From assembly GCA_013359345.1 (NCBI GenBank), contig JABWCA010000003.1, forward strand, positions 1-43,226: a stretch of DNA of 43,226 nucleotides, written 5' to 3'. Positions 1-43,226 of this stretch are shown here, one piece after another. Origin of the DNA: Ignavibacteriaceae bacterium (GTDB lineage Bacteria > Bacteroidota > Ignavibacteria > Ignavibacteriales > Ignavibacteriaceae). Each line of letters opens with the position of its first letter. Within the stretch, counting starts at the first letter, position 1. Below the pieces are notes generated by a model. The model saw nothing but the letters and a program-made list of their open reading frames with translations, was not told where the DNA came from and ran no database searches. The position numbers were made by a program, and so were the translations under genes.

Positions 1-345
1 AGCGGAGAACTTGCGCTTTGCGCATCCGCTGGTTCGCCTATTCGCTGCACCCTTTTAACACAGAACAATAAACCTTCTCTACAAACTGGCCGATGCCAAA
101 AACATCGCCCAGTTTTTTTATTGTTCGCCTTAAAACCCCGCGTTATGCGCGGGGATCAAAAAGCTCACGGAAACGGCTTTATCGTTCAGCAAAGCTAAAA
201 CGACAATGCTGCGCATTCGTGTGCTCGGCGCATCCTGCGCCGACCCCTTTGGGGTTGCTTACAAGCAGTCTTCGGCTCCTGCCTTCGACTCCGTTCGGCC
301 TTTGGCCGAGACGTAAAGCCACCCGCTTTGCGGGTGGTTGTTTAC
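1..345. repeat. Hairpin-rich non-coding island
   Basis: This stretch holds a string of GC-rich perfect inverted repeats, several with a TTT loop. At 1-30 an outer AGCGGA/TCCGCT stem encloses TGCGC-TTT-GCGCA. At 136-154 CCCCGCG pairs with CGCGGGG. At 225-243 TCGGCGCA pairs with TGCGCCGA around a 3-base loop. At 244-254 CCCC-TTT-GGGG is found, and at 295-309 TCGGCC-TTT-GGCCGA, which can be extended by three pairs with a bulged G. At 319-337 CCACCCGC-TTT-GCGGGTGG is followed by TTGTTT. The short open frames on both strands here read through the palindromes and do not look like proteins. The last hairpin could end a transcript arriving from outside the window. The island may be a dispersed repeat, but only one copy is visible here. 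Confidence 0.75.
319..344 (+). terminator. Terminator-like hairpin at the end of the hairpin island
   Basis: An 8-bp perfect GC-rich stem (CCACCCGC/GCGGGTGG) with a TTT loop can be extended by a G-T and an A-T pair. It is followed by TTGTTT on the plus strand. It would suit termination of a plus-strand transcript arriving from the left. It is also simply the last hairpin of the island. Confidence 0.45.
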
Positions 346-450
346 TCTCACATCTGTTATAACCCAAAATACTTTGTTTGACCGCTGAAACAGGCGATAG
401 ATAAATAATACATAAATAAAAAAAATTCAATATGTTACATTGACACTTAG

Positions 451-528
451 CTTGTTTTTGAGTATGATAAAAATTATATCAAGCTCATAAAAGCCGGCTC
501 TTATCAGATCACCCGCGAAGATTTCCAG
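451..528 (+). other. In-frame 5' extension of the PilM/PilN-like gene with no start codon
   Basis: The frame of the gene starting at 529 stays open back to a TAG at 448-450. These 26 codons translate to a protein-like stretch containing VFEYDKNYIKLIKAG, which resembles the first beta strands of PilM/GspL actin-like domains (a G-D-x-G-x-x-x-I-K-L-type start). No ATG, GTG or TTG occurs in frame between 451 and 528. Either the gene starts at an unusual codon, or its true 5' end was lost or shifted at the junction with the hairpin island, or translation starts at 529 and leaves this conserved-looking part unused. Confidence 0.6.
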
Positions 529-1905
529 ATGCAGATTGATGAATCTGTGAAACTTGATGGTGATATGAGCTTTCAGGGCGGGCCCACAGTTGAAGAAGAA
601 ATTATTGCGGCACCGCACCAGACCTCCTTTGATGAAGTTTATGTGAGATCCGTTAACAGTGTCCTGATCGGTATGGATTTCAGAAAGACTGAATTCATTC
701 CTGTGCTTACCGAACCAAACATTACATTCCAGTTCAATGATGACAGTCAGGATGCAGGCAAGAAAAAGAAGAAAAAGAAAAGCCAGTACTTAAAGAATAC
801 ATTTCAGTTTGCCAATCAGAATCAGTGTACTGTTCTCCCCTCCGGAGATATAGGATACATCACCCTTATTGAAAAGCTGGCAAGATATAATCTTGAAAAA
901 GATTTCAAAATGCCGGCTGTCAAATCGGCCGATCTTTCCCTCTACTACTATGTGAATGAGCATTTTAATTTCAGTGAAACTGATCATGTGCTTATTTTCT
1001 ATATGGGTAAAGAGTACAGCCGCATGCTGTTCTGCCAGAATAATGCCCTTATTCACATCTCCCCTATGTTAAATATCGGGAAAACAAACAGCGGCACTTA
1101 TGATGTGTTTGCATCAAAGATTCTCCTTGAAATGGAGAACGGTGAGATTCCTAAAATAGACAACATTATTCTCTGCGGTGAAGATACTTCAGAAGAGTTT
1201 GTATTCACTTTAAGATCATTTTTCCCTGAGAGCAGAATTTCAGGGCTTGATTTCCCTGTAATTGATCTGACTGCCATACCTGACCCCGATCTTATTGATA
1301 ATCTTTCTGCTTATTCAATCCCCATATCGGTTGCATATGAGCATCATAAAGAAGTCTACGGCAATTACTCTGCGGGGATAAACCTTCTTTCAAAAGAAAT
1401 TCTTGAGCGCCAGAAAGCTTTCCCTGTTGCATGGCACGGATATATTGTAATCCTGCTGATTTTTATGGCAGGCTATTATCTTTCGGGCAACTTTTTCGAT
1501 AATACAAGAAAACTGAACAAACTTTCTTCAGAACTTGCAGAAGCCAAGGCGCTTGAAAGAAAAAACAAGGATCTCCTTGCACAGATTTCAGATTTTCAGG
1601 GAAGAATACGCGGCTTTGATGAAACCCAGGTTATGCTTGATACCCTTGCTGTTGGAGCCGGCCAGTGGAACAGATTATTTAATGAAACCTCAGTTTTTGT
1701 GACCGGCAATAAGAATCTCTGGCTTACAGCGCTGAAAACCTCTGAAGATAAAATGGCTTTTCAGCTTGAGGGATATTCACTGAATAAAGATGTGCTTACA
1801 GCTTTTACAGAATCATTTAAATCGGCAGAACTTAAGACTGTTACAACCGATAAGATTCAGAATAAAAATGTTTACAAATTCACTTTAATAGTTCAGGCTT
1901 TTTAG
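529..1905 (+). CDS. PilM-PilN-like fusion (GspL-like) inner-membrane assembly protein
   Basis: The product is 458 residues from the first ATG. Residues 1-290 look like the cytoplasmic actin-like domain of PilM/GspL, with NIILCGE (212-218) in the position of the glycine-rich phosphate motif, and a run of seven lysines at 78-84. One membrane segment follows at about 303-320, then a coiled coil (325-360) and a small alpha/beta C-terminal domain of PilN type (380-458). A single chain therefore appears to do the work of PilM plus PilN, as GspL does in type II secretion. The gene lies 4 bases before the PilO/PilP-like gene and two genes before a secretin, so all three probably form one envelope-spanning complex for a pilus or secretion machine. 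No ATPase or pilin is visible, and these may lie to the left. The fold assignment rests on pattern and context, since overall identity to known families is low. The start is doubtful (see 451-528). Confidence 0.65.
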   Translation: MQIDESVKLDGDMSFQGGPTVEEEIIAAPHQTSFDEVYVRSVNSVLIGMDFRKTEFIPVLTEPNITFQFNDDSQDAGKKKKKKKSQYLKNTFQFANQNQCTVLPSGDIGYITLIEKLARYNLEKDFKMPAVKSADLSLYYYVNEHFNFSETDHVLIFYMGKEYSRMLFCQNNALIHISPMLNIGKTNSGTYDVFASKILLEMENGEIPKIDNIILCGEDTSEEFVFTLRSFFPESRISGLDFPVIDLTAIPDPDLIDNLSAYSIPISVAYEHHKEVYGNYSAGINLLSKEILERQKAFPVAWHGYIVILLIFMAGYYLSGNFFDNTRKLNKLSSELAEAKALERKNKDLLAQISDFQGRIRGFDETQVMLDTLAVGAGQWNRLFNETSVFVTGNKNLWLTALKTSEDKMAFQLEGYSLNKDVLTAFTESFKSAELKTVTTDKIQNKNVYKFTLIVQAF

Positions 1906-1909
1906 GCTG

Positions 1910-2809
1910 ATGAATAAAAAACTAAAAAACTCTCTGATTTTGCTTGGTGTGCTGGCCGGATTGTTTATTATCTGGGCAATCACCTATTTTGTGTTCCAGA
2001 GACCCAAAATTAATAAGGCGACAATAGAGATACAGAAGCTGAAAAGAGAAAACGCAAACTGGGATACCACACAACTCAGGCTGCAGCTTGACAGCCTTCA
2101 GGCCAGATTTTTAGTGATCGACTCATTGTTATCGGCGCGTAAGTATAATGTTCCGCATGAAATTCATCAGGCAAAGTTCTTTCAGTTTGTGAATGAACAC
2201 AGCAGATCGTTCGGCAATCTTTCATTTGTAAACGTGGAATATCAGGGTATTAATCAGGAAAATGCCTTCAGATATCACACATACAATGTTACCGGCAAGG
2301 CGTCTTTCTCTGAAATATTCACTCTGCTGTATGCAATTGAGGAAAGCAAGGAAATCAAAAAACTTAAACTTGCGGAGTTTTCTGCAAGCACAGAGTTTGA
2401 CGAAAATAAAATCGCTTTTTATCTTGTCAACTTTGTACTCCAGGTGGGAGTGTACTATTTTGATGATACCAGATTTGAAGCTTCTAAATTTTATGAAAAT
2501 GATCTGAGAGCTCCGGGAGTTGCAAATCTTTATTATCCGTTGCTCAGGGCTGATATTGAACCCAATATATATAATCTTCTTGAGGTTCAGAATGCCAAAC
2601 TTCTTGCCATACTCCCCGATGGCGCTTTCCTTGTGAATGACAAGGGTGAATCATACCTGCTCAGAGAGGGAGATGAAGTTTATCTTGGTTATCTTACAAA
2701 AATTGACAGGAAGAAAAGTAAGGTTTATTTTGTGCTGAATAAAGGCGGAATAATTGAAAATGTAGTACTTGATCTACCGTCACAAAATTCTTCCAAGGAG
2801 AAGAGATGA
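1910..2809 (+). CDS. PilO-PilP-like fusion inner-membrane protein
   Basis: This 299-residue protein has a membrane segment at about 9-29, a periplasmic coiled coil at 38-75, and an alpha/beta region (90-170) of the kind found in PilO/GspM. The last 75 residues contain AKLLAILPDGAFLVND, then a G-x-x-Y-x-x-x-x-G-D-x-V-x-x-G-Y pattern. That is the beta-rich homology region of PilP/GspC, which contacts the secretin. It would thus link the inner-membrane platform to the outer-membrane channel. The gene starts 4 bases after the upstream gene, and its TGA overlaps the ATG of the secretin gene, so the three are one transcription unit. Domain names are inferred from pattern and neighbourhood. A plain PilO-like protein with an extra C-terminal beta domain is the alternative. 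Confidence 0.6.
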   Translation: MNKKLKNSLILLGVLAGLFIIWAITYFVFQRPKINKATIEIQKLKRENANWDTTQLRLQLDSLQARFLVIDSLLSARKYNVPHEIHQAKFFQFVNEHSRSFGNLSFVNVEYQGINQENAFRYHTYNVTGKASFSEIFTLLYAIEESKEIKKLKLAEFSASTEFDENKIAFYLVNFVLQVGVYYFDDTRFEASKFYENDLRAPGVANLYYPLLRADIEPNIYNLLEVQNAKLLAILPDGAFLVNDKGESYLLREGDEVYLGYLTKIDRKKSKVYFVLNKGGIIENVVLDLPSQNSSKEKR

Positions 2810-4044
2810 TGAAAAAAGTTTTTTATTTTCTTCTGATTATATTTTTAACAAACAGTGTATATGCCCAGCGTGATATTGAAAAAATGCTTGAAGGCTCATA
2901 TTCACCCGATGAAATTATTACTATTTCTCAGTATATAAGTTACGACAAAGCCATTGAACTGCTCAGTAAGGTTTCTGAGAAAGTGGCCGGTAAAAAGATT
3001 GTTTCTCAGATTGAATCACAATCACCCATCGGGGTTGATCTTGTCAGTTTTCCTTACAAAAAAGCATTGCTTGTCATAGTTCAGTTGTTTGGTTATGTTT
3101 ATGAAGAACAGCCTGATGTGATTGTGGTTAAAAAACCTGTTGTGACAAAAGAAGCTGAACCCAAAGATAAAGAAACCTATGCAGCCGTTAACAGCAGACA
3201 GGTTAAAATAAGTGCTGTGTTCTTTGAAACAGATGATGCCGCATTGCGTGAAAGAGGCATCAACTGGAAATTCCTCCTTTCAGGTTCAGACAAGAACTAC
3301 GGCATAGACCTGAGAACTTTTGGTGAAGTTGAACAGGGTTCAACCACGGTTCCGAATGATTTCAAGCTGAATGCCGACTGGAAATTTGACCTCGGTGAAT
3401 TTGCCGGCGATGCTGTTTCCCTGTTCCGTTTTTTTGAGAGCGAAAACCTGGGCGAGATTATTGCACAGCCTTCAGTTACCGTAAGAGACAAGGAGAAAGG
3501 AAGAATTCAGATCGGTTCTGATTATTCAATTAAGCAGAGAGATTTTGCGGGTAACGTTACTGATCAGTTTTTCTCAACCGGTTCTATAATCGAAGTAACG
3601 CCATACATATACAAAGAAAATGATATAGATTATGTACTTCTTAATCTTACCGTTGAAAGAAGTTCTGCGTTTCCCGGTGAAGTATCAACCGAAATCAGGA
3701 AAACAAGCGCTAAAACAAACGTACTTATGCTTGATGGTTCTGAGACGGTGATAGGAGGGCTTTACATCACGGATGAGGCAGTTGTAAGAACAGGAATACC
3801 GTTTTTAAAGGATTTACCCTGGTGGGTGCTGGGAATCAGATATCTCACCGGCAGTGACCGTATTCAGATGACAAAAAAAGAAATTATTATTGTTATCCGT
3901 GCTGAGCTGCTGCCCACTTTAGAGGAGCAAAAAAATATGCTGCTCAAAAAAGATGCATTAAAAGATAAAATTCAGGAACATCGTGATACTTATAACAAGG
4001 TTAAAGAGAGTTCCCCTAATTATAACCCCGAAGAAATTAAATAA
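2806..4044 (+). CDS. Short secretin (PilQ/GspD family) outer-membrane channel
   Basis: The 412-residue product starts with a signal peptide (cleavage after about residue 20, VYAQ). An STN/N0-like domain follows at about 45-105, then the secretin domain at about 130-385. Clear secretin landmarks are IAQPSVTVRDKE, the IEVTPYIY strand, the VIGGLY motif followed by GIPFLKDLPWWV, and the closing KKEIIIVIRAELLP. Secretins form multimeric outer-membrane pores. This one is short because it lacks the usual several N1/N2 ring domains between N0 and the barrel. The start overlaps the preceding stop (ATGATG), with AAGGAG at 2795-2800 as ribosome site; either of the two adjacent ATGs could serve. A charged tail of about 40 residues follows the secretin domain. 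Confidence 0.85.
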   Translation: MMKKVFYFLLIIFLTNSVYAQRDIEKMLEGSYSPDEIITISQYISYDKAIELLSKVSEKVAGKKIVSQIESQSPIGVDLVSFPYKKALLVIVQLFGYVYEEQPDVIVVKKPVVTKEAEPKDKETYAAVNSRQVKISAVFFETDDAALRERGINWKFLLSGSDKNYGIDLRTFGEVEQGSTTVPNDFKLNADWKFDLGEFAGDAVSLFRFFESENLGEIIAQPSVTVRDKEKGRIQIGSDYSIKQRDFAGNVTDQFFSTGSIIEVTPYIYKENDIDYVLLNLTVERSSAFPGEVSTEIRKTSAKTNVLMLDGSETVIGGLYITDEAVVRTGIPFLKDLPWWVLGIRYLTGSDRIQMTKKEIIIVIRAELLPTLEEQKNMLLKKDALKDKIQEHRDTYNKVKESSPNYNPEEIK

Positions 4045-4055
4045 GGGATCTGGCT

Positions 4056-4418
4056 ATGGAATCAATACTCATAGTGGATGATGATACTTCGATAAGAATG
4101 GTTTTAAGAGAGGAACTGGAAGAAGTGGGTTACACTGCAATGGCGGTGGATTCTGCTGATGCAGCTCTTAATTTCATTGATAACGATAACCCTATTGATC
4201 TGATCCTCCTGGACCTTAAGATGCCGAACAAAGACGGCTTTTATTTCCTGGAGGAGCTGAACAGACGAAAGAAAAGCATTAAGGTAATTGTGCTTACCGG
4301 ATATGCTGATATTGCGAGTGCCATAAAATCTGCAAAGCTTGGTGCCGCAGATTTTATAACAAAACCATACGACCTGGATGAACTGATTGTTTCAATCAGA
4401 AAAGTGCTGCATATGTAG
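4056..4418 (+). CDS. Stand-alone response regulator receiver (CheY-like)
   Basis: This 120-residue protein consists only of a receiver domain. The acidic pocket is D8-D9-D10, the phospho-acceptor is D53 in LILLDLKMP, the switch threonine is T81 and the conserved lysine is K103 in TKPYD. There is no output domain, so it must act through protein contacts or a phosphorelay. It lies 11 bases after the secretin gene and probably shares its transcript. The hybrid kinase on the opposite strand ends only 3 bases away. That kinase, or its receiver, is a natural candidate partner, and the secretin complex a candidate target; both are inferred from position only. Confidence 0.92.
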   Translation: MESILIVDDDTSIRMVLREELEEVGYTAMAVDSADAALNFIDNDNPIDLILLDLKMPNKDGFYFLEELNRRKKSIKVIVLTGYADIASAIKSAKLGAADFITKPYDLDELIVSIRKVLHM

Positions 4419-4421
4419 CTT

Positions 4422-5531
4422 TCAGGGGCGGGTCAGTGAATCTGCAAGCACCTCAAGCAGATTATCAAATTCATAAGGTTTTAATAACATTTTTGTCACC
4501 ATCTTTTTCTCTTCCTCAGTCAATGTTGCCTGCGCAAATGTACCTGAGGTAAGAATAATCGGCAAAGTCTGATTAGTTTCCCTGATAATTTTAATACAAT
4601 TTATCCCGTCAATCCCGGGCATTTTATAATCAATGATGAGCAGATCCGGCAGTTTTCCGCCGTTTATCTCATCAAGCAGTGATGTTCCGTTAACAAAGCT
4701 TTTCACTTCATATCCCACTGACTGCAGCAGCTCTGCAAGAATATTCCGGAGATCTTTTTCATCTTCGGCAAGAAATATCAGTTCACCGTTTCCGTCGGGA
4801 CTCGTCCTTTCCTGATATTCGCTGCCGCCGTAAGGAAGTAAAATTTCAAACGTGGTGCCGTCACCCGGCTTGCTCGTAACTCTTAAGCCGGCTGAATGGT
4901 CTGTAATGCACTCTGCAACCGATGCAAGGCCGAAACCGCCTTTGCGTGATCTCACCTTTGTGGTGAAATTCGGCTGAAAGATTTTATCGATTATTTCGGG
5001 ACTTATACCTTTTCCGCTGTCAGATATTTTGAGAGATATGTATCTTCCCGGTGTGATTGAAGCCGTAACAGTCTTTATGTGGCCGGTTATCTGAACAAAC
5101 TCTGCCGAAATAAGCACAGAACCGTTGCCTTCAATTGCTTCAATACCGTTTATCCCTATATTCATCAGAGCCCTGAAGATATCATCATAAACTCCCTCAA
5201 AAACCATATCAGGGGTTATTGTATCTGTAACATGAACACTTACTTCGCCGGGTCTCAGGTTGGCAAGACTTCCCGATAGATCCCTGATTAAATCTTTAAG
5301 GGTGATCCTGATCTTTTTTCTCTTATTTTCACGGTTTATGTTTAAAATCGATTCTGATAAGTAAAACGCTTTATTTATATTAGAATCCAGAGTATGAATT
5401 AACTCAAGGATTTCTGTATCCTCCTGTAGCTTACGCTTCAGCAGGTGGGTTGTTGATTTTAAAACCGTTACGATATTATGAAGATCGTGTGCAAGCGGAT
5501 TTATTTTTTCCAGTTCTTTTTCTGAATTCAT
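4422..5531 (-). CDS. Hybrid sensor histidine kinase with C-terminal receiver
   Basis: The product is 369 residues with no membrane segment and no recognisable sensor domain. Residues 5-65 form the dimerisation/phospho-acceptor helices, with H15 in LAHDLHN as the likely acceptor. The ATP-binding domain follows, with N124/N128 in the N box, DSGKGI at 171-176 as the G1 box and GGFGLA at 198-203 as the G2 box. A receiver domain occupies about 250-369, with D257-E258, D301 in LIIDYKMP and K351. The kinase therefore starts almost directly with its H box, so input must come from a partner protein. It converges on the CheY-like gene and is divergent from the gene at 5583, with 51 bases between their starts. 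Confidence 0.9.
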   Translation of the reverse strand: MNSEKELEKINPLAHDLHNIVTVLKSTTHLLKRKLQEDTEILELIHTLDSNINKAFYLSESILNINRENKRKKIRITLKDLIRDLSGSLANLRPGEVSVHVTDTITPDMVFEGVYDDIFRALMNIGINGIEAIEGNGSVLISAEFVQITGHIKTVTASITPGRYISLKISDSGKGISPEIIDKIFQPNFTTKVRSRKGGFGLASVAECITDHSAGLRVTSKPGDGTTFEILLPYGGSEYQERTSPDGNGELIFLAEDEKDLRNILAELLQSVGYEVKSFVNGTSLLDEINGGKLPDLLIIDYKMPGIDGINCIKIIRETNQTLPIILTSGTFAQATLTEEEKKMVTKMLLKPYEFDNLLEVLADSLTRP

Positions 5532-5582
5532 CAGACTGATGCAACTTCCGGGTATTTTTTCTTAAAATAATATTATTCTGAC

Positions 5583-6119
5583 ATGGACCCCATAAATTTA
5601 CTGTTTCTCGTAAATCTTATTGTGCTTTTTTCCGCCAGTTTCGGCTCGGCAAAAGGTTCCTTAAAAAGCGGAATCTCATCCGTTGTTCAGAGGCCCGTAA
5701 CATGGCTTCAGAAAACACCTCCTAACATTTTAGCCCTTGTAACACTGCTGCAGATTGCCGGAGTTTTCGGGTTTGCAGTGCATGCTTCATTTATTTCTGA
5801 AGAATACCTTGTCCCCAGGGTTATCCTTCTCCTCCTTTATTTTTTATTTTCATGGCTTCAGGTATTAGCGGTTAAAAACCTTGGGACAAACTACAGTCAG
5901 GATATCGTAATTCTCAAAGGACATCAGCTTGTGAAAAAGGGGTTATACCGGTTTCTGAATCATCCGCAGTACCTATTTCAGCTGCTTGCTGATCTGACAG
6001 CCGGGTTGGTGCTGGCAAGTTATCCCGTGCTGTTTATTACCCTGTTTATCTCCCTGCCTGTGCTAGTTCTGAGAGCGAAAGCGGAAAACAGACTTCTTGC
6101 AGGTTATTTCCGCAACTGA
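5583..6119 (+). CDS. Isoprenylcysteine methyltransferase-like (ICMT/PEMT family) membrane protein
   Basis: This 178-residue protein has about four or five membrane segments (5-20, 50-70, 78-98, 140-165). The C-terminal half has the family signature: LGTNYSQD, then KKGLYRFLNHPQYLFQL, then RAKAENRLL. The motif containing R, NHP and Y, followed later by an E-x-x-L helix, is the SAM-binding part of this methyltransferase superfamily. Bacterial members act on small lipid or isoprenoid substrates, mostly unknown. It is shorter than many members and the substrate cannot be read from the sequence. It stands alone on the plus strand between two minus-strand genes. Confidence 0.75.
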   Translation: MDPINLLFLVNLIVLFSASFGSAKGSLKSGISSVVQRPVTWLQKTPPNILALVTLLQIAGVFGFAVHASFISEEYLVPRVILLLLYFLFSWLQVLAVKNLGTNYSQDIVILKGHQLVKKGLYRFLNHPQYLFQLLADLTAGLVLASYPVLFITLFISLPVLVLRAKAENRLLAGYFRN

Positions 6120-6140
6120 GCCAGGCAAACGCAGTTGCTT

Positions 6141-6192
6141 TTAATTCCGGAATTAATTACTGCCTCTCTAATGCTGCCGGTTTAAAGGCAGC
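6141..6192. terminator. Palindrome and bidirectional terminator between convergent genes
   Basis: Between two convergent genes lies a 16-base perfect palindrome, TTAATTCCGGAATTAA (6141-6156). A hairpin follows, GCTGCC (6173-6178) pairing with GGCAGC (6187-6192) around an AT-rich loop. A bidirectional termination role is likely from position. Neither structure has a long T tract. Confidence 0.5.
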
Positions 6193-6204
6193 CGTATTAA
6201 ACTT

Positions 6205-7605
6205 TTATCTCACTCTGCCTGTAATGCTCAGGCTTCCTTTGCCGTTATCACCGGTGGTTGAGATTTTGACTGCCACATTTCTTAGTGTGGCCGATGTATC
6301 ATTATCAAAAAGGAAAAATGAAAACTGTGTCCATGCAGGGCTCTGAGTATCAGGTAACTCAACATCAGTATCACCTGATAACTTAATGTTATCACCTTCA
6401 ACACTCACTTTAATTGAAGTACCGCCTGTAAGGGGATTCCCGTTCTGATCTGAGACAAGATAACTGAACGACTGCCCGCCGCCGTTGGGTATATCAAACG
6501 ATGTCGGGATCACTGACATAACGGGTGTGCCAGAGAAAAGGACAAGGCATTCCCTGCTGATAGTAGCCTGATTTTCATTTGCTGTTGTTGCTGTGATTGT
6601 TGCAAAGCCGTTGCCGAATACCGGATGAACGGGTCTCGGGTATCCTGAAATTATGGGGACGCTTCCCGTGCCAAGCTCTGACGTTCTTACAGATCCTTCA
6701 ATTATGCCGCCTGTTGTCGTGAAATAGACCGATGTGCCCGTTCTCACGGGATTTGCATATTTATCACCAACAAGAACATTCAGGTCTGTTGAATTACCGA
6801 AAATATCCCAGCCTGCAATGTTCAGCAGCGTGGGGTAAAGAGAAAAGTGTGCCAGATCAGGCAGCCCGCCGTGTATTGAAACCGCTACGGGCAATGATGA
6901 AAGAGTATCGCTTGTTCTGATAACTTTTGCCAGAATCTGGACCGAGCCTGCTCTTGTTCCTGAAGTCAGGACACATGAAACTCTTCCGGCAGCATCTGTT
7001 TTAACAGTGAGCGGAGTTACTGAGAGACCTCCACCGGGGTTTGAGGCAACCGAAAACAATACATCAACTGCATTAACCAGATTCAGCGGAATGCCGCTCG
7101 AATCCACAACCTCGAACTCAAGCATCAGCTGTTCAATATCACCGCTTCCTCTTATCCCTATTTTGGGCAAAGAGGTTGTCACAAGATAAATTGCAGCCGG
7201 GTATCTCTTTGAATTTGTATTGGTGGCAATATTTTTAACTTTCAGCTGTGATGCCTCAACGGTTCTTCCGGCTGTGGCAAATACTTCGGTAGTATCACCC
7301 AGATAGCCTTCTTTAAGCGCTATAACCACAAGGTCTTTTCCGCTTGAAATTTCAAACTTCAGTGAATAATAGCCGTTTGCATCTGTATAAGTGCTGAGGT
7401 TGATTGAAGAATCACGAGAGTCTTTTGCCCTCACGTTGATGGCAGCATTAGAAACTCCTGAACCGCTGTTAAAATCAACCACCTGGCCGGCAACAGTCAC
7501 TTCCCCTTTACCTGAGGGGTCAACCGGATTTGATGAGGAATCGGATTTTTTGCATCCTGTAATAATCAATAAGACAGGAATTATTGTAAGAATTAACTTT
7601 TTCAT
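6205..7605 (-). CDS. Lipoprotein with carboxypeptidase-regulatory-like and Ig-like domains
   Basis: The 466-residue product has a lipoprotein signal peptide with lipobox ITGC (C18). A Ser/Pro-rich spacer follows, then a carboxypeptidase-regulatory-like beta sandwich (about 35-115) containing GQVVDFNSGSGVSNAAI and TDANGYYSL. The rest consists of Big_1/invasin-like Ig repeats, seen as V-x-x-K-T-D-A-A-G-R-V, then DKYANPVRTGTSVYFTT and SDQNGNPLTGGTSI. It is most likely anchored in the outer membrane as a surface or adhesion-type protein. No catalytic motif is seen. About 200 bases separate it from the next gene upstream, so it probably has its own promoter. Confidence 0.8.
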   Translation of the reverse strand: MKKLILTIIPVLLIITGCKKSDSSSNPVDPSGKGEVTVAGQVVDFNSGSGVSNAAINVRAKDSRDSSINLSTYTDANGYYSLKFEISSGKDLVVIALKEGYLGDTTEVFATAGRTVEASQLKVKNIATNTNSKRYPAAIYLVTTSLPKIGIRGSGDIEQLMLEFEVVDSSGIPLNLVNAVDVLFSVASNPGGGLSVTPLTVKTDAAGRVSCVLTSGTRAGSVQILAKVIRTSDTLSSLPVAVSIHGGLPDLAHFSLYPTLLNIAGWDIFGNSTDLNVLVGDKYANPVRTGTSVYFTTTGGIIEGSVRTSELGTGSVPIISGYPRPVHPVFGNGFATITATTANENQATISRECLVLFSGTPVMSVIPTSFDIPNGGGQSFSYLVSDQNGNPLTGGTSIKVSVEGDNIKLSGDTDVELPDTQSPAWTQFSFFLFDNDTSATLRNVAVKISTTGDNGKGSLSITGRVR

Positions 7606-7807
7606 GGTTCAGAGTAATCTGTTTTTAGTTATGTTAATTTAAGCCACTTTCAGATAAAATGCTTTGACAGGTTTCACAGTCAATTTAACCATTAAATTAT
7701 TATTCAACTTAATTAAATTTACTGAATATTTAAAGCATTGCGATGCCTGATAATCAATTATTACCCGTTAACACCAACTTTTAACACTTATCTTCACTTT
7801 ACTCCGG

Positions 7808-10045
7808 TTATTTTCCCGTAAGATTGTAATATCTGCCTCTCGCCCATGAAATCACAGTTTCCCTGAAAGTGTTTTGAAGCCGGTAATCAAGCTGCAGCGA
7901 GGGTGAGGAAACATAAAACCCTCTGTTGTTTTTTCCTCCCGTTATAATCCTTGAGCTCCTCACAATATCAAAGTTATCATTTTTCATTCCGGTTCTGTTC
8001 AGGGTTTCAGGTGATCCGCCCACTCCCACGCCAAAGTTAATCCCGCTTCCCGGCAGACCATCCATGAAAGGATCAGTCAGCGGTTTGAAGCTGATTTTGC
8101 TCTCGGTGCCGTACTGCCAGAGTGATATATCTGTGCCGAATTCATTCTTCAGCTGACTGACTGCCATAACGGCAGCTCTTCTGAGTCTTTCTGTTTCGGC
8201 ATTTTTTCTGACATTTGAAAGGCTGTCACTTCCGTTGTATGATACTGCAGAAAGATTCTTAAGAATAAGCCCGTAGGGTATCCCGTATTCATCCAGAATT
8301 CCGGTTGTTTCTTCTTTACTGAATCTTGATTCAAGCAGCATTCCCGCGTAGGTTTTTATAATTCTGAAATATATAAGGGGCGCCTGCTTCAAAGGATCAA
8401 AATCATACTCCCATGCTGTAAGTGTAACCGCTGCATCGTTTAATGTTTTATCCTGCGATTTACCACTGCTCAGCACACCTGTTATAACCGGCGTGATTAA
8501 AGGAGCGTAAATCCCTTTCAGATTATTGGTTACCGACTGAAAATTTATCAGTTCGGCAGACTGAGTGCCTGCCACCGTTTCAAAAACAACTGACTCAGGC
8601 ACATCGCCATAATGAAATATTTCTCTCAGTAACGGATATGATGAAAAAACACCATCTCTGAATACCGGGGCGTCGGCTGTTTTTTTCTCTTTTTCCCCTT
8701 TTTTCTCAGCCCTGCCTTTGTTTTCTCCTCCCCCGGAAGCCGCCTTTTCATTCACAGGTGCAGAGGTATAACCGGGTTGAAAAAACTTAATTATCAGACT
8801 GCCTTGTACCGCCTGTTCACCGGGAAATTTATTGAATAACCGGTTTATGCCGTACAGTAACTCAGCTTCCTTAACGGGATCATAATCAAAATAGACTCTG
8901 TAAGAGAGAAATCTTCTGGAGCCGGGCCTGCTCTGCACAGGAAATTCAAGAATATCCGTTAACTTTGTTCCCCCATCTCCTTTGCCAAACTGTATCACCT
9001 GTGGGGGGGCATTACGGATCCGGATAGTATCTTCATAAGGCATTGAAATTCTGATAGTGTCATCAACCACTTTTTTACTTACATCCCTTATCTCAGTGCG
9101 TGCTGATACCCAGCTGAGCGAATCACGGATTCCTGAATAAAGGAATGGTATTCCTGCGTAAGTTTTACCTGATATATACCGTGAATCACCCCTGAAAGAG
9201 ATAAAATATTCTCCTGATGGCACGGCCGTGATACCGTATGATGAAACACCGGCAAAACGGAAATTTCCGCGCTGTTCAAAAATTGTGGGGTATGCATCAC
9301 CCTTAATCATTCCTGAATAAAGTCTGAAATCCTCTTCGGCACGCAGAAATCTTTCCGGCAGAAGACTCTTAAAATCAGATCTGAGCAGTGAATCAGAAAT
9401 TGAGGTGTTACGCAAAGAGCCAAACACAGGGTTCCATTTATCAGCTCCTGCTTCCCTGGCAAAAAGCGTTATTTTCTCAGGGTAGAATCTGAGGGGGTTT
9501 TCTTCCCAGCCCTTCAGAAGCATCAGCATCAGGACATCAGCAGGCTGCCATGGCTGCGGTTCATGATTCAGGAGAGAGAACTCAACAGGATGAGCCTTTC
9601 TCCCTTCCGCAATAAATTTATTAATCCCCTTTACATATGCAGAAAGATAATCTTTTATTGTGGACGGAAGTTTTCCCGAATAGTATTCTGCCATATTCCT
9701 GAATCCCATTGTTCGGGCAAAAATATCCGCATAGATTGTCTTCTTGCCAAAAAATTCACTAAGTTCACCGTATCCGGCATGTCTTAGCACTTCCATCCTG
9801 AAAAGCATATTTTTCGCATGGAGAAATCCCGTAGAATATGCAGCCTCAAGTGAATTTCCGGTATTAACAACCGGGAACCCTGCCTTATCGGTTTCTACAA
9901 GAATTTCAGCGCCGGTTAACTCCGACTTAATAACTAACTGCCCCGGTTCTTCATCAATGCCCGTGATTGAGTCGAGAAAAAGAATCACAATTAAGGCAAG
10001 TGTCAGAAAAAAGAGAATAAATGGTAATATTTTTTTAAAGATCAT
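7808..10045 (-). CDS. Penicillin acylase (Ntn-hydrolase) family protein, probably lacking the usual nucleophile
   Basis: The 745-residue product has an N-terminal membrane anchor (about 6-26). An alpha-chain-like part follows, with LEAAYSTGFLHAKNMLFRMEVLRHAGYGELSEFFG (68-100, cited in pieces: AAYSTGFLHA, GYGELSEFFG). At the point where active members have the spacer cleavage and a G-S-N-x-W start of the beta chain, this protein reads AGVSSYGI (265-272). By spacing, V267 sits where the catalytic serine should be, though S268 is adjacent. The N-D-P-H-L motif is also degenerate (FRGDSRY). A low-complexity Gly/Lys/Glu insert lies at about 431-458. The C-terminal half still shows family features such as TLTAWEYDFDP and the final SWARGRYYNL. 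Active members cleave amides such as beta-lactams or acyl-homoserine lactones. It lies 1 base from the Omp85 gene. Confidence 0.75.
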   Translation of the reverse strand: MIFKKILPFILFFLTLALIVILFLDSITGIDEEPGQLVIKSELTGAEILVETDKAGFPVVNTGNSLEAAYSTGFLHAKNMLFRMEVLRHAGYGELSEFFGKKTIYADIFARTMGFRNMAEYYSGKLPSTIKDYLSAYVKGINKFIAEGRKAHPVEFSLLNHEPQPWQPADVLMLMLLKGWEENPLRFYPEKITLFAREAGADKWNPVFGSLRNTSISDSLLRSDFKSLLPERFLRAEEDFRLYSGMIKGDAYPTIFEQRGNFRFAGVSSYGITAVPSGEYFISFRGDSRYISGKTYAGIPFLYSGIRDSLSWVSARTEIRDVSKKVVDDTIRISMPYEDTIRIRNAPPQVIQFGKGDGGTKLTDILEFPVQSRPGSRRFLSYRVYFDYDPVKEAELLYGINRLFNKFPGEQAVQGSLIIKFFQPGYTSAPVNEKAASGGGENKGRAEKKGEKEKKTADAPVFRDGVFSSYPLLREIFHYGDVPESVVFETVAGTQSAELINFQSVTNNLKGIYAPLITPVITGVLSSGKSQDKTLNDAAVTLTAWEYDFDPLKQAPLIYFRIIKTYAGMLLESRFSKEETTGILDEYGIPYGLILKNLSAVSYNGSDSLSNVRKNAETERLRRAAVMAVSQLKNEFGTDISLWQYGTESKISFKPLTDPFMDGLPGSGINFGVGVGGSPETLNRTGMKNDNFDIVRSSRIITGGKNNRGFYVSSPSLQLDYRLQNTFRETVISWARGRYYNLTGK

Positions 10046-10046
10046 A

Positions 10047-11804
10047 TCAGAATTCGTTTATTATTCCAAAGTGTATTTTCCCCTCATTTAATCCGCTCCC
10101 CTGCCCTATTGCATAACTCACAGCCAGAATTCCCAGTCCGGTCTCAAAAGTCATACCTATCCCATAGCCTGATTTAAGAGTTTCGGTGAGAGTATCACCT
10201 CCCGGAGTGCGGTCGGTTTTTGAAACATAGCCAATATCATAAAAGAGAAATGCGTATGAGCGCGTTGTAAGCAGATAGCGGTACTCCGTGTTACCCCAGA
10301 TAACCCTTTCACCCAGAAACTGATTTTCCCTGAATCCCCTGAGCGTTGAGTTACCGCCCAGTCTGTAGAGGTCACTGCTTTCTATCAGGTCACCCTGAAT
10401 TTCCCGGCCGTGACCTCCGAAAAAAAGAACACTCCTGTTAAACACCTCATAAAACAGCATCAGATCAAAAGTGATTTTCCTGAGGTTGTATTCCGTTGCC
10501 TGACCCGGAATTATATATTCCTGCGGCCCGCTGATCTTTTTTCTGACCAGCGAAAATGAATTCAGGAAATAAATTCCCCCTCTGGTATTAACGGGGTTAT
10601 CTCTTGTATCAAGTCTGAAGTTAACGCCTGTGGAAAGGTTATCCGAATTATAAACCGTGAACACCGGCACTGTTCTCAGAGAAGGTATAACCACCTCTGA
10701 TGACAAAGACAATCCGAATGTTATGTTATCAGAGATAAGAAAATCTACTGCCGCGCCGGTGCTCCGCTGCACATAGGTTGTGTCCTGTTTTCTCTGAAGG
10801 AGCTCCCCCCTCAGATCAACAGGGAATCCGAACGGCTTCGGTTCGTAATACCGGAGTTCAAGGTCCTGTGAATTTCGGTCGGGCTGCTGCCACTTCAGCA
10901 GCACCCCTCTTCCCGTGCCGAAAAGGTTCCGCATGCTGATGTTGATAAGACCCGTTACATATCCGCTTTCTTCATTCCCCTGTGCAGGTATGTACCCAAT
11001 GACCCCGTCAATATTATTGGTCTGTACCTCTTTAAGGCTGATCTTCAGCACACCCTCATAATCTTTTGTAAAATAAAATTCAGGGATTGAAACGGGGTCA
11101 AAAAATCTCAGCCTGTTAAGTCTCGTCACTATTTTCTCTGCAAGTGCGGGTGTGTAATAATCTCCTGCTTTTACGGTGGCTTCTCTGAGTATTACATTCT
11201 CGCGGGTAGATTCATTGCCTGATATCTCTACCTTGTCAATCCTGGCTCCCCTGCCTGCAGTGATAACAAGGCGGAGGTTCACTCCTGTTATTACCGAATC
11301 ATTGTAAGCAGGGATTATATTGGCTATGGTAACAGTACAGAAGGGAAAGCCTTTGTTTTCATACTCTTCAATAAATGAGCTGATCGCAAGCTTCAGCAGC
11401 TCCGAATTATATCCCGCTCCGGCAAGATCCGTAAGAAGCTCATCGGCAACCGCAGAGATTATGGTATCCTGATGATCAATAAACACGGAGTCAATTATCA
11501 CCTGCTCCCCCTCATTTACATTAACCTGAAGCATGGTATTCAGGGAGTCGCCGGGTGATTTTCCGGTTGCAAAAGTGACAGATGCATTCATATAACCAAG
11601 ATCTGAGAGAGCCGCCTGAATGGCGTCTTTTCTGGCTGCGAGAAGAGAGTCTGTGATTGCCGCTATCCCTGAAAAATCAAGATACCGGCGAAGCAGTTCA
11701 GTTTTAACCTTACCCCCGGAGTTCAGAACGGGGGTTATTTTCTGAGGGAAACAGTCAAAAAGAAAGAGAAAGGAAAAAAACAGTAGGGTGAGTTTTTTAC
11801 ACAT
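10047..11804 (-). CDS. Omp85 family outer-membrane protein (BamA/TamA-like)
   Basis: The 585-residue product begins with a signal peptide (cleaved near DCFPQ, residue 21). POTRA-like domains follow over about residues 30-270, one of them visible as RIDKVEISGNESTRENVI followed by G-x-x-Y-x-x-x-L. The rest is a beta barrel ending in the aromatic residue F585. The barrel contains LRGFRENQFLGERVIWGN, holding the R-G-F motif of lid loop 6 that marks Omp85 proteins. Members insert or secrete proteins at the outer membrane. The length fits TamA-type or patatin-linked Omp85 proteins better than BamA, which usually has five POTRA domains. It overlaps the sugar-kinase gene upstream by 8 bases and abuts the acylase-like gene. 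Confidence 0.88.
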   Translation of the reverse strand: MCKKLTLLFFSFLFLFDCFPQKITPVLNSGGKVKTELLRRYLDFSGIAAITDSLLAARKDAIQAALSDLGYMNASVTFATGKSPGDSLNTMLQVNVNEGEQVIIDSVFIDHQDTIISAVADELLTDLAGAGYNSELLKLAISSFIEEYENKGFPFCTVTIANIIPAYNDSVITGVNLRLVITAGRGARIDKVEISGNESTRENVILREATVKAGDYYTPALAEKIVTRLNRLRFFDPVSIPEFYFTKDYEGVLKISLKEVQTNNIDGVIGYIPAQGNEESGYVTGLINISMRNLFGTGRGVLLKWQQPDRNSQDLELRYYEPKPFGFPVDLRGELLQRKQDTTYVQRSTGAAVDFLISDNITFGLSLSSEVVIPSLRTVPVFTVYNSDNLSTGVNFRLDTRDNPVNTRGGIYFLNSFSLVRKKISGPQEYIIPGQATEYNLRKITFDLMLFYEVFNRSVLFFGGHGREIQGDLIESSDLYRLGGNSTLRGFRENQFLGERVIWGNTEYRYLLTTRSYAFLFYDIGYVSKTDRTPGGDTLTETLKSGYGIGMTFETGLGILAVSYAIGQGSGLNEGKIHFGIINEF

Positions 11805-12741
11805 TTAATAAATTCATCTTATCACCAATCGAAACGACCTCAATCTGTTCCGCATACCGGCCGGCTTTATCTGCACTTACTTTGCATACCTCCCACATGC
11901 CGGCGTTTGACGCGGCTACTGAAACGGCATACTTAAGGGAATCTTTGAATACAAATGAATTCTGCACCCCGTTTATGATTCCGGCACAAAAAGCATCACC
12001 GCATCCGGTTGCATCAACAGTTTTTACTGCAGGAGGCTGAATCTTATAAATAAAACCGAAGTTAGATGCGTAAACCTCTTTTTCACCGTTGGTGAGGAGA
12101 GAAATTTTCACACCCGAATCATTCATTTTCTTAAGATATTCAATTATCTGAGGTTCACCCGCATTTTTGAGCCCTGCCTCATCAAAGTTATTATGAACAA
12201 TCACGGGCGCAAGCTTTATGCAATCTTCAAGGTGAGGGCCGTAAGTGTCAATAAAAGAAATTTTATCAGCCTGAGCACAAAGCTCAATCCCTTTTTTAAT
12301 GATTTCTGCGCTCGCGGTATCAGGCGCGGATCCGCTGAAAATCACGACATCAGCCATTGTTATAAGCTTTTCAAGCCGCTTTATAAATTCACTTATCTCA
12401 TTGCCGGCGGGCGGCACATTCTCTGAAAAAAATGACTGAACTTTACAGGTGTCACGGAATTCTATCACTGAGGCACTTCTGGTTTCTCCGGCGGTCTGCA
12501 CTGATGTGAAGTTTATTCCTTCATCAGTGAGGCAGCTTTTAAGAAGCCTGCCTGATTCACCACCCGTAAAAATAAGGGCAGTGTTTTTAATGCCAAGCTC
12601 TTTAAGCTGTCTGCTTACATTAATTCCTTTTCCGCCTGCGGCCCTTTTGTAAATGCCCCCTCTCAGCAAAGGTGCATTATCATGAGCGCTGTATGTGTAC
12701 CTGTGTTCAAGGATCGGGTTAAGTGTTACTGTAATGACCAT
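11797..12741 (-). CDS. PfkB family sugar kinase, 1-phosphofructokinase type
   Basis: The 314-residue protein is a standard-length PfkB kinase. It starts with VITVTLNPILEH, matching the T-L-N-P-A-x-D start of the FruK/LacC branch. Substrate loop GGKGINVSRQL lies at 36-46. The anion-hole motif is TVDATGCGDAFCAG (241-254), with D249 as catalytic base. FruK/LacC enzymes phosphorylate fructose-1-phosphate or tagatose-6-phosphate with ATP. There is no fructose PTS next to it, so the substrate is uncertain. Its last 8 bases overlap the start of the Omp85 gene, which suggests translational coupling without obvious functional link. Confidence 0.85.
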   Translation of the reverse strand: MVITVTLNPILEHRYTYSAHDNAPLLRGGIYKRAAGGKGINVSRQLKELGIKNTALIFTGGESGRLLKSCLTDEGINFTSVQTAGETRSASVIEFRDTCKVQSFFSENVPPAGNEISEFIKRLEKLITMADVVIFSGSAPDTASAEIIKKGIELCAQADKISFIDTYGPHLEDCIKLAPVIVHNNFDEAGLKNAGEPQIIEYLKKMNDSGVKISLLTNGEKEVYASNFGFIYKIQPPAVKTVDATGCGDAFCAGIINGVQNSFVFKDSLKYAVSVAASNAGMWEVCKVSADKAGRYAEQIEVVSIGDKMNLLNV

Positions 12742-12756
12742 ATTTAAACGTAATCT

Positions 12757-14025
12757 CTATCTGTACTGATACTCGCCGAAGAACGGATTAATCAGCCTGT
12801 AATCTCCGAAACCGGTGATGTCAACAAAAGTGAACCTGCGGTTAATATCATAATACTCCCACACTTCATACGGCTTTGAATTATATTCAAACGGATGGCG
12901 CTCAACGTTATTGGGAGCTCCCAGCGTTATGTACACCATGCCCATATCGCTCCTCCACCCCTCAAGCATCTGCTTGAAATTACGGTTGGCATAATCAATT
13001 CTTCTGTAATACTCTGCAAAGAGCTCGTTCTCAGCGCTCTGCGGAGTCGGATCTTTTTTTCGCCAGAATTCAACAAATCTCTCAAGTTTTTCCTGATAGT
13101 CTTTCCCCTCATGAATATAATCGATCTCGGAAGGGGTGGCAAGATAGACCATCTGATCCACCGCTTTCTCAAGGTCTTTAACTGTGTTGGGAACACCAAT
13201 CCATTTTGAGTAAAACTGCTTGGTGGTTATTATTCTCTGAGATCCGTCTTCAGAAAAGACACCCACCGTCATCACATAGTCGCCAAGACCTATATCCTTA
13301 AAATCATAAGTATAAAGCATCTGGTTGTTACCGGCTTTTATCTCTTCCTCTTTCTGATCATTGTAAAGTTCATTGCCTTTGTTATCAAGCACCTTGTAAT
13401 CAATTTTTATTTTGCGGTCTGATGCGCTGAAAATCTCATAATACACCGGTATTCCGGTTTTGATATTGGCAACATTTCTTGAAACATTGGGAATAAGTTT
13501 AAGATTTCCGTTTTTCTGCGATTCTCCGGATACCATGATCAGATCACTAACGGCAACATTCTGGTCAAATGTTCTCACGAGAATCTCACCTTCAGAGTTA
13601 AAGATCTTCCTTGATTCCATATCCTCAATATTTATCCTGACAACATATTTGGCAGGCTTCAGGAGGAATGATTTAAGGCTGAGATTGTAATTCACTTTTG
13701 AATTAGTAAGAGAAAAATCTGCGAGCTGAACTTTTTCTGACCAGCTTTTTTCGGTTATAAGTTTGAGTCTGTTTTCATCATAGACAGATACGGAGACATT
13801 GTAATCAGCCCTGAACTGATCACCTGCCTTAATGAATTTTATCTTCGAAAACGGAATCTGTATGTAGATATCAAGCCGGGTGTTATGGGTGTCAGGCGCA
13901 AAGAAATTCAGCATGTCGTAAAAGAAATCAGGCGGCTGATAAAACGGGTTATCAGGAGTTGCCGATTCGACCTGGGCGAAGCTGATACAGCTCAGGAACA
14001 CGAACAGAATTGCTAATTTTTTCAT
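12757..14025 (-). CDS. GWxTD domain-containing exported protein
   Basis: The 422-residue product has a signal peptide ending near CISFAQ (residue 17). A long beta-rich region of two or more Ig-like sandwiches follows (about 35-280), then a C-terminal alpha/beta domain (about 310-422). That last domain carries the family motif as EGWRSDMGMVYITLGAPN, i.e. G-W-x-S-D in place of G-W-x-T-D, followed by YEVWEYY and FTFVDITGFGDYRL. The family is common in Bacteroidota/Chlorobiota and related phyla. Its function is not established. It is located between the sugar kinase and rimO on the same strand, with short gaps. Confidence 0.85.
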   Translation of the reverse strand: MKKLAILFVFLSCISFAQVESATPDNPFYQPPDFFYDMLNFFAPDTHNTRLDIYIQIPFSKIKFIKAGDQFRADYNVSVSVYDENRLKLITEKSWSEKVQLADFSLTNSKVNYNLSLKSFLLKPAKYVVRINIEDMESRKIFNSEGEILVRTFDQNVAVSDLIMVSGESQKNGNLKLIPNVSRNVANIKTGIPVYYEIFSASDRKIKIDYKVLDNKGNELYNDQKEEEIKAGNNQMLYTYDFKDIGLGDYVMTVGVFSEDGSQRIITTKQFYSKWIGVPNTVKDLEKAVDQMVYLATPSEIDYIHEGKDYQEKLERFVEFWRKKDPTPQSAENELFAEYYRRIDYANRNFKQMLEGWRSDMGMVYITLGAPNNVERHPFEYNSKPYEVWEYYDINRRFTFVDITGFGDYRLINPFFGEYQYR

Positions 14026-14035
14026 AATAACACCA

Positions 14036-15325
14036 TTAAATTAAATTTCCGTATAAATCATATTCATCAGCATCAGTAATCATAACATCATAAAAGCTGC
14101 CGATTTTTATGCTTTCACCACCGGTTTTTTTTATAAGAACTTCACCATCAACTTCGGGAGCGTCTCTGTATGATCTTCCGATAAAGAACTCCCCTTCTTC
14201 AGAATCAATCAGCACCCTCATTTTAGTATTTATGAATTCCTGGTTTTTCTCTGCAGAGATTTCCTGCTGGGCTTCCATAATTACATTTTTTCTTCTCTCT
14301 TTTTCTTCTTCCGGCACGGGATCACCCAGCAGGTAGCTCACGGTGTTTTCCTCAACCGAAAAAGTGAAGACCCCTAATCTGTCGAACCTGAACTCCTGCA
14401 CAAACTCAAGGAGTTCATTGAAATCCTCGGCTGTTTCAGCGGGGTAACCTATTATAAAAGTTGTTCTTATGGCAATACCCGGCACTTTTTCTTTTAGACG
14501 GTTCAAAACTTCCAATGTGCGTCTCTTTGTAATGCCTCTTCGCATAGATTTCAGCACTTTATCTGAAATATGCTGGAGCGGAATATCGAGATATTTGCAG
14601 ATTTTGGGATTATTTGCCATCACGTCCATCACCTCTTCCGGGAAATGGGACGGATATGCATACATGAGCCTTACCCACTCTATTCCGGGAATCTCAGTAA
14701 GCCTGTTAAGCAGATCGGCCAGCACTCTTCCGCCCCCCAGGTCTTTGCCGTAATCTGTGGTATCCTGCCCTATTATCACAAGCTCCTTTACACCCCGTGC
14801 TGCAAGGAACCCGGCTTCTTCAATCAGGCTCTCCGGAGTCCGTGATTTATGCTTGCCGCGCATGAGAGGTATTGCGCAGAAAGAGCAGGGATTATCACAG
14901 CCCTCTGATATCTTCAGATATGCCGTATGCGACGGGGTTGTTAATAACCTTTCACCCAGCAGTTCATACTTAAGGTCTCCCCCCATGTCATTTATAATTT
15001 CCTCATACTTTTCAACGCCGTAGTAGCGGTCAACTTCAGGAATCTCTTTTTTCAGGTCATCCATATATCTTTCAGATAAACAGCCTGCAACCACAACCTC
15101 TTTTATTTTACCTTTGTTTTTCATCTGCACGGCTTTCAGTATCTCCTGAATTGATTCCTCTTTTGCCGCTTCAATAAACCCGCAGGTATTCAGAATAACC
15201 GTATCGGCCTTGCCGGGATCATCAACAAGGGTGAATTTATTGGCAGAAATCTGCTGCATTAATCTTTCCGAATCAACGGTGTTTTTGGAACACCCGAGTG
15301 TAATCACACTTATCTTTTTAGACAT
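14036..15325 (-). CDS. rimO: Ribosomal protein S12 methylthiotransferase RimO
   Basis: This radical-SAM enzyme adds a methylthio group to an aspartate of ribosomal protein S12. From the ATG at 15325 the protein has 429 residues. The N-terminal methylthiotransferase domain has cluster cysteines C12 (GCSKN), C48 (NTCGF) and C82 (AGCLSE). The radical-SAM CxxxCxxC motif is C143, C147 and C150. A C-terminal TRAM domain follows. GCSKNTVDSE and YLDIPLQHISDKVLKSMRRG mark RimO rather than MiaB. A GTG two codons upstream (15331) could also start the gene and would overlap the cdsA stop. MiaB is encoded about 10 kb away on the same strand. Confidence 0.96.
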   Translation of the reverse strand: MSKKISVITLGCSKNTVDSERLMQQISANKFTLVDDPGKADTVILNTCGFIEAAKEESIQEILKAVQMKNKGKIKEVVVAGCLSERYMDDLKKEIPEVDRYYGVEKYEEIINDMGGDLKYELLGERLLTTPSHTAYLKISEGCDNPCSFCAIPLMRGKHKSRTPESLIEEAGFLAARGVKELVIIGQDTTDYGKDLGGGRVLADLLNRLTEIPGIEWVRLMYAYPSHFPEEVMDVMANNPKICKYLDIPLQHISDKVLKSMRRGITKRRTLEVLNRLKEKVPGIAIRTTFIIGYPAETAEDFNELLEFVQEFRFDRLGVFTFSVEENTVSYLLGDPVPEEEKERRKNVIMEAQQEISAEKNQEFINTKMRVLIDSEEGEFFIGRSYRDAPEVDGEVLIKKTGGESIKIGSFYDVMITDADEYDLYGNLI

Positions 15326-15327
15326 TA

Positions 15328-16146
15328 TCACTTAATCTCAAAAAATTGTAAAAATAAATATATAACCGGTGCCGAGGCAAAAAGAGAATCAAACCGGTCA
15401 AATACCCCGCCATGCCCGGGTATCAGGTTCGATGAATCCTTAATACCACTGTCTCTCTTAAAGAGTGATTCTGCCAGATCACCCAGCACCCCTACCGTGC
15501 CCACTATAAAGCCTATAACCAGCGCGTGAGGCACTTTAAGCCATGGAAGCATAGTGTATGCAAACACAACCATTATGACCATTGAGCCGATGAGCCCTGC
15601 CCAGAATCCTTCCCAGCTTTTTTTAGGGCTGACCCTCTCAAACAGACGGTGCTTACCGAATGCAGACCCTATAAAATATGCAACCGAATCACCTGTCCAT
15701 ACCGTCAGCAGTAACGCTATCAGAAATAACCCTCCTTTGGTCTGGTCAATGAACTGCTCTCTAAGGAGAACTATTGCACCCCCTGCAAGCCCGAGGTACA
15801 TTATTGAAAGAAGACTTCCGCCGGTGTTAAGAAGCGCCGATCCATCATTTCTGAACATTTCATACAGCACCCTTATTATCACCACCCCAAATAAAATATG
15901 TTCTGCCGCAGTAAACCCGAACTTGAAATTGAGAAGCAATATGGTGGTAAGGCCCATATCAAGCCATACCGGTGTTTTTGAATCTCTGGCTTTAAGAAGC
16001 AGATTAAGCTCATACATTGAAAGAAGAGTTATACCAAGAGCAAGAGCAAAGAAAAAAAGATCGCCGAGATATGTGAGACCCAGCAGAAGCGGACCAACAA
16101 TAACCGCAACAAGAACTCTTGCCTTCAGATTGCTGAGTTTACTCAA
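15328..16146 (-). CDS. cdsA: Phosphatidate cytidylyltransferase CdsA
   Basis: The enzyme makes CDP-diacylglycerol from phosphatidic acid and CTP, the entry point to phospholipid synthesis in the inner membrane. It has about eight membrane segments. The family signature is complete near the C-terminus: S-L-F-K-R-D-S-G-I-K-D-S, followed by LIPGHGGVFDRFDSL. I chose the TTG at 16146, which gives MSKLSNLKARVLVAV and 272 residues, the usual length, with an 8-base overlap (TTGAGTAA) with the upstream stop. The ATG at 16215 would add 23 basic residues and force a 77-base overlap. Its stop abuts rimO, and the CPBP, zinc-ribbon, cdsA and rimO genes look translationally coupled. Confidence 0.93.
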   Translation of the reverse strand: MSKLSNLKARVLVAVIVGPLLLGLTYLGDLFFFALALGITLLSMYELNLLLKARDSKTPVWLDMGLTTILLLNFKFGFTAAEHILFGVVIIRVLYEMFRNDGSALLNTGGSLLSIMYLGLAGGAIVLLREQFIDQTKGGLFLIALLLTVWTGDSVAYFIGSAFGKHRLFERVSPKKSWEGFWAGLIGSMVIMVVFAYTMLPWLKVPHALVIGFIVGTVGVLGDLAESLFKRDSGIKDSSNLIPGHGGVFDRFDSLFASAPVIYLFLQFFEIK

Positions 16147-16480
16147 CCTCGCCCCCGTCTTCCTGATTGATGATTGTTTTGATATACTCCATTGCCGCCT
16201 CTGAGTCCGATTCATTTACAAGTATCTGAATCAGCCCTTCATCCGAAACCGAGGGGATTGCCGAGATATCATAAGAAATAATATATGTCGTAACTCCGCC
16301 GCTCTCAAGATTTGCCTTGATCATTTCGGCCTCATACATTCTGCTGCAGGTGTAGATCACCACAAGTTCTTCCTGTTCTGCATTTCCTTCATTTTCTGAT
16401 GTTAATGCAGCTCCGCACTCCGGACAAACCTCCGGATTCAGATCATCAGATTCATAACCGCATGATTCACATTTTTTCAA
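16139..16480 (-). CDS. Zinc-ribbon plus DUF2007 small protein
   Basis: This 113-residue protein has an N-terminal zinc ribbon, C4-x2-C7 and C19-x2-C22 (KKCESCGY, EVCPECGA). An acidic linker follows, then a DUF2007 domain at about 38-100, seen as LVVIYTCSRMYEAEMIKANLESGGV and a later LVNESDSEAAMEYI (quoted in parts). DUF2007 is annotated as a putative signal-transducing domain and its role is unknown. No signal peptide is present. It overlaps the CPBP gene upstream by 14 bases and cdsA downstream by 8, so its production is tightly linked to both. Confidence 0.82.
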   Translation of the reverse strand: MKKCESCGYESDDLNPEVCPECGAALTSENEGNAEQEELVVIYTCSRMYEAEMIKANLESGGVTTYIISYDISAIPSVSDEGLIQILVNESDSEAAMEYIKTIINQEDGGEVE

Positions 16481-17408
16481 CTGCCACCTCTTTGCCTGTT
16501 TTAGAAATCAAATATATAATCACACCAAAAATCACAACACCACCCAAAAGTATCAGAACAGAATTTAACGGTGAATATGTCATTATCTCAAATTCATTGA
16601 GGGCTTCTTTGCCCATCACAAAAAACACGGAAACCGAATACAGATTATTCAGGAAATGGAGAATGATCGGGGTGATGATTGAATCAGTTTTGTATGCTGC
16701 ATACCCGAAAAATGCTCCAATAATTACAAGCGGAATAAGCTGAAGCAGATTAAAATGAAATAACGCAAAAAAGACGCCGGAAACCATTATGGCAGTAACC
16801 GGTTTAAATCTCATTTCAAGGCTTCTCTGAAACAACCCCCTGAATGCAATTTCCTCGCATATTGCAGGGGTTACCGCAACTGTGAATATCACAAGCACAT
16901 TTTCAAAATAGTTCTGCGCAGTGAGGAGTTTGAGCATGGTTCCTTCAAGCATTCTGAAGAGTTCATCAATAAACTCTTTAATCTGATGCATTACAGCATT
17001 ATTCTGTGCCGATTTTATAAAAAGATACTCCTGCAGCATCGTCATGTGCTCAAGAACAGGAACAAGCGCAATGAGTGCCCCTGTGAACAACAGCAGCATC
17101 TTTAATGATGGCATCCTGAGCCTCAGCAGCTTTACAGGATGATTGTAAAACAGTTTCGAAAAGAATATTGCCGGAACCAGCATAAAAAAGAACTGTCCTG
17201 CTATCTGGGTTAAACGAAGCACATTTGCATCGGCTTTTTCAAAATTAAGGCCTGTGATTGCAAGAGTTACAATTGCCCCGCCTATCTGATAAAGAAGAAA
17301 GATTGCAACCAGCGCAATGAACGCTGCAGATACGGGGTTGATATTTGGTGTAAGTTCTTGTGACTCAACAGAATTGTTATCTTTATTTTCCTGGTTAACC
17401 GGCTCCAT
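16467..17408 (-). CDS. CPBP family intramembrane metalloprotease
   Basis: The 313-residue protein has about seven or eight membrane segments. It carries the three CPBP (Rce1/Abi) motifs: E185-E186-x3-R190 in CEEIAFRG, F-x-x-x-H at 214-218 (FALFHFN), and H251-x2-N254 in HFLNN. These residues bind the catalytic water or metal in Rce1-type glutamate proteases. Bacterial members include bacteriocin-immunity proteins and prenyl-protein proteases; the substrate here is unknown. An ICMT-like methyltransferase at 5583 belongs to the family that works after Rce1 in eukaryotes, but the two genes are 11 kb apart. It is the first gene of the cluster leading to cdsA and rimO. Confidence 0.88.
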   Translation of the reverse strand: MEPVNQENKDNNSVESQELTPNINPVSAAFIALVAIFLLYQIGGAIVTLAITGLNFEKADANVLRLTQIAGQFFFMLVPAIFFSKLFYNHPVKLLRLRMPSLKMLLLFTGALIALVPVLEHMTMLQEYLFIKSAQNNAVMHQIKEFIDELFRMLEGTMLKLLTAQNYFENVLVIFTVAVTPAICEEIAFRGLFQRSLEMRFKPVTAIMVSGVFFALFHFNLLQLIPLVIIGAFFGYAAYKTDSIITPIILHFLNNLYSVSVFFVMGKEALNEFEIMTYSPLNSVLILLGGVVIFGVIIYLISKTGKEVAVEKM

Positions 17409-17447
17409 AAAACCTTAATTATTTTATCTTAATTACAAAAATAAAAA

Positions 17448-17478
17448 AACCGATGAATAAGTTTATTATTCACCGGTT
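17448..17478 (-). terminator. Rho-independent terminator after the DUF3108 gene
   Basis: AACCG (17448-17452) pairs with CGGTT (17474-17478) and TGAATAA (17454-17460) pairs with TTATTCA (17466-17472), with one A/C mismatch between the two stems and a 5-base loop. Read on the minus strand, the hairpin runs into a T-rich tract (the plus strand to its left is AAAATAAAAAAA). It lies between the DUF3108 stop and the CPBP start, separating two operons. Confidence 0.75.
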
Positions 17479-17502
17479 GAGTTAAAAAAATATATGGAAG
17501 GA

Positions 17503-18306
17503 TTATCTTTTTGAGGTCAGTTTTCCTGCAAGCCCTTCATAGTTTGTGAGTTCGGAATCGATTGACCCTATCACAACTTTTGTCTTAACCTTGACGGGCA
17601 TTCTAATCGTGTCATCGGTAAGCCACACCATAATGCTGCCTTCGCTCTTGAACAGCCCGCCTTCCTGTACCAGGGGCTCAACCATTATGCAGTCAAATGT
17701 ACCTGCAGGCACAGTTATCCTCTCCTTACCGTGATATACAACCCAGAGATCGTGAATTTTGCCTTCATAAAAGTTCTGAAGTTTAATTCTTCCACCCTTT
17801 TTGATTCCGGAGAAATCAAGGGTTCTTACAAAATAAAATGCCGAGATAATATCATGCACATAAGGAGTTATCGTAAATTCACCGTCCGTTGTTTTGGCTT
17901 TTCCGCGTCTGTGATCAAAAAAAGCGGAATAATCTTTTGAGAAACCGCCCTCCCTTATATGCTGCTCAAATCTCCACGGGAAAAGTCCTTCAACATCAAG
18001 GTATGATTCATAACGATCCCGCACCTTGAAAAACCAGTCAAAGCTGGGTACTGAATTCACTTCAAACAGGACGTTATAGGTATCCCTGCCCGAAACCTTT
18101 TTGATTTTGGGGATACTCATAGTTGCAATTCCCGCGGTAACAAAACCGTAATTAACATTAAAGGTGAGTTTTTCACCCTCCTTGAAGGCTTTGTTTGTAA
18201 CCTTGGGGAAATCATCACCGGGTGCTTTACCGTTGAATCCGGTAAATCCGGTAACGATTAATGCGGTACTGATTATAAAAGCGGACAATATCATTTTCTT
18301 AAACAT
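17503..18306 (-). CDS. DUF3108 domain-containing exported protein
   Basis: From the ATG at 18306 the protein has 267 residues and begins with a signal peptide-like helix (MFKKMILSAFIISTALIV). GAGG about 8 bases before this ATG supports it over an earlier in-frame start at 18366, which would overlap the glycosyltransferase gene. The mature part is a beta-rich DUF3108 domain, with EGEKLTFNVNYGFVTAGIATM near its start, RYESYLDVEGLFPWRFEQ in the middle and VPAGTFDCIMVEP later. DUF3108 proteins are exported beta-barrel-like proteins without assigned activity. A terminator follows the gene, so it closes the transcription unit coming from 26865. Confidence 0.82.
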   Translation of the reverse strand: MFKKMILSAFIISTALIVTGFTGFNGKAPGDDFPKVTNKAFKEGEKLTFNVNYGFVTAGIATMSIPKIKKVSGRDTYNVLFEVNSVPSFDWFFKVRDRYESYLDVEGLFPWRFEQHIREGGFSKDYSAFFDHRRGKAKTTDGEFTITPYVHDIISAFYFVRTLDFSGIKKGGRIKLQNFYEGKIHDLWVVYHGKERITVPAGTFDCIMVEPLVQEGGLFKSEGSIMVWLTDDTIRMPVKVKTKVVIGSIDSELTNYEGLAGKLTSKR

Positions 18307-18322
18307 ATTTACCTCAGTAAAT

Positions 18323-19336
18323 TCAAGCATTGTTTTCAATATAACCACTGACTTTTTGCATGTCAATACTACTCATACAATTTAAAGCTTCACATTGTTT
18401 CCTGTCACAGCCCGAACAATTAATTTCCGGCCTGAAAACCCTGCTTTTTGAACTGTACGGACCCCAGCGTTCTGCAGAGCAGTCTTTTATCTTAGGATAA
18501 AACCCTGCAACCCTTATACCCGATGCAGCTGCAATATGAATGGGGCCGGTTGAGTTTGAAATAAATGCATAAGCATGACTGATCAGGGCAATCAGTTCAG
18601 GTAAATCAAGTTCACCGGCACAATTAATGACGTTCTGATTTACAATAAGTTTTTGACAGAGATCATACTCAGAGGGGCTGCCGGTTATAACCACTTTAAA
18701 ATTTACAGAAAGCAATCCGCTCAGCTTAATAAAACTCTCAACGGGAAGATCAACCGAGCTGCCTCCGCTGCCGGGGTGAATAATCACAAACTTCTCATCC
18801 GGCTTAATACCCTTTTCTTTCAGTTTCTGGGTTATTATATTCTCTGAGTTGGGCTTAACCGAAATCAGTCCGTTAAAATCATCGGGGGAATATTTATGGT
18901 CAATCCCCGCCTCCCTGAGCATCCTGCAGTTGTATTCAAATTCATGAAACCTGGCATCCTTGCGGTGCTCATAAACTCTCCTGCTGAAGAAAAAGGAATA
19001 CCATCTGTATCCGGTGCCAACCCTTGTTCTGATTCCTGCAAGAAACATCTCTGCTGCAAGTGTAAGAGACGGAGATATCACAAAAACCGCATCAAACCTG
19101 AATGACCTGAGAAATTTTATCTTTTCAGAGAGGGTTTTTTCTGTGTAATTATCATAATTAAGCACTCCCGCTATCTCTTTATTGCCGTAAGTAAGTGGTT
19201 CTGTGTAACTCCTCAGCATGAAAAAAACCTCTGCATCAGGGTAGTGTTTTCTTATTATGCCCGCCAGCGGAAGAGTAAGTACCACATCTCCTATCCTGTC
19301 AGTTCGGGTAATAAGTATTCTTTTCAGAGGTTTCAT
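18323..19336 (-). CDS. Glycosyltransferase family 9 (heptosyltransferase-like)
   Basis: The 337-residue protein is of normal GT9 length. The start, ILITRTDRIGDVVLTLPLA, is the R-x-D-x-x-G-D-x-x-x-x-x-P motif of ADP-heptose:LPS heptosyltransferases. The donor-binding half contains VIIHPGSGGSS and FISNSTGPIHIAAASG. A Cys-rich tail follows: C-S-G-C, then C and C in RKQCEALNCM. GT9 enzymes add heptose or related sugars to the LPS core on the cytoplasmic face. The ATG overlaps the stop of no gene downstream, while its own start overlaps the DNA glycosylase stop by 4 bases. Confidence 0.9.
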   Translation of the reverse strand: MKPLKRILITRTDRIGDVVLTLPLAGIIRKHYPDAEVFFMLRSYTEPLTYGNKEIAGVLNYDNYTEKTLSEKIKFLRSFRFDAVFVISPSLTLAAEMFLAGIRTRVGTGYRWYSFFFSRRVYEHRKDARFHEFEYNCRMLREAGIDHKYSPDDFNGLISVKPNSENIITQKLKEKGIKPDEKFVIIHPGSGGSSVDLPVESFIKLSGLLSVNFKVVITGSPSEYDLCQKLIVNQNVINCAGELDLPELIALISHAYAFISNSTGPIHIAAASGIRVAGFYPKIKDCSAERWGPYSSKSRVFRPEINCSGCDRKQCEALNCMSSIDMQKVSGYIENNA

Positions 19337-19923
19337 GACACAAAAGGACTGTTTTTAATAAAGAACCTGAGATGCATCTCTTTCCCCTTTGATATTCCTA
19401 TCCTGGGCGATACTGCCGTTTCAAAACTTTCAGGGCAAGCATCATCAGCAATACAAAAGTCACCGTTACACAAATCCTCACCGTTGAACCTGAGATCAGT
19501 CTTAAAAGCTTTGGCAATTTTAGCGGGCCCGTTAAGCAGATTCACATATTCACGGTCATTACTGATTTTTCTGCCGTATCTGTTAAGGCTCATCTCTTCA
19601 ATCCCCCTCACGGGTTCAAGTCCTCTCAGGAGCACTGCCTTCCCTTCTCCGGGGCGGCCTGTAACCACATTCAGGCAGTGATGTATGCCGTAGATAAAAT
19701 AAACATAAAGGAAACCGCCATCGCCAAACATTACTCTGTTGCGTTTGGTTTCTCCATTGTAAGAATGTGCGGCAGGATCTCCGGGGTGGTCATAAGCTTC
19801 AACTTCAACAATTCTTCCGCACAGTGATCTGCCCCCGGCATCTCTGATAAATAACTTGCCGAGAAGCCCTCTGGCAACACTTATGACGTCCTGTCTGTAA
19901 AATTCACGGGCAAGTCTGTTCAT
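19333..19923 (-). CDS. 3-methyladenine DNA glycosylase (AAG/MPG family)
   Basis: This base-excision repair enzyme removes alkylated purines. From the ATG at 19923 it has 196 residues, typical of bacterial AAG/MPG proteins; a TTG two codons upstream is possible. Motifs are LARGLLGK-like ARGLLGKLF (17-25), the catalytic region RIVEVEAYDHPGDPAAHS (37-54) with its conserved glutamates, RNRVMFGDGG (61-70), YVYFIYGIHHCLNVV (73-87) and NGPAKIAKAF. The gene shares a 4-base stop/start overlap with the GT9 gene. The pairing with cell-envelope genes looks like operon packing rather than shared function. Confidence 0.93.
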   Translation of the reverse strand: MNRLAREFYRQDVISVARGLLGKLFIRDAGGRSLCGRIVEVEAYDHPGDPAAHSYNGETKRNRVMFGDGGFLYVYFIYGIHHCLNVVTGRPGEGKAVLLRGLEPVRGIEEMSLNRYGRKISNDREYVNLLNGPAKIAKAFKTDLRFNGEDLCNGDFCIADDACPESFETAVSPRIGISKGKEMHLRFFIKNSPFVS

Positions 19924-19932
19924 GATCAATTC

Positions 19933-20583
19933 TCAGAGCACTGATTTTTCTTTTAGTTCTCTGATCTTGCTTTCAAATGCAGGAATATTGGAAGGATCTT
20001 TTTTCTTCAGATTCTCGTAAATGGAGATTGCTCTGCCAAAATCACCGAGCGATATATAAAACTCAGCCATTGTTACTGATGCAAATCCGCCGGTTTCTTT
20101 ATAATCCCCTTTATCAATTGATTTGATGACTTCAGGGCCTGAGTATCTGAGATATTCAAAATCACGCAGAATGCTTTCCTTCAGTTCTTCCTCTATTATA
20201 ACAGGGCTGAGAATTCTTGTGCATTCCTCATTAAGATCACCAAGAACATACTTATCACCCAGCCTGTCTTTTTTCAGATCATTTATCATGCTGATATAAG
20301 CATCAAGAAGGGCAGAATTATTCAAAAGTTCTGAGGTGATTTTCAGGAAGCTCAGGGCTGTGTTCTCTTCATCTATTTTGAGAAAGAGGATTGCTGAGAG
20401 GAAATACAGTAACGGATGGTCTTTATAAAGCGAAAGAGCCCGCAGAAGGAGCTCTTTCGATTCGGAAATTTTATTTTCTTTCAGTGCGTTGTAAATGTGC
20501 CGGACAATTAATGCCGACGAAGGACTTTTTGCCGCTTCAGAGAGTATACGAAAAAGGAAAAAGTCTTTCTCAAAGTTTCTCAA
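19933..20583 (-). CDS. TPR-like helical repeat protein, function unknown
   Basis: The 216-residue protein is mostly helical, with no signal peptide. TPR-like pairs can be seen near the start (SALIVRHIYNALKEN, ESKELLLRALSLYKDHPLL) and near the end (FYISLGDFGRAISIYENLKKKDPSN, in parts). Such repeats bind partner proteins. Its start codon overlaps the stop of the GT2 gene by 4 bases, so it may assist that synthase. No enzyme motif is visible. Confidence 0.7.
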   Translation of the reverse strand: MRNFEKDFFLFRILSEAAKSPSSALIVRHIYNALKENKISESKELLLRALSLYKDHPLLYFLSAILFLKIDEENTALSFLKITSELLNNSALLDAYISMINDLKKDRLGDKYVLGDLNEECTRILSPVIIEEELKESILRDFEYLRYSGPEVIKSIDKGDYKETGGFASVTMAEFYISLGDFGRAISIYENLKKKDPSNIPAFESKIRELKEKSVL

Positions 20584-22040
20584 TTGGCTTTCTTCTTTGA
20601 ATAAGCATGCTTGAGTGAAGTAAGAGAAACAAATGCAAAGCCTATGAAAAACATGAACTGGAACGGTAATGCGGCAATCTCAAGGAAATAGAGTGATGAA
20701 CCGATACCAACAAGGCAGTAGACTGCCATTAAAAGCTCAACATAAACAGAGAAGTTAACCTTCCTGGCTGCGTATTTTTTGCCTTCCCAGCTGTCTTTAT
20801 TGTTTTCAACTTTATATTTGGGTGTTCTTACAAATTCACTCTTCCTGTTAAGCAAACCTTCAATAACCGCACGTGAGTTATTAACCGCAAAACCCATGCT
20901 GCCTGCCATAAAGAGAGGGAAAAGCACAATCTTCTTTCTCCAGTCGGCTCTTATATCTTTCTGGGCATACATGTAATACAGGAATGAACCTATTGTTGCC
21001 AGAACAAATATTGAAAGGAGAGCAAAATAAGCTTCATATGAGCCGCTGTTCTTTATAAAGATAAGGGGCACATTAAGAATTGCAGTAAGCAGAATGAACG
21101 GAAACACAAAGTTATTGGTCAGGTGGAAAGTTGCCTGGAGTTTAACTCTGAGCGGCACTTTTGATTTCCATACCATCGGCAATATCTTCTTTGATGTCTC
21201 AATTGCGCCTTTTGTCCATCTGAACTGCTGTGCTTTTAAAGCGTTGATTTCAGAGGGAAGCTCCGCGGGCGAAATAATATCTTTAAGGAATACAAATCTC
21301 CAGCCGTTAAGCTGTGCCCTGTAGCTGAGATCAAGGTCTTCTGTAAGGGTATCTGCATGCCAGTTGCCGGCATCTTCAATACAGCTTTTTCTCCATACAC
21401 CGCCGGTGCCGTTAAAGTTGATGAAAAATCCGGCTTTGTTTCTTACGTTCTGATCAATTACGAAATGACCGTCGAGTGCAAGCGCCTGAGCTTTGGTGAG
21501 AATTGAATAATCACCGTTCAGGTGTTCCCAGCGGGTCTGGACCATGCCTACTTTATCATCATGGAAAAAAGGAAGTGTCTTTTTGAGGAAGTCGGTGCCG
21601 GGAATGAAGTCGGCATCAAATATCGCAACATATTCACCCTTGGCAATCTGGAGGCCGAACTTAAGAGCTCCTGCCTTGAAACCTTCTCTTGAACCTCTTC
21701 TGATATGAACAATGTCATATCCTTCATCTTTTTTTCTCTGTACGATTCCGGCTACAATATCGGTTGTTTCGTCAGTCGAATCATCAAGAACCTGAATCTC
21801 GAATTTTTCTTTCGGATACTCGATTGCGCAAACCGAATCAATCAGCCTTTCAACAACATACATCTCATTGTAAAGGGGGAGCTGAACGGTAACTGTACCA
21901 TCAGGCATCTCTTCCTTTACCGGCTGCTGACTCTTGTTCTTGAATTTATTGTAGTAATACACCATAACAAAACCATGAGCACCAAACACAAACAATATAA
22001 GCAGTGAAACGAAATATGATATTAAAACTATATCATCCAT
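20580..22040 (-). CDS. Processive GT2 glycosyltransferase (cellulose synthase-like)
   Basis: The 486-residue membrane protein has an N-terminal membrane segment (about 5-30). A cytoplasmic GT2 domain follows, with VQLPLYNE (52-59), D86-D87-S, the metal-binding FDAD (141-144), TEDLD (233-237) and QQFRWTKG (271-278). The C-terminal half has four to five membrane segments. This is the D, D, D, Q/Q-x-x-R-W pattern of processive beta-glycan synthases such as cellulose or mannan synthase-like proteins. It would polymerise and pass a glycan or glycosylate a lipid. The sugar cannot be told from sequence, and no PilZ domain or BcsB-like partner is present. It is coupled to the TPR gene. Confidence 0.88.
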   Translation of the reverse strand: MDDIVLISYFVSLLILFVFGAHGFVMVYYYNKFKNKSQQPVKEEMPDGTVTVQLPLYNEMYVVERLIDSVCAIEYPKEKFEIQVLDDSTDETTDIVAGIVQRKKDEGYDIVHIRRGSREGFKAGALKFGLQIAKGEYVAIFDADFIPGTDFLKKTLPFFHDDKVGMVQTRWEHLNGDYSILTKAQALALDGHFVIDQNVRNKAGFFINFNGTGGVWRKSCIEDAGNWHADTLTEDLDLSYRAQLNGWRFVFLKDIISPAELPSEINALKAQQFRWTKGAIETSKKILPMVWKSKVPLRVKLQATFHLTNNFVFPFILLTAILNVPLIFIKNSGSYEAYFALLSIFVLATIGSFLYYMYAQKDIRADWRKKIVLFPLFMAGSMGFAVNNSRAVIEGLLNRKSEFVRTPKYKVENNKDSWEGKKYAARKVNFSVYVELLMAVYCLVGIGSSLYFLEIAALPFQFMFFIGFAFVSLTSLKHAYSKKKAN

Positions 22041-22071
22041 TTTTATATTCTACTCCTGAGTTGAAATAAAT

Positions 22072-22584
22072 TTACCAGCCTGAAACTGTATCAAGCAAAA
22101 TGTCTTCGGAGATTTTATCAAGTGATATCTGGATTCCCGAATTTCGCTGAACTGAACCGCCGGATGGTGAGTAATCTCCATAATTTGAAAATGTTTTTTC
22201 AAAAATGATGTTTCTTTTTACGAGATCACGGTAAACTACCTTTACCGAAATCGTTATTCTTCTTGCCGAGACATTTTCTCCTGCAGACACCACAGCAGGA
22301 GCATCAGAAATGGAGATTATGGAGCATTCAAGTACGGCATCAGCCTTTGAACGGTCCGTAAGTGTGAAATTGTTGTCTTCGACAAATTTCCGGGTTAGCA
22401 GAGTAGTCAGGTTCTCCCGGAGATTTGGCTCGCCCGATCCGCTTCTGTCTTCAACTATCGGGATTGCCAGCTTCTTCAGATGTGCGGGAACCGAGGCGCC
22501 TGTAAATGAATACGGGCAGCCGCATCCGTACACCAGAAAAATTAAAATAAATCCTGTAAATATAATCAAAATATTCTTTATCAT
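22072..22584 (-). CDS. lptE: LptE-like lipopolysaccharide-assembly lipoprotein
   Basis: From the ATG at 22584 the product has 170 residues, with a signal peptide and lipobox LVYGC (C21). The mature part has the LptE pattern: PYSFTGASVPAHLKKLAIP, then REN-LTTLLTRKFVEDN and ADAVLECSI, ending in an amphipathic helix. LptE plugs the LptD barrel that delivers LPS to the outer leaflet. LptE proteins are very divergent, so the name rests on size, lipobox and the early PYSFTG and I-P-x-x-x-x-R-S pattern. It lies between the sigma-54 activator and the GT2 synthase. Confidence 0.78.
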   Translation of the reverse strand: MIKNILIIFTGFILIFLVYGCGCPYSFTGASVPAHLKKLAIPIVEDRSGSGEPNLRENLTTLLTRKFVEDNNFTLTDRSKADAVLECSIISISDAPAVVSAGENVSARRITISVKVVYRDLVKRNIIFEKTFSNYGDYSPSGGSVQRNSGIQISLDKISEDILLDTVSGW

Positions 22585-22613
22585 ATACAAAATAAAAATG
22601 AATAAAGTTTCAT

Positions 22614-23753
22614 TTAACTCCCCCCCTGATCACTTATAACTTCTTTTATATCATACTCTTCTATCTTGCGGTACAATGTGCGCTCGCTTATTCCCAGTAT
22701 CACAGATGCCAGGCGCCTGTTTCCTTTCGCTTTTCTGAGCGCTCTGATGATTGCAGCTTTCTCTGCTGATTTCATCGACATATCAGAGACTTCATTTTCA
22801 TCATGCACACGCACATCGGGAACGGGTTTGCGCTCTGCTGTTTCAAGCACAATATTCTTGAGATCCATTATATCTTTTTTCAGCTCAAAAAGAGCAAGCT
22901 TAATAAACTCCCTCTCAACTTCTTCCGCCGATTTATTCAGCGGCATCGGGAGATTTCTGCTGCTGCTTTGCTCCGGTATCCTTATCAGGTGATAAAAGCT
23001 TTCAACGCTGAGAACGCTGTTCCTGCTCATGGCAATGGCAGTTTCAATCGTGTTTTTCAGTTCCCTGATATTACCGGGCCATGAATATTCTCTCAGGTAA
23101 TTCACTGCATCTGGGGTGATATCCGGTTCAGGTATATCATTATCAGTGCAGTAGTTCCTGATAAAGTAATGGGTGAGAAGATCAATATCCCCTTTTCTTT
23201 TCCTGAGGGGCGGTATCTGGAGGGTGACTGCCTTAAGCCTGAAATAGAGATCCTCTCTGAATCTTCTTTTCTCGACCTCTGCCTGCAGATCTTTGTTGGT
23301 TGCAGCAATAATCCTTACATCAACCTTTGTGATTCTCTCTGCACCCACCTTCATAAATTCTTTGGTCTCAAGCGCCCTGAGCAGCTTAACCTGAAGTGTG
23401 AGAGGCATCTCTCCTATCTCGTCAAGGAAAAGAGTTCCGCCGTCTGCAAGCTCAAAGTACCCTTTCCGCTTATCGGTTGCGCCCGTGAACGAGCCCTTCT
23501 CATGCCCGAAAAGCTCGCTTTCAAGCAATCCTTCGGGAATAGCTCCGCAGTTAACACTTACAAGATTCTTGCCTGTTCTGCGGCTTGCTCCGTGCAGTGC
23601 CCTCGCAAAAACTTCCTTGCCGGTTCCCGATTCCCCGTTAATCAAAACAGTGATGTCACTTTCGGCAACCTGCATCAGAACCGAGACAAGGTCTTTGATC
23701 TCCCTTGATTTCCCGATTATTCCAAATTTGCTCTGAAATTCTTCAACTGTCAT
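22614..23753 (-). CDS. Sigma-54-dependent transcriptional activator without sensory domain
   Basis: The 379-residue protein starts directly with the AAA+ sigma-54 interaction domain (about 8-245). Walker A is GESGTGKE (40-47), the sigma-54 contact loop is GSFTGA (87-92) with Ser in place of the usual Ala, and Walker B is GGTLFLDEIGE (105-115). A linker (about 255-330) carries a predicted helical segment. The Fis-type helix-turn-helix at the C-terminus contains NRRLASVILGISERTLYRKIEEY. With no receiver, GAF or PAS domain it resembles PspF-type activators, which are controlled by a partner protein or by level. Its targets are unknown; the neighbouring lptE and GT2 genes are candidates. Confidence 0.93.
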   Translation of the reverse strand: MTVEEFQSKFGIIGKSREIKDLVSVLMQVAESDITVLINGESGTGKEVFARALHGASRRTGKNLVSVNCGAIPEGLLESELFGHEKGSFTGATDKRKGYFELADGGTLFLDEIGEMPLTLQVKLLRALETKEFMKVGAERITKVDVRIIAATNKDLQAEVEKRRFREDLYFRLKAVTLQIPPLRKRKGDIDLLTHYFIRNYCTDNDIPEPDITPDAVNYLREYSWPGNIRELKNTIETAIAMSRNSVLSVESFYHLIRIPEQSSSRNLPMPLNKSAEEVEREFIKLALFELKKDIMDLKNIVLETAERKPVPDVRVHDENEVSDMSMKSAEKAAIIRALRKAKGNRRLASVILGISERTLYRKIEEYDIKEVISDQGGS

Positions 23754-23780
23754 TTCTGATATTTTAATTTTGTTTTTCAG

Positions 23781-24551
23781 TTAATACTCAATTGTCATGC
23801 CATCGGCAGCAAAAATATATCTGCCGTTCAGCTCAGGGGCTGAATCAAGTAAATTTTTCAGCTCCGTTTCTTTATCATAATCCAGATGGGTAAGATAAAT
23901 CTTTTTATCCGAAGATTCAATCAGACCCAGTATTTCCTCACTGCTTATATGCGAGGTCTCTGTAATTATGATCCCAGTTTTCCCTGTCACTCCGCCGGTG
24001 ATATCGCTTATTCCCCCGATATCACCCGAATAAAACACTTCCTTTTCACCGTCAGAAATTGTCATCGAAAAACTTGTGAATGAAAGCGCACCGTTCAGAT
24101 CATATTTCCGGTACTCATCAAGATGGCTGTTCCTGCGTATTTCTATACTTACGCCTGAATTATCCGAAATCACATCGCCGTCGTTAAGTTCTTTGAATTC
24201 AAGGGAAAAGCTGATTCTTTCAGTGAAAATGTAGCTTCTGTGAAGCAGTTCCCTCAGAAAACTTATATCGCCTGAGGGGGCATAAACCGTGAGGGGGGTT
24301 TTCCTGCCAAGAATTTTCATCTGGACAATCAGGAACGGGAATCCGGCGTAATGATCGGGGTGAAAATGAGTTATAATAATTCTGTTTATCAGGCAGGGAT
24401 CTTCTCCGGCTGCAGCCAGAGCTTTTGAAATTCCGTCACCGCAGTCTGTAAGAGTTACTGAATCATCAGTAAAAAGCAGAAATGAAGACTGAAATCTTTC
24501 TTTTACTGCAAGACCTGAACCGGTTCCGGTGAATTTTATTCTGAGTGACAT
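23781..24551 (-). CDS. MBL-fold metallohydrolase (RNase Z-like)
   Basis: The 256-residue protein is a metallo-beta-lactamase-fold hydrolase. The metal motif is T61-H62-F-H64-P-D66-H67 followed by YAGFPFL, with D202-type aspartate in FYSGDIGG and a late histidine in YLTHLDYD. The start, KFTGTGSG, and the way the domain is arranged resemble RNase Z and related phosphodiesterases. The exosite arm of true RNase Z is not evident. A general phosphodiesterase is therefore as likely as a tRNA 3'-processing enzyme. It follows the SPOR gene by 3 bases and lies 27 bases before the sigma-54 activator gene. Confidence 0.85.
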   Translation of the reverse strand: MSLRIKFTGTGSGLAVKERFQSSFLLFTDDSVTLTDCGDGISKALAAAGEDPCLINRIIITHFHPDHYAGFPFLIVQMKILGRKTPLTVYAPSGDISFLRELLHRSYIFTERISFSLEFKELNDGDVISDNSGVSIEIRRNSHLDEYRKYDLNGALSFTSFSMTISDGEKEVFYSGDIGGISDITGGVTGKTGIIITETSHISSEEILGLIESSDKKIYLTHLDYDKETELKNLLDSAPELNGRYIFAADGMTIEY

Positions 24552-24554
24552 TCC

Positions 24555-25310
24555 TCAGGATCTTTTTTTAATAAGAACCTCTGTTTTAAGAAGCTTCTCA
24601 ATTTTACCGGCATCGGCTTTTGCGTCATCTTTTGATTTATAATAACCTACGTTTACAAAGATATAATCTTTTCCTTTTGATTTGCCTTCGGTTTTTATAA
24701 CATCAAAGCCGTTTTTTTCAAGCTTCTTAATTGTTTCATTGGCTTTCTTCTCATTTGTGTAAGCGGCTACCTGAATATACCAGTCGCCGGCAGCCTTAGG
24801 CTTATCTTTGGCATCTTTGTCCTCACCGGCAGTCTTATCTTTGGTCTTTCCGGCAGCCTTGTCTTTAGTGTCATCCTTCTTGCTTTCAGGATCAGCGGTT
24901 TTATCTGCCGCGGCTTCCTGATTCCCCTTTTTTTCTCCGAGGAACGAAAGATATTCTGATGCGGGAAATTCTTTTTTCAGTTTTTTAGTGAAGGTGAGAT
25001 ACTTTTTGTCGTTATCAATAAGCTTGTAATAGTTTGATATCCTGTAGAGCGCGGCTTCTTTTACCGCCTTGTTCCCGGTTGAGTCTGCAAGGGGAATCAG
25101 CTTTTCAATTGCTGCCTTCCCTTCAGGCATGAGAATGATGCTGATAAATTTATCGAGATCAGGCGAATTAAACTCTCCTGCCTCTTTTATCAGTTCCTGG
25201 GGTGACAGTTCACCCTGATGAATTCTCAGGAGAAATAAAGCCTGATCTTTATCCTGGCCGTGAAGAAACATTGCCATTAATAAAAACAGGGAGGAAATCA
25301 GCTTTTTCAT
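24555..25310 (-). CDS. SPOR domain exported protein
   Basis: The 251-residue product has a signal peptide (cleaved near LHGQ, residue 19). A helical region follows (25-115), then a Lys/Asp/Ala-rich low-complexity linker (about 118-172). A C-terminal SPOR domain (about 175-248) contains WYIQVAAYTNEKKANETIK and VNVGYYKSKDDAKAD. SPOR domains bind denuded glycan strands of peptidoglycan, often at division sites. The highly charged repetitive linker is likely unstructured. The gene lies 11 bases from miaB on the same strand. Confidence 0.9.
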   Translation of the reverse strand: MKKLISSLFLLMAMFLHGQDKDQALFLLRIHQGELSPQELIKEAGEFNSPDLDKFISIILMPEGKAAIEKLIPLADSTGNKAVKEAALYRISNYYKLIDNDKKYLTFTKKLKKEFPASEYLSFLGEKKGNQEAAADKTADPESKKDDTKDKAAGKTKDKTAGEDKDAKDKPKAAGDWYIQVAAYTNEKKANETIKKLEKNGFDVIKTEGKSKGKDYIFVNVGYYKSKDDAKADAGKIEKLLKTEVLIKKRS

Positions 25311-25321
25311 TTCAATCCTTT

Positions 25322-26677
25322 TCAGGCACTCTGAACTGCGGCCTGAACGGGTACTTCTCTTTTGTTTGTAATTGCAACCGTCTCACCGAACAGGGTGGCT
25401 GAAGTGACTTTTGATATCTTAACCGATACATAGTCACCCTCCTCTATGCCTTCCGATCTCGGAAAGATCACAACTTTGTTGGTATCGGTTCTGCCCGAAA
25501 GGAACTCGGTTGATTTTTTACTTGTGCCTTCAACGAGAACTTCTTCAGTTTTATTGATCATTAGTTCATTCAGTTCGAGCGAGTGCTTTTGCTGAAGATC
25601 GATAATTTCCTGCAGTCTCTTTGTTTTTGCTTCTTCAGAAACGTCATCACCCATTTTATAAGACTTGGTTCCTTCTCTAGGTGAATATTTGAACATATAA
25701 GCGCCGTCATACTTCACCTTGTTCATCACATCAAGCGTTCCGAGGTGATCTTCCCATGTCTCTGTGGGGAAACCGGCAATGATATCCGTTGAGAAACTCA
25801 CACCGGGAATAATTTTTCTTGCTTTCTCAATAAGATTCAGATAATGCTCAACTGTGTAGGTTCTGTTCATCAGCTTCAGAATTCTGTCTGATCCGCTCTG
25901 AACAGGAAGATGAATGTAATTACAGAGATTTTTGTGCGCAGCAATTGTTTCAAGAAGCTTATCCGACAGATCCTGCGGGTGTGATGTCGTGAATCTGATT
26001 CTCATCAGCGGATCAACTTTTGCGCATGAATCAAGCAGGTCTGCAAAGTCCATACCCTCATCACGGTATGAGTTCACATTCTGACCCAGAAGGGTTATTT
26101 CTCTGAACCCTCTGCCTGAAAGATGCTTAACTTCATCAACAATTGATGAAAGGCTTCTGCTTCTTTCCCTCCCTCTTGTAAAGGGCACAACGCAGAATGT
26201 GCAGAATTTATCGCATCCCCTCATTACTGAGATCCAGGCCTGGAGGCCGTCTTCCCTGTAAGGGATGATATCATCATAAGTTTCTGTACGTGAAAGTTTT
26301 ACGCCAAGCCCCTTCTCTCCGGCATAAACAACGTCAATCAGCTCTGGCAAACGGCGGTATTCATCGGGACCCACAACAAGATCAACAATACTTTTTTCAT
26401 GAACCAGTTCGCTTCTCAGCCTCTCAGCCATGCAGCCGAGGATTCCGATCACTGTATTGGGATTCTTGTTTTTAAATGTTTTCAGATTGCCGAGTCTTCC
26501 ATGAATTCTCTGCTCGGCATTTTCCCTGATTGAACAGGTGTTCAGCAGTATAACATCTGCATCATGAACATCCCTGGTAACATCATAACCGACATTATTA
26601 AGGATACCCATAACAAGTTCACTGTCAGCAATATTCATCTGACAGCCGTATGTTTCAATATATACTTTGTTCTTCAT
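25322..26677 (-). CDS. miaB: tRNA-2-methylthio-N6-dimethylallyladenosine synthase MiaB
   Basis: The enzyme methylthiolates i6A37 of tRNAs reading U-starting codons. The 451-residue protein begins YIETYGCQMN. Cluster cysteines are C12, C48 (NTCSIR) and C82 (LGCMAE), and the radical-SAM set is C155, C159 and C162 in MRGCDKFCTFC. It continues with PFTRGRERSR, GQNVNSY and the HLPVQSGSDRIL motif typical of MiaB. A TRAM domain closes the protein (about 380-440). It is preceded by a 53-codon membrane-protein gene 26 bases upstream. Confidence 0.97.
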   Translation of the reverse strand: MKNKVYIETYGCQMNIADSELVMGILNNVGYDVTRDVHDADVILLNTCSIRENAEQRIHGRLGNLKTFKNKNPNTVIGILGCMAERLRSELVHEKSIVDLVVGPDEYRRLPELIDVVYAGEKGLGVKLSRTETYDDIIPYREDGLQAWISVMRGCDKFCTFCVVPFTRGRERSRSLSSIVDEVKHLSGRGFREITLLGQNVNSYRDEGMDFADLLDSCAKVDPLMRIRFTTSHPQDLSDKLLETIAAHKNLCNYIHLPVQSGSDRILKLMNRTYTVEHYLNLIEKARKIIPGVSFSTDIIAGFPTETWEDHLGTLDVMNKVKYDGAYMFKYSPREGTKSYKMGDDVSEEAKTKRLQEIIDLQQKHSLELNELMINKTEEVLVEGTSKKSTEFLSGRTDTNKVVIFPRSEGIEEGDYVSVKISKVTSATLFGETVAITNKREVPVQAAVQSA

Positions 26678-26703
26678 CTTTTAAATTGAGGATGAGTAAA
26701 AAA

Positions 26704-26865
26704 TCAGACTGTTGCGGAGAGTAAATATAAAACCAGATTAAATAACCCGAAAGCCACCACAATAAAAATGCTTAAGAGAATACGCTCCCTTTTTTTCTTT
26801 TCCTGAAAAATTTCACCACCGGTGTTTGAACCGTTACCGTTAAATCTGTCTATTAATTTTTTCAC
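26704..26865 (-). CDS. Small single-pass membrane protein (53 residues)
   Basis: On the minus strand a GTG at 26865 opens a frame of 53 codons ending in TGA at 26704. The protein begins with a basic, Asn/Gly-rich segment (KKLIDRFNGNGSNTGG), then a charged helix EIFQEKKKRERI. A hydrophobic segment at about 30-50 (LLSIFIVVAFGLFNLVLYLL) makes one membrane helix. The positive charges before the helix predict a cytoplasmic N-terminus. It lies 26 bases upstream of miaB on the same strand. I see no strong ribosome site, and I do not recognise a family; the organised charge pattern is the main support. Confidence 0.5.
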   Translation of the reverse strand: MKKLIDRFNGNGSNTGGEIFQEKKKRERILLSIFIVVAFGLFNLVLYLLSATV

Positions 26866-27162
26866 GTTTTCTGTTAACTTTTATAATTCAGATAGCAAAT
26901 ATATCAATTTCCTGTGAATAAATAACTGCCCGATATTATCCACATTCCTCGCCGGAAAGGCATTTATTTGATGCAGATTATTCTCTTTCCGTTTCTTAAT
27001 TAACGTCTTAAGGGCTCAATAAATTCAATTTCAGCAAGCCGGAGTAACCTGCATCACATATGAATCTCATTTCCGGTTCAGATTAATGGCTTAAGGTATG
27101 ACGTAACACAGACAAATTTGTTAAATTGCGTTGGAATAAATATTATTTAGGCTTTTCTCCTC
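26866..27162. other. Divergent intergenic region between the small membrane protein and recQ
   Basis: About 300 AT-rich bases separate the minus-strand small gene from recQ. Promoters for both directions should lie here. TTTG at about 27118 with TATTATTT near 27142 is a loose match to the Bacteroidota-type promoter, but the match is weak. I see no convincing RNA gene or repeat. Confidence 0.4.
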
Positions 27163-29775
27163 TTGGCAGAACTCAGCATTGCATTAAAAGAAAATTTCGG
27201 ATTTGACAGTTTCAGGGATGGGCAGGAAGAAATAATCCGCTCAATTCTGAACGGCAGGCAGGTGCTTGCGGTAATGCCCACCGGAGGAGGCAAATCTCTC
27301 TGTTATCAGCTCCCTGCATTAATCACACCCGGGGTATCTATTGTCGTCTCCCCTCTTATTGCGCTCATGAAAGATCAGGTGGATAATCTGAACTCAACTG
27401 CTGTCCGTGCTGCATTCATAAACAGCACCATGGATTTCAGGGAGATTGATTACATACTGAATGAAACAGCCTATGGCAAATACAAGCTTCTGTATGTTGC
27501 ACCTGAACGCCTTGAGAATAACCTTTTCGTAAAAAGAATAAAAGAGCTCTCGCCAAATTTTCTCTTTATTGATGAGGCGCACTGTATTTCTGAATGGGGG
27601 CACAATTTCAGGCCAAGTTACCTCAAGATCAAGGAATTTATTGAGTACTGCGGCATCAAAAAGGTCTCGGCATTCACCGCAACTGCCACGCCCGAGGTAA
27701 GAAAAGATATTACAAAACAGCTCAGGTTTTCTGATCCCGATATCTTTGTGAGAGGGTTTGAGCGCCCCAATATCGCCTTATCCGTGATTGAAACGGATAA
27801 AAAGGAGAAGATACTGGCCCAGCTCCTTGTCTCAGAGCCGGGAGTAACTATCATCTATGTATCCACAAGAAAAACTGCTGAATCAGTATCGCAGTACCTC
27901 ACTTCCCGGAAAGTAAAAAACAGATATTATCACGCCGGACTTCCCAATATTGAAAGAAAGAGAATACAGGATGATTTTGTTGCGGGCAGATATAATGTTA
28001 TAGTCGCCACAAACGCATTTGGCATGGGTATCGATAAAAAAGATGTCAGAATGGTGATTCACTATAATATACCGGGCAGCATAGAAAGTTTTTATCAGGA
28101 ATACGGAAGAGCCGGCAGAGACGGTGCAGAATCAAAGGGAGTTTTGCTGTATGATAAAAAGGATATAAAGATTCACCACTATTTTATCTCCAATTCATAC
28201 CCCGATAAAACGGTGATAAAGGATATATACGAAGCCATCTGCGATGCCGCCTCTGTTGCAGTGGGTGATAAACCGCTGAACCCGTTCTCTGTGAACCCCG
28301 AATATGTCTCTCTGATGCTTGGCAAGGAGATTCCGGCGGGAATGATTAATTCATCACTTAAAATTCTGGAAGATGCGGGATACCTCAGGCTTTCTTATGA
28401 TTACACCGGCAAATCATATTTATCTTTTCTGATAAGTACAGATAATCTTAAGAACTATCTGATTCATCTGCCCGACGGATTAAAAAAGGATTTCCTGATT
28501 TACATTCTGAGAAATTTCGGCGCGGAGCCATTCGGTTATAAAGTGAGGATAGATGCTGAAAAAATAGCGTCAGAACTCGGCGCCCCTGTTCCCGAACTTA
28601 CAGGACTTCTTGAAGACCTTGCCAGAAGCGGTATAATAAACTTTTCTCAGATAAACAGCAATGAAACAGTCAGTCTGGCTCAGCACAGAGTAAAAAAAGA
28701 CCGTCTTGAGCTTGATCTGAAAAAGGTGAATGACGGTTATCTTAACGCCCATTCAAAACTATCATTGATGGAAAGCTATGTTTTCACCGGGGGGTGCAGG
28801 GCTGAGTATATACTCCGCTATTTCGGTGAAAATCTCGATTCTTACCGATGCGGGAAATGCGATAAGTGCACGGGCGGCTCACAGACCTCACAGCTGGTTA
28901 TTGATTACATCAGGAAGGAGATTCTCCTCTCATTGTTCCAGGTTGATAAGGGGCTGGCTGAGAAGTATCTTATTGGGCTGCTTAAAGGCACCACCAAATC
29001 TGAGAAACTTGCAGCTGTTTCAACACTCGGTTCATGCAGAAGTTATACCTATTCTGAAATAAAATCAGTGCTGATTGAACTCAAAAACAAAGGTCTTACC
29101 GGTTTCCATCCCGCAGATCCCGAAAAAATCATTTTACTCAATCCCGGGCTTGAATACCTGGAGAAAAACAACTTCATAAGCAAAGAGGATGATTCAAAGC
29201 CTGATTACGAAACTGATCTTGAGCTCTTCCATAAACTAAGAATATTACGGGATTCCGCAGCGTCAAAGTTCAGCCAGCCCAATTATCTCGTGTGCAATGA
29301 CGATATACTGAAAGAGGTTGCATCGGTTAAGCCCGAAACAAAAGAAGCTCTGCTCACAATAAATGGTTTCAATGAAAGGATGTTTAATAAGTTAGGGGCG
29401 CAGGTTCTGGAGCTGATAACCACAGGCACGGTGGCATCTTCTTCAATCCTGGTGAAAAATCATGGTGAGATTCCCCTTAACCTCAAAGAAACTTATAAAC
29501 TGGTGAAAGACGGCTACAAACTGAGTGATATAGCCAAACTGACAAATCTGAACGAAGCCGTTGTATCAATGCATATAGAAACCCTTATAAAATTTGACTC
29601 AGGCATTGATGCTGTCAATCTTATAGGGGAAGAAAAATTTGAATCGATTGAGAAGTGTTACAATGAGGGTAAAACTACTATGAAAGAGCTGAAAAAGGAA
29701 CTTCCTGAAACTTACACATATCCGGAAATAAGAATTTATTTAGCGGTCAGAAAAAATCCTTCAGGCTTTTTTTAG
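27163..29775 (+). CDS. recQ: ATP-dependent DNA helicase RecQ, long form
   Basis: This 3'-5' DNA helicase has 870 residues, well above the about 610 of E. coli RecQ. The helicase core has FRDGQEEII (17-25), Walker A MPTGGGKSL (38-46), DEAH (137-140) followed by CISEWGHNFR, and the second-half motifs QEYGRAGRDG. The zinc-binding domain has four cysteines at about 545-570 (GGCRAEY, RCGKCDKC). A winged helix follows, then an HRDC domain (about 690-765). The final about 100 residues contain YKLVKDGYKLSDIAKLTNL, a helix-turn-helix (HTH_40-like) seen in some long RecQ proteins. The start must be the TTG at 27163, because an in-frame TAG lies 15 bases upstream and no other start lies between them. 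Confidence 0.95.
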   Translation: MAELSIALKENFGFDSFRDGQEEIIRSILNGRQVLAVMPTGGGKSLCYQLPALITPGVSIVVSPLIALMKDQVDNLNSTAVRAAFINSTMDFREIDYILNETAYGKYKLLYVAPERLENNLFVKRIKELSPNFLFIDEAHCISEWGHNFRPSYLKIKEFIEYCGIKKVSAFTATATPEVRKDITKQLRFSDPDIFVRGFERPNIALSVIETDKKEKILAQLLVSEPGVTIIYVSTRKTAESVSQYLTSRKVKNRYYHAGLPNIERKRIQDDFVAGRYNVIVATNAFGMGIDKKDVRMVIHYNIPGSIESFYQEYGRAGRDGAESKGVLLYDKKDIKIHHYFISNSYPDKTVIKDIYEAICDAASVAVGDKPLNPFSVNPEYVSLMLGKEIPAGMINSSLKILEDAGYLRLSYDYTGKSYLSFLISTDNLKNYLIHLPDGLKKDFLIYILRNFGAEPFGYKVRIDAEKIASELGAPVPELTGLLEDLARSGIINFSQINSNETVSLAQHRVKKDRLELDLKKVNDGYLNAHSKLSLMESYVFTGGCRAEYILRYFGENLDSYRCGKCDKCTGGSQTSQLVIDYIRKEILLSLFQVDKGLAEKYLIGLLKGTTKSEKLAAVSTLGSCRSYTYSEIKSVLIELKNKGLTGFHPADPEKIILLNPGLEYLEKNNFISKEDDSKPDYETDLELFHKLRILRDSAASKFSQPNYLVCNDDILKEVASVKPETKEALLTINGFNERMFNKLGAQVLELITTGTVASSSILVKNHGEIPLNLKETYKLVKDGYKLSDIAKLTNLNEAVVSMHIETLIKFDSGIDAVNLIGEEKFESIEKCYNEGKTTMKELKKELPETYTYPEIRIYLAVRKNPSGFF

Positions 29776-30109
29776 CCTCTTCATCCCTTCGTTTTTCAAG
29801 TTCCGCTATCACTTCGTTAAAGAAAGACTCCCAGTCAGTTTTATTCTCTTTAAGATTATTCACCGTCTGCTCATACTCCTCTGCCGTGATACCATACTTT
29901 TTATACAGACCTTCTCTGATTTTTGCAGAGATTTCAGGATTGAATCCGCTTGAATCCTGGGCTGTGATGTAATCCGCATAAAAGTTTACAAACTTTTTCC
30001 GGTCCATGCCTGAATCAGAGCATCCTGTCAGATAAACAAGAATCAGGACACCGGAGAGAACAAGAAAGATCCTCTTAATTATAATCAGAGTTTCCCTTTC
30101 TTCTCTCAT
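29747..30109 (-). CDS. Small lipoprotein, DUF4296-like
   Basis: From the ATG at 30109 the product has 120 residues, with a signal peptide and lipobox YLTGC (C30). The mature part (DRKKFVNFYADYITAQD, then KKYGITAEEYEQTVNNLK, then FFNEVIAELEKRR) is helical and resembles the DUF4296 family of Bacteroidota lipoproteins. Function is unknown. An earlier ATG at 30127 is also possible. Either start lies inside the rhomboid gene, and the 3' end overlaps the end of recQ by 29 bases on the opposite strand, so this gene is squeezed at both ends. Confidence 0.72.
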   Translation of the reverse strand: MREERETLIIIKRIFLVLSGVLILVYLTGCSDSGMDRKKFVNFYADYITAQDSSGFNPEISAKIREGLYKKYGITAEEYEQTVNNLKENKTDWESFFNEVIAELEKRRDEEAKKSLKDFF

Positions 30110-31037
30110 GGGCTTCTCTTTTCTCATTCATTCGCTTGCTTGCCTCAAACAGAATTCTTTTTTCTCTTTCGGTAAGGCTCTTATAGCTTGAGTGCGATAT
30201 TTTATCGAGGATGCGGTCAATCTCTTCCTGGCTTATTTCATCATCTGTATCATGCACTCTGGCATCAGATATATCCTCGTAAACTGTTGAGCGGCCTGAA
30301 TTCCTGCCTGAATCCTGATAGGTGTAGTCGCGGTCGTAATCGTAATTCCTTCTTTTTCTGAAGCCCAGCCCGAGCAAATCCTTGAGAGGAACGTGAATCG
30401 ACTTATCGAGGAGGATGAAGATAAGGCCAACTATTGCACCGCCGATATGAGCAAGGTGGGCCACGGTGCTGTTAACTGAATCAACCGCCAGAATTTCAAT
30501 CATAATAAGGAATCCGATGAGATATTTGGCTTTTACCGGAATAAGGAAATAGATATAAATATATCTGTCGGGGAACATAAGAGCAAAAGCAATCATAATT
30601 CCATAGACCGCGCCGGAAGCACCCACTGTGGGGGCAGGAGGCAGCCCGAGAAGCGGAGTCACAAAAAGATGAAGAAGCCCCGCACCAACACCGCACATCA
30701 GATAATAAGTGAGGAATTTTTTGGAACCCCAGAGGTTTTCAATTTCAGCGCCGAACATCCACAGCGCAAACATATTAAAAAATATGTGACTGAAATTGGC
30801 ATGCATAAACTGATAGGTGATCAGCTGCCATATTTTAAAGTCAAAAGTGTCGCCCATACCGGTAAGCGGTGAGAGTGCAAACCACTTGTAGAGAATGAGC
30901 TCTACAGGAACTCCTCCCACAAGTATGTTTTCCATCAGGATAGTAATAAAAAAGACAATACCGTTTATAATCAGAAGATTTTTTAAGACCGGGGGGAAGA
31001 AACTGAATCCCATCGGTCTGTATGAGTTATAAGACAT
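30075..31037 (-). CDS. Rhomboid family intramembrane serine protease
   Basis: The 320-residue protein has a six-segment rhomboid core. Catalytic S141 lies in GASGAVYG, H197 in AHLAHIGG, and the HANFSHIFFNMFALWMFG segment (79-96) supplies the conserved H-x-x-x-x-H-x-x-x-N. The C-terminal tail (about 215-320) is hydrophilic, with a Tyr/Asp/Arg-rich linker and a short helical domain EEIDRILDKISHSSYKSLTE found in many Bacteroidota rhomboids. The protease cuts membrane proteins near their helix tops; the substrate is unknown. Its 3' end overlaps the lipoprotein gene start. Confidence 0.93.
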   Translation of the reverse strand: MSYNSYRPMGFSFFPPVLKNLLIINGIVFFITILMENILVGGVPVELILYKWFALSPLTGMGDTFDFKIWQLITYQFMHANFSHIFFNMFALWMFGAEIENLWGSKKFLTYYLMCGVGAGLLHLFVTPLLGLPPAPTVGASGAVYGIMIAFALMFPDRYIYIYFLIPVKAKYLIGFLIMIEILAVDSVNSTVAHLAHIGGAIVGLIFILLDKSIHVPLKDLLGLGFRKRRNYDYDRDYTYQDSGRNSGRSTVYEDISDARVHDTDDEISQEEIDRILDKISHSSYKSLTEREKRILFEASKRMNEKREAHERRKGNSDYN

Positions 31038-31065
31038 ATTTACTTTTGACTTTTTTTTAATTTAA

Positions 31066-31087
31066 GAGGGGGTCAGAATACCCCCTC
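31066..31087 (-). terminator. GC-rich hairpin downstream of pgk
   Basis: GAGGGGG (31066-31072) pairs perfectly with CCCCCTC (31081-31087) around an 8-base loop. It lies 13 bases past the pgk stop and 29 bases before the rhomboid start. No T tract follows on the minus strand, so it may slow or protect transcript ends rather than act as a classical terminator. Confidence 0.55.
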
Positions 31088-31099
31088 AAAGGTTAATAT

Positions 31100-32296
31100 T
31101 TAAGCATTATTCAGAACGTCAACGCCGGGGAGAACCTTGCCTTCGAGAAACTCGAGTGAGGCACCGCCGCCTGTTGAAACGTGTGACACTTTATCCTCAA
31201 GACCGGCTTTTGCTATCGCGGCTGCTGAATCGCCTCCGCCGATAACCGTAACGGATCCTGCAGCAGTTGCATCAGCAAGTGTCTGTGCAATTGCAAAGGT
31301 GCCTTTTGCAAAATTATCAAATTCAAAAACGCCCATAGGGCCGTTCCACACAACTGTTTTTGATGATCTGATTGCGTCACTGAACAGCTTTACTGTTTCA
31401 GGTCCGATATCAAGACCCATCTTATCAGCCGGAATGGAATCTGATTTAACTGCCATTGCGGGTGAATCATTGCTGAACTCAGCCGCAACAACGTTATCAA
31501 CCGGTAAAAGAACCCTGATACCCGACTTATCAAATTTATCAAGAAGTTCTTTGGCGAGATCAAGTTTTTCAGCTTCAAGCAGTGAGGTTCCTATTTCATA
31601 ACCTTTTGCCTTAAAGAATGTGTAAGCCATGCCTCCGCCAATTATAAGAACATCAACTTTGCCTAATAAGTTGTTTATCACGTCAATTTTGCCTGAAATT
31701 TTGGCTCCGCCAAGAATGGCGCAGTAAGGTTTCACGGGATCAGACAATGCATTGCCGAGATAGTTCAGTTCTTTTTCCATAAGGTACCCGGCAACTGCTG
31801 TTTCGATGAATTTTGTCACACCTTCTGTTGAGGCATGAGCTCTGTGGGCGCTGCCAAAGGCGTCGTTAACGTATACATCGCCAATTGAGGCAAGTTTCTG
31901 TGCAAATTCAGGATTATTGGCTTCCTCATCAGGATAAAATCTCAGGTTTTCAAGCAGGAGAACTTCACCTGCCTTAAGCTCTTCAGCCATGCGGGCAACA
32001 TCTTCACCAATGCAGTCAGGAGCAAATTTAACTTCTTTGCCGAGCAGTGAAGAAAGTTTTTTTGCAACAGGAGCGAGCGAGTATTTCGGATTCACTTTCC
32101 CTTTGGGTCGTCCGAGGTGGCTCATCAGAATGGCTTTCCCGCCTTCTGAGACAATTTTTTTGATCGTGGGGAGCGATTCGACTATTCTTTTATCGTCTGT
32201 TACATTCAGGTTTTCATCAAGCGGAACATTAAAATCAACTCTTACAAGTACTTTTTTACCTTTGAGATCAATCGAATCAATAGTTTTTTTATTCAT
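31100..32296 (-). CDS. pgk: Phosphoglycerate kinase
   Basis: This glycolytic enzyme transfers phosphate between 1,3-bisphosphoglycerate and ADP. The 398-residue length is standard. Motifs are [14 protein letters not shown] near the start, [24 protein letters not shown] in the N-domain, and [10 protein letters not shown] plus [11 protein letters not shown] and [16 protein letters not shown] in the nucleotide-binding C-domain. It lies directly downstream of gap, the enzyme of the preceding step, separated by a terminator-like hairpin, so the two may be partly uncoupled. Confidence 0.98.
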
Positions 32297-32333
32297 CTGT
32301 CACCTTTTCCGTAGTCTAAGCTATATAAAGAAA

Positions 32334-32355
32334 GAGCGGTAAAAAATTACCGCTC
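32334..32355 (-). terminator. Rho-independent terminator after gap
   Basis: GAGCGGTAA (32334-32342) pairs perfectly with TTACCGCTC (32347-32355) around an AAAA loop. On the minus strand the hairpin is followed by TTTCTTTATATAG. It sits between the gap stop and the pgk start, about 40 bases before pgk, so it would end or attenuate gap transcripts. Confidence 0.8.
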
Positions 32356-32371
32356 CCTTAATTGAGTTATG

Positions 32372-33800
<1,429 letters not shown>

Positions 33801-34484
33801 ATGAGCGAAGACCTTGATTTTCCAAAATATGTTCCCCTTTTTGAAAATCTCGAAGATGAAACAATTGAAAAGATTTCAAAGTTAGGCAAAAGGAAGACTT
33901 TTCTGAAGGATTCTGTGATCCTCCAGGAACATGAAATAGGTAACGCTCTTTTTGTGATTGTAACAGGCAAAGTTAAAGTTTCCCGCGAAAGTGATGACGG
34001 AAGAGAAGTGATTCTCACCATTCTTAACACGCATGACTTTTTCGGGGAAATGGCAATCCTTGACGGATTGCAGAGATCGGCCACGGTTACAGCACAGGAA
34101 GACACTGAACTTTTCATAATTTCGAGAAATGATTTCCTGGACCTTCTCTATAATCATCCCGAAATTTCAATCTCCCTGCTTCAGGAACTTACAAAAAGAC
34201 TCCGCGCTGCTGATATGAAGATCAAATCACTCTCTCTTAAAGATGCGGAAGGTAAAGTTGCTACAGTCATTCTCCAGATTGCCGATGAAATGGGAAAAAT
34301 AAGACAGGGTGTTGTTGAAATTGAAAAGCTCCCCTATCAGCATGATCTTGCCAATATGGCAGGCACCTCAAGGGAGACAATTTCAAGAACTCTGCATAGT
34401 TTTGCAAAAAAAGGACTGATTGAACTCGACGGATCCAAACTCAGAATCCCGCAGTATGAAAAGTTCAAGGAAATGTACAGCTGA
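33801..34484 (+). CDS. Crp/Fnr family transcriptional regulator
   Basis: The 227-residue protein has an N-terminal cyclic-nucleotide-binding-type beta roll (about 10-130), with VILQEHEIGNALFVIVTGKVKVSRE and FGEMAILDGLQRSATVTA (in parts). The dimer helix follows, then a winged helix with LANMAGTSRETISRTLHSF (about 184-202). No N-terminal cysteine cluster is present, so it is not an oxygen-sensing FNR. The phosphate-binding cassette has GEMAILDGLQRSA, close to the Crp form, but the ligand is uncertain. The PHP gene follows 3 bases later, so the two are co-transcribed. Confidence 0.93.
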   Translation: MSEDLDFPKYVPLFENLEDETIEKISKLGKRKTFLKDSVILQEHEIGNALFVIVTGKVKVSRESDDGREVILTILNTHDFFGEMAILDGLQRSATVTAQEDTELFIISRNDFLDLLYNHPEISISLLQELTKRLRAADMKIKSLSLKDAEGKVATVILQIADEMGKIRQGVVEIEKLPYQHDLANMAGTSRETISRTLHSFAKKGLIELDGSKLRIPQYEKFKEMYS

Positions 34485-34487
34485 TTA

Positions 34488-35327
34488 ATGGTTTTTAAGG
34501 CAGACCTCCATACTCACACTCACTTCTCTGATGGTTACCTGAGTGTGGAATCTTTATTGAAAAAGGCATCTTCACGAAATATTAAAATCCTGAGCATAAC
34601 CGATCATGACACACTTGAAGGTTATGCTCAGGCTGTTACCCTCTCCTCACAATATAATGTTCTTGTAATCCCCGGCATAGAACTGAGCACGCAGTATGAA
34701 GGATATGAGGTGCATGTTCTCGGGTATTATTTTGATTACAAAAACAAAGTCCTTTCCGGTTATATACGCCATTTTTCAGAGAAAAGGATATCAAGAGCAG
34801 AGGCAATAATTGAAAACCTGAAAGCTCTGGGAATTGAGATCACTATTGAAGACGTATTGAATGAAGCGAAATTCGGGAATATCGGGCGGCCGCATATTGC
34901 CAGAGCGCTTGTGAGAAAAAAAATCGTTAAAAACTTTGGTGAGGCTTTCAGAAATTATCTGGGGAACAACAATCCCGTGAATGAGCCCAAGTTCACATTA
35001 TCACCCGAAGAAGGCATTGGCCTGATAAAGGACGCGGGCGGAGTTGCATTCCTTGCCCACCCCGGTGATTTTCCTGAGGAGTTTCTTGAAGTTCTGTTTG
35101 CCAGGGGTTTTGACGGCATTGAGGCCATCCACCCTTCTCACACCAGCCCGGTTACGTCAAGGCTTATCAGGTTCGCAAAGGAGAAAGGAGTTCCCTTTTC
35201 AGGCGGCTCTGATTTCCATGCGTCAAATGAGCGCGACGAATCAAATTTCGGGAAATATTTTCTGAATGAGGATATGTTCAGAAGTTTTAACAGCATAAGA
35301 GCTCATCCGGCAATTTCTGAATCATAA
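34488..35327 (+). CDS. PHP domain phosphoesterase
   Basis: The 279-residue protein has the PHP metal-binding motifs ADLHTHTHFSDG (5-16), SITDHDT (37-43), GIELS near 67, GRPHIARAL near 133, AHPGDF near 184 and a final GGSDFHASN. This is the YciV/RNase AM-type branch, which removes phosphate from nucleoside 3',5'-bisphosphates or trims RNA 5' ends. It starts 3 bases after the Crp/Fnr stop. No polymerase domain is attached. Confidence 0.9.
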   Translation: MVFKADLHTHTHFSDGYLSVESLLKKASSRNIKILSITDHDTLEGYAQAVTLSSQYNVLVIPGIELSTQYEGYEVHVLGYYFDYKNKVLSGYIRHFSEKRISRAEAIIENLKALGIEITIEDVLNEAKFGNIGRPHIARALVRKKIVKNFGEAFRNYLGNNNPVNEPKFTLSPEEGIGLIKDAGGVAFLAHPGDFPEEFLEVLFARGFDGIEAIHPSHTSPVTSRLIRFAKEKGVPFSGGSDFHASNERDESNFGKYFLNEDMFRSFNSIRAHPAISES

Positions 35328-35405
35328 TTTCTGACCTTAACTAATTAGAAATTTCTGCTGATTCTTAGTTATTTTTGTATTTATCTAAAAAATATTATTT
35401 GAGAC

Positions 35406-35867
35406 ATGAAAGAAATAGTTGGTAAACTTGAAGCCGGAGGGATGAAAGTCGCTCTGGTGGTAAGCAGATTCAATGACCTGATCACTTCAAAACTGCTTGA
35501 AGGAGCGCATGACTGCCTGGTAAGGCATGGCTGCTCTGAAACGGATATCACGGTTGTGAGAATTCCCGGTGCATTTGAAATCCCCCTGATCTGCGAGCGG
35601 CTTGCATCATCAAAAAAATATGATGCCGTTGTGGCGCTGGGTGCAGTTATCAGAGGTGCAACCCCTCATTTTGACTATGTTGCATCAGAAGTGTCTAAAG
35701 GTGTCGCTCAGGCAGGCCTTAAGTATGGCGTGCCCGTTATTTTCGGGGTGCTCACCACCGATTCAATTGAACAGGCAATTGAACGTGCCGGCACAAAATC
35801 AGGCAATAAAGGCTGGGATGCAGCAGTTTCTGCAATAGAAACAGTGAATGTTATAAAACAAATTTAA
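35406..35867 (+). CDS. ribH: 6,7-dimethyl-8-ribityllumazine synthase
   Basis: RibH makes the penultimate intermediate of riboflavin. The 153-residue length is standard. Substrate-binding motifs are [17 protein letters not shown] (56-65), [16 protein letters not shown] (77-92) with catalytic H89, [16 protein letters not shown] and NKGWDAA. No other rib gene and no FMN riboswitch is visible nearby, so riboflavin genes are scattered here. A terminator-like hairpin follows. Confidence 0.97.
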
Positions 35868-35874
35868 TTTTTCA

Positions 35875-35899
35875 GGCCTCCTTCCCCGGAGGCCCCTTT
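35875..35899 (+). terminator. Terminator-like hairpin after ribH
   Basis: GGCCTCC (35875-35881) pairs perfectly with GGAGGCC (35888-35894) around a 6-base loop, 8 bases after the ribH stop, and is followed by CCTTT. The T tract is short. Confidence 0.65.
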
Positions 35900-35949
35900 C
35901 TCCCCGCCTGTAAATATTCGAGTTTTTGCATAATCTTTCTGAAATAAAT

Positions 35950-38211
35950 ATGAAGACATTTTTTGTATTTTTTATTTTAATATCTGTTTCGCTTACTCAG
36001 CTTAAAGCACAGACTTCTGCTGAATGGAAAATTTATTCCGATAAAAAGGAAGTGAATTCTGCCATGATCACGGGTTCAGATCTCTGGGCGGCTGCCGGAG
36101 GAGGTGTATTCAGACACACTTTCACTGATTCTTCATATTTACTTTTAACAAAGGCAGAAGGGTTAAACGGTTCCCCGATTAACTCTCTCACCATTGATAA
36201 ATACGGTAAAATCTGGTTCGGGTCTGTAAACGGGATAATTGATGTTTATGATCCTGCCACGGCTAAAACAACCGCAATACTTGATATATTTAATTCCGGA
36301 AGATCTTCAAAAGCTGTTATTAATCTGCAGGCAAAGGGAGATACGGTTATTGCCGCAACTGAATTCGGCATTTCACTGATAAATATCAATGATCTCAATT
36401 TTTATGACTCTTACCTTAAACTCGGCAGCTTTTCAGTGAACACCAAAATTAATGCCGTGCTTTTTGATACCGTTGTGTTTGCCGCAACTCCTGCGGGAAT
36501 TGCCGTTCAGAAAAAGGGATCGGATAACCTCACCGCACCCGAATCATGGTATAATTTTAATACCGCGCAGGGTCTTCCTTCAAATATTGTTTATTCGATA
36601 GTTAACTATAAGGGGAATATAATTGCCGCAACAGAGCGCGGACTTGCAAAATATGAAAACGGTGCCTGGGTTTCTTATCTTCCCGGCCTGAGGAATCAGG
36701 TGATAAACACAATGACGGTTGACGGGGAGAAGCTTATCATTTCCGTAAAAAATACGCTGCAGACCGTGAACCCTTACGGAATTTATTTCACAAAAGACGG
36801 CGCAGTAACCGATTCAATCCTCAATCTCCCGACTATAACATCCATAGCCGGCAGATTCAATGATAAATACTATGTGGCCTCTTCGCTTGGTATGATCATC
36901 ATGAACACAGGATTTGTGGAAGCGATCCTTTATCCTGAAGGACCGGGTGCCAACCTTTTTGCGGATATAAAATCCACAAAAGACGGAAGTCTCTGGATAG
37001 GAAGCGGTACAGACGTTGCAGGAAAAGGCATATATAATTTTACCGGCGAGAAGTGGAAGACTTACGATGTTTCAAACATACCGGGGCTCCCCACAAACGG
37101 TTACAACAATATTCATATTTCCGGAAGTAATGTTTATGCAGGCAGTTACGGCAGAGGTTTCCTCAGAATAAAGCCGGGCAGTCAGTATGATATCTTCACT
37201 GCAGCAAACACCCCCATAAAGGGAATTTCGGCTGATACAAACTATCTTATTATCCCTTCAATTAAAAGCGACTCCAAAGGAAATATCTGGCTGCTGAATT
37301 ACGAAGCTGCCGACCGTAAGATTCTCTTTGCGCTTGATAAATCAGATCAGTTTTTCGGATTTGAGAACCGCCAGAATCAGTTTGTAAGTGTTTACAGGGA
37401 ACTGGAGGTTGATCTTTCTGATACAAAATGGTTTTTTGCGCAGTCAAGAACTGATGTTTTTTATTTCAATGAAAAAGGAACACTCACCACCACCACCGAT
37501 GATGTTTTCGGAGTGATTAATGAGTCGACAGGACTGAACGGGCAAAGGATCAACACAATCAAAATTGATAAGCGCGGCGATCTCTGGATCGGGACCGATC
37601 TTGGGATCAACATCGTTTCAGGCCTCTCATCCGTACTTAACATGGGCGGCTCAACCAAACCAAGGGTTTCATCGGTCTTTTCGGTAAGGCAGCAGAAAAT
37701 TAATGCAATAGTGGTTGATGCCATCAACAGAAAATGGGTAGGCACAGATCAGGGACTGATTCTGCTTTCTTCTGACGGCAGCAATCTGATAGCTGCTTAC
37801 GATTCTAAGAACAGCCCTCTGCTCTCGGACGAAGTGAAAACGCTGGGCATTGATGAAGAAAACGGTATTGTATATATCGGCCAGTCAGGCGGACTAATTG
37901 CTCTCAAAACTGACGCACAGGCACCTGAGCGTGATTACTCAAATCTGCGTGTTTACCCCTCCCCTTACAAAATTAACGGATCCGGGAAACCCCTTACAAT
38001 TGACGGACTTATCAAGGATTCAGAAATAATGATCCTCAACCTTGCCGGCGATCTCATAAGAACACTCTCCACCCCGGGCGGCAGAGTTGCCACATGGGAC
38101 GGAAGGGATACCTCCGGAAATCCTGTGTCATCAGGCATATATTACCTTATTGCACATGATGCAGAGGGAAATACAATCGGGAAAACCAAGTTCGTTGTGA
38201 TTAAAGAATAA
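35950..38211 (+). CDS. PorZ-like beta-propeller protein with type IX-style C-terminal domain
   Basis: From the ATG at 35950 the product has 753 residues and begins with a signal peptide (MKTFFVFFILISVSL, cleaved near KAQ). Two runs of two-component-propeller-type blades follow, each with a hydrophobic-G-x-x-x-G core, such as SLTIDKYGKIWFGSVNGI, IVYSIVNYKGNIIAATERGL, IKSTKDGSLWIGSG and IKIDKRGDLWIGTDLGI. The last about 85 residues start VYPSPYK and end SGIYYLIAHDAEGN...KFVVIKE, a FlgD-like/type A sorting domain. Size, two propellers and terminal domain match PorZ, which works with the type IX secretion sortase. A generic propeller surface protein is the alternative. A TTG 24 bases earlier is in frame but would spoil the signal peptide. 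The ABC-F gene starts 1 base after its stop. Confidence 0.75.
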   Translation: MKTFFVFFILISVSLTQLKAQTSAEWKIYSDKKEVNSAMITGSDLWAAAGGGVFRHTFTDSSYLLLTKAEGLNGSPINSLTIDKYGKIWFGSVNGIIDVYDPATAKTTAILDIFNSGRSSKAVINLQAKGDTVIAATEFGISLININDLNFYDSYLKLGSFSVNTKINAVLFDTVVFAATPAGIAVQKKGSDNLTAPESWYNFNTAQGLPSNIVYSIVNYKGNIIAATERGLAKYENGAWVSYLPGLRNQVINTMTVDGEKLIISVKNTLQTVNPYGIYFTKDGAVTDSILNLPTITSIAGRFNDKYYVASSLGMIIMNTGFVEAILYPEGPGANLFADIKSTKDGSLWIGSGTDVAGKGIYNFTGEKWKTYDVSNIPGLPTNGYNNIHISGSNVYAGSYGRGFLRIKPGSQYDIFTAANTPIKGISADTNYLIIPSIKSDSKGNIWLLNYEAADRKILFALDKSDQFFGFENRQNQFVSVYRELEVDLSDTKWFFAQSRTDVFYFNEKGTLTTTTDDVFGVINESTGLNGQRINTIKIDKRGDLWIGTDLGINIVSGLSSVLNMGGSTKPRVSSVFSVRQQKINAIVVDAINRKWVGTDQGLILLSSDGSNLIAAYDSKNSPLLSDEVKTLGIDEENGIVYIGQSGGLIALKTDAQAPERDYSNLRVYPSPYKINGSGKPLTIDGLIKDSEIMILNLAGDLIRTLSTPGGRVATWDGRDTSGNPVSSGIYYLIAHDAEGNTIGKTKFVVIKE

Positions 38212-38212
38212 T

Positions 38213-40192
38213 ATGCTTGATCTCATTAATGTTTCTCTCCAGTTCGGCGGCGAATACCTCTACCGTAATGTCAGCCTTAAAATCAACAAACTTGACAGAT
38301 TCTGTCTCGTAGGTGCAAACGGCACAGGAAAATCCTCGCTGCTCAAACTCATCAATGGCGAACTCCCCCCTGAATCGGGTGATATCAGTAAAAAGAAGAA
38401 TCTCAGGATAGGTTATCTTCCCCAGGATAATGTAACACACAAAGGGAAGAAACTGCTTGAGGAGGTACTTTCGGGATTATCTGAAATTCAGACACTTCAG
38501 GAACGTGAAAAAGAGATTCATACCCTGCTGGAAGACCCTGCTCATTCAAAAGATGGTGACAGCGCTCTGCTCCAGGAACTCGGCGAAATTCAGCACCGGC
38601 TGATTGACCTCGATTCATACTCCGCAGAATCAAGAGCCGAAAAAATTCTTAAAGGGCTCGGATTCTCTGAGGAGGAATTTGACAGACAGTGTGAGGAATT
38701 CTCCGGCGGATGGCAGATGAGAATTGCGCTCGCTAAAATCCTCCTTTCAAAAAATGAAATTCTCCTTTTGGATGAACCCACCAACCACCTTGATCTCGAA
38801 TCGCTGGCATGGCTGGTGTCATTTCTCAGATCATTTGAGGGAGGCCTGATTGTCGTTTCTCACGACCGCTATTTCGTAAATCAGGTTACAAACAAAACTC
38901 TTGAAATATATCTCAACAAATTCAATGTGTTTAACGGCAACTATGATGCTTACCTCAAATTCAAAGAGGAGCGTGACCGTCTTACAGAGAGCCAGTACAT
39001 TCAGCAGCAAAAGTTTCTCAAGGAAAAGCAGCGTTTCATTGAGCGCTTCAGATACAAATCAAGCAAGGCAAGACAAGTTCAGAGCGTTATCAAACAGATT
39101 GACAAAATTGATCTGATTGAACTTCCCGATGATCAGAACCAGATAAAATTCAGGTTCCCGGTCCCTCCCCCCTCCGGAAAGACTGTAATGGAGCTGAATA
39201 AAATCGGTTTCTCATATCCGGGTAAGCCGATTTTCAGAGATTTTGATTTTACCATCTCCAAAGGTGAAAAAATAGCCTTCGTGGGACCCAACGGAGCAGG
39301 CAAGACAACTCTGGCAAAAATCATAGCAGGCAAGCTTGATGTTCAGCAAGGACATCGTATGCCCGGTTATAACGTTTCAATATCCCATTTTGCCCAGGAT
39401 GTTTACGATGATCTCGATACAGAACTCGATATCATGGATACAATCTATTCAGTCTCAGAGGGGCTTTCAATTCCACAGGTGAGAGCACTGTTGGGCTGCT
39501 TCCTTTTCACAGGTGATGATGTGTTTAAGAAGGTCGGTGTGCTTTCAGGCGGAGAAAAAAGCCGCGTTGCACTTATTAAAATACTCCTGCAGAAATCAAA
39601 CCTGCTTATTTTTGACGAACCCACCAACCATCTCGATTTTGCCAGCAAACAGATACTGCAGAATGCACTTATTGAGTTCACCGGCACAATAATCATTGTT
39701 TCACACGATATTGATTTCCTTAAATCTGTTGTTAACCGTGTTGTGGAAATAAACAGAACCGGTGTTAAAGATTATCCCGGTGATTTTGATTATTATCTTT
39801 ATAAAAAATCACTCCTCACAGAAAATTTATCTGAAGCAAACCAGTCGGCTTCAGCATCCCAAGCTGAGGGTAAACTTGTTAACAGAAAAGATGTAAAAAG
39901 ACTTGAGGCTGAACTCCGTCAGCAGAAGTACAAAGAAACAAAAGACCTTTCTGCAAAACTGAAAAATGTTGAGGATAAGATCCATGCTTCTGAAAAGTTA
40001 ATAACTGAATTTGAAACTGAATTTGCTGCCGGGGAAATCTACAGCAACCCTGATCTTGCCAGAGAAAAAACCACCCGCTATAATGATGAAAAATCTGTGC
40101 TTGATACTCTGATGCTTGAGTGGGAGGAAGTATCTTCCAGACTGGATGAGATAGAAGCTGCATACAAAGAAAAATTTGACGCTCTTGGGTAA
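38213..40192 (+). CDS. ABC-F family ATPase (ribosome-associated)
   Basis: The 659-residue soluble protein has two ABC domains and no membrane segment. Domain 1 has Walker A GANGTGKSS (34-42), signature FSGGWQMRIALAK and LLLDEPTNHLD. Domain 2 has GPNGAGKTT near 360, LSGGEKSRVALIK and LIFDEPTNHLD. The linker between them is rich in charged residues (KFLKEKQRFIERFRYKSSKARQ), the position that reaches into the ribosomal P site in ABC-F factors. A C-terminal coiled coil (about 565-655) resembles Uup. Such proteins relieve stalled or misaligned ribosomes; some confer antibiotic resistance, which cannot be judged here. Confidence 0.95.
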   Translation: MLDLINVSLQFGGEYLYRNVSLKINKLDRFCLVGANGTGKSSLLKLINGELPPESGDISKKKNLRIGYLPQDNVTHKGKKLLEEVLSGLSEIQTLQEREKEIHTLLEDPAHSKDGDSALLQELGEIQHRLIDLDSYSAESRAEKILKGLGFSEEEFDRQCEEFSGGWQMRIALAKILLSKNEILLLDEPTNHLDLESLAWLVSFLRSFEGGLIVVSHDRYFVNQVTNKTLEIYLNKFNVFNGNYDAYLKFKEERDRLTESQYIQQQKFLKEKQRFIERFRYKSSKARQVQSVIKQIDKIDLIELPDDQNQIKFRFPVPPPSGKTVMELNKIGFSYPGKPIFRDFDFTISKGEKIAFVGPNGAGKTTLAKIIAGKLDVQQGHRMPGYNVSISHFAQDVYDDLDTELDIMDTIYSVSEGLSIPQVRALLGCFLFTGDDVFKKVGVLSGGEKSRVALIKILLQKSNLLIFDEPTNHLDFASKQILQNALIEFTGTIIIVSHDIDFLKSVVNRVVEINRTGVKDYPGDFDYYLYKKSLLTENLSEANQSASASQAEGKLVNRKDVKRLEAELRQQKYKETKDLSAKLKNVEDKIHASEKLITEFETEFAAGEIYSNPDLAREKTTRYNDEKSVLDTLMLEWEEVSSRLDEIEAAYKEKFDALG

Positions 40193-40717
40193 AATTACTG
40201 CAAATTGCACTCCTTTTTTTATTAATCTGATCGCTTGCATTAAGAACCGGAGCCTGTACCACAGGAAATGAACACCAGTTTTTCCGTTCTGTAATAACAT
40301 GTGAATCTGATCTTTAATTTACTCACTCTGTTCAGTCAGTATAAATTTTCTTTGCTAATTCAGTTCAGGTTATTTATTTTGCGCTGAAAATATCAGCTAA
40401 CTGCAAAATAACGGCCGTTTAGGTCATTTCATCACTGAAGCAGAATTCTGATATCCCCCATTGTGCAAAATTGACAAAGAAACAGCAAACAAACCATATC
40501 TGCCACTGTGCATTTACCGGATTGATTCCCGGTTCCGTTTTATTAATGAGCAGTATCTCTTAAAATTGAGCAACTGCCGCAACAGGCAGTCAGAATATCA
40601 GAACTAAGGCCATCCGGAAACGGGACTTAAAAAAAATAAAGATCACAGGAACATTATTTCAATAAAATTGTATTAAGGCTCATAACTCAAAATATTAATA
40701 AAAATTGCGGAGCATAT
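40193..40717. other. Long intergenic region before the secreted-paralogue array
   Basis: These 525 AT-rich bases separate the ABC-F gene from the first small secreted paralogue. I find an ACTGCC/GGCAGT hairpin at 40573-40590 and a small CCTGT/ACAGG hairpin near 40240, neither with a T tract. No plausible open frame is present on the plus strand. Minus-strand frames here run antisense into the ABC-F gene. The promoter of the paralogue array should lie near its right end. Confidence 0.5.
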
Positions 40718-41143
40718 ATGAAAACGAATCACAGTCTCATCATTTTTCTGTTCATCCTGCTTGCAGGGAGCCTTTATTCACAAAACCGTTTTGAAAGGTG
40801 GAATGGTGTATTCGAAGGGGCAAATAAACAACGGGCAATCAGATTTATTGTGGAACAGGAGGTAATTGATGGAAACGGTTCCCTGGGTGATCCTTCTTTC
40901 AGGTTTTTTGAGGCCCCCGGTTTAAATGAGTTTAGCGAACGGTTCTTAACGCTTGATCCAAGTGATCTTAAATATACAGATAACGTGGCAACATTTAAGT
41001 TACTGATCAAAGGAAAATCAGGGGTTACCCGCACTTTAGATGTCGAATTCAGAAGGGGTGCAGATCCTAAAGATGACATTTATTTAATAAATGACCGGAA
41101 TACTTCCTGGAAAACGGCCATCACTCTGAAGAGGAAAAATTAA
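40718..41143 (+). CDS. Small secreted protein, tandem paralogue 1
   Basis: The 141-residue product has a signal peptide ending LAGSLYSQ, followed by the family block NRFERWNGVFEG (22-33). The mature part is predicted to be mostly beta strands. It shares with paralogues 2 and 3 a G-x-N-G-x-L/E-x-x-x-P-x-F pattern in the middle, a VEFRRGADPKDDIYLI segment, and a basic end TLKRKN. GGAG lies 9 bases before the ATG. There are no cysteines in the mature part and no catalytic motif. I do not recognise the family. It is the first of four copies in a row on this strand. Confidence 0.72.
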   Translation: MKTNHSLIIFLFILLAGSLYSQNRFERWNGVFEGANKQRAIRFIVEQEVIDGNGSLGDPSFRFFEAPGLNEFSERFLTLDPSDLKYTDNVATFKLLIKGKSGVTRTLDVEFRRGADPKDDIYLINDRNTSWKTAITLKRKN

Positions 41144-41532
41144 TATTCTGCAATCGGGGAAGCAGAAAATTCCTTGCAGATTCATAAGTAATTGGAATAA
41201 TTCTTTCATCTGTTAAACCCTATACGGCTCTGCCACTTAAATCAGGAGAAAGTTTTCTTTGAGGATTTTTGCGGAACGGAAGACTGGTGGTATTTTCTCC
41301 AGGTAATGGGCTGAATTTAGAATGAAAGCTTTAATTCTGTTGAAAAGCTCAATTGCATCGGAAGGAATTCTTCTCAGAGCTTAATCAGCAATGTTTTTAC
41401 AGTTATTCAACCCGGGTTAACTAACCCTTACAAGTAAAGATCTGCTTAAAATTAAAGGCAAAAAAAATAAGGCAACATCTATCAGTCAATTTATCTGATA
41501 ATCAGTTACAGACATCTTAATCAGGAGCATAA
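41144..41532. other. Intergenic region between paralogues 1 and 2
   Basis: This 389-base gap has no plausible gene and no clear remnant of a further paralogue. A 10-base palindrome AACCCGGGTT lies at 41409-41418 and overlaps a second small inverted repeat GGGTT/AACCC. It is far longer than the 78- and 69-base gaps between the later copies. Confidence 0.5.
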
Positions 41533-41964
41533 ATGAAAACAAAACTATTCATAATTTTTCTTTTTATCCTGCTTGCAGGAAGCCTTTATTCACAAAACCA
41601 GTATGAAAGATGGAACGGAGTCTTTGAAGGTGGGAGCGGGAACTACTCATTTATCTTTGATGTATACCAACAGACAATCGGTATTAACGGCGAAAAAAGT
41701 TCACCGATTTTTACTGTTCACAGGTTACAGAGGGGAAAAAAGATTACTTTAACCCGGGATGTATCTGCCAGGGACATCTCACCTGAGAAAGACTTTACTC
41801 TTTACACTACAGGCATGAACCGAACCGGCGGAAAACCCCTCCTTAATGCTTCTTTCAAACAAGGTGCTGCCCCAAAGGATGACACTTATGAAATATCGAA
41901 ATATTTTGGATTTCCGTCCGGGGAGGAAGACTTCAGTACGATTGTGCTTAAAAGAGTTAAATAA
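41533..41964 (+). CDS. Small secreted protein, tandem paralogue 2
   Basis: The 143-residue product has the signal peptide FLFILLAGSLYSQ, nearly identical to paralogue 1, then NQYERWNGVFEG. Further shared segments are IGINGEKSSPIFTV, SFKQGAAPKDDTYEI and the basic end VLKRVK. AGGAG lies 8 bases before the ATG. The strongly conserved signal peptide and first 12 mature residues, against a diverging middle, suggest duplication followed by fast change in the body. Function is unknown. Confidence 0.72.
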   Translation: MKTKLFIIFLFILLAGSLYSQNQYERWNGVFEGGSGNYSFIFDVYQQTIGINGEKSSPIFTVHRLQRGKKITLTRDVSARDISPEKDFTLYTTGMNRTGGKPLLNASFKQGAAPKDDTYEISKYFGFPSGEEDFSTIVLKRVK

Positions 41965-42042
41965 TCTCCCGGAAATTGAAGTGTTATCAGATATTGGACT
42001 GTATAAAACATTAATTATTAATTAAACCGGATAACTACACAA

Positions 42043-42504
42043 ATGAAAACAAAACACATTTTCGTCATTTTTCTTTTTTTCTTAACAGTTAATCTTTTAT
42101 CCCAGAACAAGTATGAAAGAATGAACGGGATTTTTGAAGGCAGCTCGGCCCCCTTATCAGATGATATGCCCGGTGCAGTGTATTACTTTAAATTTGAAGT
42201 CTGGCAAGATATAATTGGGGCAAATGGGGAGTTGAGTCAACCAAATTTCAGAATTTACAACGGGATTCAGGGTAATGAGCCATTTGTTCTCATGGAACAA
42301 GCGAGGGCAATTAATAGCGGGGATTATAATCCCGATGAAGTGATTGTCTTACAAGGAGGCGGGCGTCAGGGTGAACCGTCCTTCAGAATTGAATGCCGGT
42401 TCATCCGGGGTACTTCCCGAAATGAAGATAAGTATGTGATAGATCTGTTTGACTTTGTTGGAGCGTGGGATTTTCAACCCGTCACTATCCATAGAATTAA
42501 ATAA
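42043..42504 (+). CDS. Small secreted protein, tandem paralogue 3
   Basis: The 153-residue product has a signal peptide ending TVNLLSQ, then NKYERMNGIFEG. It shares IIGANGELSQPNFRIY with paralogue 2 and has CRFIRGTSRNEDKYVI where the others have RGADPKDDIYLI or QGAAPKDDTYEI. It ends TIHRIK. It is the longest and most diverged of the three complete copies, with an extra loop (SSAPLSDDMPG) after the first block. It starts 78 bases after paralogue 2 and probably shares a transcript with it. No ribosome site of the GGAG type is visible. Confidence 0.7.
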   Translation: MKTKHIFVIFLFFLTVNLLSQNKYERMNGIFEGSSAPLSDDMPGAVYYFKFEVWQDIIGANGELSQPNFRIYNGIQGNEPFVLMEQARAINSGDYNPDEVIVLQGGGRQGEPSFRIECRFIRGTSRNEDKYVIDLFDFVGAWDFQPVTIHRIK

Positions 42505-42573
42505 TGATTTAGTGGGACTTAAAATCCTTTTAATAATTTATCTGATTTTTTTCCTTCAAACAGGGCAATACAA

Positions 42574-42708
42574 ATGAGGACAATACACTGTTTAATCCTT
42601 TCTATGTTTTTCTTCACGGGTACTCTTCTGTCCCAGAATCAGTATGACAGAATGAAGGAAACAGGAAGCAGGAGGCAGGATGCGGGAAGCAGGAAGCAAG
42701 AACAGTGA
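42574..42708 (+). pseudogene. Paralogue 4, truncated and fused to heptamer repeats
   Basis: The ATG at 42574 opens a 44-codon frame. Residues 1-27 are a good family N-terminus: a signal peptide ending TGTLLSQ, then NQYDRM, aligned with NKYERM of paralogue 3. At base 42657 the homology stops and the frame runs into 7-base repeats, giving KETGSRRQDAGSRKQEQ and a TGA at 42706. The breakpoint coincides with the first repeat unit. Downstream, GAATTAAATAAT at 43041 matches the end of paralogue 3 (42493) and may be a remnant of the original 3' end. I treat it as a broken gene; a short secreted peptide is not excluded. Confidence 0.7.
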
Positions 42709-42737
42709 GTAGTGAGCAGAGAACAGGAAACAAGCAG
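42657..42737 (+). repeat. Degenerate 7-base tandem repeat, GGAARCA type, tract 1
   Basis: Successive heptamers are GGAAACA, GGAAGCA, GGAGGCA, GGATGCG, GGAAGCA, GGAAGCA, AGAACAG, TGAGTAG, TGAGCAG, AGAACAG and GAAACAA. All keep the 7-base phase from 42657 to 42733. Beyond that the sequence shifts to an 8-base pattern around GTATGGTG (to about 42768). Confidence 0.85.
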
Positions 42738-42776
42738 TATGGTGGTATGGTGATATGACGGGTATGGCTTGCTTCT

Positions 42777-42804
42777 GGAAACAGGGATCAGGAAACAAGA
42801 AACA
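42777..42804 (+). repeat. 7-base tandem repeat, GGAARCA type, tract 2
   Basis: Four units in phase: GGAAACA, GGGATCA, GGAAACA, AGAAACA. The flanks are not repetitive. Confidence 0.75.
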
Positions 42805-42870
42805 GGTGCATTATGCCGGTTACCACTGTCGAAATGCTTTTCGGCTGTGAAATGCTTAGAACCGAAAGAA

Positions 42871-42947
42871 GGAAACAGGAGGCAAGATGCGGGATACAGG
42901 ACACAGGATGAAGGAAACAGGGGGTAAGATGCAGGAGTCAGGAATCA
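42871..42947 (+). repeat. 7-base tandem repeat, GGAARCA type, tract 3
   Basis: Eleven heptamers in unbroken phase: GGAAACA, GGAGGCA, AGATGCG, GGATACA, GGACACA, GGATGAA, GGAAACA, GGGGGTA, AGATGCA, GGAGTCA and GGAATCA. Substitutions are common but there is no insertion or deletion. Confidence 0.85.
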
Positions 42948-43063
42948 TTTCACCCTGGGCTGGTGGTGAATTGACAGATCAGTCAACACGGAATTCATCA
43001 GTCAAAAGACAACTGATAGCACCCATTGATATGAACGCATGAATTAAATAATTTTCAGGCTCA

Positions 43064-43096
43064 GGCAGCGTACAACTTCATTTATGCTGCCTTTTT
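43064..43096 (+). terminator. Rho-independent terminator closing the paralogue array
   Basis: GGCAGC (43064-43069) pairs with GCTGCC (43086-43091), with a further A-T pair available, around a 16-base loop. TTTTT follows at 43092-43096. It ends just before the second heptamer tract, and would be the natural end of the array transcript. Confidence 0.75.
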
Positions 43097-43098
43097 CA

Positions 43099-43226
43099 AC
43101 GAACAACGAACAACGAGTAACGATTTACGGTCAACGAGCAACGAACAACGAGCAACGATCTACGGTCAACGAGCAACGAACAACGAACAACGAACAACGA
43201 GTAACGATTTACGGTCAACGAGCAAC
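43099..43226 (+). repeat. 7-base tandem repeat, ACGNNNN type, 18 units, running off the window
   Basis: From 43099 to 43224 there are 18 complete heptamers, every one beginning ACG, without a phase slip. The types are ACGAACA, ACGAGCA, ACGAGTA, ACGATTT, ACGATCT and ACGGTCA. The block of units 3-6 (ending types GTA, TTT, GTCA, GCA) is repeated exactly as units 15-18, and units 8-11 are a close variant. The tract continues past the window edge. No open frame of note runs through it. Confidence 0.92.

What the first reader, a model, noticed from the sequence alone, without database searches (positions are those of the whole stretch)
40718..42708. Tandem family of small secreted proteins with fixed head and variable body
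Four consecutive genes share a signal peptide ending in SQ and a first mature block N-x-Y/F-E/D-R-W/M, continued in the three intact copies as N-G-V/I-F-E-G. A D/E-K/D-x-Y-x-I segment and a basic tail are also shared by the three, while the middle diverges. I recognise no known family. A conserved head with changing body suggests display of variable surfaces, or toxins, inhibitors or adhesins under selection.
Basis: seen in the sequence. Interest (0 to 1): 0.7.

Follow-up and report, generated by a model that had tools for sequence, protein, structure and literature searches.

The report
Tandem small exported beta-barrel protein family
A bacterium carries three intact and at least one broken copy, side by side, of an unknown small exported protein that is predicted to fold into a little barrel and was found in none of the related genomes searched; it is probably a locally born family of binding proteins, real but fairly ordinary.

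Summary
Three intact, full-length homologous genes (40718-41143, 41533-41964, 42043-42504, +) and a truncated fourth (42574-42708) share an export signal and the head N-x-[YF]-[ED]-R-[WM]. Each intact copy is recognised by a profile of the other two. The head is constrained at the protein level (nonsynonymous change low, synonymous change mostly near saturation), so it is not recent gene conversion. Adaptive diversification of the body is not shown. No relative was found: 1 of 391 class genomes (this one), and nothing in Pfam, NCBIfam, PHROGs, PADLOC, phages or plasmids. AlphaFold models of two copies agree on a signal helix plus eight antiparallel strands, a calycin-like barrel (best Z 9.5, pTM 0.71). 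In relatives ABC-F is followed directly by ROK and KsgA; here contig C22 continues that order and begins with a near-copy of the truncated gene. So this is a lineage-specific insertion at a convergent gene boundary, expanded in tandem, whose last copies were overrun by heptamer repeats found mainly in this genome. Most likely function: soluble periplasmic or extracellular binders whose middle strands differ. A protease-inhibitor role is the main rival. Function is untested.

The parts
40718..41143 (+). copy 1, 141 aa, intact
   Evidence: mature BLASTP to copy 2 E 6e-14
41533..41964 (+). copy 2, 143 aa, intact; modelled with pLDDT 71, pTM 0.65
42043..42504 (+). copy 3, 153 aa, intact; modelled with pLDDT 75, pTM 0.71
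42574..42708 (+). copy 4, 44 aa: signal and head only, body replaced by heptamer repeats
   Evidence: (profile match 1-57 with an inner TGA)
42656..42702 (+). AGGAAGC heptamer array that replaces the body of copy 4
42870..42943 (+). second AGGAAGC-like array (period 21)
43097..43226 (+). CAACGAR heptamer array at the contig end
38213..40192 (+). ABC-F ATPase, left boundary of the insertion; normally followed by ROK and KsgA in relatives
35926..38211 (+). PorZ (type IX secretion), conserved neighbour of ABC-F

Best explanation
A lineage-restricted family of small Sec-exported proteins. After removal of the signal each folds as one eight-stranded antiparallel, calycin-like beta-barrel. The conserved N-terminal extension and first strand, together with the last two strands, probably close and register the barrel; the divergent middle strands and loops set what is bound. 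The genes arose by tandem duplication at a permissive convergent boundary between ABC-F and ROK. Three copies remain intact; the copies at the far end have lost their bodies to heptamer arrays. Shown: homology, export-type signals, protein-level constraint on the head, absence from the searched relatives, insertion at a syntenic boundary. Predicted: the barrel. Inferred: that they bind small ligands or partner proteins in the periplasm or outside, and which part does what.
For: Two models put their eight strands in matching alignment columns. VIA-align matches span the whole mature protein: Z 9.5 (rmsd 3.4, 109 aligned) to a designed beta-barrel, 8.5 to monomeric streptavidin, 8.5 to the PvdP barrel, about 7 to nitrophorins. 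Identity by strand is highest in the first (0.67) and the last two (0.40, 0.47) and lower in the others (0.13-0.33). Signal-plus-head dN 0.09-0.26 against body dN 0.71-0.95. Family in 1 of 391 class genomes, the window's own. ROK follows ABC-F in 31 of 34 usable regions of relatives, with at most 113 bases between alignment ends in 26 of 31; contig C22 carries a fifth head and then GAF-SpoIIE, ROK, KsgA.
Against: The models rest on three sequences and are not independent; pLDDT 71-75; no Foldseek match at E <= 0.001; Z 8-9.5 among all-beta barrels can mean only a common arrangement. No expression data. A small barrel fold does not tell function.
Confidence: 0.45

Rival explanations
1. Protease inhibitors built like the I38 (Inh/AprI) family: a short conserved N-terminal segment enters a protease and the barrel face, variable here, chooses the protease.
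For: The mature protein starts with a conserved segment of about seven residues before strand 1. I38 inhibitors are periplasmic eight-strand barrels preceded by about ten residues whose first five block the protease, with contacts through strands 3-5 (PMC9486555, passages); strands 3-5 are among the most variable here. Omp19 barrel at Z 5.1.
Against: No Pfam match in mature proteins up to E 10; copies 1 and 2 have no cysteine and copy 3 has one, whereas that paper marks conserved cysteines; Omp19 is not among the 50 rows shown for the better model.
Confidence: 0.15
2. A set of variable surface or display proteins kept diverse by selection or recombination.
For: Fixed head and divergent body in tandem; T9SS gene porZ nearby.
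Against: Synonymous sites in the head are mostly near saturation, so no sign of recent exchange between copies; no T9SS sorting domain; porZ and ABC-F are neighbours in relatives that lack the family.
Confidence: 0.08
3. Secreted toxins or bacteriocins.
For: Small, exported, lineage-specific, basic tail.
Against: No toxin, immunity or defence model matched; no separate immunity-like gene is evident between copies.
Confidence: 0.06
4. A decaying gene cluster without present function.
For: Copy 4 and the C22 copy are truncated; body dN is high.
Against: Three copies keep full reading frames and conserved late motifs; nonsynonymous change is below synonymous in every segment and pair.
Confidence: 0.12
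5. A relative of the Cap15 cyclic-dinucleotide receptor barrel.
For: Cap15 barrel at Z 8.2; a virus record named SMODS-associating 2TM beta-strand rich effector is the second Foldseek row (E 0.022, probability 1.00, TM 0.48).
Against: A single cleavable-type signal rather than two membrane helices; no PADLOC or Pfam match.
Confidence: 0.03

Closest known systems
Lipocalins and other calycins (nitrobindin, streptavidin, nitrophorins)
   Same: predicted eight-strand antiparallel barrel, exported, conserved first strand and variable rest
   Different: no sequence match to any Pfam family; no G-x-W motif (here G-[VI]-F); ligand unknown
I38 Inh/AprI protease inhibitors
   Same: small exported barrel with a short conserved N-terminal extension
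   Different: no profile match, no conserved cysteine pair, several paralogues in tandem
Intergenic TAACTGA heptamer repeats of Beggiatoaceae, Cyanobacteria and some Bacteroidetes (PMC4679880, passages)
   Same: runs of seven-base units in tandem, spread over one genome and scarce in others
   Different: other units (CAACGAR, CAGGARN); here one array lies inside a truncated gene instead of just upstream of a start codon

Membership tests
tandem paralogous gene family | full-length homology of neighbouring genes | tested here: met
lipocalin family | match to a lipocalin profile | tested here: not met
   no Pfam match up to E 10 for three mature proteins
lipocalin family | structurally conserved region 1 with G-x-W (motif recalled; PMC2254393 passages name three such regions without giving letters, and say that outlier lipocalins lack some) | tested here: not met
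   G-[VI]-F-E-G in all three copies
lipocalin family / calycin superfamily | eight-strand antiparallel barrel | tested here: inconclusive
   two predicted models agree; Z up to 9.5, none significant by Foldseek
lipocalin family | binding of a small hydrophobic ligand | not testable with these tools
   needs protein
I38 Inh/AprI inhibitors | Inh profile | tested here: not met
   no Pfam match up to E 10
I38 Inh/AprI inhibitors | conserved cysteines | tested here: not met
   0, 0 and 1 cysteine in the three copies; conserved cysteines marked in PMC9486555
I38 Inh/AprI inhibitors | short N-terminal segment before an eight-strand barrel | tested here: inconclusive
   strand 1 starts at residue 29, mature residue 8, in both models
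T9SS cargo | C-terminal sorting domain | tested here: not met
   0 NCBIfam families for the three proteins up to E 1; in Pfam only two weak matches to the N-terminal ends, below cut-off
Cap15 receptors | Cap15 profile | tested here: not met
   no PADLOC match up to E 1 and no Pfam match up to E 10
Cap15 receptors | two N-terminal membrane helices | tested here: not met
   one N-terminal helix in both models, in a cleavable-type signal
Cap15 receptors | neighbouring CD-NTase gene | not tested
   the window was not scanned for it

The most novel reading that the evidence does not exclude
A locally invented battery of exported inhibitors or binders: one fixed N-terminal warhead is reused in front of barrels whose middle strands differ, each for another target, while heptamer arrays that spread mainly in this genome erode the end of the array and change copy number.
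Probability: 0.1. Interest if true: 0.55.

Novelty: new member of a known kind. Interest (0 to 1): 0.3.

Why it matters
It is a clean small case of family birth: a nearly empty boundary in most relatives, three diverged intact copies, then broken copies with the likely agent of decay still visible. The protein sequence family was in none of the libraries searched, so a structure or binding partner would name a new family. It is not a new kind of system, because lineage-specific tandem families of small exported proteins are common (general knowledge).

Tried and rejected
Signal-peptide-only matches were rejected as relatives: Paludibacter locus L006, residues 1-56 of the query in a 414-aa protein; own contigs C243 and C223; the three relatives among the four matching genomes, all partial and at E 0.006-0.008 (two over the signal and head, one over residues 12-82 with a stop inside). 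Three partial matches elsewhere in the phylum at E 0.001-0.009 cover different parts of the profile; only one locus (L108) was looked at, and its neighbourhood holds a long receptor-like ORF. Nine relatives at E 0.05-0.36 are partial and were dropped.

Recent gene conversion of the head was considered and rejected on synonymous changes; the signal of copies 1 and 2 is less saturated (0.41 per site), so it is not excluded for that stretch. Foreign origin by composition: GC 0.40-0.41 and third-position GC 0.39-0.41, like the neighbours, so no sign of it. A hidden decayed copy in the gap between copies 1 and 2 was sought with sensitive tblastn and not found. The promoter scan was at chance level (5 found, 7.2 expected); the terminator scan gave 4 against 1.9 expected and no conclusion.

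The C22 copy might be an allele from a second strain in the assembly rather than a fifth copy; the two truncated ORFs differ by 3 synonymous and 4 nonsynonymous codons of 44, which does not decide it. Its role as the downstream contig rests on gene order, not on a join.

Foldseek rows to other beta-rich domains, among them toxin receptor-binding domains at probability 0.1-0.25, were taken as chance and not followed. Papers: only search listings and passages (PMC8420045, PMC4679880, PMC9486555, PMC2254393) were seen. No paper on this family turned up in those searches. The viral-contig scan with the GAPDH protein was a misjudged control and is not used.

Full report
What is there. The window is a whole 43,226-base contig (C363) of a 4.26 Mb genome in 454 contigs. 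Downstream of porZ and an ABC-F gene lie three intact plus-strand genes of 141, 143 and 153 codons and a fourth ORF of 44 codons. Two details change. The late shared segment is [DE]-D-x-Y-x-I. Signals ending in SQ or AQ are also found in other exported proteins of this genome, so that part is not special.

Is it more than chance? Yes. Without the signal the three pairs score E 6e-14, 1e-15 and 2e-9. A profile of any two copies finds the third at E 1.5e-9 or better, and at 1.7e-4 or better when the head is removed; shuffled copies reach at most 6.5 bits. So the whole mature proteins are homologous, not only the heads. The head holds 8 identical columns of 12, the body 18 of 102 (p 7e-4 with three sequences).

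How it evolved. In the 12-codon head nonsynonymous change is 0.08-0.22 per site while synonymous change is 0.5 to about 1.05 per site; the body has 0.46-0.54 and 0.69-0.77 (Nei-Gojobori counts). The head is held by selection on the protein and shows no sign of recent copying between genes. The signal of copies 1 and 2 is less saturated (0.41). Because synonymous sites of the body are near saturation, positive selection can be neither shown nor excluded.

Where else it occurs. A mature-protein profile found the family in 1 of 391 genomes of the class, all three matches being these genes. In 395 genomes drawn from the phylum, which overlap with the class draw, three others gave partial matches at E 0.001-0.009. 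With the limit at E 5, nine of the 79 other members of the family gave partial ones. A scan of the species-genome collection by short peptides found only a signal-peptide match. Phages, plasmids, viral contigs, PHROGs, NCBIfam, PADLOC and solved structures gave none of note. The leave-one-out test suggests that a relative as far off as the copies are from each other would have been seen. The window's genome is the only one of its genus among the 80 family genomes, so closer relatives are simply not sampled.

Where it sits. In the relatives examined, ABC-F beside porZ is followed by a ROK gene pointing back and, as a rule, by KsgA. Of 40 fetched regions, 5 are not downstream of a porZ-linked ABC-F and 1 is only 76 bases long; of the other 34, ROK follows in 31, KsgA alone in 1, neither in 2. 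Between alignment ends there are at most 113 bases in 26 of 31, and 0.45-3.4 kb of unrelated genes in 5. Contig C22 of the window's genome starts with a truncated head and tail 80% identical in DNA to those of the fourth copy, then GAF-SpoIIE phosphatase, ROK, KsgA and a UbiE-like methyltransferase. By gene order C22 is the continuation of the window. The family thus occupies a place that is nearly empty in most relatives, and the assembly broke inside its repeats. The size of the gap, and any further copies in it, are unknown. C22 may instead hold an allele from a second strain.

The broken copies. After R-M the fourth copy runs into AGGAAGC heptamers (42656-42702), and the contig ends in CAACGAR heptamers (43097-43226). 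Three units of CAACGAR match 15 times in this genome, overlapping places counted, and 0 times in 79 relatives; three units of CAGGARN match 22 times here and 3 times in 2 of 79 relatives. The arrays are thus largely peculiar to this genome. That they caused the truncation is an inference.

Structure. AlphaFold gave pLDDT 71, pTM 0.65 for copy 2 and pLDDT 75, pTM 0.71 for copy 3, each with one helix over the signal and eight strands, in overlapping alignment columns. Both runs used the same three sequences. Foldseek found nothing at E <= 0.001. VIA-align gave Z up to 7.3 and 9.5, the best rows being designed barrels, streptavidin, PvdP and Cap15, with nitrophorins lower. The fold class is likely; no family follows from it.

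How it most likely works. I take the proteins to be soluble exported barrels that bind something, with conserved first and last strands as frame and variable middle strands as specificity (confidence 0.45). The inhibitor reading (0.15) fits the short conserved extension before strand 1 and is directly testable.

Verdict. A real, new but small lineage-specific family of a known kind. Interest 0.3.

Noticed in passing
42656-42702, 42870-42943, 43097-43226; other contigs of G000: Two kinds of heptamer array (CAACGAR and CAGGARN) occur on many contigs of this genome and hardly in 79 relatives; in contig C434 both kinds lie within about 100 bases on one strand.
   Followed up: partly
window 35926-40192: porZ and an ABC-F gene are neighbours in all 34 usable regions of relatives, followed by ROK and KsgA in most; the ABC-F/ROK boundary took up unrelated genes in 5 of 31.
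   Followed up: partly
L030 (C22) 531-1790, minus: A GAF-SpoIIE phosphatase lies between the truncated copy and ROK; only 1 of 79 relatives has a match at E <= 1e-100.
   Followed up: no
40755-40768 and 41567-41580: The signal-coding part of copies 1 and 2 holds a five-pair stem TCCTGCTTGCAGG followed by a T-rich stretch, scored as terminator-like.
   Followed up: no

Follow-up and report, generated by a model that had tools for sequence, protein, structure and literature searches.

Introduction

Heterocystous cyanobacteria carry the STRR sequences, degenerate tandem heptamers dispersed in the genome, whose word differs from that of the ACG family described below. More generally, passages of the SPADE survey of 7006 prokaryotic genomes present tandem heptamers as the commonest intergenic tandem repeats, of unknown function (PMC6344855). 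The array analysed here belongs to the class treated in those passages, which give no word families, polarity or motifs.

The closest described systems are the GGGAATC and GGGGA(C/T)T heptamer arrays of Xanthomonas and Nostoc (Rehm 2015, PMC4692102) and the TAACTGA direct repeats of Beggiatoaceae, cyanobacteria and some Bacteroidetes (MacGregor 2015, PMC4679880). As portrayed in the passages of the former paper that concern them, the Xanthomonas and Nostoc repeats share with the present array an intergenic position, tandem 7-bp units that are heterogeneous around conserved core positions, and a large number of copies; they also lie near or overlap stop codons with one strand polarity, and vary in length between relatives. 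They differ from it in their word and in forming G-quadruplexes, and those passages mention no constant neighbouring motif. The TAACTGA repeats are likewise intergenic tandem heptamers oriented to gene ends, some of them overlapping stops. In contrast to the ACG array, however, their unit is near-invariant, is mostly present in 2-6 copies, and is mostly found just upstream of starts. The idea of slippage set by the footprint or contacts of the polymerase is credited to Mrazek 2007 in passages of both papers (PMC4692102, PMC4679880). Intergenic heptamers are therefore known and widespread (PMC6344855, PMC4692102, PMC4679880), and a shared mechanism tied to period 7 is already an existing view.

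Results

A degenerate heptamer array at the end of a contig

The window, that is, the whole stretch of 43,226 nucleotides analysed here, is the complete contig C363 of a draft genome of 4.26 Mb in 454 contigs. Its right end comprises the following elements:

43063..43096, + strand: terminator-like hairpin and T run, the 3' arm being the constant motif
43079..43089, + strand: constant motif CATTTATGCTG
43097..43226, + strand: ACGNNNN heptamer array of 18 units, cut by the contig end

Period-7 identity begins at 43097, and 18 complete in-phase units followed by AC fill 43099-43226; the contig of this draft assembly stops within the array, whose true length is at least 18 units. The first-pass annotation had described 18 in-phase ACGNNNN heptamers of about six types, and this description holds. 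ACG is invariant in 18/18 units, position 4 is A or G, position 5 is A, G or T, position 6 is C or T, and position 7 is A or T. The six unit types are a (ACGAACA), b (ACGAGTA), c (ACGATTT), d (ACGGTCA), e (ACGAGCA) and f (ACGATCT). Such a run is far above chance: 60 order-2 Markov copies of the window reached at most 3 ACG units in phase. From 43099, the order of units is aabcdeaefdeaaabcde. Units 3-6 (bcde) are identical to units 15-18, as had been noted, and units 8-11 (efde) are a variant that differs from bcde by two C/T exchanges. This order is best parsed as 35-bp blocks, namely abcde / aefde / aa / abcde, in agreement with Tandem Repeats Finder, which also scores a 35-bp period of five units (3.7 copies, 85% match). 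The unit order and this longer period thus bear out the earlier view that larger blocks were copied besides single units.

With exactly 7-bp tandem units in an intergenic position, the array has the hallmarks of the heptamer class. No GGG occurs in its ACGNNNN units, as opposed to the runs of at least three G that characterize the G-quadruplex subtype of Xanthomonas and Nostoc, and it folds no better than shuffled sequences, as opposed to the palindromic units of REP/BIME elements. At the loci seen, ACG arrays sit behind genes, and none lies within a promoter or a reading frame.

Heptamer families in this and other genomes

A pattern of four in-phase ACG units gives 61 overlapping matches genome-wide on both strands, versus 1 for the reversed pattern, and the family is dispersed over about 20 loci. 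The first-pass annotation had proposed to list all such tracts, with a single tract in the genome counting against its reading; the number of loci removes that objection. It also bears on the notion that the assembler produced the length and order of the array, which reaches the contig end, as do many copies of the family. The roughly 20 loci are separate and have unique flanks, and the same class of repeat is found in single-contig and cultured genomes; an assembly artefact is thus hardly credible.

Period 7 stands out in this genome. In 405 kb, drawn from repeat-matching contigs such that heptamer density is overestimated, there are 13 strict period-7 regions, 3 of period 9 and 2 of period 10, with 0 at periods 2-6, 8 and 11-13; periods 14 and 21 were treated as harmonics of 7, and a Markov control gave 0 at all periods. 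Because several heptamer words occur in the genome (ACG, AGG, AGT, TTGAAC/TCGAAC, CATAACT and CCTAAAC), this contrast between periods is not due to the ACG word alone. The genome, with many copies and an over-represented period 7, therefore conforms to the class as well. Two further arrays lie in the window:

42644..42736, + strand: AGG/AGT heptamer array, beginning within a gene remnant
42864..42943, + strand: second AGG heptamer array

These are the second heptamer family that had been reported less than 200 bases away, from which a mechanism common to two unrelated families and tied to period 7 had been proposed. The period is indeed general in the genome, but the idea restates an existing view, and the families need not be unrelated. 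CAACGAR, CAGGAAR and CAGTGAR have CA..AR in common, and AGG and AGT words are intermixed nearly in phase within a homologous block on contig C22; judging from these words, the ACG and AGG/AGT families are possibly akin.

Beyond this genome, the matches listed for ACGANCA arrays include many phyla. Six in-phase ACG units occur in 46/296 genomes of the phylum, and the reversed core is present in about 69 (a hand count). The ACG core as a special conserved signal was rejected, since the reversed core is at least as common in the phylum and strict ACGANCA arrays are found in only 4/395 of its genomes. Individual heptamer words are thus sporadic, and period 7 is general. In one single-contig record (G025 C1), ACGAGAA arrays are located at 3713 and 3665708, near both ends, the second position falling in the contig's final bases.

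These distributions can be set against the possibility that a DNA- or RNA-binding protein recognizes the ACG core, repeated every 7 bp. The invariance of ACG in the window array would suit such sites, and MacGregor proposes cold-shock-type proteins for the TAACTGA heptamers (PMC4679880). Core words, however, vary between genomes, several cores coexist within one genome, and any single core is as sporadic as the ACGANCA arrays are. An array of protein-binding sites is accordingly a very unlikely explanation. Invariance of ACG next to variable positions 4-7 could reflect selection, but block copying leaves a handful of independent events.

A constant motif on one side of the arrays

Alignment of the ACG loci shows that most ACG arrays of this genome are preceded by TTTATGCTG or a near variant. 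The combined pattern TTTATGCTGNNACG has 20 copies in the genome, versus 1 for the reversed control; the window copy, in which the gap to the first ACG is longer, is outside these 20. In 58 relatives the same pattern is at chance level, with 0 to 2 copies per genome. An 81-base version of the motif-heptamer unit gives 22 matches here and matches one relative only, weakly, over 27 bases. The motif TTTATGCTG, enriched together with ACG in this genome alone by comparison with the 58 relatives, is new here. Motif plus heptamers is itself tandemly repeated on C423, C446, C82, C164 and C201.

In the window, the motif is part of a hairpin. A 10-bp stem (43063-43072/43083-43092) encloses a 10-nt loop and is followed by TTTTT, in support of the earlier claim that a terminator directly precedes the array. 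The hairpin is kept on C22, where an A-to-G change leaves a G-U pair. Since the motif is the 3' arm of this hairpin, the array and the 'terminator' are parts of one unit. A simple promoter and terminator scan returned no matches in the window, the hairpin being missed because of its loop length.

Several other sequences accompany ACG heptamers. A longer dispersed repeat, ...GCATTGCGTCTCTACGGATACCACCGATTTTTTCAACCATTTATGCTG..ACG heptamers, is found on C82, C164, C201, C274 and C444 (loci L207, L018, L272, L208 and L273); it contains a GAGACGCAA/TTGCGTCTC palindrome, and 11 or more near-full copies are present, many of them located at contig ends. On C242, C275, C330 and C346, a sequence with a period of about 10 bp (AACACGAATnAAACGAATnAGGCGAAT) lies beyond the TTTATGCTG motif. 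In Pollutibacter soli, GGCTGTT flanks the ACG arrays (L049, L061, L065, L070 and L071) and may be a further motif of the genome-specific kind.

A stop codon on the other side

At 11/19 loci, a convergent gene ends close to the array edge opposite the motif, with its stop codon at a distance of 0-13 bp (C5, C22, C166, C229, C242, C275, C330, C346, C423, C434 and C416). The 19 loci are those with a known right neighbour, counted by hand, and C22 is counted by its last degenerate units. The motif-side edge is that near a stop codon at 0/19 loci. Random intergenic placement gives 3% stop abutment (binomial tail <1e-8). This stop-codon edge opposite the motif is also new here; the polarity at gene ends is seen family-wide in this genome, the far edge of the window copy itself lying beyond the contig end.

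At C423 and C22, the heptamers and the TGA stop overlap. The idea that the array at C423 had shortened its host gene was considered and rejected, because the C423 protein and its orthologues terminate at nearly the same point, to within a few residues. An association of the arrays with one gene family was also rejected: the adjoining genes are unrelated, and an apparent similarity of about 490 aa among them is a product of loci cut at 1500 bp.

In the sense of the adjoining gene, the mRNA would read stop - (UUCGUUG)n - CAGCAUAAAUG. The arrays might be a functional 3'-UTR element that affects the preceding gene through termination, mRNA stability or translation. Their fixed orientation close to the stops of unrelated genes speaks for such an element, as do the terminator-like hairpin at the window copy and the treatment, in passages of PMC4692102, of transcribed heptamers near stop codons. 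However, little structure is predicted for the downstream array, the entire segment folds no better than shuffles (z 1.28), and there is no Rfam match; a known RNA family was accordingly rejected. The element is moreover missing behind orthologous genes in relatives, 8 of the approximately 20 loci do not abut a stop, and arrays in other genomes also adjoin start codons, in antisense. On balance, we judge a 3'-UTR function unlikely.

Polarity in other words and genomes

The orientation of the arrays can be put as a rule, which is Rehm's bias restated: on the strand in which G exceeds C, it is the 5' end of the array that faces the gene. Among ACGANCA arrays from other phyla, with genes taken as ORFs of at least 150 aa, 21 have a gene boundary no more than 20 bp from the corresponding edge (13 stops and 8 starts), and 3 have one that near to the opposite edge. 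All heptamer arrays in these loci give 30 versus 9, mostly from the same loci and so not independent. In other genomes of the phylum the count within 20 bp is 16 versus 3; these arrays are mostly from G324, on which the rule was partly formed, and the test is therefore not blind. Where the G-strand 5' side faces a stop in stretches of the phylum, the distance is within 20 bp in 15/20 cases, versus 1/18 for the 3' side (Fisher P ~1e-5). Genes in these counts are long ORFs rather than annotation, and start counts are the less reliable because the caller takes the farthest start. G-strand heptamers often hold stop codons, which favours stop-abutting cases. Counting only stops strictly ahead of the array still gives 27 to 11; stops within G-rich heptamers, checked as a pure artefact, thus explain the bias only partly. 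That arrays of other words and in other genomes meet genes mainly by the 5' end of their G-rich strand extends the bias published for Xanthomonas and Nostoc, and is new here.

In G324, heptamer arrays also occur as inverted pairs 20-120 bp apart (L213 16555-16702, L214 17355-17528, L215 5975-6217 and L219 12978-13209); the pair on L215 occupies the gap between two genes, leaving 2 bp after the first and 7 bp ahead of the second.

Taken at its strongest, the rule would state that in many bacteria, whatever the word, arrays always face the gene with the 5' end of their G-rich strand, and that they arise directionally, here from TTTATGCTG. We regard this as unlikely; if true, units would be added from a fixed end by one process until halted by coding sequence. 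In a more specific form, arrays would extend from the constant motif geneward and replace sequence until coding sequence halts them. The one-sided abutment here, the G-strand polarity elsewhere, the heptamer-supplied stops at C423 and C22, and a remnant gene in which AGG units take the place of the 3' part (see below) are all consistent with such growth. Yet no replacement is seen in progress, the C423 gene is not shortened, stops inside G-strand heptamers could yield part of the polarity, and insertion with tolerance at gene ends fits equally well. Growth by replacement is therefore quite unlikely.

A lineage-specific insertion with a gene remnant

To the left of the array, the locus contains:

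38213..40192, + strand: ABC-F-type ATPase gene, bordering the lineage-specific insertion on its left
40718-41143, 41533-41964 and 42043-42504, + strand: three intact paralogous genes with signal-peptide-like N termini
42574..42708, + strand: truncated fourth paralogue, 27-28 neighbour-like codons followed by heptamer-encoded residues and a heptamer-supplied TGA

In the seven relatives checked, the ABC-F gene is directly followed by a convergent ROK kinase gene, with a spacing of about 56 bp in G007. Here the ROK kinase gene sits on C22, which is thus the natural right neighbour of the window; from this synteny, the DNA between the two genes is lineage-specific. No orthologous window locus was found in other genera beyond the ABC-F gene region, and the two intact paralogues tested have no Pfam match. 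The window also encodes a PorZ/T9SS-like protein, which points to Bacteroidota. In the tandem family of small secreted-type paralogues (window 40718-42708 and L271 19-153), two copies are truncated by heptamers at the same codon. The position of the array, by synteny, in a lineage-specific insertion separating the ABC-F and ROK kinase genes, next to a remnant fused to AGG heptamers, is new here.

Contig C22 carries a second copy of the remnant block and then a GAF-PP2C gene, with an ACG array between the remnant and the PP2C gene. The two blocks are 85% alike in an overall alignment with gaps, and their flanks are 85-90% alike. The first ACG units are common to both, but there are about 7 units on C22 versus at least 18 in the window. 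Since unit number differs between flanks this similar, the array turns over faster than its flanks. Given the divergence, tandem duplication of the remnant block would be likelier than two haplotypes.

Discussion

We consider it probable that the ACG arrays are a genome-specific degenerate heptamer family of a known class, shaped by misaligned copying, by dispersal of motif plus heptamers, and by tolerance up to the genes. According to this explanation, the motif with a few heptamers would first have been dispersed as a small repeat and then expanded locally. Length and unit order would change as single units and blocks of several units, such as the five-unit blocks of the window, are miscopied by slippage or unequal recombination. 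Arrays would be tolerated up to coding sequence and rarely into it, such that one edge is fixed at gene ends. The spreading step is needed because unrelated loci share one word family, which slippage, amplifying local sequence only, does not explain; neither does slippage alone account for the polarity at gene ends. For the spread of the motif-heptamer unit, neither an enzyme nor a target-site duplication was found. A function of the arrays is not required by the evidence.

Passages of the SPADE survey indicate that these heptamers, the commonest class of bacterial intergenic tandem repeats, have neither an agreed origin nor an agreed function (PMC6344855). A family bounded by a constant motif at one edge and a stop codon at the other provides a concrete anatomy for this class. 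Any mechanism must accommodate the polarity, which recurs over many unrelated words and several phyla and is directly testable in annotated genomes.
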